Positions 1 to 64,000 of a DNA stretch of 64,000 nucleotides are shown piece by piece. Under the pieces are notes generated by a model that searched no databases, was not told the DNA's origin, and worked only from the letters and a program-made list of their open reading frames with translations. The first letter of the stretch is position 1. The number at the start of each line of letters is the position of its first letter. The position numbers and the translations under genes are program-made. Source of the stretch: Sulfurovum sp. (GTDB taxonomy: Bacteria; Campylobacterota; Campylobacteria; Campylobacterales; Sulfurovaceae); NCBI GenBank assembly GCA_027062365.1, contig JAMOTK010000022.1, positions 1 through 64,000 on the forward strand. Direction: 5' to 3'.

Positions 1-18
1 GTCTCTTAACATCTCATC

Positions 19-1280
19 TTGATTATGCATAAAAAACTCCTCTTACTATATATCCCTTACTATATCAAAAAATTACTTTTAAACTACTCTCCTTTGCTTT
101 TTTCTTTTATGCTGAATGGTTACAATAATTTAAAAGATAAGCAGTATTCTCAGAATATTTTTAAGCTTAGTTTCCCATTATTATCAACAACAAAAGAAAA
201 TTATTGGAAAGATACAGCTTATAATATTCAAAATATGGAGTATAGGTTTTGTAGTGAATTTGGTGGTAGTCATATTATTGGAGGTATTACGAGGACAGAG
301 AGAGATGGAAAATTATTTTTAGAATATTTAAAAAATAAAAACCTTTTATTAGATAAGTATCAAGATAAAGAGATTCATTTTATTGTAGGTGATAATAATC
401 AAAATACTACTATTGAAATAGAAGAAATACAAAATGAAGATACACAACTTCCCTCATCATGTAAAATAAAAAACATAATCCTATACGGTGTAGCAGGAGT
501 GGGAAAAACTTATAGTCATAAAAAACTTATTGCTTTAATAGAAGGAAGAGATTTTAGTCAAAATCAAATTTTGAGAATAATAAAGATGATGAAATAGAAG
601 AGGGTAGTGTAGATGAATTATATTCTAAGATAAAAGACGAAAAGAGAGTCAAATTCATCACTTTTCATCAAAGCTTTGGATATGAGGATTTTATAGAGGG
701 TTTTAGACCAAATAGTGAGGGGAAAATTAAGCTTGAAGATGGGATATTTAAATCACTTTGTAAAGAAGCTTATGAAGATAAGGATAATAATTATTACCTA
801 GTCATAGACGAAATAAATAGAGGAAATATCTCTAAAATATTCGGAGAACTTATCACGCTGATAGAAGAAGATAAAAGAGATACACTTGAAGTAACGCTTC
901 CTTATTCTAAACAGCCTTTTAAAATCCCTTCTAATCTCTATATTATTGGGACGATGAATAGCAGTGATAAGTCTATTGCTTTGATAGATATTGCTCTAAG
1001 AAGACGCTTTACTTTTTTGAAGATGATGCCAAATGCTGAACTTATTGAGTATGAAAAAGCTAAAGAAATATTTAAAAAATTAAATGAGTGTATTAAGGAC
1101 GATTTGAGTTTGGGTGAAGAGTATTTGATTGGGCATAGTTATTTTATGACTATCAAAGATAAAGAAGATTTAGACTTTGTCTTGAAATATAAAATAAAAC
1201 CTTTGCTTGAAGAGTATTATTATGGGGATAATGAGAGATTGAAGGGTGATGTAAATTTGTTATCCTACTTTGGGTGGTAG
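19..1280 (+). pseudogene. McrB-like AAA+ GTPase, frameshifted
   Basis: Two open segments in different frames together encode an McrB-type restriction NTPase. Frame 1 (19-597) carries a Walker A motif GVAGVGKT near 487-510. Frame 3 is open from 558 and carries the McrB signatures FHQSFGYEDFIEG, VIDEINRGNISKIFGEL and GTMNSSDKSIALID ahead of an ALRRRF arginine-finger segment, ending at a TAG at 1278-1280. The frames overlap at 558-597, next to several A and T runs, so loss of one base would explain the break. The likely start is TTG 19 or ATG 25, but the N-terminal region does not look typical and the gene could begin upstream of the window. No McrC nuclease follows; the next gene is a lolD-like ATPase. 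It is either a decayed orphan or a sequencing indel. Confidence 0.8.
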
Positions 1281-1288
1281 CTTTATTA

Positions 1289-1297
1289 TGTTAAAAT
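1289..1297 (+). promoter_or_regulatory. extended -10 promoter for the lolD-like gene
   Basis: TGTTAAAAT, an extended -10 element of the TGnTAAAAT form, lies 28 bases before the ATG at 1325, followed by an AAAGG Shine-Dalgarno. No clear -35 is needed or seen. It sits just after the stop of the McrB-like pseudogene, giving the downstream gene its own promoter. Confidence 0.45.
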
Positions 1298-1324
1298 ACT
1301 TTAATTTATTTAAAGGTTATATTT

Positions 1325-1987
1325 ATGTCCTCTCTTCTCCTTAAAGCCCATGCTATTGCACATCGTTTTGATTATACGCTTTTTACTGATATAGATTTTA
1401 CTTTAGCACCCTATCAGTCTAAAGCTATCGTAGGGCGTAGTGGGTCTGGTAAATCTACACTTTTACATATATTGTCTACTTTTATGCCACCCAATGAGGG
1501 GAGTGTTAGCGTATTGGGGCAAGATATTTATCATTTGACAGAGGATAAGATAGAATCCTTACGACGGTATAATATAGGTATTATTTTTCAGTTTCACTAT
1601 CTTTTCAAAGGGATGTCTGCGATAGATAATATCGAAGTGGCTAGTATGCTAAGTGGAGAAAAGATAGATGAGGGGATACTCGAAAAACTAGAGATTAAAT
1701 CGTTGATGCAACAGCGTATTGGAGACCTCTCTGGTGGACAGCAACAGCGTGTCTCTATCGCTCGTGTATTGAGTAAAAAACCTCGTATCATCTTTGCTGA
1801 TGAACCTACAGGAAACCTAGACAAAGAGACAGCGACTTTAGTCATGGATGTCTTACTAGACTACTGCAAATCTACAGGAGCAGGGCTACTGCTAGTGACC
1901 CATGATGAGGCTATGGCAAGGCGTTGTAATGGGGTATATACCTTAGAAGATAAGGTCTTGAAGGAAGATAGCATAGAGGCTTTATAA
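1325..1987 (+). CDS. lolD: LolD-like ABC transporter ATP-binding protein
   Basis: A 220-aa ABC ATPase of the lipoprotein-release (LolCDE) or MacB/FtsE class. Visible motifs are Walker A GRSGSGKS (residues 37-44), Q-loop FQ near 89, signature LSGGQQQR (135-142), Walker B IIFADEP (155-161) with catalytic Glu160, and the H-loop His193. Length and the LSGGQQQRVSIARVL segment fit LolD. No LolC/E permease is next to it in this window, so the partner must be elsewhere, and the exact substrate (lipoprotein release or another export task) is inferred from similarity alone. It has its own extended -10 promoter and converges with prfB. Confidence 0.8.
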   Translation: MSSLLLKAHAIAHRFDYTLFTDIDFTLAPYQSKAIVGRSGSGKSTLLHILSTFMPPNEGSVSVLGQDIYHLTEDKIESLRRYNIGIIFQFHYLFKGMSAIDNIEVASMLSGEKIDEGILEKLEIKSLMQQRIGDLSGGQQQRVSIARVLSKKPRIIFADEPTGNLDKETATLVMDVLLDYCKSTGAGLLLVTHDEAMARRCNGVYTLEDKVLKEDSIEAL

Positions 1988-2012
1988 CGCTCTCTACTGC
2001 TTGATAGGTGGA

Positions 2013-3107
2013 CTACTTCGCCTGAGCGATGAGAACACCTTCTAAGAGTTTGTTTATATCTCCATCTAGGATGGCATCTACATTGGTGTAAGGGATATTG
2101 GAGCGTGTGTCTTTGACTTGTTGGTAGGGTTGCATGACGTAGGAGCGTATTTGATGTCCCCAGCCGTTGTCTGATTTTTCTACGCCGTCTAGTTTGGCTT
2201 GTTTTTTTGCCATTTCGTACTCATAAAGACGGGATTTGAGCATCTTCATGGCGGCGGCTTTGTTTTTGTGTTGGCTTCGGTCATTTTGACACTGGACGAC
2301 AATATTGGTTTCGATGTGCGTGAGTCTGATGGCTGATTCTGTTTTATTGACGTGTTGTCCTCCTGCTCCACTAGAACGGTAGGTGTCTATGCGTATATCT
2401 TTGTCTTCTATGGTGATGTCTATATCATCATCCACTTCAGGCGAGACCATGACCGAAGAAAAAGAAGTATGACGCTTTGCATTGGAGTCAAAAGGTGAGA
2501 TACGTACGAGTCTGTGTATGCCATTTTCTACTTTGAGGTATCCATAAGCATTTTCTCCTTTGATGATGAAAGAAACATCTTTAATCCCTGCTTCTTCTGC
2601 TGGTTGGTAGTCTAGGACTTCTATCTTAAAGCCTTGACGCTCTGCCCAACGTAGGTACATACGGTAGAGCATATTTGCCCAATCTTGACTCTCTGTACCA
2701 CCAGCTCCTGGGTGGATAGAGACGATGGCATGGTTGGCATCGTGTTCGCCACTTAGCATCATCTGTACCTCTAGGGCATTGGTGCTTTCTTGGAGACTTG
2801 GGGCATCTTCATAGAGCATTTCTATGGTCTCTTCATCATTTTCTGCTTTGGCAAGGTCAAAGTATTCACTCGCTTCAATCACAGCATCATTGGCTGTATG
2901 ATAGGTGGCTAAGATGCGTTCTGTTTTTGTTTTCTCTTGAGAGATTTTACCTGCGTAACTTACATCATTCCAAAAGTCTTGGTTTTGTTGCATGGTTTCA
3001 ATCTCATTGAGTCTTGTTTGAAGTAGCTCGGGTTTAACAATATTTTTGATATTATCCATCTTAATAGAGAGAGACTTGAGTAGTTCACTGTATTCGTAAG
3101 CATCCAT
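2013..3107 (-). CDS. prfB: peptide chain release factor 2
   Basis: Class I release factor RF2, which hydrolyses peptidyl-tRNA at UGA and UAA. The GGQ catalytic tripeptide ([15 protein letters not shown]) lies about residues 247-249 and the RF2-specific SPF codon-recognition tripeptide (RISPFD) about 203-205. I start it at ATG 3107, giving 364 aa beginning [10 protein letters not shown], because an AAAGGA Shine-Dalgarno lies at the right distance before it; an in-frame ATG at 3128 overlaps that site. Unlike E. coli prfB, no in-frame UGA and no programmed frameshift is needed: the frame is continuous. It is divergent from panC with a short shared promoter region and converges with the lolD-like gene. 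Confidence 0.95.
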
Positions 3108-3182
3108 TTGTGTATATTCCTTTATCATTTACCAATAATTAGATATGATTTTACCAAAATATAACAAAATAGAGGGTTAGAG

Positions 3183-4007
3183 ATGGTTATTGTACATACA
3201 ATAGAAGCACTATATGAGGCAAAAAAGGCAGTAGTAGGCAGTGTAGGGTTTGTTCCTACTATGGGGGCGTTGCATCAAGGGCATCTTTCTCTCATTCAAC
3301 AAGCAAGGAGAGAAAATGAGATTTTGATCGTCTCTATTTTTGTCAATCCTACACAGTTTTTGGAGGGAGAGGACTTAGATGCCTATCCACGCAAAGATGA
3401 AGCAGATATACAAATTTGTACATTGGCTAAAGTAGATATACTCTTCATGCCAAGCATCGAAGCGATGTATGAAAAAGATGAATTATGCATTGGTGCACCT
3501 GCGATAGGTGGCTATATACTCGAAGGGGCAAAACGTGCAGGTCATTTTGATGGGATGCTTCAAATTGTGATGAAATTACTCAATCTATCGGGGGCAAAAC
3601 GCGCGTATTTTGGTAAAAAAGATGCCCAACAGTTGGTACTTGTGATGCAAATGGTCAAGCATTATTTTATGGAGGTAGAGATAGTCCCTTGTGAGATAGT
3701 CCGTGATAGCCTAGGTCTAGCACTTAGCTCTCGTAATATCTATCTAAATGAGGATGAAAAGAAACGTGCTTTGTCTCTCTCAAAGGCGTTAAAGTCTGCG
3801 ACTAAGATGGTTATGGCAGGGGAGTTAGAGAGTGAAACTATCAAAAAAGAGATGCGTTTAGTATTGGCTCAAACCGATACTATAGAGTATGTAGCTATTG
3901 TAAATCGGGCATTTAAACCTTTAGAAAGCGTAGAGATTGGTAATACGATTATTCTCGTAGCAGGACAGGTAGGGTTACCTCGTTTGATTGATAATATTTG
4001 GATATAA
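3183..4007 (+). CDS. panC: pantothenate synthetase
   Basis: Catalyses ATP-dependent condensation of pantoate with beta-alanine to make pantothenate, a coenzyme A precursor, in the cytoplasm. The 274-aa protein has the family's N-terminal nucleotide-binding motif PTMGALHQGHLSL (residues 25-37, HxGH type), the FVNPTQF pantoate-binding segment, and the ALSSRNIYL motif equivalent to KMSKS. Length is normal for the family. An AGAGGG-type ribosome site precedes the ATG. panB, the preceding step in the same pathway, is also in the window (15332-16144) but on the other strand and not in an operon with it. The DUF805 gene follows 32 bases later. Confidence 0.95.
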   Translation: MVIVHTIEALYEAKKAVVGSVGFVPTMGALHQGHLSLIQQARRENEILIVSIFVNPTQFLEGEDLDAYPRKDEADIQICTLAKVDILFMPSIEAMYEKDELCIGAPAIGGYILEGAKRAGHFDGMLQIVMKLLNLSGAKRAYFGKKDAQQLVLVMQMVKHYFMEVEIVPCEIVRDSLGLALSSRNIYLNEDEKKRALSLSKALKSATKMVMAGELESETIKKEMRLVLAQTDTIEYVAIVNRAFKPLESVEIGNTIILVAGQVGLPRLIDNIWI

Positions 4008-4039
4008 TAAAAACAAGATAACTATAAAAGGGTACAACA

Positions 4040-5464
4040 ATGAATATTTTTTATGACTATTATATCAATGTCTTCAAAAACAATTATATCAAGTTTTCAG
4101 GAAGAGCAACACGTAGTGAGTTTTGGTATTTTGCACTTTTTAACCTTATCATGAGTACGCTCTTTGTGGTCTCTGATGTAGTATTAGGTACGGTTATTCC
4201 TCTCCCTATTGATACAGGCGTTCCTCCCAATATTGGATTGAGTACATTGTACTCTTTGATTGTATTTTTACCCTCTTTGGCATTGAGTTTTCGCCGTTTA
4301 CATGATATTGGCAAGAGTGCTTGGTGGCTTTTTATCATACTTGTGCCTGTGATAGGGTTTTTTATATTGCTCTATTTCTATGTCAAAGCAGGGGATGAAA
4401 CAAACAATAAATATGGTACAAATCCTTTATCTAGCAATAGCCAACCCCTCCAAGGTGAAGCAAATGAAGAGTCTACACCCATCAATCATGATATTTCACA
4501 AAATATGCTCATGGATGATACACAAAAACGTGCAAAAAGTTCAGGGGCTAAAAAAATATTTAAAATAATAGGTATCTTGTTATTGGTTATTTTCGTAGTT
4601 GCTGGGGCATTGTTTTTCTTTATGGGGAGTGCCTTACTCTCTGTGGGTAAAACGATAGTCGCTGAAGCAAATCCTAGTAATATCATTACCCAATTTGAAC
4701 AAAAGGGAGATACTACGGTCATTACTATCCCACTGAAAGAGAATTATGCATTGGTATACAATAATCTAAACCTATGTACCCCAAAGAGTGCAAAAAAGGG
4801 TGCTTTTTTCAAAAAAGTAGATTCTGGGGAATTTGGTAATTCTTCTTCTTGTATGAATAATCAATGTAGTGTTTCTGTCTCTTTAAAAGATATGACACAT
4901 TACCCTAAGCAGATATTAGCCTATGTAAAAGAAGGCAATACGTGTACACAAAAGAGTATTCCTACACAAACGAAGCCTACCATTAAAAGCTATACAGCCT
5001 TGATAGAAATGACCCCAGCACTTTTGACACAATTAAAAGTCAAAGGCAATACCTATAAAGTCTCGGTATCTAAAACCAACACATATAATTCGTGGCAACT
5101 GATGGGTACTAAAAAAGTGTCATTTAATTATAACAAAAAAGTATCAAGAGATACCCTCATGATAGATGGTATCAAAAAAGCCAATATTATCTACACCAAT
5201 AAGAAAAAAGAAGCCGTAAACACGGTAGTATTACCTAAAAAGCCTCTAATTAAGACTCCTACCCCTACTAAAAAACCAATAATCATCAAACAAAATGCCA
5301 AACCAAGTACAACTATACAACAATTAGAATCAGAAAAAAGAGCATTAGGAAAGCAAAAAAGAGAAATGATGCTAGAATTACAAAAGCTACAAGAAGAACA
5401 AAAAAGAGCATTAAACAAAGAAAAAGAATCACTACTTAAAGCACTCAAAGAGATACAAAAGTAA
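4040..5464 (+). CDS. DUF805 membrane protein with coiled-coil C-terminal extension
   Basis: The 474-aa protein begins with a DUF805 domain (about residues 10-120): the FSGRATRSEFWYF entry motif, then three hydrophobic helices and the LSFRRLHDIGKSAWW motif. DUF805 proteins are usually only 110-150 aa. Here a hydrophilic linker leads to a fourth membrane helix near 175-200, a soluble region with several cysteines (about 240-310), a Thr/Lys/Pro-rich stretch and a charged, strongly helical tail from about 425 to 474 (Glu/Lys/Leu repeats) typical of a coiled coil. Function is unknown. It follows panC closely and may share its transcript. The extra domains make it much longer than usual DUF805 proteins. 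Confidence 0.75.
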   Translation: MNIFYDYYINVFKNNYIKFSGRATRSEFWYFALFNLIMSTLFVVSDVVLGTVIPLPIDTGVPPNIGLSTLYSLIVFLPSLALSFRRLHDIGKSAWWLFIILVPVIGFFILLYFYVKAGDETNNKYGTNPLSSNSQPLQGEANEESTPINHDISQNMLMDDTQKRAKSSGAKKIFKIIGILLLVIFVVAGALFFFMGSALLSVGKTIVAEANPSNIITQFEQKGDTTVITIPLKENYALVYNNLNLCTPKSAKKGAFFKKVDSGEFGNSSSCMNNQCSVSVSLKDMTHYPKQILAYVKEGNTCTQKSIPTQTKPTIKSYTALIEMTPALLTQLKVKGNTYKVSVSKTNTYNSWQLMGTKKVSFNYNKKVSRDTLMIDGIKKANIIYTNKKKEAVNTVVLPKKPLIKTPTPTKKPIIIKQNAKPSTTIQQLESEKRALGKQKREMMLELQKLQEEQKRALNKEKESLLKALKEIQK

Positions 5465-5576
5465 GGTTTGGTGTGTGTGCTTATGGTATGGTTTTTCTGT
5501 AAACACACTCGACTATATACTTTGTGTATCATCTTATTGTTTTCTACAAATAGTTATGTTTCTCTCATACTATGTA

Positions 5577-5585
5577 TGCTAAAAT
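5577..5585 (+). promoter_or_regulatory. extended -10 promoter for the helicase operon
   Basis: TGCTAAAAT, a well-formed extended -10 element, lies 24 bases upstream of the small ORF at 5610 and is followed by an AAGGA ribosome site (about 5599-5603). The remainder of the 5465-5576 gap holds no gene that I can see, only a weak GTGTGT/ACACAC inverted repeat. Confidence 0.5.
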
Positions 5586-5609
5586 AACTCCTGTACAAAA
5601 AGGATTCCA

Positions 5610-5726
5610 ATGATGAACAAAACACTTATAATCATACAAATATCTAGTAAAGCAAGAGAAGAGAACTACCACAATATAGATAAAGAGAAAAAGACTATTC
5701 GTAGGTTTGAGTTGAAGATAAGATAA
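5610..5726 (+). CDS. 38-aa hypothetical leader ORF
   Basis: A short ORF, MMNKTLIIIQISSKAREENY at its N-terminus, with a ribosome site (AAAAAGGA) six bases before its ATG. Its TAA stop overlaps the helicase ATG as TAATG, so the helicase is probably translationally coupled to it. The C-terminal half is basic (Lys/Arg rich). I recognise no family. It may be a real small protein, a regulatory leader peptide or the surviving end of a lost gene. The tight spacing to promoter and helicase argues that it is translated. Confidence 0.45.
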   Translation: MMNKTLIIIQISSKAREENYHNIDKEKKTIRRFELKIR

Positions 5727-8700
5727 TGAAAGTTTTTATATCTCTATCCGATACTGTGAAAAGTAAAATAAAAAATAAATTTAATATGAATATGGAAAAC
5801 TTTATAGAAAAAGAGTTTCCACAAGATAAAGATTTAAACTGTTATTTTTTTAAATATAAAGGTCAAAAAGACTCTTTAATTGGATTAAAAGTCTCTAATA
5901 GTAATTATCTTTTATTAATTAAAAGAGTTGAAAAAAATGGTTATTGGGAAAGTTATTTTATAGCTATTGATATTCAAAAAAGAGAAGATATTATTATGGA
6001 TAAACATAATCTATTTTTAAATATAAAAACTGAATTAAAAATACCTATACTCTTCAATAAGAATTATGAAAAAGATTCTGATAAATATTGGGAATTAGCA
6101 AAAAAGATAAATAATAGTGTCTCAAGATTAAATCAATATCAAGTTAACCCTGAACAAAATATTAAAATAATAGAACAAAAAAAGTCAAATTTAAATGAAC
6201 AAATAATCACAATATCCTTAGGCAATAGAGTAAAAGAAAAAATACAAACCAAGTTTAAAAGTAATATAGAAGATTTTATAGAAAAAGAGTTTCCACAAGA
6301 TAAAGATTTAGATATATATATGTTTAAATATTTAATGGGTAGTGATGAAAAGATAGCTCTAAAGAGTAAAAATAGTAATTATATGCTTGTGATGGAAAGA
6401 AGTACAAATTATCAAGATAGAAAAGATAACTATATGTTCTGCTTTGATATACAAAAAAGAGAAGAGATAGAAAAAGATGAAGAGAATGAATTTATAACCA
6501 AAAGATGTGAGTTAAAGATACCTGTAGAATTTAATAGAAACCTTTATAATAACTCAACTGTTGAACTCTTAGATGATATTGAAAAACAGTTTCACTATAT
6601 TAAACCATATAAAATTCAATCTCTTGAAGAAAATGAAGAGTTTAAAAAATGGTATGTCTATCTAACACTACTTGAAAAAATTATTGATACAAAAGATTTT
6701 TATATAGAGGCTGATATATCATATACAGATAAAAAAGCTAAAGTTAATATATCTCATTTAAAAGATAAAGAGTTATTAGAGAAGATAAAAAAAGCTAGAA
6801 GTCAAAACTTTTTATATTATCAGATAGATGAAGTAGATATATCTAAACCTATTCACGAATGGGATGAAAAGGATAATAGAAATAGAAACTTTGGAGTTCT
6901 AAGAAACAATCAACAAGGTATTTTACAGTTTGATTTAGATGATGATTTTATTAAAAAATTTAAAACAAAAAATGATAAAGAGATAATCGCAAATAGTTAT
7001 GATACAAATGATTTTATAGTTAAATCTAGACAATATATTGAAAAATCGTTAAGAGATATAAATAAAAATATCGTATATAGAGATAAGAGTAAAACTCAAA
7101 TAAATGTGGCAAATTCTATTATGAATCTAAAGATAGAAAAAGATAAACAAGAAAAAATAATTACTATTTGGAATGCTTTATCAGATAAAAATCATAATAA
7201 AAATGCTAAAGATATAGATAAAAATGAAGTTAATGATATTTTACTACTTTTGGGTAAAAATAATAAAGAGAGTTTTAATCCACCATCAAAACTAATCCTA
7301 AGAGTATCTTATTTTAGAGACCAATTTCAATTAAGAACTCTTAAAAAAGGATTAGAACAGATACAAAGACACCCTCTAAAAGCTTATCTGTTTGGAAATA
7401 AAAAGATAGATAAAATTTCGCAAGATGAAGTAGATAATTTTGAAATAGAGTTTTTATCAAAGGTATTAAATGATAGACAAAAAGAATCTATTACAAAAGC
7501 TCTAATTAGTAAAGATATATTTATGATACAAGGACCACCTGGTACGGGTAAAACAGAGGTTATATCAGAAATAGCATATCAAGAGGCGATAAGAGGGAAA
7601 AAGGTGCTTATCACTTCACAAGCTAATATGGCTGTGGATAATGCTATTGCTAGATTAAATCACCCATCTCTCTATCCCGTGAGAATAATACGAAAAGATT
7701 ATGAGCCTGAAGATGGTGAAATTTTGCCAATAGAAGAGAATATAGCAACATTTTATCAAGATAGAATAATCTCTAATTTATCAAAAGAGTTACAAGAGAA
7801 TAAAAATGAGTATAGTCAGATACAAAATGATTTTTTAGAAGAGTTAAAAGATGATGAAAATCAAGATATAGAAGAGGAGAGAGGATATCTGAAATCTTAT
7901 TATCTTAAAAATATAAATATCTATGGGGCTACACTTTTTGAGACAGGTAAGTATAGTTTTAAAGATAAAGAGTTTGATGTAGTGATAGTAGATGAAGTAT
8001 CCAAAGCTATGCCACCTGAACTTGTGCTTCCTATACTTAAAGCAAATAAACTTATTTTGGTAGGAGACCATAAACAGTTACCTCCAATTCTAAGTAATGA
8101 GTTAAGTTTAGAAGATGTAGCCAAAGAGAGTGGTATTGAGCTAAAGTCATTAGATTTTGAGACTACGGTATTTGAAAAATTAATATCTAATAACCCTGAT
8201 AGTTTTGTAATGCTAAATACTCAATATAGAATGCACCCTGATATTCAAATGGTAATTAATCAATTTTATAGAGATAATAATAGTAATGGGTTAGAGTGTG
8301 GATTAGCTAATCCTGATATAGAAAAATCTCATAATATAAAAGATGGTATATTTTTAAATAAACATCTTATTTGGTTAAAGACAAAAGAGAGTGCAAAAGA
8401 GGAGAGAGTAAATACATCTTTTAAAAATAAAAGTGAAGTCCAAGGGATTAAACAAACATTAGGTTTCTTAGATAAAGAGTATAAAAAACAAAATATTATC
8501 CCAACAGTTGGAGTAATTACATTCTATGCTACACAGTTAGGAGAACTAAGAAGACTTGAAAAAGGAGGCTTTTGGAATTTAGAAGCCAAAAAAAGAAACT
8601 ATCCAAATTTAGATTTAAGGTTTGGTACTGTGGATAGATTTCAAGGGCAAGAGAGAGATATTATTATAGTTTCACTTGTACGAAATAACAAAGAGCATAA

Positions 8701-8878
8701 TATAGGTTTTGCAAAGAAGCCTAATAGAGTAAATGTAGCATTTTCAAGAGCAAAAAAACTTCTTATTATTGTGGGTAATGCTGATAATTTTACTTATGGA
8801 AGAGATGAAAAATCATCAAAAGTATATAAAGAGATATTTAATATTGCCAAAAAATTTGGTACAGTAAAGGGATTATAG
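5726..8878 (+). CDS. SF1 (UPF1/Dna2-like) helicase with duplicated N-terminal domain
   Basis: A 1050-aa superfamily 1B helicase. Motor motifs: Walker A GPPGTGKTE (from about residue 603), motif Ia TSQANMAVDNAIARL, Walker B VVIVDEVSKAMPPE (about 750-763, DE-type), motif III GDHKQLPPIL, motif IV region TQYRMHPDIQ, motif V VDRFQGQERDIIIVSL (about 968-983) and motif VI NVAFSRAKK. The N-terminal 300 residues hold two copies of an unknown domain 158 residues apart (copies near 10-110 and 170-270), both with FIEKEFPQDKDL. A helical region of about 300 residues follows before the motor. The downstream gene starts with the next base, so the two form an operon. Base composition is more AT-rich than the neighbours, suggesting acquisition. 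Role inferred: nucleic-acid remodelling in a defence system. Confidence 0.85.
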   Translation: MKVFISLSDTVKSKIKNKFNMNMENFIEKEFPQDKDLNCYFFKYKGQKDSLIGLKVSNSNYLLLIKRVEKNGYWESYFIAIDIQKREDIIMDKHNLFLNIKTELKIPILFNKNYEKDSDKYWELAKKINNSVSRLNQYQVNPEQNIKIIEQKKSNLNEQIITISLGNRVKEKIQTKFKSNIEDFIEKEFPQDKDLDIYMFKYLMGSDEKIALKSKNSNYMLVMERSTNYQDRKDNYMFCFDIQKREEIEKDEENEFITKRCELKIPVEFNRNLYNNSTVELLDDIEKQFHYIKPYKIQSLEENEEFKKWYVYLTLLEKIIDTKDFYIEADISYTDKKAKVNISHLKDKELLEKIKKARSQNFLYYQIDEVDISKPIHEWDEKDNRNRNFGVLRNNQQGILQFDLDDDFIKKFKTKNDKEIIANSYDTNDFIVKSRQYIEKSLRDINKNIVYRDKSKTQINVANSIMNLKIEKDKQEKIITIWNALSDKNHNKNAKDIDKNEVNDILLLLGKNNKESFNPPSKLILRVSYFRDQFQLRTLKKGLEQIQRHPLKAYLFGNKKIDKISQDEVDNFEIEFLSKVLNDRQKESITKALISKDIFMIQGPPGTGKTEVISEIAYQEAIRGKKVLITSQANMAVDNAIARLNHPSLYPVRIIRKDYEPEDGEILPIEENIATFYQDRIISNLSKELQENKNEYSQIQNDFLEELKDDENQDIEEERGYLKSYYLKNINIYGATLFETGKYSFKDKEFDVVIVDEVSKAMPPELVLPILKANKLILVGDHKQLPPILSNELSLEDVAKESGIELKSLDFETTVFEKLISNNPDSFVMLNTQYRMHPDIQMVINQFYRDNNSNGLECGLANPDIEKSHNIKDGIFLNKHLIWLKTKESAKEERVNTSFKNKSEVQGIKQTLGFLDKEYKKQNIIPTVGVITFYATQLGELRRLEKGGFWNLEAKKRNYPNLDLRFGTVDRFQGQERDIIIVSLVRNNKEHNIGFAKKPNRVNVAFSRAKKLLIIVGNADNFTYGRDEKSSKVYKEIFNIAKKFGTVKGL
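5801..6310 (+). repeat. direct repeat inside helicase N-terminus
   Basis: Bases 5801-5836 and 6275-6310 are identical over 36 nucleotides. They are offset by 474 bases, exactly 158 codons, and similarity continues on either side at the protein level (for example DIQKRE and ELKIP recur in both copies). This is an in-frame tandem domain duplication within the helicase gene. Confidence 0.9.
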
Positions 8879-10312
8879 ATGTTATATGGTTATAAATTTA
8901 CTTTAGCACAAATGGGGCAGATAAGAAATTATAAAAAGAAAAACAGTTTTAATCATACACTTTTAGAGATAAAAGATATACAACTATCTACCTTTGAGAT
9001 AGATTGTCATATATCATATAAAAAGAGTATTCCTCTAAATATATTTGAAAAATACTCTATTAGACTTATAGATAGAGCTTATGAGATCTATGAAGAGATG
9101 AGTATATCTAAGATAGCTAAGTTACTACATATTGATAAAAACCTAATAGAAGAAAACCTTAGAAATCTTGAAGCTATTGATATGTTAAATGGTATTGATA
9201 GTGATAATATTATTATTAATAGAGCTAAAAATGCTTCATATTTAAGATATGAGAATAAATTTAAAATTGAAAGAAGTAAAGAAAATTATCATTTAACAAA
9301 AGCAGAATATAAGGATAAACATAATTTTATAGAACAGGAATTTATAAAAAAATATAAAGATAAAAAGTATCAATTAGCTTCTATTTTAACAGAAAAAAAA
9401 TCTACTAAAAATGTATCTTTATTAAATTATAGTGATAATCAATTTTTGATTTTTAGTAAAAGTGGTATAAATAGCCAAAATGATTTAAAATTTATAGAAA
9501 AAGATAGTTTTGACTCTATAAACTCTAATCTTCCAAAAGATATTTTTTGTCATTATGATGAATTTTTACCTATTTTAAGAGATGAGATTAATAGTCATAA
9601 AGATGATATTATAGTTATAGGTAGTCAAAATATTAATGAAGATAACCTCAAAATAATACCACTCAATAAAAATATATATATCTTATCAGATAATGAAGAT
9701 AAGCATAATAGAATTTTTAATATAAGTTCTGAAGATTTTATACTAATTAAAGATAACTTATATAAAAAAATTGATGATTTTATTATTAAAGTTGAGGATA
9801 TAGAGTATCAAAATAGTATCAGGGAAAAATTAAAAATATATTTTGAAAATAAAATTTTAGAGATAGAAGATAGTTATGATGTAGTAAAAAATAATAAAAT
9901 AGAAGAAGAAATAAAGTATATAGAAACCAAAATTAATAAATTTGATTTTAAAAATAAAAAAGAGTTTGATGCTGAAATCAAAAAAATTAATACAGAGAAG
10001 AATAAACTTTATGGATTGACAAGTAAAAATGCTCAAACAAGAGCAAAAGCAAGACAAAAGATTAATAAATTTGAAGAAAAGAATAATATAAAAGAGCTTG
10101 AAAAATATAGTGAGTATATGAAAAATAGAGATGATATTTTTAATTTTCAGGCTATGGTTATAAAATTAAAAAAGCAAAGTGAAGAATTGATAATTTTAAA
10201 TCAGAATATAGATAAATTAAATAATCAAAAATCAAAACCTATTTCAAAAGAGAATAAAGAAAAAATTAATATCTTAAAAAAAGAGTTAAAAAACTTAGAT
10301 AGATTAAAATAG
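8879..10312 (+). CDS. winged-helix/coiled-coil partner of the helicase
   Basis: A 477-aa protein starting on the base after the helicase stop (TAGATG). Residues about 60-105 look like a winged helix-turn-helix (MSISKIAKLLHIDKNLIEEN). A middle region (about 150-320) alternates beta-like and helical segments (for example DDIIVIGSQN, NIYILSD) in a pattern reminiscent of PLD-like domains, but I find no intact HxKxxxxD motif. The last 150 residues are a Lys/Glu/Asn-rich coiled coil. I do not recognise a named family. The strict pairing with an SF1 helicase, the low GC and the insertion between housekeeping genes suggest a defence module or a nucleic-acid-binding adaptor. That role is inference. 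Confidence 0.65.
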   Translation: MLYGYKFTLAQMGQIRNYKKKNSFNHTLLEIKDIQLSTFEIDCHISYKKSIPLNIFEKYSIRLIDRAYEIYEEMSISKIAKLLHIDKNLIEENLRNLEAIDMLNGIDSDNIIINRAKNASYLRYENKFKIERSKENYHLTKAEYKDKHNFIEQEFIKKYKDKKYQLASILTEKKSTKNVSLLNYSDNQFLIFSKSGINSQNDLKFIEKDSFDSINSNLPKDIFCHYDEFLPILRDEINSHKDDIIVIGSQNINEDNLKIIPLNKNIYILSDNEDKHNRIFNISSEDFILIKDNLYKKIDDFIIKVEDIEYQNSIREKLKIYFENKILEIEDSYDVVKNNKIEEEIKYIETKINKFDFKNKKEFDAEIKKINTEKNKLYGLTSKNAQTRAKARQKINKFEEKNNIKELEKYSEYMKNRDDIFNFQAMVIKLKKQSEELIILNQNIDKLNNQKSKPISKENKEKINILKKELKNLDRLK

Positions 10313-10335
10313 TCTATTAGAATAAAGGGGATAGA

Positions 10336-10440
10336 AGGGGTAAGATGAATGCAATTATATCACCTAATCATCTGCTTCTTTGAAGATAGCTCTTTGGTTT
10401 ACCCCTCTATTGACAATGGGGGACATTATATGAGGTGATA
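10336..10440. repeat. interleaved inverted repeats, possible structured region
   Basis: AGGGGTAA (10336-10343) is complementary to TTACCCCT (10399-10406), and TATCACCT (10358-10365) is complementary to AGGTGATA (10433-10440). The pairs interleave (A, B, A', B'), a pseudoknot-like topology, with a small CTTC/GAAG hairpin inside. It lies in the 238-base gap after the helicase operon, which holds no ORF I can support. Short arms make chance possible. Confidence 0.3.
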
Positions 10441-10482
10441 ATGATAATCTCATAAATCTTACGCTATACTCTAAGTGATGTA

Positions 10483-10508
10483 TGTAAATTATTTATACAA
10501 AATTTACA
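10483..10508. promoter_or_regulatory. inverted repeat, possible operator
   Basis: TGTAAATT (10483-10490) and AATTTACA (10501-10508) are perfect inverted repeats separated by 10 bases. They lie at the -35 position of a TATTAT -10-like element at 10518-10523, 28 bases before the ATG at 10551, where an activator or repressor could bind. Confidence 0.35.
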
Positions 10509-10550
10509 CATTTTACGTATTATTCCCAGTAATTAAACTAAAGGTATTAT

Positions 10551-11345
10551 ATGAAATTGACTAAAATGCTACTATTTTATGCCATGGTCTCACTTTTTTC
10601 GAACCTATATGCAGATGATTTTAAAAAAGATACATCCAATATTCTTGCGCTAGGCATGGAAATGTCAAATATGCGTGATATGCTGAAATCTTATATTCTT
10701 ATTGGGGCAAAAGTTAAGTATAAAAATCCTACTCAAAAGCTAAAAAATGGCATTGTCCATTATGAACATTTACTAGAAGAGATGAAAAATGGATACCCTC
10801 ATGATATTATCATACAAACGAGCATACAAAGTAGTTTAACTGCATGGATAAAGGTAAAAGAAGCTATGGAACTAGCCTTACAGAATGAAAGCCTTAAAAA
10901 GATGAAAAAAGGTGCTATATTTATTCATGGGAATATACGTATCGTCATAAAAGAGCTAGCACATATGAAAAAACATCTCCTAGATAAATCAACGATAAAA
11001 AATAAAAAAGCACTCAATGCATCTATTGAGATAGCTGCATCTGCACGTCGATTATCTGCACACTATATGATGGACTTATGGCACTTAGATGACCCTACGA
11101 TACAAAAACATTGGGATAAAGGGCTAAAGATATATGCAGATTCAGTAGAAATACTTAAGCAATCTACGTTTATAGAAAACCCAAACTTTTATTATTTACT
11201 TCAAAAGAGTATCAAACTACACAAATATTTTACTCGTATGGGTGGAAAAGCTAAGATTTATTCTATCCTTATTGACAAAAAGGCAGACATCGCTTTTAAT
11301 CAAGCTAAACAGATGAGTATCATTATCTTACAATCAACAAAATAG
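10551..11345 (+). CDS. periplasmic PilJ/NarX-type helical sensor-domain protein
   Basis: A 264-aa secreted protein with a signal peptide (residues 1-21, cleavage after LYA) and an otherwise all-helical body. Two segments, near 34-50 (MEMSNMRDMLKSYILIG) and 161-175 (IAASARRLSAHYMMDL), resemble the repeated motif of the PilJ/NarX N-terminal type IV domain, which senses small ligands in chemoreceptors and nitrate sensors. Here it is free-standing, with no membrane anchor or signalling domain. It converges with the ArsS-like kinase gene with only two bases between stops, which hints at, but does not prove, a functional link. The ligand is unknown. Confidence 0.55.
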   Translation: MKLTKMLLFYAMVSLFSNLYADDFKKDTSNILALGMEMSNMRDMLKSYILIGAKVKYKNPTQKLKNGIVHYEHLLEEMKNGYPHDIIIQTSIQSSLTAWIKVKEAMELALQNESLKKMKKGAIFIHGNIRIVIKELAHMKKHLLDKSTIKNKKALNASIEIAASARRLSAHYMMDLWHLDDPTIQKHWDKGLKIYADSVEILKQSTFIENPNFYYLLQKSIKLHKYFTRMGGKAKIYSILIDKKADIAFNQAKQMSIIILQSTK

Positions 11346-11347
11346 TA

Positions 11348-12577
11348 TTATTTTTTAGGCACAATTAAAAAGACATTGCTTCCTGCTCTGTATTTATACC
11401 CCAATCTATAGCCTAACTTTTGTAAGATACTATGGACGATATAGAGTCCTAATCCAAATCCTGCACTTCGTTTTTCTTCTTGTGAAAAAGGTTCAGTATA
11501 GTAAGAGAGTTGGTGTTCTAGTATTTTTCCTTTAGAAATAATTTCAACTACCCGATTGTTTGTTCGTATCGTTACGGCTTTATTTTCTCCATATTTGATG
11601 CCATTGTCTATGAGATTTTTGAGTACAAGGCTCATTAATTTTTTGTCAGTATGCAGTGAAATATCTTGTATTTGTACCTGTATATTGGCATTATTTGCCA
11701 TAAGTAATTCGGTACTTTGGCTAATGATGTCACTAAGAAGTACATATTCAAAATGAGGTTCAAAACTTTGTGTCGTGACACGTTCTAGTTCTGCCAATTC
11801 GGTAATAAGTTCATTCATACGTTCAAATGCACGAATCAGCATCTCTTTACTCGTTTCATCATCTATCATTTCTACAATGATACGACCTTTGGTAATAGGT
11901 GTTTTTAGCTCATGCATCAAGTTACGCATAAAGAGATTTTTAGAGGTACTTAGCTTTTGAATATGGACAATAGCATCATCAAAACTTTTGGCAATTTTTC
12001 CTATTTCATCATCATACTCATAGGCAATACGTGTGCTCATATCCCCTTGGGCAAACTTTTGTATCTGAGCATGAAGACGTTTGAGAGGATAGAGCTTTTT
12101 AAGGACGGCTAAGTAGATAAGCAAGAGTAAGGCAATCAAAAATACACCCAATCCCACAGCAATTTCAAAATAGTAATTTTCAGGATATTTATCGACTAAG
12201 AGAATGTTGTGTGCCATACGTTGTACATAGATATAGTGCTTGTTTTGTATGTCAAATACACGTACCCTACCCAAAGAAGAACCTCCTGAAAAAACTGTTT
12301 TCCCATTGTTTTCTATCTCTTTTTTTATTTTGTCTCTATTTTTTTTAGATACGGGTTTTACATAGAGTTCTTTATATATTTTTTCAAGGGTCTCTTTTTT
12401 GGTATCTTGTTGTAAATTAGATAAAAATGTAATAGAAATCAGCTGATAACGTTTATATTTTTCTATCTTTTGTCTGTCTTTATCCCATGAAAGAAATAGT
12501 AGAAATGTGGCGATTAAAATAATCGTAGCCACAGAAAAAAGGGTATGGATAAAGGTTGTTACAGATAAATTTTTCAT
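11348..12577 (-). CDS. ArsS-family sensor histidine kinase
   Basis: A 409-aa inner-membrane histidine kinase. Membrane helices near residues 10-28 and 140-160 frame a periplasmic sensor of about 110 residues, followed by HAMP, a HisKA helix with the phospho-acceptor His in LMHELKTPITKG (near 222), an N-box NLIDNGIKYGEN and a G-box SAGFGLGLYIVHSIL. The NLMHELKTP H-box is typical of the ArsS-type acid-response kinases of Campylobacterota. It starts at the last base of the response regulator gene (ATG overlapping its stop), so the two are co-transcribed and translationally coupled. The signal sensed here is unknown; acid sensing is known only for Helicobacter homologues. Confidence 0.85.
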   Translation of the reverse strand: MKNLSVTTFIHTLFSVATIILIATFLLFLSWDKDRQKIEKYKRYQLISITFLSNLQQDTKKETLEKIYKELYVKPVSKKNRDKIKKEIENNGKTVFSGGSSLGRVRVFDIQNKHYIYVQRMAHNILLVDKYPENYYFEIAVGLGVFLIALLLLIYLAVLKKLYPLKRLHAQIQKFAQGDMSTRIAYEYDDEIGKIAKSFDDAIVHIQKLSTSKNLFMRNLMHELKTPITKGRIIVEMIDDETSKEMLIRAFERMNELITELAELERVTTQSFEPHFEYVLLSDIISQSTELLMANNANIQVQIQDISLHTDKKLMSLVLKNLIDNGIKYGENKAVTIRTNNRVVEIISKGKILEHQLSYYTEPFSQEEKRSAGFGLGLYIVHSILQKLGYRLGYKYRAGSNVFLIVPKK

Positions 12578-13257
12578 TAACGGTCAGACAAGAGGTATCC
12601 TACACCACGGATGGGTTTGATATAAATATTTTCTGCATCTATCTTGGCAATCTTTTGACGTATCCGAGAGATAATCACATCAATATTTTTAATAGAAGAC
12701 TCATCATCAATATGCGCACTTTCATATAAAAGTTGTTCACGTGAGACAGAACCATTTTTATGTTGCAAGAGGATAAAGAGTATATCATATTCTGCTGCTG
12801 TGAGTTCTAAAGATATATCTTTAAAGCAAATCTCTCTTGCCTTAGGATTGGCTACAAAAAGTGCTTGTTTGATATTACTATTATCTTCTACAACATTGCT
12901 CGTACGACGTAAAATAGTCTTGATACGTGTCACAAGCTCACGTGGGTCATAAGGCTTTGGCATATAGTCATCAGCCCCTCTTTCCATACCGATAACCTTA
13001 TCGGTAATATCATCTCTAGCAGAAGAGATAATAATAGGAATATTAGAAATGTCACGTATCTTAGGAATAACTTCTAGCCCATCCATCCCTGGTAGTGTCA
13101 AATCTAAAATCACCAAATCAAAATGATGTTGTGTAAGGAGTGAAAGCCCTAAATATGGGTCTTCTGCACCCATGACTTCCATTTCAAACTTGGTCAAATA
13201 ATTGGTTAAGATGAGTGCCAACTCTGGGTCATCTTCTATAATTAATATTTTTATAAT
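12577..13257 (-). CDS. OmpR/ArsR-type response regulator, probable ATT start
   Basis: DNA-binding response regulator paired with the kinase downstream. The receiver has the phospho-acceptor Asp in LVILDLTLPGMDG and a Lys in MPKPYDP; the C-terminal winged helix ends in YIKPIRGVGYLLS. The first conventional start, TTG 13221, would delete the first beta strand and the essential acidic pair. Reading upstream in frame gives IIKILIIEDDPELA with no ATG, GTG or TTG before it. An ATT at 13257 sits six bases after an AAAGGA ribosome site, so I choose ATT as the start (226 aa). AUU starts are known but rare (infC). A sequencing error at that codon is the alternative. Confidence 0.85.
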   Translation of the reverse strand: MIKILIIEDDPELALILTNYLTKFEMEVMGAEDPYLGLSLLTQHHFDLVILDLTLPGMDGLEVIPKIRDISNIPIIISSARDDITDKVIGMERGADDYMPKPYDPRELVTRIKTILRRTSNVVEDNSNIKQALFVANPKAREICFKDISLELTAAEYDILFILLQHKNGSVSREQLLYESAHIDDESSIKNIDVIISRIRQKIAKIDAENIYIKPIRGVGYLLSDR

Positions 13258-13306
13258 TGTAAATCCTTTAATAAAGAGATTATCTCTAAATATATTTAAT
13301 AGATAG

Positions 13307-14329
13307 TTAACCTATCTCACTATAATCTACATATACTTTAGTCATAGCAATAAGAAACGAAGTAATCGCAGGACCTACAATCATGCCCCAAAACCCATAG
13401 GTACTCATCCCTGCAAAAATAGAAAAAAAGATAATTAAAGAGTTTACTTTTATCGTACTTTTTAGTAAATCTTCTTTGATTACTTTGATAATCATAGGTT
13501 TGATAATCGTATCAGCAATGATAGAAATCATAATGATAGAATACGATGCAATAATGAGTGCTGTATGTGCATCTATCTTTGTCCATGCATACAAAGAAAC
13601 AGGTGCCCATACGATGATACCACCTACGATAGGAATCAAAGAAGCAAAGCCATAGATGACACCAAAGAGTAAGCCATTAAAACCAAAAGCCCCCATAATA
13701 ATACCAAAAAGAAAACCCTCAAAGATAGCCGTGACAATGATAGAATAAAAGACCACCTCCATGGTAGCAGAGACTTCTTGCATCATATGTGTGCCTTTGG
13801 CAGAAGAGACAGGCAGTAAAGACAATATCATATCAAAAAAACGTGTGCCATAGTAGTTAATAAAAAAATAAAAAATTACCACAAAAAACATATTTTTCAT
13901 AAATCCCAATCCTGCACCACCTACAAGTGTAAGATAATTACTAGATTCATGGATATAGATGCTCACTTGTGTATCATTAAGATACTTTTCACCTAAGGCT
14001 TTTAATGAAGGGATACTTTGCACTTGTTGGTTCAAAAATTGAATCGTTTCATGTATTCCTGCACTGTCTATTTGAGAGAGGTAGCTTACCCCTATGGTAG
14101 CTAAATAGACAATAGGTGCAAAAAGCAGTAATGTGAGCAAAAGTGTAGAAATACCTGCTGAGATATGGGCTGAACCTGTATGCTTGACCAGTCCTTTGGT
14201 CAGGTTAAATGTTGCCATTGTCAAAAGCATTGCTACCACTAAAGAGAGTACAAAAGGCTTATACACCGAGTATGCTCCGATAATCCCAAAGACAAATAAC
14301 GCTGTAATCATCAAAGTACTTTTAGACAT
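13307..14329 (-). CDS. AI-2E family transporter (PerM/TqsA-like)
   Basis: A 340-aa integral membrane protein with about seven to eight hydrophobic helices: a pair at the N-terminus (residues 5-75), a soluble helical segment (about 80-135) and a C-terminal helix block. The segments [14 protein letters not shown] and [16 protein letters not shown] are characteristic of the AI-2E/PerM (formerly UPF0118) family. Some members export autoinducer-2, others act as sodium-proton antiporters; the substrate cannot be read from sequence. Its ATG overlaps the end of ruvB by eight bases, so it is the last gene of a panB-ruvB-transporter run. Confidence 0.85.
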
Positions 14330-15332
14330 CTAGTACCCCCTTGGATAAGCCACTAAGTTTAAAGTGTTCATACGATTTTTGTGTAGCGATACGCCCACGT
14401 GCTGTACGTTCTATATAGCCATTGGCGATAAGATAAGGCTCTAAGACATCTTCTATCGTCCCTTCATCTTCACTCAATGCTGCCCCAATGGTGCTTAGAC
14501 CCATCGGACGATTTTTAGCAGAAATCAAAAGCTGTAAGAGCTGAATATCTTGTTCATCAAACCCTAGATTATTGACACCGAGTTCATCTAATGCATATTT
14601 GGCTCGTGCAAGACTAATCTTCGTCTCATCTACTACCTCAGCAAAATCTCTCACACGTTTGAGCAAACGCAAAGCGATACGAGGTGTCCCTCTGCTACGT
14701 TTTGCCATCTCTTTTGAGGCATCACTGTTGGCTATTTTATTGAGTTTATGTGATGCTTGTATCACTATCTTAGACAGCTCTTCGGGGCTATAAAATTGCA
14801 TCCTAAAATGCATCCCAAAACGCTCACGTAGAGGATTGGAAAGCATCCCTGCTCGTGTCGTAGCTCCTATGAGGGTAAAACGAGGTAAATCTATCTTCAC
14901 AGTTTGAGCAGCAGGTCCTGAACCGATGATAATATCAAGTCTAAAGTCTTCCATCGCAGGATATAGTATCTCTTCTATGGCAGGACTCATACGATGTATC
15001 TCATCTATAAAAAGTATATCTCCCTCTTCTATATTGGTAAGCAAGGCTGCTAAGTCTCCTGATTTCTCTATCATTGGAGCTGCTGTGGTTTTGATATTTG
15101 CACCCATTTCAGTGGCGATAATATTGGCAATCGTGGTCTTGCCCAAACCAGGAGGTCCAAAAAACAACACATGGTCTAAGGCTTCTTCTCTTTTGCGACT
15201 GGCCTCTATAAATACTTTAAGATTTTTTTTAATCTTCTCTTGTCCTATATACTCATCCCATGAACTAGGACGCAACGTCACTTCATAAGAAGCCTCATCC
15301 TCAAAACGCTCTATCTCTACTATCCTTTCCAT
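14322..15332 (-). CDS. ruvB: Holliday junction DNA helicase RuvB
   Basis: AAA+ motor that, with RuvA, drives Holliday-junction branch migration in recombinational repair. The 336-aa length is standard. Walker A GPPGLGKT is at residues 59-66, Walker B LFIDEIH at 107-113, sensor 1 [10 protein letters not shown] and the arginine-finger region LRERFG follow, and the C-terminal winged helix carries RTARGRIAT. The start ATG overlaps the end of panB by one base; panB and ruvB form a tightly packed leftward unit with the transporter. No ruvA or ruvC is in the window. Confidence 0.97.
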
Positions 15333-16144
15333 TAGTAGGTATATGCCTCACTAGGAAATTCTCGTCCTTTAACTTCGTCTCTATAGTGTTGCATTCCTTC
15401 ACGGATTTGTGTCGCTCCATCCATGTATTGCTTGACAAACTTGGGTGTAAATGCTTCAAAAAATCCAAACATATCAGACCATACGAGTACTTGACCATCT
15501 GTGGCATTACCTGCTCCTATGCCTATAGTAGGGATACGTATCGTTTCGGTAATGGCTTTGGATGCTTCACTTTTGACACCCTCTACCACGATGGCAAATG
15601 CACCTGCTTTTTCTAAGGCTATGGCATCTTCTACAAGACTATCTATATCAGCTTGGTCTTTGCCTCTTACCTTATATCCACCATCAGCACGTACATACTG
15701 TGGCATCAACCCAATATGCCCTAAAACGGCGATAGAGTTTTGTGTCAAGGCTTCTACGATATAGGCACGTTCTTTGCCCCCTTCTATCTTGACGGCTTGG
15801 GCTTGTGTCTCTTGGTAACAGCGTGTGGCACTCTCTATGGCTTTTTGAACTGAGGTATAAGAACCAAAAGGCATATCAAAGACCACTAGGGCAGACGATG
15901 CACCATTACAGACAGCTTGTGTATGATAAATCATTTGATCCATCGTAGCAGAAAGCGTGTCTTCTTTACCAAAAAAGCTCATATTGAGACTATCTCCTAC
16001 GAGTATCATCTCTACTTCTTTATCAAAAAGTTGTGCAAAAAGTGCATCATAGGCAGTGACCATAGTGATAGGTTCAACACCTTTCATCTGGGCTATGGTG
16101 GATAAAGTTACTTTTTTTTCTATCTTTGGGGTGTGAATACTCAT
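15332..16144 (-). CDS. panB: 3-methyl-2-oxobutanoate hydroxymethyltransferase
   Basis: Transfers a hydroxymethyl group from methylene-tetrahydrofolate to alpha-ketoisovalerate, giving ketopantoate, the first committed step of pantothenate synthesis. The 270-aa protein has [13 protein letters not shown], the metal/substrate-binding [16 protein letters not shown] segment, DMPFGSY, KIEGG, and the catalytic IVVEGV and IPTIGIGAG motifs expected of PanB. It heads a leftward operon with ruvB and an AI-2E-family transporter, separate from panC at 3183, and is divergent from trpA. Confidence 0.96.
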
Positions 16145-16230
16145 GTTTTTATTAATGTCCCATCTATATTTTTACTCATTTTATCATATAATGTTGAAAT
16201 TAAATCTATAACAGATAAAAAGAGTCCATA

Positions 16231-16971
16231 TTGAAACATTTAGTCGCATACATTACCACTGGTTTTCCTTCATTAGAATTTACTGTTGACGCATCTTTGG
16301 CTCTTGCCGAAGCAGGTGTTGATACCTTAGAATTGGGTATGCCTTTTTCTGACCCCGTAGCAGACGGTCCCGTGATAGAAAAAGCAAACCTACAAGCCTT
16401 GCAAAATGGCTTCAAATTAGACCACCTCTTTGAAGCTTCTGCTAAGATTAGCCCCCATATAGATACCTTATGGATGGGATATTTTAACCCTTTTTACCAT
16501 AAAGGTATGGATTACTTTATAGAAAAAGCCAAGCAAACAGGTGTGAACGGCTTTATAATCCCTGATTTACCCCTAGAAGAAGCATCTTATTATAAGCCTA
16601 GCATAGAAAAAGCAGGACTCAATCTCATAGACTTCATCGCACCTACAGACAGTGAAGCACGGATAGAGCAGATTGTTAGCCATGCCCAAAAATTTATTTA
16701 TCTTGTAGCCTACGCAGGGATTACAGGCTCAGGGCAGAGTGAAGACCTACAGCCCATCATCACAAGCATCAAAAAATACTCCCAAACCCCTGTTTATGTA
16801 GGATTTGGTGTAGATACACACACAGCCAAAGACAAAGCCATCGGGGTCGATGGTGTCATTGTAGGATCTGCTTTTGTCAAAGTTCTCTTAGATACCCAGC
16901 TTAGTGATACCCAAAAGATTAAAAAGATTGCAGAGATTGCCAAAGAGATAAAAGAGAAAATAAACCAATAA
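16231..16971 (+). CDS. trpA: tryptophan synthase alpha subunit
   Basis: Cleaves indole-3-glycerol phosphate to indole and glyceraldehyde-3-phosphate; partner of TrpB. The TIM-barrel protein shows the catalytic Glu and Asp in LELGMPFSDPVADGP, then FIIPDLPLEE and the phosphate-binding VGFGVDT and VIVGSAFVK. At 246 aa it is slightly shorter than most TrpA. It begins with TTG at 16231, supported by AAAAGAG just upstream and the absence of an earlier ATG. No other trp gene is adjacent, so it is an isolated trpA, convergent with ftsI. Confidence 0.95.
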   Translation: MKHLVAYITTGFPSLEFTVDASLALAEAGVDTLELGMPFSDPVADGPVIEKANLQALQNGFKLDHLFEASAKISPHIDTLWMGYFNPFYHKGMDYFIEKAKQTGVNGFIIPDLPLEEASYYKPSIEKAGLNLIDFIAPTDSEARIEQIVSHAQKFIYLVAYAGITGSGQSEDLQPIITSIKKYSQTPVYVGFGVDTHTAKDKAIGVDGVIVGSAFVKVLLDTQLSDTQKIKKIAEIAKEIKEKINQ

Positions 16972-16992
16972 AGAACCATAAAGAACTAGGCT

Positions 16993-19062
16993 CTAAAACA
17001 TATCTTCAAAAGATTTATATTTTGCTTGGACTTTAGGCTTTTTATACACATTTCGTTTTGGTTTATAATAGGTTCTTGTTTTTGGTACGATTACTCTTTT
17101 CTTTGGATATGTTCTTTTTGTTGTCTGATGTTTACTATATGATTTGCTAGGTGCTTTGATAGGTGCTTGGGCTTTTCTTACGTGTATCTTAGTAGGAGAG
17201 ATAGATACATTGCTTTCTATCTTTGGGATATACTCTTTAATCTCAGGAAGAAAGGTTATATTTCCATCGGGTTTTAGATAATCAAGTTCTACAAGTATAT
17301 CTAGGGTACGTCTAAAGGTAGGTACAGCAGATTCTGATGCGAAGTACTTATAGGGTACTTTGGCTCGGATAACTAAAGCACCTATAGTATATTTGTGTCC
17401 CTCTTTATCATTGGCAAAACCATAAAAGCTACTATGATACTCTCTGGTATAACGACCATCTTTAATCATATATGCCGTACCTGTTTTACCTCCTACATCT
17501 AGTCCTTGATATTGGGCTTTGACCCCAGTACCACGCTTGACAACCTCATTGAGCATATCATGTATTTGATTGGCTGTTTTTTTCGTGATGGCTTGAGTGT
17601 TGCCTATCTTTTTTGGTATTTGGTACTTTTTCCCTTTGGCATCTTGTAGATAATCTACGAGATGAGGACTCATTGCCAATCCATCATTGTTAAACGCAGA
17701 ATAGGCTTTCATAAGTTGGGTAAAGGTTACTAACATACTATAGCCAAATGCTGAGTTTGCTCTATGCATTTTATGGTTTAGCTTTTTGATAGATTTTAGA
17801 AAACCTGGTAAATCACGAGAGAGGTCAATCCCTGTTTTTTTGGCGATACCAAATTTGAGTAACCCTTTTCTAAATGTCTCCCCAGTGATACGCCATGAGA
17901 TTTGTGACACACCAATATTGGAAGAGTGTACGATAATATCTGTAACAGACATAGACTCAAAATAGTCATCATCGCTGATATGTTGCCCTCCTGTGATACT
18001 AAATCGTTTGTACCCCGTATCAAACCATGTGTTAGGTGTGATTTTATTGGCATCTAAGGCAATGGCAACGGTCAGAGGTTTGAGAACTGAACCTGCTTCA
18101 TAAGGATATTCTGTAAACTTAGGGACAAGAGAAGCGATATCTTCTTGTCTGATATGGGAAGGGTCATATCGTTTGGTAGTCACTAGTGAGAGGATTTTGC
18201 CTGTGTCACTCTCCATGATACCTACAAGAATCTCATCAGCATCTATACTCTGTCTCATTTGGTCAGCCATAAGCTCTACACGTCTTTGTAAATCAATAGG
18301 GATATTGAGATGTAAATCCAATCCATCTACACGTGCATGGTTGATAGAATTTTTATCATGAATAATAGCCCCTAAAACATCACGTTTACCTTTTAGATAT
18401 CCATTTTTTTTAGAGGTAATATACTTGTTGTACGCACGTTCTAAACCCTTTTTCCCTGATGGTCTGGTGTATCTGCCATCAGGTTTATCTCCTACATAAC
18501 CTAAAGTAGGGCTTAAAATATCTTGTAAGGGAAAAGTCCTATGCTCTCCAATTTCTATAATATCTAAGCCATAGACCACTTCAATACCATTGCGATTTTT
18601 AACCGAACGAAAGACTTGAAGCTTTCTAAATTTATAAGCGAGTGCTTTGAGTTGCATGGCAGAACGTGAGGTAATTGTTTTAGAAAGGATGATATTGCCT
18701 TGTATATCCTCTCCTTTATCATTCATAAAACAAGCAGATATTTCTTTTTTTGGAATACCACTATAGATAGAAAAAAGTGTGATAAAAAGAGCTCTTTTTT
18801 CAGGTTTTATGCTCGAACCTCGTATGACAGCCTGATATATTTTGATAGATTTACTAAGAGTGTATCCATCAGCAGAGATGATGTCCCCACGAAAGGAACG
18901 GTCATGTATGGTGGTTTGGTTACTAGGTACACGTCTTTTTGATGTCATGGTATTAAAGACAGAAAATAAAAATATACCCATCATCAAAAAGATAAGTATA
19001 TAAAGAAAAGAAATCTTATTTTTTCTGTTTAAAATGGCTTCATTTTTTATATTTTTATACAT
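16993..19062 (-). CDS. ftsI: penicillin-binding protein, FtsI/PBP2 type
   Basis: Septal peptidoglycan transpeptidase, anchored by one N-terminal membrane helix (about residues 17-38). A PBP dimerisation domain follows, then the transpeptidase with SxxK as SVLK (about 323-326), SxN as SSN (about 379-381) and KTGTA (about 526-530). The last 75 residues are an unusual Lys/Arg/Tyr/Pro-rich basic tail with repeated KxxY/YKPK-like segments ending in FEDMF, making the protein 689 aa, longer than typical FtsI. It is divergent from ftsW-murG across an 85-base promoter region, so the division genes are arranged back to back. Confidence 0.92.
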   Translation of the reverse strand: MYKNIKNEAILNRKNKISFLYILIFLMMGIFLFSVFNTMTSKRRVPSNQTTIHDRSFRGDIISADGYTLSKSIKIYQAVIRGSSIKPEKRALFITLFSIYSGIPKKEISACFMNDKGEDIQGNIILSKTITSRSAMQLKALAYKFRKLQVFRSVKNRNGIEVVYGLDIIEIGEHRTFPLQDILSPTLGYVGDKPDGRYTRPSGKKGLERAYNKYITSKKNGYLKGKRDVLGAIIHDKNSINHARVDGLDLHLNIPIDLQRRVELMADQMRQSIDADEILVGIMESDTGKILSLVTTKRYDPSHIRQEDIASLVPKFTEYPYEAGSVLKPLTVAIALDANKITPNTWFDTGYKRFSITGGQHISDDDYFESMSVTDIIVHSSNIGVSQISWRITGETFRKGLLKFGIAKKTGIDLSRDLPGFLKSIKKLNHKMHRANSAFGYSMLVTFTQLMKAYSAFNNDGLAMSPHLVDYLQDAKGKKYQIPKKIGNTQAITKKTANQIHDMLNEVVKRGTGVKAQYQGLDVGGKTGTAYMIKDGRYTREYHSSFYGFANDKEGHKYTIGALVIRAKVPYKYFASESAVPTFRRTLDILVELDYLKPDGNITFLPEIKEYIPKIESNVSISPTKIHVRKAQAPIKAPSKSYSKHQTTKRTYPKKRVIVPKTRTYYKPKRNVYKKPKVQAKYKSFEDMF

Positions 19063-19110
19063 AATTTCCCTATATAGAACAGTATTTTATACAAAACTAT
19101 CTATAAACTT

Positions 19111-19118
19111 GGTAAAAT
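19111..19118 (+). promoter_or_regulatory. -10 element for ftsW-murG
   Basis: GGTAAAAT with a TAAAAT hexamer at 19113-19118 and TTGG just before it lies 30 bases upstream of the ftsW ATG; AGAAAGAGA serves as ribosome site. The same 85-base gap must hold the divergent ftsI promoter. Confidence 0.4.
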
Positions 19119-19147
19119 ACTAATGAATATTAGAGAAAGAGAATAAA

Positions 19148-20329
19148 ATGATTGATAAAATACTTTTAGCAGGGGTGATGGCACTTCTTGCTTTGTCGTT
19201 GGTAATGAGTTACTCTCTCTCTACCTATGCTGTGTTACATTTTGAGTATAGTGATGTGCATTTTTTTATACGGCAAAGTGTCTTTGTCTTGATAGGTTTT
19301 ATCATTATGGTAATCCTCTCTAAGCTCAACCCCAATACGTGGCTCGTACCTTTAGGGCTAATGCTCTTTGCTTTCTTTTTTATAGCGATGATTGTGATGC
19401 AATTTTTACCTGAGAGCGTAGTCCATGCTGTAGGAGGTGCTAAAAGGTGGATACGTGTGGGCAGTATCTCTATTGCCCCTGTGGAGTTTTTTAAGATAGG
19501 GTTTATCTTCTTTGTGACATGGAGTTTTGCACGAAAACTACTCAATAAAACCAAAATGCCATTTTGGGAAGAATTAGAAACCTATACCCCTTACTTAGTA
19601 GTGTTTATCATTGCTGTGATTATTATCGCTGTATTTCAAAAAGATTTGGGTCAAGTTGTGGTGCTAGGGGCAACGATGATGGTTCTTTTTGTCTTTGCAG
19701 GAAGCTCTAAAAAATTCTTTTTTTCTGTGATTTCTGTAATTTTTACGGCATTTATTGGCTTGATATTTTTTGCACCACATAGGATAGCACGTGTAAAGTC
19801 ATGGTGGGGAGGGGTGCAAGATTCTATTTTGTCCTTTTTTCCTTTTGAGTCGGTGCAACATTTACGTATAGAAGCAGGAAAAGAACCCTACCAAATATCC
19901 AATTCTTTAAATGCTATTTACAATGGTGGTTTTTGGGGCAAAGGCTTGGGCAATGGACAATTTAAATTAGGCTACCTTTCTGAAGTGCATACGGATTTTA
20001 TCTTAGCAGGTATTACTGAAGAGTTGGGCTTTATAGGCTTAGCGTTTGTAACCATAACGATGTTGGTTATCGTGTTTCGTATCTTCAAAATTGCTTCAAA
20101 GGTACAAAATCCTATGGAGTACCTCTTTTGTATAGGGGTCGGACTTCTGTTGGCTTCATCTTTTATACTCAATGCCTATGGTATCTCTGGTATCACCCCT
20201 ATTAAAGGTATCGCTGTACCATTTTTGAGCTATGGAGGGTCACATATCGTAGCCTCTTGTGTGGCGATAGGGATGGTACTGATGATTTCCAAAAATGTAC
20301 CACGAGATGAAAAAGGAGAGATACTATGA
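19148..20329 (+). CDS. ftsW: SEDS peptidoglycan polymerase FtsW
   Basis: Integral membrane glycan polymerase of the SEDS family working with FtsI at the septum. The 393-aa protein has about ten hydrophobic helices and the SEDS motifs WIRVGSISIAPVEFFKIGF, FQKDLGQVVV, GGFWGKGLGNGQFKLGYLSE, HTDFILAGITEELGFIG and the C-terminal PFLSYGGSHI. RodA is the alternative, but the position directly upstream of murG and divergent from ftsI favours FtsW. Its TGA overlaps the murG ATG (ATGA), so translation is coupled. Confidence 0.92.
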   Translation: MIDKILLAGVMALLALSLVMSYSLSTYAVLHFEYSDVHFFIRQSVFVLIGFIIMVILSKLNPNTWLVPLGLMLFAFFFIAMIVMQFLPESVVHAVGGAKRWIRVGSISIAPVEFFKIGFIFFVTWSFARKLLNKTKMPFWEELETYTPYLVVFIIAVIIIAVFQKDLGQVVVLGATMMVLFVFAGSSKKFFFSVISVIFTAFIGLIFFAPHRIARVKSWWGGVQDSILSFFPFESVQHLRIEAGKEPYQISNSLNAIYNGGFWGKGLGNGQFKLGYLSEVHTDFILAGITEELGFIGLAFVTITMLVIVFRIFKIASKVQNPMEYLFCIGVGLLLASSFILNAYGISGITPIKGIAVPFLSYGGSHIVASCVAIGMVLMISKNVPRDEKGEIL

Positions 20330-21336
20330 GCATCGTGATGACAGGTGGAGGTACAGGTGGACATTTGACCATCATACACTCTGTAAAAATGGAACTCAAA
20401 AAAGAGACACTTATCTACATAGGTTCTACCAAAGGACAAGACAAGCAATGGTTTGAGGGCGATGAATCGTTTGAAAAAACATATTTTTTAGAGACTAGAG
20501 GTGTGGTAAATCAAGGTTTTATAGGAAAGATAAAATCACTTTTCAAAATTTTCACTTCGGCATGGGAGATGCGTAAAATACTCAAAGAACATCACGCTAG
20601 TGTGGTATTTTCTGTAGGAGGATTTTCTTCTGCTCCTACAGCTATCGCTGCAAAGATTTCGGGTGTGCCTTTGGTAATCCATGAACAAAATGCTACTATT
20701 GGCTCTTTAAATAAATTGCTCAAACCCGTAGCCGATGTATTTATCTCTTCGTATATAGAGCAAAGTCCTATCAAAGCCTATCCTATCAAACAAGTCTTTT
20801 TTGACAATGCACGGATTCGGTCTGAAGTGAAAACAATACTTTTTTTAGGTGGCTCACAAGGGGCAAAAGCCATCAATGTTTTGGCTTTGGCTTTAGCACC
20901 TATCCTAAAACAAAGAGGCATACATATCATCCATCAAGCAGGAGAAAGAAATATAGATGAGGTCAAAAAACTGTACCATGCCCTAGAGATAGAGGCAGAC
21001 GTTTTTGGATTCACCACAACATTAGAGAACTCTATGCAAAAAGCAGATTTTGCAATAGCACGTTCAGGGGCTTCTACCCTATGGGAGCTTTCTGCCACAG
21101 CCTTACCTACACTATATATCCCTTACCCTTACGCAGCATCTGACCATCAATACCATAATGCACAGTTCTTAGTAGAACAAAACCTAGCATGGCTGATGAG
21201 AGAAGAAGAGATAGACCATAACAAAGTCTTAGCCCTTTTTGATGAAGACTTAACAAAGGTAAGCCAAGGACTGATAAACATTGTAGAAAATGACGGAAGC
21301 AAAAAAATTGCAACACTCCTTCAATCCTTTGGGTAG
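20326..21336 (+). CDS. murG: UDP-GlcNAc:lipid I N-acetylglucosaminyltransferase MurG
   Basis: Peripheral membrane GT28 enzyme that adds GlcNAc to lipid I to make lipid II. The 336-aa protein begins with the G-loop TGGGTGGHLT, followed by VFSVGGFSSAPTAIAA, IHEQNATIG, the second G-loop FLGGSQGAKAIN and the UDP-GlcNAc-binding RSGASTLWELSATALPTLYIPYP region with the following DHQ. Slightly shorter than E. coli MurG (355). The ATG overlaps the ftsW stop; the pair is probably one transcript from the promoter near 19113. Confidence 0.96.
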   Translation: MSIVMTGGGTGGHLTIIHSVKMELKKETLIYIGSTKGQDKQWFEGDESFEKTYFLETRGVVNQGFIGKIKSLFKIFTSAWEMRKILKEHHASVVFSVGGFSSAPTAIAAKISGVPLVIHEQNATIGSLNKLLKPVADVFISSYIEQSPIKAYPIKQVFFDNARIRSEVKTILFLGGSQGAKAINVLALALAPILKQRGIHIIHQAGERNIDEVKKLYHALEIEADVFGFTTTLENSMQKADFAIARSGASTLWELSATALPTLYIPYPYAASDHQYHNAQFLVEQNLAWLMREEEIDHNKVLALFDEDLTKVSQGLINIVENDGSKKIATLLQSFG

Positions 21337-21373
21337 TATATAACTTAGGGCGTTTTACTCGAAAAAACTTTCT

Positions 21374-22282
21374 TTACTTTTTTTTACTAAGCTCAACTAC
21401 TCTTTTATAAAAATACTCCCCTTTGGTATTTTCCTCTGCATTGACTGAAATTATCTCTAAATATTTAATAAGTGATTCTTTTACATTTTTAGCGATAAAT
21501 GTATGAAATAATGCTTTATTTTCTCCTGTTTGTACTGTTTCTAAACTTGTATAATATTCATCTCTTAAATCATTTTGACTTGAAATATTAGTGATTGGAA
21601 AGCCGTGTTGTAATAGTATTAGATTCATAACAAGTCTTGAAGTTCTACCGTTACCATCAATAAAAGGATGTATGGTCACTAACCTTTCGTGTATCTCTGC
21701 TGATAATATGACAGGATTTAAAGTCAATTTATTTTCTTCATAAAAATTAAAATACGCTTCCATCAAATTTTCTACTTGTAAAAATATTGGTGGTTTGTGT
21801 GTAGAACCACTTATCATAACATCTACATTTCTATATTTTCCTGCATTGTTATTGTCTATATTTTTTAAAATGAGATGATGAATATATAAAAGTACTCTTT
21901 TCGATAAAGATACTTTTTCTTTGACAAGGTCTTTGATGTAGTCTATCGCTTCTTTATGGTTGATGACTTCAAAATGCTCTCTCATAGATTTACCACCTAT
22001 GGTAATCCCTTTATTAAGCACTAAAACCGTCTCTTGAAGTGTTAACGTATTTCCCTCAATACCATTACTATCATAGGTATAGACTTCATCAAAATATTGA
22101 TTTAATTTTTCTATATGTACGCCCTCTAAAGGTCTAAAACTATCTAGTGACTTTTTTAAATCTGCTATTTGTTCTAATAGAACTTCTAAATCTTCACTAT
22201 TTGGGTATAGTTATTGTAGGTTAAAATGGTTGTTCATCATGGTTGAGATTAATTTAAAAAATTCTTCTTTTGTGTCTGACAT
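21374..22282 (-). pseudogene. Fic family protein with internal stop
   Basis: Fic AMP-transferase-type gene interrupted by a single in-frame TAA at 22213-22211 (codon 24). From ATG 22282 (AGGGTAAA just upstream) the frame reads 23 codons, hits the stop, then remains open to 21374. After the stop come the inhibitory-helix motif SNGIEGN (S/TxxxE(G/N) class), a helical core and the active-site motif HPFIDGNGRTSR with catalytic His. GTG 22021 is the first usable start the open frame offers, but it would remove the inhibitory helix. No other disruption is visible, so inactivation is recent, or a suppressor/error is involved. It lies in a convergent position after murG. Confidence 0.8.
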
Positions 22283-22372
22283 TTTACCCTCTATTTTTAG
22301 CCATAATATTATGTATTAATAATTAAGTTTAGTATAACAAAATATTACAAATAACCAAATTTAAGAGAAATT

Positions 22373-22381
22373 TGATATAAT
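22373..22381 (+). promoter_or_regulatory. extended -10 promoter for small lipoprotein
   Basis: TGATATAAT is a perfect extended -10 (TGnTATAAT) only 19 bases before the ATG at 22401, with AAGGA at 22391-22395 as ribosome site. The predicted 5' leader is therefore very short. Confidence 0.55.
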
Positions 22382-22400
22382 TTTTATATAAAGGAAAAAT

Positions 22401-22826
22401 ATGTTAAAAAAAATGATAATAACGGTATTGGCTTTAGTAGCACTTGTAGGTCTCAATGGCTGTGGTAGTAGTGATAGTGGCAATAATAACAATGATGAAT
22501 TAATCACTCTTTTTTTAGTAGATGAAAATGGATTTTCTTATGGGAATATTCCTTATCGTTGTGATTCTATGAACAATTGGGAGACGACACGTCCTAATGG
22601 CGAGTTTACTTTTTTATCTTATGATAATTGTGAATTTGATTTTATAGGATTAGAGGGTAATTATGCCAATGATTCTTTTTATGACCATATTATTCGTATT
22701 GTAGATTTTGATTACAATGGTAAAAATAATATAGCGTATGACTGTGCTTTATTTGGTGCAGGTACTACCTATGGAGATGGTAGATTTGATTATGATGCAG
22801 ATGATGCTTGTGTATTTTATCTCTAG
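22401..22826 (+). CDS. small acidic lipoprotein of unknown function
   Basis: A 141-aa protein with a lipoprotein signal peptide (basic MLKK, hydrophobic core, lipobox LNGC with Cys21), then a Gly/Ser/Asn linker. The remainder is acidic and aromatic (many Asp, Asn, Tyr) with five further cysteines, suggesting a small disulfide-bonded extracytoplasmic domain. I recognise no family. It is monocistronic with its own promoter, between the broken Fic gene and alaS. Confidence 0.7.
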   Translation: MLKKMIITVLALVALVGLNGCGSSDSGNNNNDELITLFLVDENGFSYGNIPYRCDSMNNWETTRPNGEFTFLSYDNCEFDFIGLEGNYANDSFYDHIIRIVDFDYNGKNNIAYDCALFGAGTTYGDGRFDYDADDACVFYL

Positions 22827-22893
22827 TCTTTAACTCCTAATAATCAGATTTTAGATAGAATATCTCTTATTAATATAAGAGGACAATTGTATC

Positions 22894-25452
22894 ATGGATA
22901 TTAGAAAAGCATACTTAGATTTTTTTCAAGACAGAGGGCATCAGCTCATAGCATCTTCAGCACTTGTACCTGATGACCCGACACTTATGTTTACCAATGC
23001 AGGAATGGTACAATTTAAAAACATCTTTACAGGAGAAGCACCGATACCTGAGATTCCTCGTGCTACTTCTTCTCAAACCTGTTTAAGAGCAGGTGGAAAA
23101 CATAATGACCTTGATAATGTAGGCTATACAGCACGACACCATACTCTTTTTGAAATGTTAGGTAACTTCTCTTTTGCAGATTATTTTAAAGAAGAAGCCA
23201 TTGCGTATGCTTGGGAATTTATTACTTCTGAAAAGTATCTTCACCTTTCGGTAGATAAATTATGGGTCACTGTACATGACTCTGATGACGAAGCCTTTAA
23301 AATGTGGGAAAAACATATTGATTCAAAGCGTATTTTGCGTTTTGGGGATGTTGATAACTTTTGGCAAATGGGCGATACTGGTCCATGTGGTCCAAGTTCT
23401 GAAATATTTTATGACCAAGGTGCTGAATATTTCAATACAGAAGAAGATAGAATGGGAGGCGAAGGCGATAGATTTTTAGAGATATGGAATTTGGTCTTTA
23501 TGCAGTACTTCCGAGATGAGACAGGCACACTAAATCCACTTCCTAAACCTAGTATCGATACAGGTATGGGGCTTGAACGTGTGGTTGCTATAAAAGAGGG
23601 CAAACGTAACAACTATCACTCTTCACTCTTTATGCCATTTTTAGATAAGATAGGTAGTATTGTAGGTACGCCATATAACTTTGAATCTGACAATGCTTCT
23701 TCGTATCATGTCATCGCTGACCATTTACGCTCTTGTTCTTTTTTACTCGCTCAAGGAGTCACTTTTGATAAAGAAGGGCGTGGGTATGTATTACGCCGTA
23801 TTATGCGTAGGGCAATTCGTCATGGATACTTATTGGGTCTTAGAAAACCTTTTATGTATAAGCTTGTAGATACCCTTGTGAGTATGATGGGTGCAGAATA
23901 TACCTATCTTTTGGATAATTCCATTGCTATAAAAGCCTCTATGAAGATTGAAGAAGAACGTTTTTTTGATACGATTGAAGCAGGGATAAAACTTTTTAAT
24001 GAAGAGCTTAAAAAAACAGCACTTATCTTTGATGGAAAAGTGGCATTTAAACTTTATGATACCTATGGTTTTCCTCTTGACCTCACCGAAGATATGTTAA
24101 GAGAAAAAAGTATTGGCTTAAATAAAGAGGCATTTAATGCTAAAATGAATGCCCAAAAAGCACAATCTAAAGCCAATTGGAAAGGCACAGGGGATGCTGT
24201 AGCCACAGGTGATTTTAGGATACTCAAAGAAAACTTTGGAGTCAATACTTTTGTAGGCTATAAAAACATCAGAGTAGAATCTAAAGTCTTAGGGCTTTTA
24301 GATGAAAACTTTAAGCGTGTCACTATGCTTACCCCCAATACTACAGGGTGGGTCATGTTAGATAATACACCTTTTTATGCTGAGTCAGGGGGACAAGTGG
24401 GGGACAAAGGCGAGATTGAGGGTAGAGGATATATTATAGATACTAAAAAATTTCTGGATATTCACTTTTCTCAAATAGAAGTCAAACGTACCATTACTAT
24501 GGGTGAAATTGTTGTTGCAACACTAGATAGATGTAGAGAACAAATCACAAAGCATCACTCAGCAACACATTTACTTCACGCAGGATTGTCTGATATTTTG
24601 GGAAGTGGTATTTCACAAGCAGGTTCATTGGTAGAAGCAACTAGATTGCGTTTTGACTTTACACATCCTACAGCACTTACCACAAAAGAAATCAATGATA
24701 TAGAACTATGGGTAAACAGTAAAATATCTGCATCCATCGCAACTACTACCAAAGAGATGGGTATCGAAGATGCAAAAAACTCAGGAGCCAAAGCCCAATT
24801 TGGTGAAAAGTATGGAGAGGTGGTACGTGTGGTAAGTATGGGCAATGATTCCGTAGAATTTTGTGGAGGTACACATGTAGAAAATACTTCTGAAATTGGT
24901 ATCTTTATGATACTCAAAGAATCAGGAGTAAGTGCAGGAGTACGGCGTATAGAAGCTATTTGTGGTACACAAGCCTATAAACATATTTCAGCCCTTAGAG
25001 CAGAGATAAAAGAGATAAAAACAGAACTCAAAAATACAAATGCTTTAGTGGGTATCGCTAAACTAAAAGAACAAATAAAAAGCCTCAAATCAGAAGTACA
25101 AACAGCATTGAAAAGCAGTAAAAAAGAGCTAGTAGCACAAGAAATAAAAGGCAATATGGTTATCATAGAAGAGATAGAAACTGGTGAGATCAAAGCACTT
25201 ATTGATGAAGCCAAAAATCAATATCCTAAGATTGCGATTATGCTCTTTCAAAAAAAGGGTGATAAAGTAATGATTGCTTGTGGTTCTAAAGAAACTTCAA
25301 TCAAAGCAGGAAATTGGATAAAAGCCATTGCCCCTATCTTAGGTGGAGGAGGAGGAGGTCGCCCCGACTTTGCCCAAGCTGGAGGCAAAGATGCGTCTAA
25401 GATAGCACAAGCCAAAGAAAAAGCTTTGGTATATATTGAAGAGAATATATAA
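22894..25452 (+). CDS. alaS: alanyl-tRNA synthetase
   Basis: Charges tRNA-Ala and edits misacylated species. The 852-aa protein has the class II catalytic core at the N-terminus (motif 1 region [23 protein letters not shown], motif 2 with [16 protein letters not shown]), the editing domain with [12 protein letters not shown] and CGGTHVENT zinc/editing motifs, a helical coiled region (about 690-740) and the C-terminal DHHA1 domain with a six-glycine stretch before RPDFAQAGG. It heads a run alaS - membrane protein - maf joined by TAATG overlaps. Confidence 0.98.
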
Positions 25453-25979
25453 TGACAGATTTTTTTACAAACTATGGACATTTCATCGTCTTTTTGCATG
25501 TTCTTTCTGCTTTTATTTGGGTAGGAGGTATGATTACGATACGTATCATTGTCCATCCCGTGATTGCAAGAGGAGGGGTCACTGCCCATCAAATGCTTCA
25601 AAATGATATTATGTCTTTTATGCTAGAACCCAAGCAACGCTTAGGCATTACGCTTCAAAATACGGGAAGGCTTTTTAACTTTGTCTTGCCTTTTATTGTC
25701 TTGCTTTTTGCTACAGGTTTACTCATGGCAATCGCCCTCAAAGGACATCATGGAGCGTTAAAAGCTCTCTTTTTGTCCAAAGAGATTATCTGGACAATTA
25801 TGGCAGTGAATTTTGGCTATATGTATGTCAAACGCTATAAGGCATGGCAATTTTTTCTCCAAGGTAATTTCGCCCAAGCCAAAGCACAGATGAGTTATAT
25901 CCCTCATATCTTGTTGCCTCTGAATATCGTTTTGGGTTTGGTGGCATTGTGGATGGGTGTGAGCCTTAGAGGATTCTAA
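25452..25979 (+). CDS. CopD-like four-helix membrane protein
   Basis: A 175-aa integral membrane protein with four hydrophobic helices (about residues 8-30, 70-92, 105-125, 150-170). Conserved-looking histidines lie in HFIVFLHVLSAFIWVGGM and near HPV, and the AFIWVGGM segment resembles the CopD/DUF2214-type membrane proteins, some of which may bind haem or copper. The function is not established. The ATG overlaps the alaS stop and its own stop overlaps the maf ATG, so it is co-translated with both. Confidence 0.65.
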   Translation: MTDFFTNYGHFIVFLHVLSAFIWVGGMITIRIIVHPVIARGGVTAHQMLQNDIMSFMLEPKQRLGITLQNTGRLFNFVLPFIVLLFATGLLMAIALKGHHGALKALFLSKEIIWTIMAVNFGYMYVKRYKAWQFFLQGNFAQAKAQMSYIPHILLPLNIVLGLVALWMGVSLRGF

Positions 25980-26530
25980 TGATTCATTTATGTTCAAGCT
26001 CTCCAAGCAGGGCTTTACTCTTAGAAAAATTTGGCGTACAATTCATACAAAAATCCCCTAGCTATGATGAAGAACAAATCACTACAAGTACCGCCAAAGA
26101 TTTCGTCTATACAGCAAGTAAAGGCAAACTAGAAGCAAGTATCCGTGAATTTGGTTTAGAAATCCCACTACTTTGTGCCGATACCGTCATCTCTGCTCAC
26201 GATGGGACAATTTTGCGTAAACCTAAAAATAAAGAAGATGCCAAGCGTATTTTAGAGATACAAAGTGGCTCAACGATTTCTATTATCTCTTCTTTACATT
26301 ATAAATCAAAAACCCTATCCTTTTCAGACATATCAGCCACGCATTACCAGTTCTCTCCCTTTGAACCCAAAGATTTAGAAGCATATTTAAAAAGCAATCT
26401 ATGGCAAGGCAAAGCAGGGGGATGTATGGTAGAAGGCTTTTGTAAAGCGTATATCCAATCTGTAGAGGGCTATGAGAGTACGGCTATGGGGTTACAGGTT
26501 GAGGTGCTTTTACCTTGGTTAAAAATATGA
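25979..26530 (+). CDS. maf: Maf-like nucleoside triphosphate pyrophosphatase
   Basis: Hydrolyses non-canonical or pyrimidine NTPs to NMPs (house-cleaning). The 183-aa protein has the family N-terminal LCSSSPSRALLLEKFG motif, the catalytic ADTVIS segment with the general-base Asp, RKPKNKEDAKRIL and the C-terminal VEGYESTAMGLQVEVLLPWL. A degenerate second copy of this C-terminal segment lies at 28977-29027, beyond the restriction-modification genes. The present 3' end thus abuts the insertion but the gene is full length and intact. Confidence 0.9.
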   Translation: MIHLCSSSPSRALLLEKFGVQFIQKSPSYDEEQITTSTAKDFVYTASKGKLEASIREFGLEIPLLCADTVISAHDGTILRKPKNKEDAKRILEIQSGSTISIISSLHYKSKTLSFSDISATHYQFSPFEPKDLEAYLKSNLWQGKAGGCMVEGFCKAYIQSVEGYESTAMGLQVEVLLPWLKI

Positions 26531-26566
26531 TGATTTGGAATATTTTTGAGATATAAATATTTTTTA

Positions 26567-26575
26567 TGTTATTAT
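26567..26575 (+). promoter_or_regulatory. extended -10 promoter for the restriction-modification pair
   Basis: TGTTATTAT, an extended -10-like element, lies 29 bases before the methyltransferase ATG at 26605; GAGG serves as ribosome site. It lies in the AT-rich segment just after maf. Confidence 0.4.
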
Positions 26576-26604
26576 GGCAATAGATTGAATTTGAGGTAGA
26601 GTAT

Positions 26605-27816
26605 ATGACATTAAAATATAAAAATACAAAAGTAGAGAGTGAAATAGTGGAAAATTGGATAGATAAAACATTATCATACCCAAATAAAACCATTCGTCTT
26701 GCTACAATGTTTTCAGGTATTGGGGCTATTGAATTTGCCTTAAAACGATTAAAACTAGAAAGTAATATTATTTTTGCATCGGATAATGATAAATTTGTTA
26801 AACAAAGTTATTTTGAAAATTATAATATTCTTGAAGAGAATTGGTATAATGATGTAATGGATATTAAGGGTAAAAAATATTTAAATAAAATTGATTTATT
26901 GGTCGGTGGTAGTCCTTGTCAATCTTTTTCTATGATAGGAAAGAGAAGAGGGCTTGAAGATACAAGAGGAACACTTTTTTATGAATTTGCTAGAGTTGTC
27001 AAAGAGTCACAACCTAAAGTTTTTATTTATGAGAATGTAAAAGGACTTATCAATCACGATAAAGGCAAAACTTTTGAGATAATCAAAGCTACATTTGATG
27101 AGTTGGGATATAAATATTATCATAAAGTAATAAATGCCAAAAATTATGGTGTACCTCAACATCGCGAGAGAATATTTGTTGTAGGTTTTAAAGATAATAG
27201 TATTGATTTTAAATTTCCAGAGAGTATAGAATTAGAACATACAATGCAAGATTTTTTAGAAGATTATATTGAAACTAAATATTATCTAAAAGAAAAAGGT
27301 GTGAAGTTTGTAACAAGTTCTAAAAATCGTAAAAAAAGATATACGCAAATTAACGGAGATATTGCTATTTGTCAAAAAGCAAATCAGCAGTTTAATTGGC
27401 ACGGTGATTTTAGATATGAAGAAAAAGATGAACAAGAAGAAGCAGAGTTTATTTTTGATGTAAATGAAGTAGAAGAGAAGTATTATCTATCTGAAAAAAT
27501 AAAAACTTATGTTTTAGCAGGTGGTACAAAAAATTTCAAAACATCTACAAAAACAGATTTAGAAGTAGCACGACCATTATTACAATCTATGCATAAAATG
27601 CACAGAGCAGGTGTTGATAATTATGTGACACACAATAAAGGAAGAATACGAAAACTTACACCAAAAGAGTGTCTAAGACTTATGGGATTTGGAGATGATT
27701 TTAAACAAATAGTAAGCGATACTCAAATGTATAGACAAGCAGGAAACAGCATTGTAGTTGATGTATTAATTGCTATATTAAAAGAGATGGATATTACAAA
27801 ATTTGGAGAAAAATAG
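26605..27816 (+). CDS. DNA (cytosine-5) methyltransferase
   Basis: Type II modification enzyme of 403 aa that methylates C5 of cytosine. Motif I FSGIG (residues 36-40), motif IV GGSPCQSF with catalytic Cys105 (PCQS 104-107), motif VI YENVKGL (142-148), motif VIII QHRERIF (185-191), a target-recognition region of roughly 200-330, motif IX RKLTPKECLRLMGF and motif X RQAGNSIVVDVLIAIL are all present in canonical order. The HNH endonuclease begins on the next base after its TAG, forming a methyltransferase-first operon. The target sequence cannot be read from the protein. AT-rich composition and the maf relic downstream indicate horizontal acquisition. Confidence 0.93.
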   Translation: MTLKYKNTKVESEIVENWIDKTLSYPNKTIRLATMFSGIGAIEFALKRLKLESNIIFASDNDKFVKQSYFENYNILEENWYNDVMDIKGKKYLNKIDLLVGGSPCQSFSMIGKRRGLEDTRGTLFYEFARVVKESQPKVFIYENVKGLINHDKGKTFEIIKATFDELGYKYYHKVINAKNYGVPQHRERIFVVGFKDNSIDFKFPESIELEHTMQDFLEDYIETKYYLKEKGVKFVTSSKNRKKRYTQINGDIAICQKANQQFNWHGDFRYEEKDEQEEAEFIFDVNEVEEKYYLSEKIKTYVLAGGTKNFKTSTKTDLEVARPLLQSMHKMHRAGVDNYVTHNKGRIRKLTPKECLRLMGFGDDFKQIVSDTQMYRQAGNSIVVDVLIAILKEMDITKFGEK

Positions 27817-28914
27817 ATGGAATTTCAAAAAATAAAGATAGAAGAGAAAGAGTATTATATTGTAGATTCTATTCAAAACTTTAGGGCAGAAGATAGTTTT
27901 ATTCATAGAGATAATAAATTGAAAATATTTAAAGGGAATGGTGAAGCTAGAAAATATGTAGGAAGTTATACAGGTAATAATGGTGATAAGTTAAAACATT
28001 TTTTTGAATATGATAGATGGGGAGATACTAAAATAGAGGGGAATAGAACTTATCCTATGATTCAAAAACAATGTTTTTTTAGTAAATCTAATTTATTGAA
28101 ATATTTGTATGATGCAAGAGTTGAATATTATGAACAAGAGCAAATTTATAATAATGATATATCTTTTAATTTTCAAAAGAATATTGAAATTATTAATGCC
28201 TTAGAGGAAAATATTCTATCTTTTGAAATTTATGATGTATCCGATTTTATTGATAGTAAAAGAGGAAATAGAGGGTATATTCGCTCAGATAATGACATAT
28301 GGGATATTTGGAGAAAGTTAATTTTACCTCAAATATCTTATTTATCTATTTTAAAATTATTACCAGTAGATAATTCTAGCTCTCATCCTTTATATTATTT
28401 TAGAACATTATTAGATTATCAGTTTCGTTCCATTGTACATTCTAAACTTTCTTCATCTTCTTTTGATATTATAAGCCAAGATAAGGAAACAAAGAAAAAA
28501 GAGCTTAAAAAAAGTATTTCACGAGAAGGAGCAGGTAAGTATAGAAAAAAAGTGATAGAAAATATGCCACAATGTCCATTTACACAAATTTCTGATGATA
28601 GATTATTGATTGCTAGTCATATTAAACCCTATAATATTTGTATGAAAGAAGATAATGTCAAAGAAGCAACAGATTATTTAAATGGCTTAGCACTTTCTCC
28701 TACTTATGATAAGTTATTTGACCAAGGGTATATTACTTTTACAGATAAAGGAGAATTACTTTGTGGAACACAGTTGAGTGCTTATACTTGGGAAAAGCTT
28801 AATATCAATCCCAATGCTAAAAATAAAATGAGGATTTATCCAGAAGATAGAGAAGAGTATTTAGAGTTTCATCGTCAAAATGTTTTTCAAGATAATATAG
28901 ATGATATGGTATAG
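27817..28914 (+). CDS. HNH-family type II restriction endonuclease
   Basis: A 365-aa protein whose C-terminal domain is an HNH nuclease of the HNH_2-like type: CPFTQ (Cys253), ASHIKPY (His268), LNGLALSPTYDKLFDQG (Asn289, Asp298, Asp302). In this family the third HNH residue is often replaced in the DxLFD context, as here. The N-terminal 220 residues are unrecognised and probably recognise DNA. It starts immediately after the cytosine methyltransferase (TAGATG), the typical arrangement of a cognate type II restriction pair. Cleavage specificity is unknown. The reading frame is intact, so the system is probably active. Confidence 0.85.
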   Translation: MEFQKIKIEEKEYYIVDSIQNFRAEDSFIHRDNKLKIFKGNGEARKYVGSYTGNNGDKLKHFFEYDRWGDTKIEGNRTYPMIQKQCFFSKSNLLKYLYDARVEYYEQEQIYNNDISFNFQKNIEIINALEENILSFEIYDVSDFIDSKRGNRGYIRSDNDIWDIWRKLILPQISYLSILKLLPVDNSSSHPLYYFRTLLDYQFRSIVHSKLSSSSFDIISQDKETKKKELKKSISREGAGKYRKKVIENMPQCPFTQISDDRLLIASHIKPYNICMKEDNVKEATDYLNGLALSPTYDKLFDQGYITFTDKGELLCGTQLSAYTWEKLNINPNAKNKMRIYPEDREEYLEFHRQNVFQDNIDDMV

Positions 28915-28976
28915 CAAAGGAATAATAAATGTACGAAAATAAATTCAAAGAAGCTGTGAAAATTTTGTCTATACAG

Positions 28977-29027
28977 ATGGCTATGGGCTGGTAGGTTGAG
29001 GTTTTGTTGGGGTGGTTGGAAAAATGA
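28977..29027 (+). pseudogene. relic of maf 3' end
   Basis: The frame 28977-29027 reads MAMGW, stop, VEVLLGWLEK, stop, aligning codon for codon with the end of the intact maf, TAMGLQVEVLLPWLKI. The Val, Glu, Leu, Leu, Trp and Leu positions match, mostly with synonymous codon differences, and GGCTATGGG and AGGTTGAGGT are shared at DNA level. It lies just past the HNH gene and is best explained as the leftover end of a maf copy displaced when the restriction cassette arrived. The 28915-28976 stretch before it has only a 21-codon fragment. Confidence 0.6.
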
Positions 29028-29067
29028 GTACTTGAAATCTGTATATACAAGTTTTACACAGTTTTGT

Positions 29068-29706
29068 TTATACTCTCTTTTTTGGTAGAATATTAAGAGC
29101 TATAATATTAATATTTTTTTCTTCTATCTTCTCTAAAGTTTCTTTACTATCCCCCACCAAATAAGTCTCATTCGCATACCTCATTAGTGGCAAATCATCA
29201 TGATGGTCAGTATATAGTATGCTTTGACTTGCTCTAATATCCTCTTCTTTGAGTAAGGCTAAAAGATTTTTCTTTTTCTCTTCTTTGAGGTTTTCTTTCC
29301 AAGGCTTTATACTTGTAGGGCTTGTAGCAATGACATAATCAAAGCCATATTTCTCTTTGATAGCTTTGGCATATATCAAGGGTGCTGCCGTGGCTAAAAT
29401 AGAAATATTCTTTTCTTCTAAGATTTTTAAAATGTTTAAATGTACATAAGGCTCTAAAGTATTTACAAAAATTTCTATTTCTTTGTCTGTGACAAGTTTT
29501 TCGGAGACTTCTAAAATAGCATATTTCATCTGGGCATGGTTTATTCTTTTAAATGCTCTCAATGCTATAGTATAGAGTATTTTACTAAGTGCTTTTAATC
29601 CTAATTTTTTTAGTGCTTGTTTGGCAACAAAAATCATCCATTTATGAAAAGTATTCACCGATACAAAAGTGCCGTCTAGGTCTATGATGAGGAGGGGTTT
29701 AGGCAT
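29068..29706 (-). CDS. HAD-family phosphatase (HAD-IB type)
   Basis: A 212-aa haloacid-dehalogenase phosphohydrolase. Motif I is LIIDLDGTF with nucleophile Asp9 and acid Asp11; motif II ILATAAP; motif III Lys in the SIKPWKENLKEEKKK region; motif IV YTDHHDDLPLM. A large helical cap follows motif I as in the phosphoserine-phosphatase-like IB group. I choose ATG 29706 (MPKPLLIID) because AAAGGA precedes it and motif I then starts at the usual place; longer forms overlap the upstream phosphoribosyltransferase. It overlaps that gene's end by eight bases, so the two are coupled. Substrate unknown; location in a polysaccharide locus suggests a sugar-phosphate. Confidence 0.8.
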   Translation of the reverse strand: MPKPLLIIDLDGTFVSVNTFHKWMIFVAKQALKKLGLKALSKILYTIALRAFKRINHAQMKYAILEVSEKLVTDKEIEIFVNTLEPYVHLNILKILEEKNISILATAAPLIYAKAIKEKYGFDYVIATSPTSIKPWKENLKEEKKKNLLALLKEEDIRASQSILYTDHHDDLPLMRYANETYLVGDSKETLEKIEEKNINIIALNILPKKRV

Positions 29707-30304
29707 TTTTATTTCCTTTATAATCCTCAGCCCAAGGACAGCGTAAAAGCGTATTTCTATATAGTGTATAATCAGCCTCAATATAAGGTTTTTTATGCGT
29801 CACAGTTAGCACAGCCGTTCTAATATCTAGCATTGGGTTGAGGTTTTGTATGACATTTTTAACACTCACTAGTGTAGTCCCTGAATCTATGGCATCGTCT
29901 ATGAGTAAGAGTGTTTTTGCTTTGCTTATCTCTTCTTTGAGAACCTCATTAAGTACCACTTCTTTTTCTCTATGCCCTTGATAGGTTTTATTTTTGAGTT
30001 TTTCACTTAAATTATTTTCCAAAATACGCAGTATATTCAAGATACTATAAGGCAAATATTTAAAGACCTTTTTAAGATAAAGAGCCTTTTTGGTTTTGGT
30101 AGAGGCTCTTTGTAGGGTGATTTCGTGGTAGCTTCCTTGCCACGCTTGGGCTTTTAAGCTTTCGTGTATAGGACGGCTAATATATACACCTCCAGTGGCA
30201 ATACCTATGAGTATATCTGCTTTAAAGCTATCGTCTTGGACAGCTTGGAGGAGCTTTAGGCTATGGGTTTTGAGTGCTTGTGGATTGAGGGTGAGGACTT
30301 TCAT
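29699..30304 (-). CDS. phosphoribosyltransferase family protein
   Basis: A 201-aa type I phosphoribosyltransferase. The PRPP-binding motif LLLIDDAIDSGTTL (about residues 131-144) is unmistakable, and an N-terminal ILIGIATGGVYISRPI gives the usual PPi loop region. It does not closely resemble apt, hpt, upp or pyrE in length or hood region. It sits between a glycosyltransferase gene (start overlapping that gene's stop region) and an HAD phosphatase, an arrangement that suggests transfer of a phosphoribosyl group followed by dephosphorylation. That pathway is inference; a nucleobase-salvage enzyme remains possible. Confidence 0.75.
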   Translation of the reverse strand: MKVLTLNPQALKTHSLKLLQAVQDDSFKADILIGIATGGVYISRPIHESLKAQAWQGSYHEITLQRASTKTKKALYLKKVFKYLPYSILNILRILENNLSEKLKNKTYQGHREKEVVLNEVLKEEISKAKTLLLIDDAIDSGTTLVSVKNVIQNLNPMLDIRTAVLTVTHKKPYIEADYTLYRNTLLRCPWAEDYKGNKNA

Positions 30305-31020
30305 AATTTCTCCTTTCTAAAGAAGCAAAAAAACAAGCCTTTGAGCATAAAAAATCTAAAGCCTATTTTTTGTATAAAGCTATTCTTTGAGCGACGGTCT
30401 GTGGGGGTGAGGGCTTGTGAATGTCGTCTATAGTGAATAAGGCATTCTTCGCTAAAATAAATTGAACCATAGCACTCTGCTATCAATCCTATCCACCAAT
30501 CATGCATGTTTATATCTCTTGGAAAAGGCAAAGATTTGTCTAATATCTTTCTATTAAATGCCATGCAACAACCTAAATAAGAGTTTTTATAAAGGTTTTT
30601 AGCAAAGCCCTTTTTAGAGTGATTAAAGGCAAAAAAAGAGCTGTGAATAGGAGAAAGGTTTTCATCTACCATGAGGGCATCGCTTAGGACCAAATCATAC
30701 TCTTTTAGATGGCGAAGCATGACTTCTTTTTTGTGAGGCAACCAAATATCATCTTGGTCAGCTAAAAATATATATTCTCCTTTAGCATGGCTAAGAGCAT
30801 GTTCAAAGTTATAGACATGAGAGGAAAAAGTTTGTGCTTTAAAGAGCTTGATACGCTTATCGTTGAGGGCTTCCATTATCGCTATGGTCTTGTCTGTGGA
30901 GCTGTCATCTGATAGTATAATCTCATCCTCTTGGTCTAGTTGTGCTAGAATAGATTCTACTTGTGCTTGGATATAGGTTTCGCCGTTGTAGGTGGCTATG
31001 CAGACGGAGATGGACATCAA
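30301..31020 (-). CDS. family 2 glycosyltransferase
   Basis: A 239-aa GT2 (GT-A fold) enzyme. It begins ISVCIATYNGETYI, shows the nucleotide-sugar-binding DDSSTDKT, the DxD-like LADQDDIW near residue 92 and a C-terminal acceptor region with HDWWIGL and LIHYRRHSQ. The HSQALTPTDRR-type end resembles rhamnosyltransferase-like GT2 proteins. It overlaps the RgpF-domain gene upstream and the phosphoribosyltransferase downstream by four bases each, so all are one transcript. Donor and acceptor unknown. Confidence 0.85.
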   Translation of the reverse strand: MMSISVCIATYNGETYIQAQVESILAQLDQEDEIILSDDSSTDKTIAIMEALNDKRIKLFKAQTFSSHVYNFEHALSHAKGEYIFLADQDDIWLPHKKEVMLRHLKEYDLVLSDALMVDENLSPIHSSFFAFNHSKKGFAKNLYKNSYLGCCMAFNRKILDKSLPFPRDINMHDWWIGLIAECYGSIYFSEECLIHYRRHSQALTPTDRRSKNSFIQKIGFRFFMLKGLFFCFFRKEKL

Positions 31021-31883
31021 GAGCCTTTCATGCGTTGAAGATGATTAATAATAAGTTTCGTATCATAGTCCGTATATTTCTCTATCGTTTTCTCCACCTC
31101 TTTAATATCCACACCTAGAGGATTATCGCGTAAAAGTTCTATCTTAATAAATGGCACTTTGCCTTGCGTGACGAGTTCTTTCCAAAAGTAGTGAGTACTA
31201 TTAATTTTACCAATACGAACAAGCCTTACGCGTCCTTCACGAAAAGATTTGAACTTTTTGATGATATTTTTAGGGGTGAGTTTGGCTAAGAATATAGAAA
31301 GTTTTTGCCAAAATGAGGGCTGAAAATGGGTGCTGACTCTGGGGATGAATCCTGCTTTGATGAGTATTTGGCTAAGTCCCACTTCATAGCGTTCTATGAT
31401 AGCAATTTTACTCTCTAATACTTCTATATTTTGCCAAAAATCTTGAAAGGCTTTATGCTTTAAAATAGGGCTTTTGAAGAGGATAAAATAGCTCTGAATA
31501 TGATAGCCCATATCTGTATTGTCCGTAATACCCCAAAAGTCACACGGGGTATTTTGCATACTTGTAAAGAGATTTTCTAGGGGATAGAGTGGGGCATAAA
31601 CGCTATCATTACAGAGAATCACTTCGTCATAGTCTTGGTAGGTAAAACTTTCAAGCCCTACGCTGTAGCTCATGAAATCATAGCCGATATTTTCTCTTAG
31701 AATTACTATATCGCAGTACACTTCTAGCTTTTTGACATCAGAGTTAGAGAGTTTTGCTGTGGATACAAAGACTAGATGAGAGCTATTGTCTTTGAGGGAT
31801 TGGATATAAGGGAAGAGGTAGCTATCAACTATATCATCACGGTCATAATGTACGAGGACAACGGCACGATTAGAGGGCATCAT
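31017..31883 (-). CDS. RgpF-type rhamnan synthesis protein
   Basis: A 288-aa protein with the rhamnan synthesis F (RgpF) domain. It begins AVVLVHYDRDDIVDSYLF, contains ENIGYDFMSY and YDEVILCNDSVYAPLYPLE, then DFWGITDN, all characteristic of the family that assembles rhamnose-containing polysaccharides in streptococci and many Gram-negative O-antigen loci. It overlaps the 1147-aa RgpF/GT4 fusion by 14 bases. Two RgpF domains in succession suggest two related transferase steps. Confidence 0.8.
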   Translation of the reverse strand: MMPSNRAVVLVHYDRDDIVDSYLFPYIQSLKDNSSHLVFVSTAKLSNSDVKKLEVYCDIVILRENIGYDFMSYSVGLESFTYQDYDEVILCNDSVYAPLYPLENLFTSMQNTPCDFWGITDNTDMGYHIQSYFILFKSPILKHKAFQDFWQNIEVLESKIAIIERYEVGLSQILIKAGFIPRVSTHFQPSFWQKLSIFLAKLTPKNIIKKFKSFREGRVRLVRIGKINSTHYFWKELVTQGKVPFIKIELLRDNPLGVDIKEVEKTIEKYTDYDTKLIINHLQRMKGS

Positions 31884-34800
31884 AATAGCCTAACAGCTCG
31901 TCTACTTGTGTATCATAGGCACGGATAGAGGCTTTGTGTGGATTGCTATATTTCACACTTGGGTCATGGGCTTCTACGCGAGATAGAATGGCATTTTTAT
32001 AGCTTTCTGTATCACCAATAGGGAGGATATTGCCATTTTCATTCTCTACTATATCTTCTACTACCCCACCTGCATCAGTGCTAATGACCCAAACATCACG
32101 CACAAGGGCTTCACGAATGGTAAGTCCAAAGCTCTCTTTCCATTGAGAAGGAAAAAGCAAGACATCAATAGAAGCGAAAAAGTCATCTAAGCCTTTTTGT
32201 CCATATTCATAGCCCTCACTAAGTAAGAGTTTTCCTTTTATATCCCAATCACTATCCACAATAGAATGATGACCTAATTTGAGGTGCAAATCCACAATGA
32301 CAAGTTCGTAATTGTCTATGCTTAAATCCTCAAAAATACCTTTGATGACTTCATAGCCTTTATGCACAGCATTGCCACCTAAATAAGCGAAGCGAATGGT
32401 TTTAGAAGTGGCTTTTTCGTAGCTTGTATCAGGGAAGATAATCGCATTTTTATTGACTTTTATTTTGCTTTTGTCTTTGAGGTTATACCCATACATTTGG
32501 GCTTGAAAGGCTGAGGGTGTGAGCAGTAGCGTCGCTTTTTCTAAGATAGGTTTGAGATAGGCTGTGCGTTCTTGGGTGGCTTGGGCGTTGTGTGTGCATT
32601 GGGTGATACAGTAGTCTGTGTCTATTTTACTTTGGTAACAATAGCTATTGTTTGGGGTAATCATAAACTGCTTTTCACAAAGCCACCACATATCGTGTAG
32701 GGTAATGATGTAGGGAATATTCTGTGTCACACAAGGCAAAGCAATAGAAGCTGAAAGCTGTTGAATAGAGTGAAAATGCACCAAATCGGGTTGAATACTA
32801 AGTAGAATTTCTTCAAAGACCTCTTGCATTTTCTCATTACGATAGTCCAAAGTATCGCTCATCGGAAAAGGAAATCTCACCAAAATCACAGCCACCCCTT
32901 GCACCTCATAACGCACAATATCATAAGGGCGTGGCAAATCATAATGCTCATCAAAAAAGCCCGTAAAGACCGTGACATCATATCCCTCTTTTTGCTTGAT
33001 ACGCTTAGATAACTCTTCAATGACAATGGTTGCCCCTCCAAAACTAATAGGGTTATATAGCACATTTGCCATAAGGATTTTTTTGTTTTTAGGCGTGGGT
33101 GTATATAGATGTTTCTCTAAGATAGGTTGCATGGCACTTTGGGCTATCTTTTCTATGCTGTAGTTTTCTAAGACCTTTGTATAGGCTCGGTTTGCTAAGT
33201 CTTCTCTTAATGCTTTGTCTTCTATGAATTGGCTTAGTTTGTCTATCCATTCGGAAGTGTTTTTAGCGACAAAGCCAGAGATACCTTGTTGAATAGAAGA
33301 ACGATATTCAGCCACATCAGAAGCCACCGTAGGCAATTTTAGTATAGAAGCTTCAAGGTATTTAATATTGCTTTTGGCATCATTAAAAATAGAGTTTTCA
33401 AGTGGGGCGATATTAATATCATAACTTTGTAGGGCTTGATAATATTCATTTGTTGGCATAAAGGGAATTTCTGTAATTTGATGACTTACTACAGAAAATG
33501 TTTCAGGTAGGCTAAGTGTACCATGAATGATAAGTTCTGTTTGTGGATATTTTTGTAAGACAAAGAGCAGGGCATCAGAAGCTTCTAAGAAATCAATATC
33601 ATGGGTAGAAGTGCCAGAACCATAGACGATTTTTACTTTTTGGCTATCTTTTTTAGGTGTTTTAACCGTTGAATAGGCTAAAAGCTCTTTATCCAAGCAA
33701 TTAGGGATAATATAATTTTCGCTTTGGTTATGTTCTTGCATGAGCGTAGCGAGTGTTTGCGTACTTGCTGTGCTATGGTCTGTGAGGCTAAGGGCTTCTT
33801 GGTAGAGGTCTGCCCCATCTAAGAGCATCTTTTGTGTCTTTTTATCTAGGTTTTTAAGGTTGATATTTTTTGCCAAAAGTTCTCTATCAAAGACCAAATC
33901 ATCAACATCAAAAAAGCTTATAAGATTGAGCCGTTTGGCTTCTTTGATGAGGTCAAGAACGACCACATCAGCAGGAACACGGTAAAAAAAGACCATAGCC
34001 GAAGTTTGCAAGGCATTTCGTGCTTCATGAAAATCTGTCCATGATACAACTTTGGCTCTATAGCCTAAATATTCACACATTTCAACTTTTTGCATCACCC
34101 TATATTTGGTGCATTGTGCAATGGAAAGTTCTGCGATAATGAGGACTTGTTTGCCTTTGTCTTTAGATACTTCTGTGAGGGGTTTATGCCAAAGTTGATT
34201 TTTTATTTTAGGTGTTTTTAACTTTCTTTTGATGCGTTTGAGTAGTGCCAATAAAGAGTTTGGAATACGCCGTTTAACAGCTTCTTTGATACGAAATTCA
34301 TTGCTATCAGCCATATTTATTTTTTTGATATTAAAATGCAAAAGAGTATTCATAACAAAAGGAAGTTTCCTAAAGACAAAAGTGGCTTTGTAGCTTTTGG
34401 AGGTATGAATAGCAATAATATCGGCATCTCGTTCTTGAATTTGTTTATCTCGTTCTTGGATAAGCCTATCTCTATATTGGATTTGTCTGTCATAGCTAAA
34501 ACGCTGGGTAAAGGCTATCTTGGCTAAGTCGTTTAACGTATCTACATTTAAGTTAGCATAGTTTGCATGACTCTCTTCAATTGTATACGCTTGACTCTTG
34601 CAAAGCAATCCAAAAAAGCGTTCAAAGGCATGGGCTAGGGTGTGGTCTGTTTGTCCTGCTTCTTCTTCAAACTCTAGGTTATCACTTTGGATAAGAGGAA
34701 GCAAAGGAGCAAATACTTCTGTACGCACCCAAAACATCGTCCCTGCTGGAAAGTGATACTCAGGAGAAAAAGAAATATCTGAAAGTGAGGCTAGTTTTTG

Positions 34801-35313
34801 GAGGTTTTTTTGGTTATCTAAATCGAAATGAACCCCATTTAAAATCAAATTTTTACCTGTAATAATGCCTAAATTATTATTCTCTTCTAATCTATCAAGA
34901 TTTTCTCTTACAATAGCATCCGAGCCAATAAGGTCATAATAAAGCAATTTCCTCCACGCATCACCACTTTCTATCTCTACAGATTTTTTACTATGAAGCT
35001 TACAAATATAAGGATAGCTCATTAGCTGAGGAAGAAAAGTAAAAAAGGGCAAGACATCACGCCCTTTATTTTCTACACTATAGATAAAGGCTCTAGGCAC
35101 ATCGGCTTTAATAGACGCTAATATTGCTTCATCAATCGTGGTAGTGACTGTGATGAACAAGTCATACTCTAGCTCTAAAGCATTGAGGTAGACAAAGAGT
35201 TCTTGCCATACTTCTGTGTAATAGAGGTGGATGATAATGGCTACTTTGGGTGTAGAATCTGGTGTATCTTCTATGTGTGTATAACTTTGTATCTCTTTGA
35301 TAGAACTATTCAC
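31870..35313 (-). CDS. RgpF-GT4-GT4 trifunctional glycosyltransferase
   Basis: A 1147-aa multidomain protein. Residues about 20-255 are an RgpF domain (KVAIIIHLYYTEVWQEL, ENKGRDVLPFF, KLHSKKS). A coiled stretch follows (about 270-300, repeats of RDxQIQ/RDRLIQERDKQ). Residues about 385-735 form a GT4-like domain (AELSIAQCTKYRVMQ, IVYGSGTSTHDIDFLEAS). Residues about 742-1147 form a second GT4 domain (ILMANVLYNPISFGGATIVI, ITLHDMWWLC, FPSQWKESFGLTIREALVR with the catalytic E-x7-E pattern). No membrane helices are seen; it is probably cytoplasmic and membrane-associated. It probably makes successive linkages of the repeat unit. Fusion of three transferases on one chain implies processive assembly. 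Confidence 0.85.
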   Translation of the reverse strand: MNSSIKEIQSYTHIEDTPDSTPKVAIIIHLYYTEVWQELFVYLNALELEYDLFITVTTTIDEAILASIKADVPRAFIYSVENKGRDVLPFFTFLPQLMSYPYICKLHSKKSVEIESGDAWRKLLYYDLIGSDAIVRENLDRLEENNNLGIITGKNLILNGVHFDLDNQKNLQKLASLSDISFSPEYHFPAGTMFWVRTEVFAPLLPLIQSDNLEFEEEAGQTDHTLAHAFERFFGLLCKSQAYTIEESHANYANLNVDTLNDLAKIAFTQRFSYDRQIQYRDRLIQERDKQIQERDADIIAIHTSKSYKATFVFRKLPFVMNTLLHFNIKKINMADSNEFRIKEAVKRRIPNSLLALLKRIKRKLKTPKIKNQLWHKPLTEVSKDKGKQVLIIAELSIAQCTKYRVMQKVEMCEYLGYRAKVVSWTDFHEARNALQTSAMVFFYRVPADVVVLDLIKEAKRLNLISFFDVDDLVFDRELLAKNINLKNLDKKTQKMLLDGADLYQEALSLTDHSTASTQTLATLMQEHNQSENYIIPNCLDKELLAYSTVKTPKKDSQKVKIVYGSGTSTHDIDFLEASDALLFVLQKYPQTELIIHGTLSLPETFSVVSHQITEIPFMPTNEYYQALQSYDINIAPLENSIFNDAKSNIKYLEASILKLPTVASDVAEYRSSIQQGISGFVAKNTSEWIDKLSQFIEDKALREDLANRAYTKVLENYSIEKIAQSAMQPILEKHLYTPTPKNKKILMANVLYNPISFGGATIVIEELSKRIKQKEGYDVTVFTGFFDEHYDLPRPYDIVRYEVQGVAVILVRFPFPMSDTLDYRNEKMQEVFEEILLSIQPDLVHFHSIQQLSASIALPCVTQNIPYIITLHDMWWLCEKQFMITPNNSYCYQSKIDTDYCITQCTHNAQATQERTAYLKPILEKATLLLTPSAFQAQMYGYNLKDKSKIKVNKNAIIFPDTSYEKATSKTIRFAYLGGNAVHKGYEVIKGIFEDLSIDNYELVIVDLHLKLGHHSIVDSDWDIKGKLLLSEGYEYGQKGLDDFFASIDVLLFPSQWKESFGLTIREALVRDVWVISTDAGGVVEDIVENENGNILPIGDTESYKNAILSRVEAHDPSVKYSNPHKASIRAYDTQVDELLGYYDAL

Positions 35314-35328
35314 GGTATGCCTTTTTAT

Positions 35329-36651
35329 TTATACACCAATCTGAAAATACTCAAATCCCATCTCATCCATACGTTCTTTATTGAACTGATTTCTACCATC
35401 AAAGAAAATAGGGGTTTTGAGCAACTTTTTTACTTCATCAAAGTCTGGGCTTCTAAACTCTTGCCATTCTGTGACCAATATGAGGGCATCAGCATCTTTG
35501 AGTACTTCATATTTACTATTAGCATACGATACTGATGTATTGTCTTTGAGGTAATGCGTTTCTGCTTCATGACGTGCTTGGGGGTCGTAGGCTACAATTT
35601 TTGCACCTTTTGCTGTGAGTGCATTGATGATAGTAATAGAAGAAGCTTCACGCATATCATCGGTTTCTGGTTTGAAAGCCAATCCCCATATAGCAAAGGT
35701 TTTTCCTTGTAAATTTTCTCCAAAATGATGGATAACTTTGTTACTCATTACTTTCTTTTGTGCATAATTAACGGCTTCAACTGCATCTAAAATCTTGGGT
35801 TCATAACCGAAGTCTTTGGCAGTTTTGGCTAAAGCTTGTACATCTTTTGGGAAACAACTTCCCCCATAACCACACCCTGGGTAGATGAAGCTGTAGCCGA
35901 TACGAGAGTCTGACCCTATACCATTTCTTACTTGATTGACATCAGCACCTACACGTTCACAAATATTGGATATTTCATTCATAAACGATATTTTGGTGGC
36001 TAACATGGCATTGGCTGTGTATTTGGTCATTTCGGCACTTTTGATGTCCATAGAGATAAATCTATCCCTTGTTTTCATAAAAGGAGCATAGAGGTCGTGC
36101 ATGATGTCTAGGGATTTTTGATTGTCAGCACCGATAACCACACGGTCAGGACGCATAAAGTCAACAATAGCAGCACCTTCTTTAAGAAACTCTGGATTGC
36201 TTACGATGTCAAATGCAATCTCAACACCACGGGCATCTAGTGCGTTTTGGATAGTTTCTCTTACTCTATCTGCTGTACCTACTGGTACTGTAGATTTATC
36301 TACTACTACAAGATAATTTTCCATAGATTCGCCAATAGTCTTAGCAACGGCTAGAACGTATTGTAAATCAGCACTTCCATCTTCTCCCATGGGTGTACCT
36401 ACGGCAATAAAACAGATTTTAGATGTAGAGATAGCCTCTTTTGCATCGGTAGTAAAGTGTAAGGTTTTAGACTTATAATTGTCCAAAACCATCTTTTCTA
36501 ATCCTGGTTCATAGATGGGTAAATGACCTTCTTTAAGAGAGTTTATTTTATTCTCATCTATATCCACACAAGTGACTGTATTTCCCATTTGTGCAAAACA
36601 TGCACCACTTACTAAACCTACATAACCTGTACCAATGACGGATATTTTCAT
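35329..36651 (-). CDS. ugd: UDP-glucose 6-dehydrogenase
   Basis: Oxidises UDP-glucose to UDP-glucuronate with two NAD. The 440-aa protein has the N-terminal Rossmann motif VIGTGYVGLVSGACFA, HLPIYEPGLE, VGTPMGEDGSADL, the central TKYTANAMLATKISFMNE, the catalytic Cys in GCGYGGSCFPKD (near 262) and C-terminal KPETDDMREA. GDP-mannose dehydrogenase is similar, but the EPGL and GCGYGGSCFPKD motifs fit Ugd. Its start overlaps the stop of the flippase-like gene. It supplies glucuronate for the polysaccharide. Confidence 0.93.
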   Translation of the reverse strand: MKISVIGTGYVGLVSGACFAQMGNTVTCVDIDENKINSLKEGHLPIYEPGLEKMVLDNYKSKTLHFTTDAKEAISTSKICFIAVGTPMGEDGSADLQYVLAVAKTIGESMENYLVVVDKSTVPVGTADRVRETIQNALDARGVEIAFDIVSNPEFLKEGAAIVDFMRPDRVVIGADNQKSLDIMHDLYAPFMKTRDRFISMDIKSAEMTKYTANAMLATKISFMNEISNICERVGADVNQVRNGIGSDSRIGYSFIYPGCGYGGSCFPKDVQALAKTAKDFGYEPKILDAVEAVNYAQKKVMSNKVIHHFGENLQGKTFAIWGLAFKPETDDMREASSITIINALTAKGAKIVAYDPQARHEAETHYLKDNTSVSYANSKYEVLKDADALILVTEWQEFRSPDFDEVKKLLKTPIFFDGRNQFNKERMDEMGFEYFQIGV

Positions 36652-37538
36652 ATTTTTACTTCCTTAATCTTATTTTCTAGTGTAAATGTTGAAAGATAGA
36701 GTATCACATCTACACCTATATTTATCAGTCTTACAAGAAGTACTGAAAATATAATAATATTTGCATCTATATTAATTTGTAAATAACTTACAATTGCAAT
36801 AAATACACCTTCTCTTATGCCTAATCCCCCTGAAGCACCAGGTGTCACAAATCCTATGAGCCAACTTATCGTATAGATACTTACACATTGAAAAAATAAC
36901 GTGTAGCTAAAGTTTTCACTTTGGTACAGTACTATAATCCCTAGCATGATGCCTTGCATAGCAATGGATAGTGCTAAATAGAGGTTCATAGAGACTTTTT
37001 TTCTCATAGGAAATGATGGATAAATATAGATTAAACTAATCAGTGTAATAATACTAGATAAGCCTAGTAAAGTCAAGATAACTAAGGGAATTTCTTGTGA
37101 CAAAAAAGCAAATAATGTACCTGTAATCATCGTACCTGTCAAAAGTAAAAATGAAAAAAGAAATGAAGTCTTTGCCATTTGTTTTTGTGTAATGTCTAGT
37201 TTTGAAGCAAGTGCTTGACGACCAATGAAATGAAATACATTACCTGGAAGATATTTGGCTATTTCTGTTTTGGAAAAATAGTAATAAGAGAGTACATAAT
37301 TAAAATGATGCACACTATAGTGTAAAAGCATCTTGTGCCAAGCATAAATACCAATAAGTACAGAGAGGATATTCAGTACAATAAGTAAAGGCAAAATATC
37401 TAAAAACAAAAGAAATTGTTGGGTAAAAGAAGAAAAAGTATATTCTTGTGAGAGGGTATAGAAGACAAAAATAAGCCCTAAAATACCTAAGGTCTTTCCT
37501 AATAAATAGACTATTTGTTTAATTTTTTCTTTTTGCAC
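36648..37538 (-). CDS. UPF0104/LPG-synthase-like flippase membrane protein
   Basis: A 296-aa polytopic membrane protein with about eight helices. The motifs YLPGNVFHFIGRQ and FVTPGASGGLGIREGVFI mark the UPF0104/lysylphosphatidylglycerol synthetase transmembrane family (AglD-like). Such proteins in glycan loci are thought to move lipid-linked sugars or act with polyprenyl-phosphate transferases. Here it sits between ugd and a GT4/DPM1-like pair, consistent with handling a polyprenyl-phosphate sugar. It lacks the soluble aminoacyl-transfer domain of MprF. Confidence 0.75.
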   Translation of the reverse strand: MQKEKIKQIVYLLGKTLGILGLIFVFYTLSQEYTFSSFTQQFLLFLDILPLLIVLNILSVLIGIYAWHKMLLHYSVHHFNYVLSYYYFSKTEIAKYLPGNVFHFIGRQALASKLDITQKQMAKTSFLFSFLLLTGTMITGTLFAFLSQEIPLVILTLLGLSSIITLISLIYIYPSFPMRKKVSMNLYLALSIAMQGIMLGIIVLYQSENFSYTLFFQCVSIYTISWLIGFVTPGASGGLGIREGVFIAIVSYLQINIDANIIIFSVLLVRLINIGVDVILYLSTFTLENKIKEVKI

Positions 37539-37546
37539 AAAATATC

Positions 37547-38617
37547 TTATGGTATGATAATAGCAAGTTTAGAAAATATTTCATCTTCTAAGATTTGAGT
37601 GGCTTTGGCATTACTGAGCTTAGTTTGATATGAATGTAAAGCATTTTCCCCTACTAAAGTAACAAGTGCTGGGTTATTTTTAATCTCTATGATACGATGG
37701 GCTAAGCTTTGGGCTTCTATATCTTGAACATAAAAAATATCTTCATTGTCTCTAAAGGCTTCTTGCATGGCATCCGTAGCTAGAGTTAGGTGTGGTTTAC
37801 CTACTCTAAAAGAGTCATTGGTTTTATTGAGTACCACAGCATTGGCACGTTCTCCATTATTAAAAAGCCCTAGATTTATATCTGTGGCATTATAATAGTA
37901 GTTGAGTTCTGTGAGTGACATATAGCCTTTAAATTCAATATTTTTGAGTTGATATTTGTCGACAAGGTTTTGACACTTTTGATAATCAGGTCCTTTTCCT
38001 ATCATAAGAATAGTAATATTTTCATCTAAATCTTGTAGTATCTTACTTGCTTCTATAATGACTTGTGTTCCATGAAGAGGGATATAACTTCCTACATACA
38101 GTACGCTAAATGATTCTTTATATCTCTTGACTTCTTTTGGAAAAACATTCTCTTCATTAATGGTAAGAGGAACACGGACAAACTTTTCTTTATCAATCAT
38201 ATATTCGCTAGAAAGCGTATCAATGAGTTTTTGTGTATCTACGATGATGTAATCAGCTTTTTCTAAAGACTTTTTTTCCATCCAATAGGTAAGTTTACCT
38301 AAGAGACTCTCTGGTTTATAGAGTTTTCTATCATTACACATCACATTAAAGATAGAGAGGTAAAAATCAAATATGATAGGTTTTTTTGTAAATAGTCTCA
38401 TAAAAATGACTAAAAAATGCCCCATATAGCCGACAAAATAAGCATCTTTGTTATACATCATAAAAGGAAGTCTTAGCAAAATAGAAGGGATTCTACTTGC
38501 ATAGCCTTTGCCTTCTGAGATACATTCACTGTATTCGAATTTTTCTGATAAGACTTTTCTATGAAATCTATTGCGTGATATTGTAGGTTTATCGGCACAA
38601 GTAAAGAGAATCTTCAT
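37547..38617 (-). CDS. family 4 glycosyltransferase
   Basis: A 356-aa GT-B glycosyltransferase. The C-terminal half holds FSVLYVGSYIPLHGTQVIIEA, ILMIGKGPDYQKCQNLV, IEFKGYMSLTELNYYYN and VGKPHLTLATDAMQEAF, the usual GT4 donor-binding layout, although the canonical E-x7-E is poorly formed. An N-terminal membrane-associating segment (SILLRLPFMMYNKDAYF) is present. It shares one base with the upstream DPM1-like gene. Sugar specificity is unknown. Confidence 0.82.
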   Translation of the reverse strand: MKILFTCADKPTISRNRFHRKVLSEKFEYSECISEGKGYASRIPSILLRLPFMMYNKDAYFVGYMGHFLVIFMRLFTKKPIIFDFYLSIFNVMCNDRKLYKPESLLGKLTYWMEKKSLEKADYIIVDTQKLIDTLSSEYMIDKEKFVRVPLTINEENVFPKEVKRYKESFSVLYVGSYIPLHGTQVIIEASKILQDLDENITILMIGKGPDYQKCQNLVDKYQLKNIEFKGYMSLTELNYYYNATDINLGLFNNGERANAVVLNKTNDSFRVGKPHLTLATDAMQEAFRDNEDIFYVQDIEAQSLAHRIIEIKNNPALVTLVGENALHSYQTKLSNAKATQILEDEIFSKLAIIIP

Positions 38618-39543
38618 TAATTGTATTCTCTCATCTTTATCTCTTCTAGTAGTTTTCTATTGACCGAAAGAAGGTCTGCGATAAAGGCTATGAGTCCTGT
38701 TTGAAAGCCCATACCCATGAGTACCCCTGCGAGTATCACCGATTGTGTATGTCCTTCTCCATCGCCTGTAAACATAAAGTAGACGTAACGTAAACCAAGT
38801 AAAAATCCTAAAGAGAAGAGAATGGCTGCAATGCTCATAAAAAGTTGAAAAGATTTATATACCACAGAAATACGTACAATAGTGACTACCGATTTTTTGA
38901 TATAATTAGGAATACTTGAAAGAAGTTTGGAAGGGCGTAAATCTTCATTGGTACGTATAGGCACAGAGGTAATGACCATGTTTTTTTGCCCTGCTTGAAT
39001 AATCGTTTCAAGTGTGTATGTATAGTTATTATACACATTGAGTTGCATGGCACATTCACGGCTAATCGCACGAAATCCACTAGGTGCATCAGGAATATCT
39101 GTTTGACTGGCTTTTCTAACGACCCATGAGCCTAGTTTTTGTAAGAATTTTTTGGCAGGAGAGAAATGTTCTGTTTGACTAATAGGACGCGCCCCAATCA
39201 CATATTCAGCTTTCCCATCTATGATAGGTTGCGTGAGTTTAGGGATGTCATCTGCTTCATATTGATTGTCTGCATCGGTATTGACGATAACATCAGCACC
39301 TTGGGCTAAACATTCTTTGAGTCCAGCCATAAAGCCTTTGGCAAGTCCTTGATTGTGTTTGAAATTGACAATATGGTCAACGCCACACGCTTTGGCTACT
39401 TTGACGGTGTCATCTATACTACCATCATTGATAATGAGCCATTCTACGCAGTCAAAGCCTTCCACTTCTCTAGGCAATGCACCTAAGGCAATGGCTAAGG
39501 TCTCGGCTTCGTTGTAGCATGGTATTTGTATGATAAGTTTCAT
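38617..39543 (-). CDS. polyprenyl-phosphate glycosyltransferase (GT2, DPM1-like)
   Basis: A 308-aa GT2 enzyme of the dolichol-phosphate mannose synthase type: IQIPCYNEAETLAIAL at the start, INDGSIDDTVKVAK, DADNQYEADDIPKL with the DxD motif, then VIGARPISQTEHFS. Two membrane helices near the C-terminus (about 230-255 and 265-290) anchor it. Such enzymes make polyprenyl-phosphate sugars used by GT-C enzymes on the outer face of the membrane, and a GT-C-like protein (39556-41376) is encoded immediately upstream, a sensible donor-acceptor pair. Confidence 0.85.
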   Translation of the reverse strand: MKLIIQIPCYNEAETLAIALGALPREVEGFDCVEWLIINDGSIDDTVKVAKACGVDHIVNFKHNQGLAKGFMAGLKECLAQGADVIVNTDADNQYEADDIPKLTQPIIDGKAEYVIGARPISQTEHFSPAKKFLQKLGSWVVRKASQTDIPDAPSGFRAISRECAMQLNVYNNYTYTLETIIQAGQKNMVITSVPIRTNEDLRPSKLLSSIPNYIKKSVVTIVRISVVYKSFQLFMSIAAILFSLGFLLGLRYVYFMFTGDGEGHTQSVILAGVLMGMGFQTGLIAFIADLLSVNRKLLEEIKMREYN

Positions 39544-39555
39544 GGGGTTAGCTCC

Positions 39556-41376
39556 TTATTGATAGTATTGTAGAAAATAAAAGAAATCAGCATAAAGGGT
39601 ATGGATACACATTATAATGATAAAAATATTAAATAAAAAGAATTGTTTAAAACGTTCTACAAATAGTGATGCCATTATAGCAAATGCAAACATAAAAGGT
39701 AATAAATAACGAGGTTGTAATCCTCCTAAATAACCTGCACTAAGGTGTGATTTATAAGAAAATATAAATTGCACTACCAAAACAGCAAAAACAGCAAAAA
39801 GGGTCATCTTTCCGAGGATACAGTAACTACGGTTTGCTTCTTTACATCGAAAGAAAAATGCAAATATTGCCAAGATATGAGCCACAACTAGTCCCATAAC
39901 GCCACTCCACTGTGCATGTCCAAAAGAGTGATGGGAGTGAATACCAAACCAACCTCCTTTGATATAGTGTAGCATACGTTCAAACCATTGAGACAGATTG
40001 AGATGCAGTCGATATTGTTCAGGTACAAAAAATCCTGATGTAAGATAGGCTTTGGGGTGGGTGTGATTATAGGTAGGCACAAGAGCATGGTACTCTAGCA
40101 TAATAGAGGCTTGGTAGTAAAGAATAGGAGCTAAAAAGAGTGCCAAGAGTAGCAATTGATTCTTAGTGATTTGTATCCATTTTTTGGTATAAATCATTTG
40201 TATAAGGAAAAAAACTAAGGCAAAAAAGAGCAACAGTGCAGCGGTGAGCTTAGAAAAATAGGCAAGAAAAGCACCTAGCCCAAGGATAAAATATGTCAAG
40301 GTATGATAATTTTCTTCTAAGAGTCGCTTAAATCCAATGATAGCTAGAACGGCTCCTAGCATGGCTAAAGTATCATTGGTAATACTCCCTCCTAAGTAGC
40401 TATGCATAGGTATAGCTGTGAGTACAGAGAGATAGACAAAATGCCCCAAAATACCTATAGATGTAGAGAACCCAAGATAGAGTATGAGTAGTACAGTCAT
40501 AAAATAGAGCATCATACTTAACGTTCTATATTTATGTATATTTTCTTTTTGAGATATATTTTTATCATGGGCTAATGAAAGAAATTGATAATATAAAGGT
40601 GGATGGCTTAGATAGTGTGGCATCTTCTCAAATTGAGGTACTATCTCATAAGGTGTATTTTGTACATAGTTAATATATTTGAGGTGCATAGTCTCATCAG
40701 GTGGATAACCAAAACGAATATTTTCTTTATAATAAAGGGTTTTAAAGAGAATAAAGCCTAAAAAGATGCTATAAAGTATAAGTTTAGCCACAATACTATC
40801 ATCCAAAGAGGTTTTTTTATAGAGTGAATAGATATAGCCTAAGAGCATAACGATAAGTAAAGAGAGAAAAAATAGTTCTAAATTTAGAATTGAACTTTTG
40901 GAAGTTTTTTTTACTTTAAAATCAATAGAGAGTTGAGGGTCTGTGCCTGTGGTGTTAAAGTGAATAGTATTTTGTATATGTGTAAAATCTTTTATTTGAT
41001 GACCACTTGTTATTTGAGTGAGAGGAATCGTATAACGAAGGATTTTAAACCAATTAATACGCTTAATACGAATATTCTGAATCGTAATATTTCGCTTGGC
41101 TTTGGTACTTGGGTCAAATCTCATGGTTCTAATGGTATTAATATTAGGAATAGAAAAATGGTATTGATTATTGTTTTGATAAATAGCTTGTCTTGAATTG
41201 TATTCACTAAACCCTTGATTATCTCCTGCAAAATAAATTTTAGGGTTTAAAATATTTTGTTGAGGACTATGCATGGTAACGATCATTGTAATACCATTTT
41301 GTTGATACATCAGTCCTACAAAGAGCAGTATTACAGCGATAAAATTGATTAGACTATATTTAATTAGTGTTGACAT
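39556..41376 (-). CDS. GT-C type membrane glycosyltransferase (ArnT/DUF2142-like)
   Basis: A 606-aa membrane protein with one N-terminal helix, a soluble domain of about 150 residues (periplasmic, beta-rich), then about ten helices. The loop PPDETMHLKYINYVQN and HPPLYYQFLSLAHD recalls the acidic first-loop motif and PPLYY signature of GT-C transferases such as ArnT/PMT. It lies directly upstream of a DPM1-like polyprenyl-phosphate transferase and overlaps the kinase-GT fusion's end by 13 bases. It probably adds a side-chain sugar on the periplasmic face. Acceptor unknown. Confidence 0.65.
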   Translation of the reverse strand: MSTLIKYSLINFIAVILLFVGLMYQQNGITMIVTMHSPQQNILNPKIYFAGDNQGFSEYNSRQAIYQNNNQYHFSIPNINTIRTMRFDPSTKAKRNITIQNIRIKRINWFKILRYTIPLTQITSGHQIKDFTHIQNTIHFNTTGTDPQLSIDFKVKKTSKSSILNLELFFLSLLIVMLLGYIYSLYKKTSLDDSIVAKLILYSIFLGFILFKTLYYKENIRFGYPPDETMHLKYINYVQNTPYEIVPQFEKMPHYLSHPPLYYQFLSLAHDKNISQKENIHKYRTLSMMLYFMTVLLILYLGFSTSIGILGHFVYLSVLTAIPMHSYLGGSITNDTLAMLGAVLAIIGFKRLLEENYHTLTYFILGLGAFLAYFSKLTAALLLFFALVFFLIQMIYTKKWIQITKNQLLLLALFLAPILYYQASIMLEYHALVPTYNHTHPKAYLTSGFFVPEQYRLHLNLSQWFERMLHYIKGGWFGIHSHHSFGHAQWSGVMGLVVAHILAIFAFFFRCKEANRSYCILGKMTLFAVFAVLVVQFIFSYKSHLSAGYLGGLQPRYLLPFMFAFAIMASLFVERFKQFFLFNIFIIIMCIHTLYADFFYFLQYYQ

Positions 41377-44045
41377 AAAGAAAAGTCCTCTTTATCATGG
41401 GTGAGATTTGGATTATAATAGGGGTCACCCTCTGTGAGTATCGTCTCATGCCTTGCAAAAAGGGCATCTTTTTCTGTCTGAAACCTTGCGATTTTCTCAG
41501 GTGTATTGTCTTCTCCACGAGAGAGAGATTCGTGATGATACATTTGGGCATACGGCGTAAAGATATTGAGATAGCCTTTTTCTCTGACGCGTAAATTAAA
41601 ATCTACATCGTTATAGCCTATTTTAAATTCTACAGCATTCATACCCTCTACTTCTTGATAGACTGATTTTTTTATCATCAAACAAGCAGCTGTCACAGAA
41701 GAGAGGTTTTGAATGATATTGAGTCTATTGAAATATCCAGCGTGGTCGCGAGTAAATTCCCTATGCGAATGGGCAGCATAACCACCAAGCCCTATGATAA
41801 TCCCTGCGTGTTGTACAGTTTCATTGGGATAATAAAGTTTTGCTCCTACTGTTCCTACATCTTCTCTTTGAGAAAATTCTAACATTGCTTCTATCCAATC
41901 ATTATCAATAATTTCTATATCATTGTTGAGCAATAAAATATGCTCCCCCTTAGCATAGGTATTAACAGCGTGGTTGTTAATATCTGCGTAATTAAAATCT
42001 ACATTGTATTCATAAAAAGAGACTCTTTCATCTTTGGCTTCTAAAGAGAGCATCATCTCAAATGTAGCAGGGTCTTGGCTATTATTGCTAATCCCTATGA
42101 TTTCATAATTCTCATAAGTAGATTTTTCTAAGACAGAAGAAATAGACATTTCCAAAAGCTCAGGTCTATCTTTGAAGGGGATAATAATACTCACTAAAGG
42201 TTTGTCTTTTATTGCGTATTTGACCCTAAAGTAGTGATTTCTATTGGCATGAAGTACCTCAGCATCTATGCCTCTTCGTTTGAGTGTGGCTTCAAGGACT
42301 TTTTTGCCTCTCTCAATGGCTTCTGGCTTGGCTTCGCTATTGGAGGCTGTGGATGTCTCTAGCATTCGCCAGTGATACAAGACTTTTTGGATATGATAAA
42401 TACTTGAAGCTTTTTCTGTTAGGCGTAAAAATAAATCATAATCTTGCGAACCATCAAACTTGCTATTAAAATGACCTACACTATCTAGTAAGTCTTTTTT
42501 AAAGCAAGTAAAGTGGGTAATATAGTTATGAGAAAGCAGTAAATCAGGAGAAAAATCAGGTTTATAATGAGGATTACTTAAAACGCCCTCTGTAGAGATA
42601 AAGTCTTCATCACTATAGATAAAATCTGCTTTTTTCTCATTGATAGCTTTGACCATCTCATAGAGTGCATTAGGCGTAATCTCATCATCATTGTCCATGA
42701 GAGCGATATACTCTCCACTAGCTAGAGAAAGGGCTTCATTAGATGCTTTGGAGATGTTTTGGTTTTCTTTTAAATAAGTGATTTTTATTTTATTGTGTTT
42801 TAATGAGGACAAATATTTTAATAGTGATTTATCTGTACTTTTATCATCAGCAATACATAGTTCCCAATTGGTGTACCATTGACTCTTGATAGATTGAATT
42901 GCTAGTCTTAGCCACTTTACATCTACATTATAGACAGGCATGACGATAGAGATGAGAGGTTGGTATTTAAGATTGTGCAAAGTAGTTTTAATCTCTTCAC
43001 TCAAAGTAGGTATTTGGTAGGTATAGTGATGGCTTGTGTCATTGGATAAAATATCTTCTTTTAATGGCAGAGGATAGTCTTGCATATCAATCGTCTCAAA
43101 AGGCTTTTTCCCCATGAGAGTGAGAAGTTTTTGAGGGATAAGTTTACGAATCTTATTTTTAAGGCGTAAAGCATCGGTAACATGGAAGAGGAAATCAATC
43201 TGTTTATCTCTTAGTACTATGGCTTTATCGCTGTTTTCTTTTAGTATCTTGAATTGCTTTTTATGATGTGTAAGATGTTGTGAGAGCTCTTCTATATGTG
43301 CTTCTTTGCCTTTTATATGTGCTACTATAGGGGCATTGGTTTTAATGTATTGATACTTTTGAAAATAAAATCCATTGTCCATGACATATTTATCTACAAA
43401 ATGTCTTTCCATTCTTAAGTATAGAAAATGATTTTTCATACGGTACTTTTCTTGGTCTTTCAGGCTACCTAACATCAAGAGTGTACGATGAATAATATAT
43501 TCTACTGGTAAAGACGCTTCAAAAGCCCACTCATAATCAATGAGGTAAATATTCTCCTCTTGATAAATAATATTAGAGAAAATAAGGTCAATATTGGAGA
43601 TACCCTCAAAGCAAGTTTCGTTTTCTAATGTAGAAAAGTTGAGTTTTCCAAAGAGTGTTTGATAGCTTTCATCTAGCGAATCTGTAGAGATAGTTTTGGT
43701 TTTAAAAGAGGTTTTGACCAAAGAGATATAGTCATCAAAAAGTTGTTCTTTTTCTATCTGAGTAGAGGCTTGATGAAATTTCTTCTCTAAACTCTCACCT
43801 TCTATAAATTCAAAGGTAAGGCTATTGGGGCTTTCATCAATAATTTTGGCTAGTTTGACTTTAGGATTTATAATATTAGACCTAAGTTTAGCATAACTCT
43901 CTTTCATCTTTTTGAGATGAGGGATAGCTTCAGGACAGAGGGCTTGTTTTTTAATATATTTTTGACCATCTTGTTCGTATATAATGGTTTTTAATTGAAA
44001 TGCTTTGGCTCTTTCACTGTTATTTTTTACATAATGTATTTTCAT
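41364..44045 (-). CDS. kinase-coiled coil-GT2-GT2 fusion (WbdD-like kinase joined to polymerase)
   Basis: An 893-aa fusion. Residues 1-230 form a small-molecule-kinase-like domain: SLTFEFIEGESL, the catalytic-loop-like NIDLIFSNIIY (about 152-162, pattern HxDxxxxN with His replaced by Asn) and metal-binding LIDYEWAFEA (about 169-178). Residues about 240-290 are charged and helical, probably a short coiled coil. A first GT2 domain starts with PLISIVMPVYN (near 366) and has DDKSTDKS and DNDDEITPNA; a second starts with PLVSIIIPFKDRPE (near 618) and has LLLNNDIEIID and YNDVDFNLRVREKGY. The gene starts on the base after the methyltransferase stop (TAGATG). Domain order methyltransferase-kinase-coil-transferase mirrors the O9a chain terminator WbdD and its partner polymerase. 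That function is inferred. Confidence 0.8.
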   Translation of the reverse strand: MKIHYVKNNSERAKAFQLKTIIYEQDGQKYIKKQALCPEAIPHLKKMKESYAKLRSNIINPKVKLAKIIDESPNSLTFEFIEGESLEKKFHQASTQIEKEQLFDDYISLVKTSFKTKTISTDSLDESYQTLFGKLNFSTLENETCFEGISNIDLIFSNIIYQEENIYLIDYEWAFEASLPVEYIIHRTLLMLGSLKDQEKYRMKNHFLYLRMERHFVDKYVMDNGFYFQKYQYIKTNAPIVAHIKGKEAHIEELSQHLTHHKKQFKILKENSDKAIVLRDKQIDFLFHVTDALRLKNKIRKLIPQKLLTLMGKKPFETIDMQDYPLPLKEDILSNDTSHHYTYQIPTLSEEIKTTLHNLKYQPLISIVMPVYNVDVKWLRLAIQSIKSQWYTNWELCIADDKSTDKSLLKYLSSLKHNKIKITYLKENQNISKASNEALSLASGEYIALMDNDDEITPNALYEMVKAINEKKADFIYSDEDFISTEGVLSNPHYKPDFSPDLLLSHNYITHFTCFKKDLLDSVGHFNSKFDGSQDYDLFLRLTEKASSIYHIQKVLYHWRMLETSTASNSEAKPEAIERGKKVLEATLKRRGIDAEVLHANRNHYFRVKYAIKDKPLVSIIIPFKDRPELLEMSISSVLEKSTYENYEIIGISNNSQDPATFEMMLSLEAKDERVSFYEYNVDFNYADINNHAVNTYAKGEHILLLNNDIEIIDNDWIEAMLEFSQREDVGTVGAKLYYPNETVQHAGIIIGLGGYAAHSHREFTRDHAGYFNRLNIIQNLSSVTAACLMIKKSVYQEVEGMNAVEFKIGYNDVDFNLRVREKGYLNIFTPYAQMYHHESLSRGEDNTPEKIARFQTEKDALFARHETILTEGDPYYNPNLTHDKEDFSLCQH

Positions 44046-44936
44046 CTATTCTCCACATATTACTAAAAATGAGTTGGCAAAAAATGGGTATTGTCCATTT
44101 TCTATAATCCCAGCATAGGCATCACTCTCATCAAAGAGTGTATAGCGTTCATAGTCAAAATTAGGAGCAGGGCTAAGTTGTGAAGTGCTACTAGGTAAAC
44201 AATCATCTGAATATATCTCCATAGGCATTTTATAATCAGGATGAGGATAATAAAAGTCTTGACTTGGATACCCACTGCTATTTAAAAGCATTTCTAACTC
44301 TTGTTTGCCAAAGGTACGTACGGTGTCGGTATCTTTGTATCCTGTAATACCATCAAATTCTTTAGAAGTATGGTCTTCTTTTGCACCAGAAAAATATTTG
44401 AGTCCATAACGATTTTCTATAGCAATGATGAGTTTACCATCAGGCTTTAAATATGTTTTAATTTGTTTTAAAAAGTCTTGATATGGTTTATCTGTTTTGG
44501 TGAATGATCCTGCATATTCTAGTACACCATTGAGTGTAATATAGTCAAACTTTTCTTTAAAGACCACATCATTTAAATTGGCAACGATAATTTCCAAATT
44601 TTCATAGTGCTTATGTCTTTCATAGTTAATATTAGCCCGTCTTTGAGAGAGTTCTACTGCTGTTACTTTGGCTAAACTGTCACATAATGCCCCAGTAATA
44701 GCACCACATCCAGCACCAATCTCAAGACAAGTTCCATTTTCTTTAAATGGATACCAATTAATAATATTTTGTCTAATAGGAGAGAGATGGTACAGTATAG
44801 GCCATCGCGTGTCTTTTGCTAAAATAGCACTAAAATCATTATGATTTTTAACAATTTCCAACAATTCATCTTCTATATCCCCATCACTGTAGTGATCTGT
44901 TCCTGTATAAAATTCTAAGTTTAGTATGGCACTCAT
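44046..44936 (-). CDS. SAM-dependent methyltransferase
   Basis: A 296-aa class I methyltransferase. Motif I CLEIGAGCGAITGAL (about residues 70-84), acidic motif II AVELSQRR, motif IV region FDYITLNGVLEYAG and KPDGKLIIAIENRYGLKYFSG follow the Rossmann methyltransferase order. An N-terminal helical region contains WPILYHLSPIRQNIINWYPF. It ends one base before a kinase-GT2 fusion and lies upstream of it in the same transcript. By analogy with WbdD of E. coli O8/O9a it could methylate the non-reducing end of a glycan; methylation of a monomeric sugar is the alternative. Confidence 0.8.
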   Translation of the reverse strand: MSAILNLEFYTGTDHYSDGDIEDELLEIVKNHNDFSAILAKDTRWPILYHLSPIRQNIINWYPFKENGTCLEIGAGCGAITGALCDSLAKVTAVELSQRRANINYERHKHYENLEIIVANLNDVVFKEKFDYITLNGVLEYAGSFTKTDKPYQDFLKQIKTYLKPDGKLIIAIENRYGLKYFSGAKEDHTSKEFDGITGYKDTDTVRTFGKQELEMLLNSSGYPSQDFYYPHPDYKMPMEIYSDDCLPSSTSQLSPAPNFDYERYTLFDESDAYAGIIENGQYPFFANSFLVICGE

Positions 44937-45004
44937 TTATATCTCTTTATATATTCTATTTGGTAATTTATTTGTTGTTATTATAGTCTTATTGTTCTAT
45001 GAAG

Positions 45005-46555
45005 TTACTGTGTTTTGGCTTGTATAGTATATCTTTGATACTTTGGAAATGCTTTTGGTACTTCAAAAAGTATAGCCTTATAGTGCTTATCACTATGCTT
45101 TTGGTAGCTTTTTTGATAGTTTTTACTTCCTCGTCTTTGATATAGTACAGGTTTTCTATAGATAAATTTAATCACAAAAGCAATATCATCACGTGCATAA
45201 TAGTAAAGAGGTTTACTATTTTGATAGTGACTCTGATAATAGGCTAGTTTTTCTCCAATAGATATAATCTGTTCTTGATTTAAATTAAAGGCTCTTTTGT
45301 GTTCTATAAACATATTTTTAAAAGAGCGAATATTGTTATAATAATTGGATGAAGATGAGATATATTTTGAATACATAAGCGTAACCATAAAAATGGCTAT
45401 CATCGCCGTATGAAATATGTAAATTTTACTTGTTTTTAGATGTACCATGATGTATACAATAAAAATAGGCACGATTAAAAAAAGTAGTGAACTAAAGTAA
45501 AATCGATAAGAGACTCTATCATACGTCAAAAGTCCAGCCAGTCCAGCAGAATACTTAAAGAGTGGGATGAGTATAAATAGTGAAGCGATACAGACAAAGA
45601 GTAGTAACCGTAGATTGATAAGTAGAGGAGATTTCTTGTACGATTTATAGAGTAGTATACATCCAAAAATAAGTATCAAGAATAAAGAAAGGTATATAAA
45701 ACTATTGAGTGTTGTAGATGCTTTGTTATAATGAGAAAGTATCATATCCCCATGTTTATCTATTTCTTCCAGAAGTAAAGGAAGCTTTTCCCAGCTTAGA
45801 TAAGACAATAATTTTGATTTTGCATAAATATACTGTTGTAAATAGGGTGCTACTGTAATAATAGCCAGACTACTCACAATAAGTAAGGTAAAAGTGATAA
45901 AGAGATGCTTTATACACCACTTTATAATCATATCTATATGTACCAATATCAACACAGCTAAATACATCATGTAATAGATATATTCCATAGCATGTATACG
46001 AATAATGATATAAGAGAAGCCCAAAATCAGGAGACTATAAAAGATTTTTTTAGTCAGACTACTTGTCTCAAAAATAAGTGAAATAGTTAAAGCGAGTATA
46101 AAGAGTGTAAAGACTAAACTAATTTGATAATTGATAGAGTACCATACAATCCAAATTTCATGATGGTTCACAGAGTAGGTGGAGAGTAGGGTCACCCATA
46201 CCATAGAAGACCATAACGCTACATCATTGAGCAAAGAGCGTTGAATATGGGTAAAAATATTTTTTATAAAAGTACGACTTACATAAAAAATCATCATAAA
46301 AGTAAGAATCATTTGCGTATAGTGAATAATATAGGCACGTAAAAATATCTCTTTGTTTTCAATATTGAAAAAATCAAAAATATTAGACCATGTATAGTGC
46401 CACATATAACGTGTGGAAGGAGCATCCACGCAGAGTGATTGATTGTCAATCCACTGTAAATGTGTATACATATCAAATGGATAGATAAGCAAGGGGTGGG
46501 TTGAAAAAATAGCCATTATAATAATAAAAAAAAGAAATATATGCCTAGTATTCAA
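45005..46555 (-). CDS. polytopic membrane protein of unknown function
   Basis: A hydrophobic protein of about 516 aa with ten or more membrane helices and a C-terminal soluble tail rich in Tyr, Lys and Gln. The helix-loop pattern resembles GT-C glycosyltransferases or O-unit ligases, but I see no diagnostic motif; an acidic-aromatic stretch after the first helix (YPFDMYTHLQW) is the only hint. I choose TTG 46555, just inside the end of the Wzt gene, because earlier in-frame starts (to 46630) run far into Wzt; ATG 46516 is the alternative. Its context between Wzt and the methyltransferase suggests a role in the same glycan. Confidence 0.6.
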   Translation of the reverse strand: MNTRHIFLFFIIIMAIFSTHPLLIYPFDMYTHLQWIDNQSLCVDAPSTRYMWHYTWSNIFDFFNIENKEIFLRAYIIHYTQMILTFMMIFYVSRTFIKNIFTHIQRSLLNDVALWSSMVWVTLLSTYSVNHHEIWIVWYSINYQISLVFTLFILALTISLIFETSSLTKKIFYSLLILGFSYIIIRIHAMEYIYYMMYLAVLILVHIDMIIKWCIKHLFITFTLLIVSSLAIITVAPYLQQYIYAKSKLLSYLSWEKLPLLLEEIDKHGDMILSHYNKASTTLNSFIYLSLFLILIFGCILLYKSYKKSPLLINLRLLLFVCIASLFILIPLFKYSAGLAGLLTYDRVSYRFYFSSLLFLIVPIFIVYIMVHLKTSKIYIFHTAMIAIFMVTLMYSKYISSSSNYYNNIRSFKNMFIEHKRAFNLNQEQIISIGEKLAYYQSHYQNSKPLYYYARDDIAFVIKFIYRKPVLYQRRGSKNYQKSYQKHSDKHYKAILFEVPKAFPKYQRYTIQAKTQ

Positions 46556-47816
46556 TATGTATCTCACTCTGTAAATCAAAAAATCCAACCATCTGTGCAG
46601 CACCAATAATATCAAAGAGTATCGCATCATAGATACGGCTATAGACTTCTACGCCTGTTTCATTGAGTGTGACACAACCCAATGAAAGGGCATAGGAACC
46701 TAACTGTAGATTGGCTTTTTGTTTAAAACTTATAGTGATAATTTGGTCTTTGGTATAGGTGCCTGTGGTAACATATTTCATATTGGTATTGGTGCCTGTG
46801 AGTTCTAATCCTTTGGAGTCTTTGAGTGTAAAGGCAAAGATAGGGGCTATAATACTTTGAGCAAATTTTACTTTCATAATAATTTTAAATTCAGCATTAT
46901 AATCAATAATATTAGCAGGTCTTCCTTTTTTATCGAGGATACCATAGTCTATAATACTAGCTTTCCCATTGCCATATTTATCTAACTCTTTGTGTGTGTC
47001 AAAAAAATCTTTAAGGTATGTACTATTATCTTGTAGGTCTATGGTCTCTTCTTTATTGTCATCTTCTTTTTCATAAAAATCATTGGAGAGTACTTTTTTG
47101 AAAGCATCCACTGCAAATTTAGGTGAGCCATCAAATACTATTTGTCCTGCGTCTATGACGATACCTCTATTGCAGTATCTAAGTACTGTATCTAGGGCAT
47201 GGGTCACAAATAAGATGGTACGACCTTGGGCTTGGAAGTCTTGAAACTTTTTAAAACATTTCATTTGAAATGCCATATCTCCTACACTTAACGCTTCATC
47301 TACAATGAGAATATCAGGTTCTACATTGATGGATACCGAAAAGGCTAGACGTGCGAACATACCAGAACTATACATCTTTACAGGTTGATGGATAAATTCA
47401 CCAATATCAGCAAATTCTAAAATAGCATCTACTTTAGTAGCCATTTCTTCGTGGCTAAAGCCCATGAGTGTACCGTTGAGATAGATATTTTCCATACCAC
47501 TCATATCAGGATTAAATCCAGCACCTAGTTCTAAGAGTGAAGCGATAGTTCCTTTTGTCTCAATCGTTCCTAAAGTTGGAGTCAATACCCCTGTAATCAT
47601 TTTTAGTAGGGTAGATTTACCTGCACCATTTTTACCGATAATACCAAGGGTCTCCCCTTTTCTTATCTGTAAATTGACATCACTCATAGCATAAAAATCA
47701 TGATGATACGACTTCTTAAAAGGGTTAAGTGCCTCTTTAAGTCGGTCTTGAGGCTTATCATAAAGATGATATATTTTGGTGAGGTTTTTTACCTCTATGG
47801 CTATTTTATTTGGCAT
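46545..47816 (-). CDS. wzt: polysaccharide ABC exporter ATPase with Wzt C-terminal domain
   Basis: A 423-aa ATPase powering export of a lipid-linked polysaccharide. Walker A GKNGAGKS (residues 61-68), Q-loop, signature YSSGMFARL (in place of LSGGQ, typical for Wzt/TagH), Walker B ILIVDEAL and switch His FVTHA are visible in the first 240 residues. Residues about 280-423 form a beta-sandwich resembling the Wzt_C carbohydrate-binding domain (VTTGTYTKDQIITISF, LQLGSYALSLGC), which in E. coli O8/O9a recognises the methylated chain end made by WbdD. It is encoded next to the permease, stop-to-start overlapping, and two genes upstream of the methyltransferase/kinase fusion in transcript order. Confidence 0.92.
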   Translation of the reverse strand: MPNKIAIEVKNLTKIYHLYDKPQDRLKEALNPFKKSYHHDFYAMSDVNLQIRKGETLGIIGKNGAGKSTLLKMITGVLTPTLGTIETKGTIASLLELGAGFNPDMSGMENIYLNGTLMGFSHEEMATKVDAILEFADIGEFIHQPVKMYSSGMFARLAFSVSINVEPDILIVDEALSVGDMAFQMKCFKKFQDFQAQGRTILFVTHALDTVLRYCNRGIVIDAGQIVFDGSPKFAVDAFKKVLSNDFYEKEDDNKEETIDLQDNSTYLKDFFDTHKELDKYGNGKASIIDYGILDKKGRPANIIDYNAEFKIIMKVKFAQSIIAPIFAFTLKDSKGLELTGTNTNMKYVTTGTYTKDQIITISFKQKANLQLGSYALSLGCVTLNETGVEVYSRIYDAILFDIIGAAQMVGFFDLQSEIHIEY

Positions 47817-48607
47817 TATAGTACATCCGAAAAGTGTGGTCTAAGTCTTCTAAAGGTCAATCCACCAAAAACAAAAATAATCATAGTAATACTCCAAAAA
47901 TAGATAGTCATGCCCATATCTTCCCAAAACCATACGTGGTTAATCATACTGTCTCTATAGCCTTGAATGAAATAATAGGCAGGATTAATTTGGATAATCC
48001 AATGATATTTCTCTGGTACCATCTTTAAAGACCAAAAGATAGGGGTCAGCCAAAATCCAAACTGTATAAACATACCCACTATCTGTCCTATATCTTTAAA
48101 AAAAATAATGACAGAAGAGGTGAGCCATGAAAGCCCCAAAAGAAGTACACAGGTAGCAAATAAATAATAAAATATTTGTAGCCAATAGATTTCAGGGGTA
48201 TATCCATAATAGATAAACATTGTAAACATAAAAAATATAAAGAAGACATGGACGATTAACGCTGTAGAAATGGAAACAATAGGAAGTAAACTTACCCTAA
48301 AAACAACTTTTTTGACTAAAAAATTATTACTCAATATACTGTTTGTCCCAGCTGTGAGTGCTTCAGCAAAGAAAAACCACGGAAACATACCCACCACAAG
48401 CCATAAAATAAAAGGGAAGTTATCAATAGGTTTTGATTTAAATCCTACTTGAAAGACAAACCAAAGTATTGCTATCGTGGCAGAAGGTAATATAAATGCC
48501 CAAGCGACACCTAGAAGATTACCAAAGTACTTTTGTTTAAAATCATTTTTAGTGAGTGACCATAACAGTGTTTTATTTTGAAAAATAGCTTTAATAAATG
48601 CTAACAA
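47816..48607 (-). CDS. wzm: polysaccharide ABC exporter permease
   Basis: A 263-aa ABC-2 permease of the O-antigen/teichoic-acid export family. Six membrane helices; the N-terminal amphipathic entry LLWSLTKNDFKQKYFGNLLGVAW and the loop LPSATIAILWFVFQ, GMFPWFFFAEALTAGTNSIL, and C-terminal INPAYYFIQGYRDSMI are characteristic. It overlaps the start of the ATPase gene by one base and follows rfbB without gap. Together with Wzt it would carry the finished chain across the inner membrane. Confidence 0.92.
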   Translation of the reverse strand: MLAFIKAIFQNKTLLWSLTKNDFKQKYFGNLLGVAWAFILPSATIAILWFVFQVGFKSKPIDNFPFILWLVVGMFPWFFFAEALTAGTNSILSNNFLVKKVVFRVSLLPIVSISTALIVHVFFIFFMFTMFIYYGYTPEIYWLQIFYYLFATCVLLLGLSWLTSSVIIFFKDIGQIVGMFIQFGFWLTPIFWSLKMVPEKYHWIIQINPAYYFIQGYRDSMINHVWFWEDMGMTIYFWSITMIIFVFGGLTFRRLRPHFSDVL

Positions 48608-49624
48608 TTACAGTACTTTATATTTATTGAGATACCAGTCAATGGTCTTTATAATACCTGTATCAAAATTCTCATCAGCTTTCCACCCTAGTGTTTCTTC
48701 TAGTTTACTTGCATCAATAGCATAACGTCTATCATGACCAGCTCGGTCTTGTACAAAAGTGATGAGTTCTTTATAAGAAGTCTCACGAGGTACTTTTTCA
48801 TCTAATATGCTACAAATGGCATCCACTATTTGTAAATTTGTTCTTTCATTACGCCCACCGATATTATAGACATTGGCTTCTTTTCCTTCATGATAAACAA
48901 GGTCAATCCCTTTACAATGATCCAAAACATAGAGCCAATCACGGATATTTTTACCATCACCATAGATAGGGATATTCTCACTTGCCAATGCCTTACGTAT
49001 GATAGTAGGGATAAGCTTCTCATCATGTTGTTTTGGACCATAGTTGTTAGAACAATTTGTAATCACCGTATTCATGCCATAAGTTTCTTGATAGCTTCGT
49101 ACAATCATATCTGATGACGCTTTGGACGCAGAGTAGGGAGAATTGGGTGCATAAGGGGTTTCTTCTGTAAATAAATCTATCTCATTGAGTGTTCCATAGA
49201 CTTCATCGGTAGAGATATGATGAAAACGACAAGCTTCATAACCTTCTTTTTTAGCAAACGGCTTAGACATCCAATATTTATAAGCAACATCAAGAAGCGT
49301 AAATGTACCATTGACATTGGTTTGCATGAATACTTCTGGGTTTTTAATAGAATTATCTACATGGCTTTCTGCCGCAAAGTGAATGACACCTTGTATATCG
49401 TATTCGTTAAAGATAAACTCTACTAAGTCACGGTTACAGATATTACCTTTAATAAATTTATAATTTTTATTGTCTTCACACTCTTTGAGATTGGCTAAAT
49501 CCCCTGCATAAGTGAGTAAATCTAAATTTATAAGAGAATACTCTGGATATTTATCTAAAAAATAAGGTACAAAGTTTGACCCTATAAATCCTGCACAACC
49601 TGTGACTAAGATACTTTTTTTCAT
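48608..49624 (-). CDS. rfbB: dTDP-glucose 4,6-dehydratase
   Basis: Extended short-chain dehydrogenase of 338 aa. Rossmann GCAGFIGSNFVPYF (residues 9-22), AESHVDNSI, the catalytic STDEVYGTL (Thr, Asp, Glu of the 4,6-dehydratases) and YSASKAS with Tyr/Lys, then NCSNNYGPKQHDEKLIP. The DE pair after Thr supports dehydration of dTDP-glucose to the 4-keto-6-deoxy sugar. rfbA, rfbC and rfbD are not in this window, so the rest of the dTDP-rhamnose or dTDP-deoxysugar path must lie outside it. It is directly followed by the wzm gene. Confidence 0.92.
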   Translation of the reverse strand: MKKSILVTGCAGFIGSNFVPYFLDKYPEYSLINLDLLTYAGDLANLKECEDNKNYKFIKGNICNRDLVEFIFNEYDIQGVIHFAAESHVDNSIKNPEVFMQTNVNGTFTLLDVAYKYWMSKPFAKKEGYEACRFHHISTDEVYGTLNEIDLFTEETPYAPNSPYSASKASSDMIVRSYQETYGMNTVITNCSNNYGPKQHDEKLIPTIIRKALASENIPIYGDGKNIRDWLYVLDHCKGIDLVYHEGKEANVYNIGGRNERTNLQIVDAICSILDEKVPRETSYKELITFVQDRAGHDRRYAIDASKLEETLGWKADENFDTGIIKTIDWYLNKYKVL

Positions 49625-49685
49625 GTTTCTTCTTTCTCTAAAATAGTATTATATTTATAATTTTTGATATTATAGCATTTACTAT

Positions 49686-51059
49686 CTATATATTTTCCTT
49701 ATGCTCAAACTCAATGACTATTTTTTTGAGACTTTTTAACATATTGTCTGATTGTAACAAACTCTCAATATCATGATTGAGTTGAGCAATAGGATAATAG
49801 GTGGGTTTTGTAATCGTGATAGAATCATACTCTGTGTTGATATTGTCATCATTAATGAGAAGCTCTTCATAGAGTTTTTCTCCTGTGCGTAATCCTGTAA
49901 ATTTGATATGGATAGTATTATTGCCACTAAGCTCTATCATCTTTTTGGCTAAATCAACGATTTTAATAGGTGCACCCATATCCAATATAAATAGCTCTCC
50001 TCCCAACCCTATCGCCCCAGCTTGAAGGACAAGTTCACACGCTTCAGGGATGAGCATGAAATAGCGTGTAATATCAGGATGGGTTACGGTCAAATCTAGC
50101 CCTTGGGCTATTTGACTTTTAAATTTTGGTATCACTGAACCACTTGACCCCAATACATTACCAAAGCGAACAGCCACTATATCGGTATCATGATTTTTGA
50201 CATTTTGTGCATAAAGTTCACAGATTCTTTTGGTAGCACCCATGACATTGCTAGGACGTACTGCTTTATCTGTAGAGATAAGAATAAATTTTTCTACCTT
50301 ATTTGCAATGGATACATCAATACAGTTTTTTGTCCCTATGACATTATTGATGATAGCCCCCTCTATATTTAGCTCTACCATGGGTACGTGTTTGTATGCG
50401 GCTGCATGTATCACAATCTGGGGACGATGTAGTATAAATGTTTTTTGTAGTAATACTTTGTTGACCACCGATAGCATGACGGGAATGATTTCTATTTGTG
50501 TATCTATCTCTTCGATGATTTGATAAAGATTGTACTCACTATGGTCTATAAGTATAATCTTTTTGGCATTAAACCTAATACATTGACGTACTATCTCTGA
50601 ACCAATACTTCCACCAGCTCCTGTAATGAGTATTACTTTATTGTCAATAAATGAAGATATCTTTGCTTTATCTAAGTCTTTTGGATGACGTGCCAATAGG
50701 TCAGCGACTGAAATGTCTTTGAGTTGTGTTGAAAATAGTTCATGATGTAAAATAGTATCTAATGAAGGTAATACTTTTACATCTTTAAAATATTTACTTA
50801 GCGTATTGTATATACTCGTAATGACACTTTTAGGAGCAGAGGGGATAGCGATGATAAGTAAATCAAACTTTTCCTCTTTATCGAGTTTCGTGATAAGTTT
50901 TTCTTTTGAAAGGATAGGCAGTGTATCTATACAAGTGTCTTGTATCGCTTTATTATCATCTATAAAATAATTTACAGTAAAGTTCCTAGTTTTTAAGTCT
51001 TTTTTGAGTTGATGCCCAGCTTCTCCTGCTCCATAGATGATAACATTTTTGCTTTTCAT
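49686..51059 (-). CDS. CapD/PglF-like nucleotide-sugar dehydratase lacking membrane domain
   Basis: A 457-aa 4,6-dehydratase of the CapD/FlaA1/PglF type, acting on UDP-HexNAc. Residues 1-115 are a CoA-binding-like Rossmann domain (NVIIYGAGEAGHQL); residues about 150-430 form the SDR domain with VILITGAGGSIGSEIV, HAAAYKHVPMVE, STDKAVRPSNVMGATKR and RFGNVLGSSGSVIP. CapD and PglF proteins usually start with four membrane helices and have about 580-640 residues; that region is absent here and the gene starts cleanly with its own promoter. Product likely UDP-4-keto-6-deoxy-GlcNAc or an epimer. Confidence 0.88.
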   Translation of the reverse strand: MKSKNVIIYGAGEAGHQLKKDLKTRNFTVNYFIDDNKAIQDTCIDTLPILSKEKLITKLDKEEKFDLLIIAIPSAPKSVITSIYNTLSKYFKDVKVLPSLDTILHHELFSTQLKDISVADLLARHPKDLDKAKISSFIDNKVILITGAGGSIGSEIVRQCIRFNAKKIILIDHSEYNLYQIIEEIDTQIEIIPVMLSVVNKVLLQKTFILHRPQIVIHAAAYKHVPMVELNIEGAIINNVIGTKNCIDVSIANKVEKFILISTDKAVRPSNVMGATKRICELYAQNVKNHDTDIVAVRFGNVLGSSGSVIPKFKSQIAQGLDLTVTHPDITRYFMLIPEACELVLQAGAIGLGGELFILDMGAPIKIVDLAKKMIELSGNNTIHIKFTGLRTGEKLYEELLINDDNINTEYDSITITKPTYYPIAQLNHDIESLLQSDNMLKSLKKIVIEFEHKENI

Positions 51060-51103
51060 AAACTATTTATCCTTATATTTGTTTTTAAATATATATAAAC
51101 ATG

Positions 51104-51112
51104 ATTATACCA
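51104..51112 (-). promoter_or_regulatory. extended -10 promoter for the leftward polysaccharide operon
   Basis: On the minus strand TGGTATAAT, a perfect extended -10, lies 44 bases before the CapD-like ATG at 51059, with AAGGA as ribosome site. It is the obvious promoter for the leftward run capD-rfbB-wzm-wzt and onward. Confidence 0.55.
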
Positions 51113-51156
51113 AACTATTCTTGATGAAGTAAAAAATAGTATAAGCAATAGTCAGA

Positions 51157-51162
51157 TATAAT
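51157..51162 (+). promoter_or_regulatory. -10 element for the WecA-like gene
   Basis: TATAAT at 51157-51162 precedes the ATG at 51193 by 30 bases, divergent from the promoter at 51104-51112. It probably also drives the overlapping sensor kinase and response regulator genes. Confidence 0.5.
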
Positions 51163-51192
51163 GACGCTATCTTAACTATAGAAAGTCTACCT

Positions 51193-52191
51193 ATGATACT
51201 AGCACTATTTTTTTCTGCTTTCTTAATCTCACTATTAACGCTATTTGTAGTCATTTATGTATCTCATAAATATACCTATTTTATAGATTGTCATGAAGAA
51301 AATAAACCCCAAAGATTTCATGAGATTCCAGTACCTAGAGCAGGGGGTGTAGGTATTATCATTGCTTTATCATTGGTACTTTTTATTCCTTATGGACTAC
51401 AACTTCTTCCCTCTGCTATTTTGGCATTTATGAGTGGTATCTTTGAAGACTTTCACAATTCATTAAGTGTAAGGTTAAGACTTATTTTGCAAATTATCGC
51501 AGGAGGGGTAGCTGTATGGCTCACACATTCGGTGGTGACATATCTAGGGTTAGGTATTGTTTTACCTTATGGCTTAGGTATATTTTTTAGTGTTTTTGCC
51601 ATTGTTGGTATGATGAATGCTATCAATATTATTGATGGGTTCAATGGTCTAGCCTCAGGGGTTATACTTATTATTTTGGCTTCTTTTTCTGTGATTAGTT
51701 ACGAACATAATAACATAGAACTATTGTCTGTTATTTCGATACTAGCAGGTGCAGTATTTGGCTTTTTTGTATTAGTCTTTCCTAAAGGTAAAATTTTCTT
51801 AGGAGATGGTGGCGCGTATCTACTAGGCTTTATGGTATCCTTAATAGGTATCTCTTTGGCATCAGAATATGCAGATGTCAGTCCATGGTATATCTTATCT
51901 ATTTTGATTTACCCTGTATGGGAAGTGATATTTTCTATTATAAGAAAGCTCTCCATAGGACTATCCCCTATGAAACCAGACAAATATCATATACACATGC
52001 TCATCCAAAGAAATATGACCAATAACAATCCTTTAACAGCACTTTTACTATTAACTTTTATGATACCTCACACAATACTTTCTACCTTTTATGCACATAG
52101 CTCTATGTATAATATTATTATTGTGAGTGTATTTATTGTGTGTTATCTTCTATTGTATCTTTATTTGTTTAGGAAGGATAGTACAGGATGA
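51193..52191 (+). CDS. WecA/WbpL-type undecaprenyl-phosphate sugar-1-phosphate transferase
   Basis: A 332-aa polytopic glycosyl-1-phosphate transferase that links the first sugar phosphate to undecaprenyl phosphate. About ten helices, with the conserved cytoplasmic loops PVPRAGGVGII, GIFEDFHNSLSVRLRL (acidic cluster), NIIDGFNGLASG, KIFLGDGGAYLLGF and PDKYHIHMLIQR (the HxH motif of the family). It would start synthesis of the glycan exported by Wzm/Wzt. The gene's TGA overlaps the ATG of the sensor kinase, an unusual coupling of a biosynthetic gene with a signalling pair. Confidence 0.9.
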   Translation: MILALFFSAFLISLLTLFVVIYVSHKYTYFIDCHEENKPQRFHEIPVPRAGGVGIIIALSLVLFIPYGLQLLPSAILAFMSGIFEDFHNSLSVRLRLILQIIAGGVAVWLTHSVVTYLGLGIVLPYGLGIFFSVFAIVGMMNAINIIDGFNGLASGVILIILASFSVISYEHNNIELLSVISILAGAVFGFFVLVFPKGKIFLGDGGAYLLGFMVSLIGISLASEYADVSPWYILSILIYPVWEVIFSIIRKLSIGLSPMKPDKYHIHMLIQRNMTNNNPLTALLLLTFMIPHTILSTFYAHSSMYNIIIVSVFIVCYLLLYLYLFRKDSTG

Positions 52192-53843
52192 TAGCTAAGT
52201 GTTTGTTCTTCGTACTATTTTGTATTTTTTCACTTCATGCAGGTACGAACGATAATCCTATTCTCTCAGACAAAGAAAAAGATTTTTTAAAAGCACATCC
52301 TAGGATTGTCTTAGGTACAGGAGATACTTGGGCACCGTATAGTATCATACATAAAGATGGTACACTCAGTGGGTATGATGTAGATATATTAGCTAAAGTC
52401 AACAAATCCACAGGTGCAAACTTTGTATTAAAATTGGGCAATTGGTCAAAAATCCAAAAAGAGGTAGCAGAAGATAAAATTGATGGTCTAGCCACACTTG
52501 TTTGTACCCCGAAACGAAAAGAGTTTTTAAATTTTTCAACGGTATATATATCTTTAGAAAAGATGATTATGGTAAAGAAAAGAAATCCACTAGGTATTAA
52601 AACTTTAAAAGATTTAGATGGAAAAATTATTGTTATTCTTAAAGGTAATATAGCAGATAAACAAATAGCTGATAGACTTACAAAGAGTGCTATCTTATAT
52701 GCAAATACTACGAGGGAGATGTTAGAATTTGTAATTTATGGTAAAGCAGACGCTACATTTGGTAATGGAGCTACTGAATATTTACTTATGCGAGAAGGGT
52801 TACCTTATTTAGAAAATGCTTTTAAGTTAAATCAACATTTAGACTTACACTTTGCAATCAAAAAAGAGTGGAAAGAAGCCATAACAATACTAAATAAAGG
52901 ATTAGCCACTATATCCGAACATGAAAAAATATTTTTACAAAAAAAATGGTTTTTTACAAAAAAAAATGAAGACATTCTATTTAGTGATGAAGAATGGGAA
53001 TTTATCTTCTCTTTTATAGGATTAATTTTAATCATATTGCTTATTTTTCTCTATAGACAATATCAGATTAAGCAAGTAAATAAAAAATTAGAATTTGAAG
53101 TAAAACAACAGATAGAAAGACTAAGAGAAAAAGATATATTTTTATTTCAACAACATAGGTTGGCTAGTATAGGTGAGATGATAGAAAATATTTCTCATCA
53201 ATGGAGACAACCACTCTCTGTCATTAATTCTTCGGTCATGATTTTGGATATGGAAATATCTCAAAATACAATAAATACTAAATATATATTAAAAAAGCTA
53301 GATGAGATTGAAGAGATGACGGAGTATATGTCACAGACTATTGAGGATTTTAGAGATTTTTATAAAGAAGATAAACATAAAACGCTTTTTTTTCTTGAAG
53401 AGGCTATACATAATGTACTCTCTTTAATGAAGATTTATTTAAAAGAGGTAGAGGTAGAGGTAGAGGTAGATGCTAATATAGAAATTATGGGTATCCAAAA
53501 TGAGTTTACACAAGCTATTTTAGTTATCTTAAATAATGCTAAAGATGCTTTACTCTTAAATCATACAAAAGAACCTAAAATTGAGATAAAATTAGAAGAT
53601 ACAGTATCTCATTATCGTTTGAGTATTTATAACAATGGTGGAAATATTAAGGAAAACGATTTACTCAAAATATTTGACCCCTATTTTACTACCAAACATA
53701 AATCACAAGGTATTGGATTAGGTTTGTATATGGCTAAAATGATTTTAGATGCTATGCCGAGTCACTTTTATGCCAAAAATCTAAATGATGGTGTCATTTT
53801 TTATATAGTATTTGATAAGGAAGCAATAGATGAAAGAAAATAA
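52188..53843 (+). CDS. sensor histidine kinase with periplasmic solute-binding domain
   Basis: A 551-aa BvgS-like kinase. A signal peptide (1-18) is followed by an SBP_bac_3 type domain (about 28-255: LGTGDTWAPYSI, GTLSGYDVDILAKV, GLATLVCTPKRKEFLNFS), one membrane helix (about 266-286) and a short coil. HisKA has the Campylobacterota-type H-box SIGEMIENISHQWRQPL. The ATPase has an N-box ILNNAKDALLL and G-box GIGLGLYMAKMI. An in-frame (EV)4 hexanucleotide repeat lies at 53445-53468 in the stretch before the N-box. It overlaps wecA-like upstream and the response regulator downstream by 14 bases. Ligand unknown. Confidence 0.88.
   Translation: MIAKCLFFVLFCIFSLHAGTNDNPILSDKEKDFLKAHPRIVLGTGDTWAPYSIIHKDGTLSGYDVDILAKVNKSTGANFVLKLGNWSKIQKEVAEDKIDGLATLVCTPKRKEFLNFSTVYISLEKMIMVKKRNPLGIKTLKDLDGKIIVILKGNIADKQIADRLTKSAILYANTTREMLEFVIYGKADATFGNGATEYLLMREGLPYLENAFKLNQHLDLHFAIKKEWKEAITILNKGLATISEHEKIFLQKKWFFTKKNEDILFSDEEWEFIFSFIGLILIILLIFLYRQYQIKQVNKKLEFEVKQQIERLREKDIFLFQQHRLASIGEMIENISHQWRQPLSVINSSVMILDMEISQNTINTKYILKKLDEIEEMTEYMSQTIEDFRDFYKEDKHKTLFFLEEAIHNVLSLMKIYLKEVEVEVEVDANIEIMGIQNEFTQAILVILNNAKDALLLNHTKEPKIEIKLEDTVSHYRLSIYNNGGNIKENDLLKIFDPYFTTKHKSQGIGLGLYMAKMILDAMPSHFYAKNLNDGVIFYIVFDKEAIDERK
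53445..53468 (+). repeat. GAGGTA hexanucleotide repeat (4 copies) in sensor kinase
   Basis: Four perfect tandem copies of GAGGTA encode (Glu-Val)4 in the linker between the HisKA helices and the N-box. Being six bases, copy-number change would lengthen or shorten the linker by two residues without breaking the frame. Confidence 0.85.
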
Positions 53844-54531
53844 TTTAATCACACAGAAGAAGCCTTATAGTATTCTCTTAGTAGAAGATGAAAAGAAAAT
53901 ACGAGATAATTATGTACGATACCTTAAAAAGTACTTTAATGATGTATATGAAGCAGAAGATGGAGAAGTTGCGTATAGCCTATATCTTAAGTATCGACCA
54001 GAAATCTTAATATTAGATATCCATATACCGTCTTTAGATGGGTTGGCATTACTTAGTAGGATACGGCAAACAGACCATAAAACCAGATGCATTATGCTTA
54101 CAGCATATTCTGATACAGAATCTTTGTTAAAAGCCACGGAACTTAACCTCACCAAATATTTACTCAAACCTGTTTCTCGAACGCTATTAAGAGATACTTT
54201 AGATTTGGCTATCAAAGAATTAAAGACCTTTCTTGTGACTTCAACAGAGATATATCTGTTAAAAGAAGAATACTCTTGGGACTATCAAGAATCAAGATTA
54301 TTTCAAAATGATAATGAAGTCTCTTTAACAATGCAAGAAAGAGAGCTATTAATACTTTTTTTTAATAATATTTCACTCAATGTATCTTATGAAACGATTA
54401 TTTATCATCTTTGGGATGACTATACTCAAGAAAAAGTCAACGCTGTAAAAACACTCATTAAGGTATTACGAAAAAAATTGCCCCCAGAGACCATTCTCAA
54501 TATTTATGGTTTTGGCTATAGAATTGCATAA
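53830..54531 (+). CDS. OmpR-type response regulator
   Basis: A 233-aa regulator. The receiver (about 12-130) has VEDEKKIRDN, the phospho-acceptor Asp in LILDIHIPSLDG, LTAYSD and the Lys of LLKPVSR; the C-terminal DNA-binding winged helix (about 145-233) has MQERELLILFF, NAVKTLIKVLRKKLP and the final IYGFGYRIA. It overlaps the sensor gene by 14 bases and is surely its partner. The next gene encodes the DUF4214 protein behind a perfect 11-base inverted repeat, which could be its binding site. Confidence 0.9.
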   Translation: MKENNLITQKKPYSILLVEDEKKIRDNYVRYLKKYFNDVYEAEDGEVAYSLYLKYRPEILILDIHIPSLDGLALLSRIRQTDHKTRCIMLTAYSDTESLLKATELNLTKYLLKPVSRTLLRDTLDLAIKELKTFLVTSTEIYLLKEEYSWDYQESRLFQNDNEVSLTMQERELLILFFNNISLNVSYETIIYHLWDDYTQEKVNAVKTLIKVLRKKLPPETILNIYGFGYRIA

Positions 54532-54557
54532 ACTCACTACTTTATCACTTTTTTAGG

Positions 54558-54605
54558 ATAAACTATGTTTATGAAATAGGTATATTCTTATTTTACATAG
54601 TTTAT
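54558..54605. promoter_or_regulatory. 11-bp inverted repeat upstream of DUF4214 gene
   Basis: ATAAACTATGT (54558-54568) and ACATAGTTTAT (54595-54605) are perfect inverted repeats with a 26-base spacer containing a TATATT -10-like hexamer (54581-54586). The arms thus bracket a candidate promoter, followed by AAGGAGA and ATG 54626. It could be an operator for the adjacent response regulator or an RNA hairpin. Confidence 0.5.
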
Positions 54606-54625
54606 TTTAATTTAAGGAGAATTAT

Positions 54626-57600
54626 ATGAAAAGTATAATCAAAAAATCGTTACTAATCACAGTTTTACCCCTTGGAGCATTTGCAGTGGGTATCAATAAC
54701 TTAGACCCAGTGGTCAATTACAATATAGGTGCAGGGGCTACAGTGATTGATTCAGACCTAGCAGTAGTGACTACAGCAGGATTTAATGGTCAGTCTTTGG
54801 AGGTATCATTAGCAGATATGACCAGCAACGATCATATTAACTTGATTTCTACTCCTCAAGCATCTATTGTAGATGGTGAAATATCTGTAGTAGGTGGCAA
54901 CCTTTTTTTAGGTGATGGCACAATAGCTTCTCCTATCGGAGCTGTGGATTCTGTTTTTCAAGGAAATGGTAATAAATTGCGTTTAGACTTTTCTATAGGT
55001 TTTGAAAATGGTAGTTTCAATACAGGAAGTAATGGAGATACCACTATCTCAGGTTGGACTGTAGTTAACCAACAAGCGATACTTGATGGTACAACTACCA
55101 TTGCAGGACAACCTACCCCTATTGATTCTACCTATCCCATGCCTGTAGCTGGTAGTATGGAACCAGTACCTACAGATGGAAATGGAAATCCTATCCCTGC
55201 AACTGATACTGGTGTTGCTAGTATGACATATACTTCAACTCTCCAATCAGGCCAAGTTCCCGATGGCTCTGGTTTGTCTGTTGAATTAACAAGTGATGGT
55301 AACTCAGTTGATGGATATGCAGTGATTAGAGGACCATATATCGTGAGTAATGCTTCTGTAGCATTGGCTGCAAATGATACACTATCCTTTGACTGGAGAG
55401 CTGTAGGTGGAAGCGATTCTTTTGATGTTTTTGGATATATCGTAGATGTAGATACAGGACATACAGAAATCATCTTAGATAGAACAGGAACATCTGCTAG
55501 TGAAGATACACCTTGGGATGGTGTAGCATATACCGTGCAGAATCCTGGTAATTATAAATTTGTTTATATCTCAGGAACGTATGACTTTACGGGTGGTATG
55601 GCATTGGGTGGACAGCTTTATGTAGACAATGTTGTGGTGACACAAGCCAACCCTGCAACCATTTCTTCTACAAATATAGAAGCATTACTCAAAAAGATTA
55701 CCTACCATAACAGTGCATCTGTACCCAACATCTATGATAGAGCTTTGGCAATCACACTGAGTGATGATGCACCATCTTCTGTAACTGAAACCACAACACT
55801 CGTACGTGAAAACCATGCACCTGTGAGTGTTGCTGCTACACATACAATAGACCAAGATACATCCAAAACATTTGCACTTAGTGATTTTGTGATGAGTGAT
55901 ACAGATGGGGATGCTTTGGTATCTATAACGATTGTTTCCTTGCCATCTGTTGGGACATTACAATTGAGTGGTACAAATGTGACAGCATCACAGGTTATAG
56001 TACCTGCAGATATAGGCAATCTAGTATATACACCAGTCGCAGGGGCAACAGGTGTAGTATATGCATCATTTGACTTTAGTCTTTCAGATGGTAAATTAGC
56101 ATCTAATGTTTCATCAGTTATTATCAATGTGGCACATGTAGATACTATACCTGTAGCAACGGGTGTTTCATTGACAGGTACTATGTCATCATTGTCAACA
56201 CTTACAGGTAATTATACTTATAGTGATGTAGATAATGATACAGAAGCAGGTACAACATTCAAATGGTATCGTTCTACTGATGCTTCAGGTACAGGTAAAA
56301 CACTTATTTCAGGAGCTACAGCACAAAGTTATACACTAGGGGCTGCAGATGTGGGTAAATTTATTAGCTTTGAAGTGACTGTTGCCAATGCAAATGCCTC
56401 AGGTGTAGCTGTAGAAAGTGCGATTAGTATCACATCTGTCATAGCAAATACTGTCCCTGTGGCAAGTAATGTAAATATATCAGGTACATTTGAAGTAGGT
56501 CAATCACTTTCAGGTAACTATATATATGCAGATGCAGAGAATGATGTAGAATCAGGTACAACATTCAAATGGTATCGTTCAAATGATGCCTCAGGTACAG
56601 GTAAAACACTTATCTCAGGAGCTACAGCACAAAGCTATACATTAGTGTCTGCAGATGCAGGGAAGTTCCTTAGCTTTGAAGTTACTGTGAGTAATGTAAA
56701 TAGCTCTGGTGTCGCAGTAGAAAGTAGTATTAATTCTACTATAGTTGACTCTTTACCTGTTACTTCCAATGTTTCATTTACAGGTACATTAGAAATTAAT
56801 GCAACACTTACAGGTACTTATACTTACAATGATACAGATGGCGATGTAGAAGCAGGTACAACATTCAAATGGTATGAATCATCAGATGATGCTGGTTCAG
56901 ATAAAACAGAAATTGTAGGAGCTGTAAGCCAAACATATATGCTCACAGTAGCACAAGACAATAAATACATCAGCTTTGAAGTAACCGTTGCCAATGCAAA
57001 TGGTACAGGTAATACAGAGGAAAGTACGATTAACCCAGAAAAAGTAGTTGATGGTACAAGTATCCGTGTATGTATCGAAAAGCTTTATAACACAGTACTT
57101 GATAGAGAAGCTGATACAGAAGGACTTGATTATTGGACAACTCAATTAGAAACTGCTAAAATTGGTGGTGCTGACCTTATTAGGAAATTTTTTAGCCTAC
57201 AGTCATTTACTGATAGAAACCTAGATGATGCAACGTATGTAGAAACTTTGTATCTTGCAGTCCTTAATCGACAAGCAGATACAGGTAGTTTGAATTTTTG
57301 GTTATCAAAACTAGAAGAAGGTGTTTCAAGAACAGATATGTTAGATAAGTTTTTAGCTACACAAGGGTTTGCAGATAGATGTGCAAAATACAATGTAGCC
57401 CCAGCACACGCAGGTGTGGTATCTTATGTTGAACGTTTATATGTCGAGCTTTTAGGACGTGATTCAGAGCCAGAAGGTCTTGAATACTGGACGACTAGGC
57501 TAGTAAATGGTACATTGAGTGCTTCAGATATTGCAAGAAAATTTTTACTATCTTCAGGATTCACTACTACAACATCGGATGATGTAGTATATTTAACCAA

Positions 57601-57760
57601 ACTTTATAAAACATTTTTGAACCGTGAACCGGATCAAGGTGGTTTGGATTATTGGTTGAATAAACTATCCACTGGGGTAACTAGAAATACTGTAGCAGAA
57701 ATATTTTTAGGGTCACAAGGATTTATCAATCTTGCCAATTCATATAGTATTCGTCCGTAA
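54626..57760 (+). CDS. secreted Ig-like/cadherin-like protein with DUF4214 repeats
   Basis: A 1044-aa extracellular protein. A signal peptide (1-20, cleavage after AFA) precedes a beta-rich region (about 30-385), a cadherin-like domain (about 395-505, with SDTDGDALVSI), three ~100-residue Ig-like repeats (about 506-806; each has SGTTFKWYRS or AGTTFKWYRS/YES and KFISFEV-like strands), and four ~50-residue DUF4214 units (about 812-1040, with LDREADTEGLDYWTTQL, LLGRDSEPEGLEYW, FLNREPDQGGLDYWLNKL). DUF4214 domains occur in surface and type I secreted proteins, but here a Sec signal is present. It is preceded by an 11-base inverted repeat and followed by a terminator. Likely a surface or S-layer-like adhesin; function inferred. 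Confidence 0.82.
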   Translation: MKSIIKKSLLITVLPLGAFAVGINNLDPVVNYNIGAGATVIDSDLAVVTTAGFNGQSLEVSLADMTSNDHINLISTPQASIVDGEISVVGGNLFLGDGTIASPIGAVDSVFQGNGNKLRLDFSIGFENGSFNTGSNGDTTISGWTVVNQQAILDGTTTIAGQPTPIDSTYPMPVAGSMEPVPTDGNGNPIPATDTGVASMTYTSTLQSGQVPDGSGLSVELTSDGNSVDGYAVIRGPYIVSNASVALAANDTLSFDWRAVGGSDSFDVFGYIVDVDTGHTEIILDRTGTSASEDTPWDGVAYTVQNPGNYKFVYISGTYDFTGGMALGGQLYVDNVVVTQANPATISSTNIEALLKKITYHNSASVPNIYDRALAITLSDDAPSSVTETTTLVRENHAPVSVAATHTIDQDTSKTFALSDFVMSDTDGDALVSITIVSLPSVGTLQLSGTNVTASQVIVPADIGNLVYTPVAGATGVVYASFDFSLSDGKLASNVSSVIINVAHVDTIPVATGVSLTGTMSSLSTLTGNYTYSDVDNDTEAGTTFKWYRSTDASGTGKTLISGATAQSYTLGAADVGKFISFEVTVANANASGVAVESAISITSVIANTVPVASNVNISGTFEVGQSLSGNYIYADAENDVESGTTFKWYRSNDASGTGKTLISGATAQSYTLVSADAGKFLSFEVTVSNVNSSGVAVESSINSTIVDSLPVTSNVSFTGTLEINATLTGTYTYNDTDGDVEAGTTFKWYESSDDAGSDKTEIVGAVSQTYMLTVAQDNKYISFEVTVANANGTGNTEESTINPEKVVDGTSIRVCIEKLYNTVLDREADTEGLDYWTTQLETAKIGGADLIRKFFSLQSFTDRNLDDATYVETLYLAVLNRQADTGSLNFWLSKLEEGVSRTDMLDKFLATQGFADRCAKYNVAPAHAGVVSYVERLYVELLGRDSEPEGLEYWTTRLVNGTLSASDIARKFLLSSGFTTTTSDDVVYLTKLYKTFLNREPDQGGLDYWLNKLSTGVTRNTVAEIFLGSQGFINLANSYSIRP
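56140..57045 (+). repeat. three tandem Ig-like repeats in DUF4214 protein
   Basis: The segment starting GGTACAACATTCAAATGG recurs at 56249, 56555 and 56855, offsets of 306 and 300 bases (102 and 100 codons). Copies 1 and 2 share long identical stretches around 56249-56350 and 56555-56655; copy 3 is more diverged. Confidence 0.85.
57055..57755 (+). repeat. four tandem DUF4214 units
   Basis: Four units of roughly 50 codons, each with a Leu-Tyr ... Leu-Arg/Gly-Arg ... Asp/Glu-x-x-Gly-Leu ... Tyr-Trp pattern (for example READTEGLDYW and REPDQGGLDYW). They differ mainly in linker length. Confidence 0.75.
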
Positions 57761-57777
57761 GTATGATTTGACATATT

Positions 57778-57806
57778 CTCCCTTCAAGTTTTTTGGAGGG
57801 AGTTTT
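57778..57806 (+). terminator. rho-independent terminator after DUF4214 gene
   Basis: CTCCCTTCA (57778-57786) pairs with TGGAGGGAG (57794-57802) with one mismatch, followed by TTTT. It lies 18 bases after the TAA at 57758-57760. Confidence 0.75.
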
Positions 57807-57845
57807 ATATGTATACAGTGTAATTCTAAATTTCCCCCTGATATA

Positions 57846-57878
57846 AAACTATCACAAAATATACTATGTAGATAGTTT
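57846..57878. promoter_or_regulatory. 8-bp inverted repeat between DUF4214 gene and gmd
   Basis: AAACTATC (57846-57853) and GATAGTTT (57871-57878) are perfect inverted repeats. The arm shares AAACTAT with the inverted repeat at 54558-54605. It lies 147 bases before gmd and could be a second site for the same regulator. The remaining 57807-58024 stretch has no gene. Confidence 0.35.
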
Positions 57879-57994
57879 CAATCCCTTCAACTTCACTCAA
57901 TAGCCTTACTTTAATTATATAAATATTTTTAGTTTTATAAGAAGTATATTCTTCTAATAACGTGATATTATGATAAAATTAGATAAAATGTTAA

Positions 57995-59058
<1,064 letters not shown>

Positions 59059-59059
<1 letters not shown>

Positions 59060-59937
59060 TGAATAAAGTTTTAATTACGGGTATAGATAGTTTTACAGGA
59101 GGACATCTCTCAAAATATCTTATCGCTTGTGGATATGATGTATATGGTACTTCTAAGTTTAAGAGTAGTGATAAACTTTATCAATGTGATATTACAAAAA
59201 AAGATAATATTTTAGTTATGTTAGAAGAAATAAAGCCTGACTACTTGATTCATCTTGCTGGTATATCTTTTACGGAACATGGAGATAAAGAAGCGTTTTA
59301 TAAAGTAAATACTATAGGGACTAGTAATGTTTTAGAGGCTTTTATAGAACTTTCTCTAAATCCTAAAAAAATTATTTTAGTCAGTAGTGCCACTGTATAT
59401 GGAACCCAAGGTTTAGAAGTAATTGATGAATCTTTATGTGCAAAACCAGCCAATCATTATGGAGCAAGTAAGTATGCAATGGAGTCTCTAACACGAGGGT
59501 ATTTCAACAAATTACCAATTATTATTACACGACCTTTTAATTATACAGGAGTAGGACAGAGTGATAATTTTTTAATCCCTAAAATTGTGAATCATTTTAA
59601 GGAAAATAAATCAACTATAGAACTCGGTAATTTAAATGTTATTAGAGAATTTAATGATATTGAATTTGTTTGTGAAGTGTATAAAAGATTATTAGAGAAT
59701 GATAGTACAGGAGAAGTCGTAAATATCGCATCTAACCGAGGGATTAAGCTTGTTGATGTTATTGATATGATGAATAATATCGCTGGGTATACTATTGAAG
59801 TAAAAGTAAACCCAGCATTTGTACGAAAAGATGAAATTAAATCTTTGACAGGTAGTAATACTAAACTTTGGAGTATGGTTGGAAAAATTGAACAAATTAA
59901 TTTCCAAAATACGCTAAAGAAAATGTATCAAATATAA
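59059..59937 (+). CDS. rmd: GDP-4-dehydro-6-deoxy-mannose reductase-like SDR
   Basis: A 292-aa epimerase/reductase of the SDR family. LITGIDSFTGGHLSKYL at the start, HLAGIS, SSATVYGTQG, the catalytic YGASKYAME and RPFNYTGVGQSDNFLIPKIV match Rmd, which reduces the Gmd product to GDP-D-rhamnose; GMER/fucose synthase is a looser alternative. The true start is ATG 59059, overlapping the gmd stop (ATGA); TTG 59056 would add one residue. The gene ends nine bases before a convergent GT2 gene. Confidence 0.8.
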
Positions 59938-59945
59938 CTGTATAC

Positions 59946-60692
59946 TCATTTATATTTGAAAAAACCATTATACGTATAATGTAAAAAATAATAAACACTT
60001 CTAATAAAAGAAATCTTTTCAATATTTCTATAAATATGCCATTGCCATTTTGCTGTTCGTAGTTTATTACTTGAAAGACTTTTTTTATAAATACGATAAT
60101 GGGCTAACGGTTCATTTATACCTTTTGCATAGGGAATCTTTTTTAGGATTTCTAATTTCATGATATAGTCTTCATGACCAATCGTTTGCATATAAAATTT
60201 CTTTAATTTTTTAGCATTATATATGGTTGTTAATGTACCGATAGTACTTGTTTTGAGCATATCAGTATAATTTACCTTGCTTGGTACTTTAAAATATTTT
60301 AATATTTGTCCATCTTGCCCCATAGTATAGTAAGCTGTATAACTTAGTAGTATATTGTTTTTTTGCATAAAAGAAAGTTGTTTTCTTAATTTATGTTCTA
60401 GCCATATATCATCAGCATCCAAAAAGGCTATATATTCTCCTTTAGCTTCTTCAATAGCTTTATTTCTACTTTTTGAGACACCAATATTTTTGATGTTTTG
60501 TATACACTTTATACGCGTATCTGTTTTCATATATTCTGCTATGATAAGATAACTTTTATCTGTAGAAGCATCATCTACAATGATTAACTCCCAATTTATA
60601 TAGCTTTGTATTTGTACCGATTGAATCATTTGTTTGATATATTTTTCAGAGTTATAACAGGGTGTAATAATTGAAACTAAAGCATTAATCAT
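59946..60692 (-). CDS. family 2 glycosyltransferase
   Basis: A 248-aa GT2 enzyme: SIITPCYNSEKYIKQMI, IIVDDASTDKSYLI, the DxD motif in FLDADDIWLEHKL and MGQDGQILKYFKVP. The C-terminus is basic and aromatic, with a 16-base perfect palindrome at 59966-59981 inside its last codons. It is the last gene of a leftward trio with the CDP-glycerol-type transferase and a GT4 (ATGA overlaps), convergent with the rmd-like gene. Confidence 0.88.
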   Translation of the reverse strand: MINALVSIITPCYNSEKYIKQMIQSVQIQSYINWELIIVDDASTDKSYLIIAEYMKTDTRIKCIQNIKNIGVSKSRNKAIEEAKGEYIAFLDADDIWLEHKLRKQLSFMQKNNILLSYTAYYTMGQDGQILKYFKVPSKVNYTDMLKTSTIGTLTTIYNAKKLKKFYMQTIGHEDYIMKLEILKKIPYAKGINEPLAHYRIYKKSLSSNKLRTAKWQWHIYRNIEKISFIRSVYYFLHYTYNGFFKYK

Positions 60693-61867
60693 TTTAACTT
60701 CTTTGATAAGATTTTTTTTGTGATAGCATTATAAATACGGCTACAATTTTGCTTATCTTTGAAATGGATGAAATATCTTTCACCTTCTTTCTGTTTTTTA
60801 GAAATTGAAATTTGTTTTGTCATGTTCGTAATAATATGTTCTACAAGAGATGGACTATCATCAAATACATCTCCAAAGATAGTATTCTCTAAATCAATCT
60901 CTGAACCAATTTTCTTAATATATTTTTCTCTATCAAACTGAAAAAACACAATAGGCTTTTGTAAATAATAAAAATCAGAACACATACTTGAATAATCTGT
61001 AATCATGAGTTCAGCAGACATGATTTCATTGTTTATATTAACCGATGGGGCTAAAATTTTGATAACATCATTTTCAAAGTCCTGAAATATACTATAATAC
61101 TGATGTAGCATATGGTGTAAATAAAAATGAATGTGAATATTGTTTTCTCGTAAAAATAGATGAAGATTTATATCTAAAAGTAAGGATTTATATTGATTAA
61201 AAAAGTCACTTTCTTTTAATATATTTTTACTACTTAACCAACTTCTCCAAGTGGGTGTGATGAGTATGACTCTTTGTGCATTTGGTATAGATTTAAGGAC
61301 ATCATGTCTTGCACTTCCTAATAGTTGTATTGCTGTAGGATTAATATTATATCCTAACATAGCTTTTTTAGAGAGTTCAGTAGAGGCAATAGCTAGGTCA
61401 TAGCTATAAAAAATAGCTTGTTTTAGTTTTGCTATTTTACCTTGATATTGAGGCATTTTTTTTAATGCTATTGTACCATGACTTAAATAGATTTTCAAAA
61501 CATGCGTATAAAAATGTTTTACGATAGGAAGAACAAAGCTAAAGGGAGCAATATCTGAATTTAAAGTATCAGAAAAAAGTACAACTTTTGCATAGTAAAA
61601 ATAGAGATAAGATTTTATACTACCCTTTATAAGTCTCTCTCCTTTAATGTCTTGCATGATAGAAGCATTTTTATCAACTATCCAATAGATATTGATAGAT
61701 GAATGATTTAGGAGGATGTATTCATAAAAAACTTTTGAGTTATCTGTGTAAAGTTTAGCATTATGCCCACCAATGAGCCAAACATCTTTTTGCTTTTTTG
61801 TAAATAAGAATAATACCAAAGCAATATAGGCATTAAAAATATAATAAATATTGTGTAGTAATTTCAT
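60689..61867 (-). CDS. CDP-glycerol glycerophosphotransferase-like protein
   Basis: A 392-aa protein of the TagB/TagF family, which transfers glycerol-phosphate or other polyol-phosphate from CDP-activated donors. Motifs: WLIGGHNAKLYTDNSKVFYEY near the N-terminus, LSHGTIALKKM (His of the HGT motif), ITPTWRSWL and ELMITDYSSMCSDFYYLQKP. Usual in Gram-positive teichoic acid synthesis, it appears also in Gram-negative capsules. No gene for a CDP-glycerol synthase is visible here. Start overlaps the GT4 stop (ATGA) beside an A9 run. Confidence 0.8.
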   Translation of the reverse strand: MKLLHNIYYIFNAYIALVLFLFTKKQKDVWLIGGHNAKLYTDNSKVFYEYILLNHSSINIYWIVDKNASIMQDIKGERLIKGSIKSYLYFYYAKVVLFSDTLNSDIAPFSFVLPIVKHFYTHVLKIYLSHGTIALKKMPQYQGKIAKLKQAIFYSYDLAIASTELSKKAMLGYNINPTAIQLLGSARHDVLKSIPNAQRVILITPTWRSWLSSKNILKESDFFNQYKSLLLDINLHLFLRENNIHIHFYLHHMLHQYYSIFQDFENDVIKILAPSVNINNEIMSAELMITDYSSMCSDFYYLQKPIVFFQFDREKYIKKIGSEIDLENTIFGDVFDDSPSLVEHIITNMTKQISISKKQKEGERYFIHFKDKQNCSRIYNAITKKILSKKLK

Positions 61868-62973
61868 TTTTTTTTCTTTTTATTAAGATGTGTATATAAT
61901 ATTTTGACTAATTTATTGGCTGAGATTTTCCAAGAAAACTTTTCAAAAAGATTGGTATTTATTTGAATAGGATGAATTAATATATCTTCCATCTTTTGTG
62001 ATATATCCTTTATATCATTTGTATTAGCATAATATACATTATCTAAAAAGAGTTCATGAAATACAGGAATATCACTTAAAAGTGTAGGAACGCCTAATTT
62101 AAGTGCTTCTAAAGGAGGAATACCAAATCCTTCATAGCGTGAAAGAAATAAAAAAGCTTTAGTATGATTAAGTAATATTTGTTTTTCTTCTTCACTAATA
62201 TAATTTGTAAAAATTACAGAATCTTCTAAATTATTTTTGCTTATATATTCTAAAACATGTGTATATAACCATCCTTTCTTCCCTGCAAAGACAAGCTGAA
62301 TAGGGAGTAGTGTCTCTTTTTTGAATAGGTGGAAAGCTTTAATAAGTATGAATGGATTTTTTCTTGGTTCAAGTGTGCCTAAGAATAAAAAATAATCTTG
62401 TTGAATTTTAAATTTTTTTAAAACATGAGAGTAGTTTTGATTTTTTTCCACAATTTTGGTAGTATCTGCATAAATGTAATCTATAGGTCTATTAAGGTCT
62501 AAAGTATTTTCTATATAATGTTTTATGTCTTTTTGTGAGGATTGTGATAATGTGATAATGTAATCACTATTTTTAATACTCTTTGCTAATTTTTGTCTAA
62601 AGTTTATAGTATGTTTTTTTGTTTGTAGGTCATCATAAAGTATAAGTGCAATATCATAGACCATATTGACTATAAGTGTATGACGTGGTTTAAATATCGG
62701 GTTAAAGATATATTGGCTTTCTATATAAATATCATATTCCCCCCAGTAAAGTTTACAGGGAATATATAAGTTATGATATAAAAACTGTTCAAAAAACCGA
62801 AATAGTTTATGTGGTTTCCTAGGAATAATTTTAGAAACATCATAAGTTTTATCTATCTGAATACTTTTAATAAGTTGTAATTCTTGGAAGAGATTTTCTA
62901 CAAATATTGGAATACCTGTTTTATGTAGTTTATACGCAGGACTATAATCAAAAAGAATTTTTAATTTATTCAT
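61864..62973 (-). CDS. family 4 glycosyltransferase
   Basis: A 369-aa GT4 (GT-B) enzyme. The C-terminal half has DYFLFLGTLEPRKNPFILI, LVFAGKKGWLYTHV, VIFTNYISEEEKQ and LFLSRYEGFGIPPLEALKLG with the E-x7-E motif. LYVPCKLYWGEY-like aromatic residues lie in the N-terminal acceptor region. The final lysines read through an A9 tract that immediately precedes the next start. It is first in a leftward trio; a promoter is expected in the 62974-63058 gap shared with manC. Confidence 0.88.
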   Translation of the reverse strand: MNKLKILFDYSPAYKLHKTGIPIFVENLFQELQLIKSIQIDKTYDVSKIIPRKPHKLFRFFEQFLYHNLYIPCKLYWGEYDIYIESQYIFNPIFKPRHTLIVNMVYDIALILYDDLQTKKHTINFRQKLAKSIKNSDYIITLSQSSQKDIKHYIENTLDLNRPIDYIYADTTKIVEKNQNYSHVLKKFKIQQDYFLFLGTLEPRKNPFILIKAFHLFKKETLLPIQLVFAGKKGWLYTHVLEYISKNNLEDSVIFTNYISEEEKQILLNHTKAFLFLSRYEGFGIPPLEALKLGVPTLLSDIPVFHELFLDNVYYANTNDIKDISQKMEDILIHPIQINTNLFEKFSWKISANKLVKILYTHLNKKKKK

Positions 62974-63001
62974 AGGTCACCTTCAAGTCTTTATACTTAT
63001 T

Positions 63002-63011
63002 TGTGTATAAT
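63002..63011 (+). promoter_or_regulatory. -10 element for manC
   Basis: TATAAT at 63006-63011 with TGTG just before it precedes the ATG at 63059; TTAAGGAAATT is the ribosome site. The leftward GT4 gene must have its promoter in the same short gap. Confidence 0.5.
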
Positions 63012-63058
63012 ACGAACCTAATTATAGCGAATAATTATTTTTAAGGAAATTAAAGACA

Positions 63059-64000
63059 ATGACAAATATTATTTTATGTGGTGGTTCAGGTACAAGATTA
63101 TGGCCTATAAGTAGAACACTCATGCCAAAACAGTTTGTAAAGCTTTTTAATAAAAAATCTCTTTTTCAACTTACCGTGGAACGAAATGAAAATATTTGTA
63201 CCCAGCAGTTTATTATATCCAATGCAGAGCAATATTTTTTAGCACTTGACCAATTAGAAGAACTTTCGTCTAAGAATAATAAATTTCTTTTAGAACCTAT
63301 TGGTAGAAATACAGCCCCTGCTATTGCTTTGGCATGTTTTGCACTAGATAAAAATGAAATCGTTCTTGTATCTTCATCAGACCATCTTATTAAAAATGAA
63401 AGTGAATACCAAAAGACTGTATTAAAAGCACAAGAACTTGCAGAAGATAACAATCTTGTAACCTTTGGTATTACAGCAGAATATCCAGAGGTTGGATATG
63501 GGTATATTGAGGCAGATGGTCAAGATGTCAAAGCATTTCACGAAAAACCAGATAAAAATACTGCACAGAAGTATGTTGATGCTGGTAATTTTTATTGGAA
63601 TTCAGGTATTTTTTGTTTTAAAGCAGGAATTTTTTTAGAAGAATTAGAATCTTATTCACCTGATATTTACAATGCCTCTAAGATAGCGTACGAAAATGCA
63701 AAAAATAATTCTATATTAAGAATTTCCCATGAAGATATGATGAGTATCCCTGAAGATAGTATTGATTATGCTGTTATGGAAAAAAGTAATAAAGTGAAAG
63801 TAATTCCTGCCAATATAGATTGGTCTGACCTTGGTAGTTTTGATGCCTTATCTAAAGAATTTCCAAAAGATAAGAATGGCAATAGTTTAAATGATAACCT
63901 TATCGCTATTAATTCAAAAAATAACTTTGTTTATGGGAAAGAACGCCTTGTTGCATTGGTTGGTATAGATGATTTAATTGTTGTTGACACGCCTGATGCA
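63059..64000 (+). CDS. manC: mannose-1-phosphate guanylyltransferase (partial, runs off window)
   Basis: Makes GDP-mannose from GTP and mannose-1-phosphate. The visible 314 codons begin MTNIILCGGSGTRLWPISR with the nucleotidyltransferase signature and PKQF, then EPIGRNTAPAIALA, VSSSDHLI, GYGYIEA, FHEKPD, FYWNSGIF and the WSDLGSF motif. The C-terminal cupin domain (phosphomannose isomerase part) of the bifunctional ManC/AlgA type would lie beyond the edge. AAGGA precedes the ATG. It feeds gmd at 58025. Confidence 0.95.
   Translation, partial: MTNIILCGGSGTRLWPISRTLMPKQFVKLFNKKSLFQLTVERNENICTQQFIISNAEQYFLALDQLEELSSKNNKFLLEPIGRNTAPAIALACFALDKNEIVLVSSSDHLIKNESEYQKTVLKAQELAEDNNLVTFGITAEYPEVGYGYIEADGQDVKAFHEKPDKNTAQKYVDAGNFYWNSGIFCFKAGIFLEELESYSPDIYNASKIAYENAKNNSILRISHEDMMSIPEDSIDYAVMEKSNKVKVIPANIDWSDLGSFDALSKEFPKDKNGNSLNDNLIAINSKNNFVYGKERLVALVGIDDLIVVDTPDA

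What the first reader, a model, noticed from the sequence alone, without database searches (positions are those of the whole stretch)
41364..44936. Split WbdD-like glycan chain terminator fused to its polymerase, next to a Wzm/Wzt exporter
In E. coli O8/O9a, WbdD (methyltransferase, kinase, coiled coil) caps the chain and sets its length, WbdA polymerises, and the Wzt C-terminal domain reads the cap. Here a methyltransferase gene ends one base before a gene encoding kinase-like domain, short coiled coil and two GT2 domains, in the same domain order, and a Wzt with C-terminal carbohydrate-binding domain lies upstream in the same transcript. Fusion of the terminator to the polymerase on one chain would be a new way to couple length control with polymerisation. 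The catalytic-loop-like motif has Asn for His (NIDLIFSN), so activity is unproven.
Basis: partly seen in the sequence, partly recalled or inferred. Interest (0 to 1): 0.74.

Follow-up and report, generated by a model that had tools for sequence, protein, structure and literature searches.

The report
Split sugar-chain terminator joined to polymerase
Beside a sugar-chain exporter, a Sulfurovum-like bacterium carries a two-gene version of a known enzyme that builds a surface sugar chain and caps its end; joining capper and builder was already known, but having the capping methyltransferase as a separate gene is a widespread layout for which no description was found.

Summary
Window 44046-44936(-) encodes a class I methyltransferase (MT); its stop codon abuts 41364-44045(-), an 893-aa protein: kinase-fold domain (1-233), one long helix (240-302), two GT2 domains. 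A Wzt with Wzt_C lies upstream in a 17-gene run. AlphaFold/Foldseek puts the N-terminal domain in the aminoglycoside/macrolide-phosphotransferase fold (AmiN included). Lys33, Asp153, Asn158 and Asp170 are nearly invariant; Asn in place of His is the family rule (85%), not a defect.

The novelty claim fails. Klebsiella O7 ORF6 (2024) is the same MT-kinase-coiled-coil-GT2-GT2 machine on one chain, biochemically proven to make a methylphosphate cap; WbbB and WsaE are other terminator-polymerase fusions. The kinase is O7-like, not WbdD-like.

What is new is layout: MT on its own gene, kinase leading the ruler or ruler-polymerase, in 58 of 82 retrieved loci, mainly Campylobacterota and Bacillota. 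Sister loci with a 61-73% identical polymerase but another terminator have unrelated Wzt_C (18-19%), whereas MT-kinase loci keep Wzt_C similarity across phyla: Wzt_C follows terminator type, not polymerase. Cap chemistry is untested. New variant of a known kind; interest 0.45.

The parts
   Evidence: Pfam; AF2 pLDDT 91 and Foldseek class I MT; 37% identical to the MT domain of fused Pseudomonas P0006; residues matching the SAM site of Klebsiella O7 ORF6 (Y28,Y66,G91,G93,E112,Y158) are Y16,Y49,G74,G76,E95,Y141 here
43347..44045 (-). kinase domain of the fusion, residues 1-233 (catalytic Lys33, Asp153, Asn158, Asp170; Asn151 at the HxD His position)
   Evidence: AF2 pLDDT mostly 93-98, Foldseek APH/MPH/AmiN; conservation in 65 relatives; profile built without the plasmid loci finds the P0006 kinase
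43140..43328 (-). coiled-coil 'ruler' helix, residues 240-302
   Evidence: continuous helix in AF2 model; heptad score 242-275
41364..42968 (-). two GT2 polymerase modules (about residues 360-600 and 605-890) and C-terminus
   Evidence: Pfam; homologous to the tandem GT2 of P0006 (phmmer 8e-57 and 1e-73)
46545..47816 (-). Wzt ATPase with C-terminal carbohydrate-binding domain (predicted cap reader)
   Evidence: ABC_tran and Wzt_C 2e-33; Wzt_C tracks terminator type
47816..48607 (-). Wzm permease
   Evidence: ABC2_membrane 7e-16
48608..49624 (-). NAD-dependent sugar dehydratase, RmlB-like (dTDP-glucose 4,6-dehydratase)
   Evidence: Pfam GDP_Man_Dehyd 6e-89; RmlC- and RmlD-family genes on contig C73, RmlA-like ORF near C22:80 kb
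45005..46630 (-). membrane protein between wzt and the MT, conserved in several Sulfurovum relatives
   Evidence: no Pfam; homologues in L012, L013, L016, L020, L023, L027
31017..35313 (-). RgpF-type and GT4 glycosyltransferases of the same gene run (two genes)
   Evidence: Pfam RgpF, Glycos_transf_1
29068..30304 (-). HAD phosphatase and phosphoribosyltransferase genes at the end of the run; candidate split ribofuranosyltransferase
   Evidence: PF12710 3e-15, PF00156 4e-12; inferred from the gPRT+PRP description in PMC11127046

Best explanation
The pair is a split relative of the Klebsiella O7 ORF6 class of methyltransferase-kinase chain terminators. The two C-terminal GT2 modules extend the lipid-linked glycan; the kinase, held at a distance on the coiled coil, phosphorylates the non-reducing end once the chain is long enough and so stops growth; the separately encoded but tightly co-encoded methyltransferase docks on the kinase and methylates that phosphate; Wzt_C binds the methylphosphate cap and licenses export by Wzm/Wzt. 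Shown here: domain folds (by prediction), active-site conservation, module homology, gene adjacency, Wzt_C-terminator association. Inferred from O7/O9a: substrate, cap chemistry, ruler role, MT docking in trans.
For: Kinase fold with intact catalytic set; homology of MT, kinase and both GT2 modules to a fully fused Pseudomonas protein whose MT residues fall at the very numbers published for O7 ORF6; O7 ORF6 shown in vitro to make a methylphosphate cap, kinase-dead when D441A; MT directly before a kinase gene in 58 of 82 loci and fused to it in 11 more; Wzt_C upstream on the same strand in 65 of 82; polymerase-matched loci with another terminator have Wzt_C at 18-19% identity against 31-87% in all but two MT loci; tandem repeats in the coil linker of relatives have periods in multiples of 21 nt in 16 of 20 cases.
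Against: No biochemistry; acceptor and polymer unknown. His-to-Asn in the catalytic loop is unusual, and the residue in O7 ORF6 itself was not seen. Within MT loci Wzt_C and MT distances are not correlated beyond Wzt_N (partial Mantel p 0.09), and two MT-kinase loci (L044, L010) have dissimilar Wzt_C. About eight loci with 4 kb or more upstream show no Wzt_C there. 21-nt periods are also common outside the coils (19 of 61), though less so (Fisher p 2e-4). The O7-type Ig/CBM domain is absent here.
Confidence: 0.72

Rival explanations
1. The kinase-like domain is a structural pseudokinase; the cap is a plain O-methyl group added by the MT alone, as in WsaE or E. coli O8.
For: Asn replaces the catalytic-loop His; no Pfam kinase match; methyl-only caps exist in otherwise similar systems.
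Against: Lys33, Asp153, Asn158 and Asp170 conserved in 97-98% of 65 relatives; the homologous O7 domain is active and is inactivated by one Asp mutation.
Confidence: 0.13
2. The MT-kinase pair decorates sugars inside the repeat, or a lipid or donor, rather than terminating the chain.
For: Cap position cannot be read from sequence; the pair also occurs in a minority of loci where no Wzt_C was seen nearby.
Against: Coiled coil directly after the kinase in most relatives; adjacency to Wzt_C; Wzt_C differs when the terminator is replaced while the polymerase stays.
Confidence: 0.1
3. The in-frame stop (TAG ATG) is partly read through, so a full-length O7-like MT-kinase-polymerase fusion is also made.
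For: Stop and restart are in frame in 15 of 17 Campylobacterota loci.
Against: The stop is TAA in some close relatives and the frame is not kept outside Campylobacterota (9 of 41 in frame); a Shine-Dalgarno-like site fits ordinary coupled re-initiation.
Confidence: 0.03

Closest known systems
Klebsiella pneumoniae O7 ORF6 (Kelly et al. 2024, PMC11231755)
   Same: MT, APH-like kinase, coiled coil and two C-terminal GT2 modules in the same order; Wzm/Wzt operon; all six reported SAM-site residues conserved; proven methylphosphate terminator and polymerase
   Different: One polypeptide with an Ig-like CBM before the coil; here the MT is a separate gene and the CBM is missing
WbdD of E. coli O8/O9a (PMC3482155)
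   Same: MT, kinase, coiled coil, Wzt_C cap reading; works like it
   Different: Kinase is eukaryote-like and not detectably related by sequence; WbdD keeps MT and kinase on one chain and recruits a separate polymerase WbdA
WbbB of Klebsiella O12 (as described in PMC11231755)
   Same: Terminator, coiled coil and two polymerase GTs on one chain
   Different: Terminator is a Kdo transferase; no MT or kinase
WsaE of Geobacillus stearothermophilus (PMC2943079)
   Same: MT and two GT domains for a rhamnan exported by Wzm/Wzt
   Different: Reported as 2-O-methyl cap, no kinase described; one polypeptide
Lcin_0519 family (Legionella pan-kinome, PMC9758233)
   Same: Kinase plus MT, often with coiled coil, beside Wzt, Wzm and a GT
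   Different: Fused MT-kinase, function predicted only; sequence not compared here

Membership tests
Klebsiella O7 ORF6-type MT-kinase terminator | MT domain with the ORF6 SAM-site residues | tested here: met
   37% identity to P0006; all six residues conserved. ORF6 sequence itself not available; P0006 used as collinear stand-in
Klebsiella O7 ORF6-type MT-kinase terminator | APH-like kinase domain with catalytic Asp (D441) | tested here: met
   Foldseek APH/MPH/AmiN 6sv5 E 2.8e-5; profile match to P0006 kinase, E about 1e-7 (whole protein) to 1e-9 (domain) in a small test set, Asp153 aligned
Klebsiella O7 ORF6-type MT-kinase terminator | coiled coil between kinase and two GT2 modules | tested here: met
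   helix 240-302; GT2 pair
Klebsiella O7 ORF6-type MT-kinase terminator | MT and kinase on one polypeptide | tested here: not met
   separate genes joined TAG-ATG; split in 58 of 82 loci
Klebsiella O7 ORF6-type MT-kinase terminator | Ig-like CBM after the kinase | tested here: not met
   model passes directly from kinase to helix; the authors do not know whether the CBM is needed
Klebsiella O7 ORF6-type MT-kinase terminator | methylphosphate cap activity | not testable with these tools
   needs in vitro assay and NMR
WbdD family (E. coli O8/O9a) | eukaryote-type WbdD kinase domain | tested here: not met
   profile finds no WbdD chain in PDB; WbdD not among the 50 best folds; published distinction of O7-type kinase
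WbdD family (E. coli O8/O9a) | terminator on a chain separate from the polymerase | tested here: not met
   kinase fused to GT2-GT2
Wzm/Wzt cap-dependent exporter | Wzt with C-terminal carbohydrate-binding domain in the same gene run as the terminator | tested here: met
   PF14524 2e-33; association with terminator type

The most novel reading that the evidence does not exclude
Terminators are swappable cassettes: a cap-making module and its matching Wzt_C reader are exchanged together around a conserved ruler-polymerase, and the split MT makes the two capping steps separable, with the kinase stopping growth and the MT in trans licensing export.
Probability: 0.35. Interest if true: 0.62.

Novelty: new variant of a known kind. 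Interest (0 to 1): 0.45.

Why it matters
It extends a well-studied enterobacterial length-control machine to Campylobacterota, Bacillota and possibly archaea, in a two-gene form in which stopping growth (phosphate) and marking for export (methyl) could be knocked out separately. The polymerase-matched, terminator-swapped sister loci are a natural experiment for the question of whether Wzt_C reads the cap or the chain; they point to the cap.

Tried and rejected
Novel fusion concept: rejected, precedents found. WbdD-type kinase: rejected on sequence and fold. Dead kinase because of Asn: rejected, it is the family rule. Gene split as sequencing artefact: rejected, conserved in many genomes. Stop-codon read-through: unlikely. 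Fine-scale Wzt_C/MT co-evolution: partial Mantel not significant. Viral contigs and plasmids searched with the window N-terminus: no match; the MT on plasmids gave two useful hits. E. coli search with the Citrobacter gene: no match. The 2019 survey of chain terminators is not held, so whether the split layout was noted there is unknown. Fusion versus fission: the MT tree gives at least 5 changes between split and fused and 13 between GT-bearing and GT-less kinase genes, but it is unrooted with long fused branches, so no direction is claimed.

Full report
Observation. The window lies on a 129-kb contig of a Sulfurovum-like genome (2.3 Mb; nearest named relatives Sulfurovum spp.). Seventeen genes run on the minus strand from 51059 to 29068 with gaps of at most 68 bases. 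They include a dTDP-sugar dehydratase, wzm, wzt with Wzt_C, a membrane protein, the MT, the 893-aa protein and several glycosyltransferases. MT stop and kinase ATG are adjacent; GGAG lies five bases before the ATG, inside the MT gene, and this is kept in most close relatives.

Fold. With 61 aligned sequences, residues 1-305 give a model with pLDDT 93.9: a kinase followed by one helix, 240-302. Foldseek's best PDB matches are macrolide and aminoglycoside phosphotransferases, RIO kinases and AmiN. TM-scores are modest (about 0.3-0.46), probably in part because the query includes the long helix. The MT model (pLDDT 91) matches class I methyltransferases. Among 65 relatives Lys33, Asp153, Asn158, Asp170, Glu172 and Trp173 are 97-98% conserved; the HxD His position is Asn in 85%.

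Relation to known systems. A fully fused relative, MT-kinase-coil-GT2-GT2, lies directly after wzm-wzt on a Pseudomonas asturiensis plasmid (P0006), and an MT-kinase-coil protein without polymerase lies after wzm-wzt on a Citrobacter plasmid (P0007). P0006 has the SAM-site residues at exactly the numbers published for Klebsiella O7 ORF6. A kinase profile built without these two proteins still finds the P0006 kinase, with the catalytic Asp aligned; it did not find P0007. The GT2 modules are homologous too. Kelly et al. 2024 (PMC11231755) showed that O7 ORF6 polymerises, phosphorylates and methylates, that D441A kills the kinase, and that its kinase is unlike WbdD's. Hence the window pair is a split O7-type machine, and fusion of terminator to polymerase is not new; WbbB and WsaE are further precedents.

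Distribution. One scan of 84,980 species genomes with the MT gave 448 relatives; the best 80 plus the two plasmid loci were classified: 30 split with kinase-coil-GT, 26 split with kinase-coil, 2 split but cut by the contig end, 11 fused, 2 with a second MT-kinase gene, 11 without a recognised kinase next door. Architecture counts rest on home-made profiles and on loci chosen by MT similarity to the window, so they are not an unbiased census; most are metagenome bins, so phylum labels of single loci (the archaeal ones above all) are uncertain. Kelly et al. describe orthologues that all carry the MT on the same chain; I found no description of the split form in the papers held, but the main survey is not held.

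Terminator and reader. In 78 genomes of the genus, 22 carry the GT2-GT2 module. In L129, L130 and L134 it lies in a run with a Wzt_C gene but the MT-kinase is missing: L129 and L130 have an additional N-terminal GT2 instead, L134 a different MT-like gene. Their polymerase is 61-73% and their Wzt_N 63-71% identical to the window's, but Wzt_C is 18-19%. Loci with the MT keep Wzt_C at 31-87%, except L044 (17%) and L010 (25%), even where the polymerase is different or absent. This is a type-level association from three swapped loci; within the MT group no finer correlation was found (p 0.09).

Ruler. In 20 of 76 kinase genes the stretch after the kinase has a tandem repeat; 16 have a period divisible by 21 nt, e.g. 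105 nt x 2.7 at 98% in Sulfurospirillum cavolei and 42 nt x 2.8 at 97% in Natronincola. Weak repeats may merely mirror heptad composition; the strong ones look like whole-heptad duplications and fit a ruler that changes length in register. The window's own coil has none.

Verdict. A real, widespread, slightly rearranged form of a known terminator-polymerase. The mechanism is inferred from the O7 prototype with good structural and comparative support; the chemistry is untested.

Noticed in passing
window 29068-30304 (-): HAD phosphatase and phosphoribosyltransferase genes end the same gene run; they resemble the PRP and gPRT halves of cytoplasmic ribofuranosyltransferases such as Klebsiella O7 ORF7, here as two genes, hinting at a polymer with ribofuranose.
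   Followed up: partly
G000:C22 about 63-76 kb (L103), just beyond the window: Second Wzm/Wzt_C locus; L103:5780-7219 encodes DUF4214, a 27-nt x 5.9 repeat at 98% (9-aa SKAERSELE units) and a C-terminal methyltransferase: a possible terminator with the spacer before the MT.
   Followed up: partly
L129, L130, L134: Sulfurovum loci with a closely related GT2-GT2 polymerase but a different front module (extra GT2, or another MT-like gene) and an unrelated Wzt_C.
   Followed up: yes
L034, L031, L037, L041, L044, L085 and others: Tandem repeats with periods in multiples of 21 nt in the coiled-coil linker after the kinase.
   Followed up: yes
L013, L015 (kinase-led ORFs of 1191 and 1184 aa): An RgpF-like stretch follows the polymerase on the same chain; in the window a similar domain is a separate gene (31017-31883).
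   Followed up: partly
L012 and L114: Close relatives of the 893-aa protein end after 652 residues, inside the second GT2.
   Followed up: no
L066, L082: Clostridial loci with two MTs in tandem, the second fused to the kinase.
   Followed up: no
window 54626-57760 (+): 1044-aa protein with Ig-like matches and four DUF4214 stretches.
   Followed up: no
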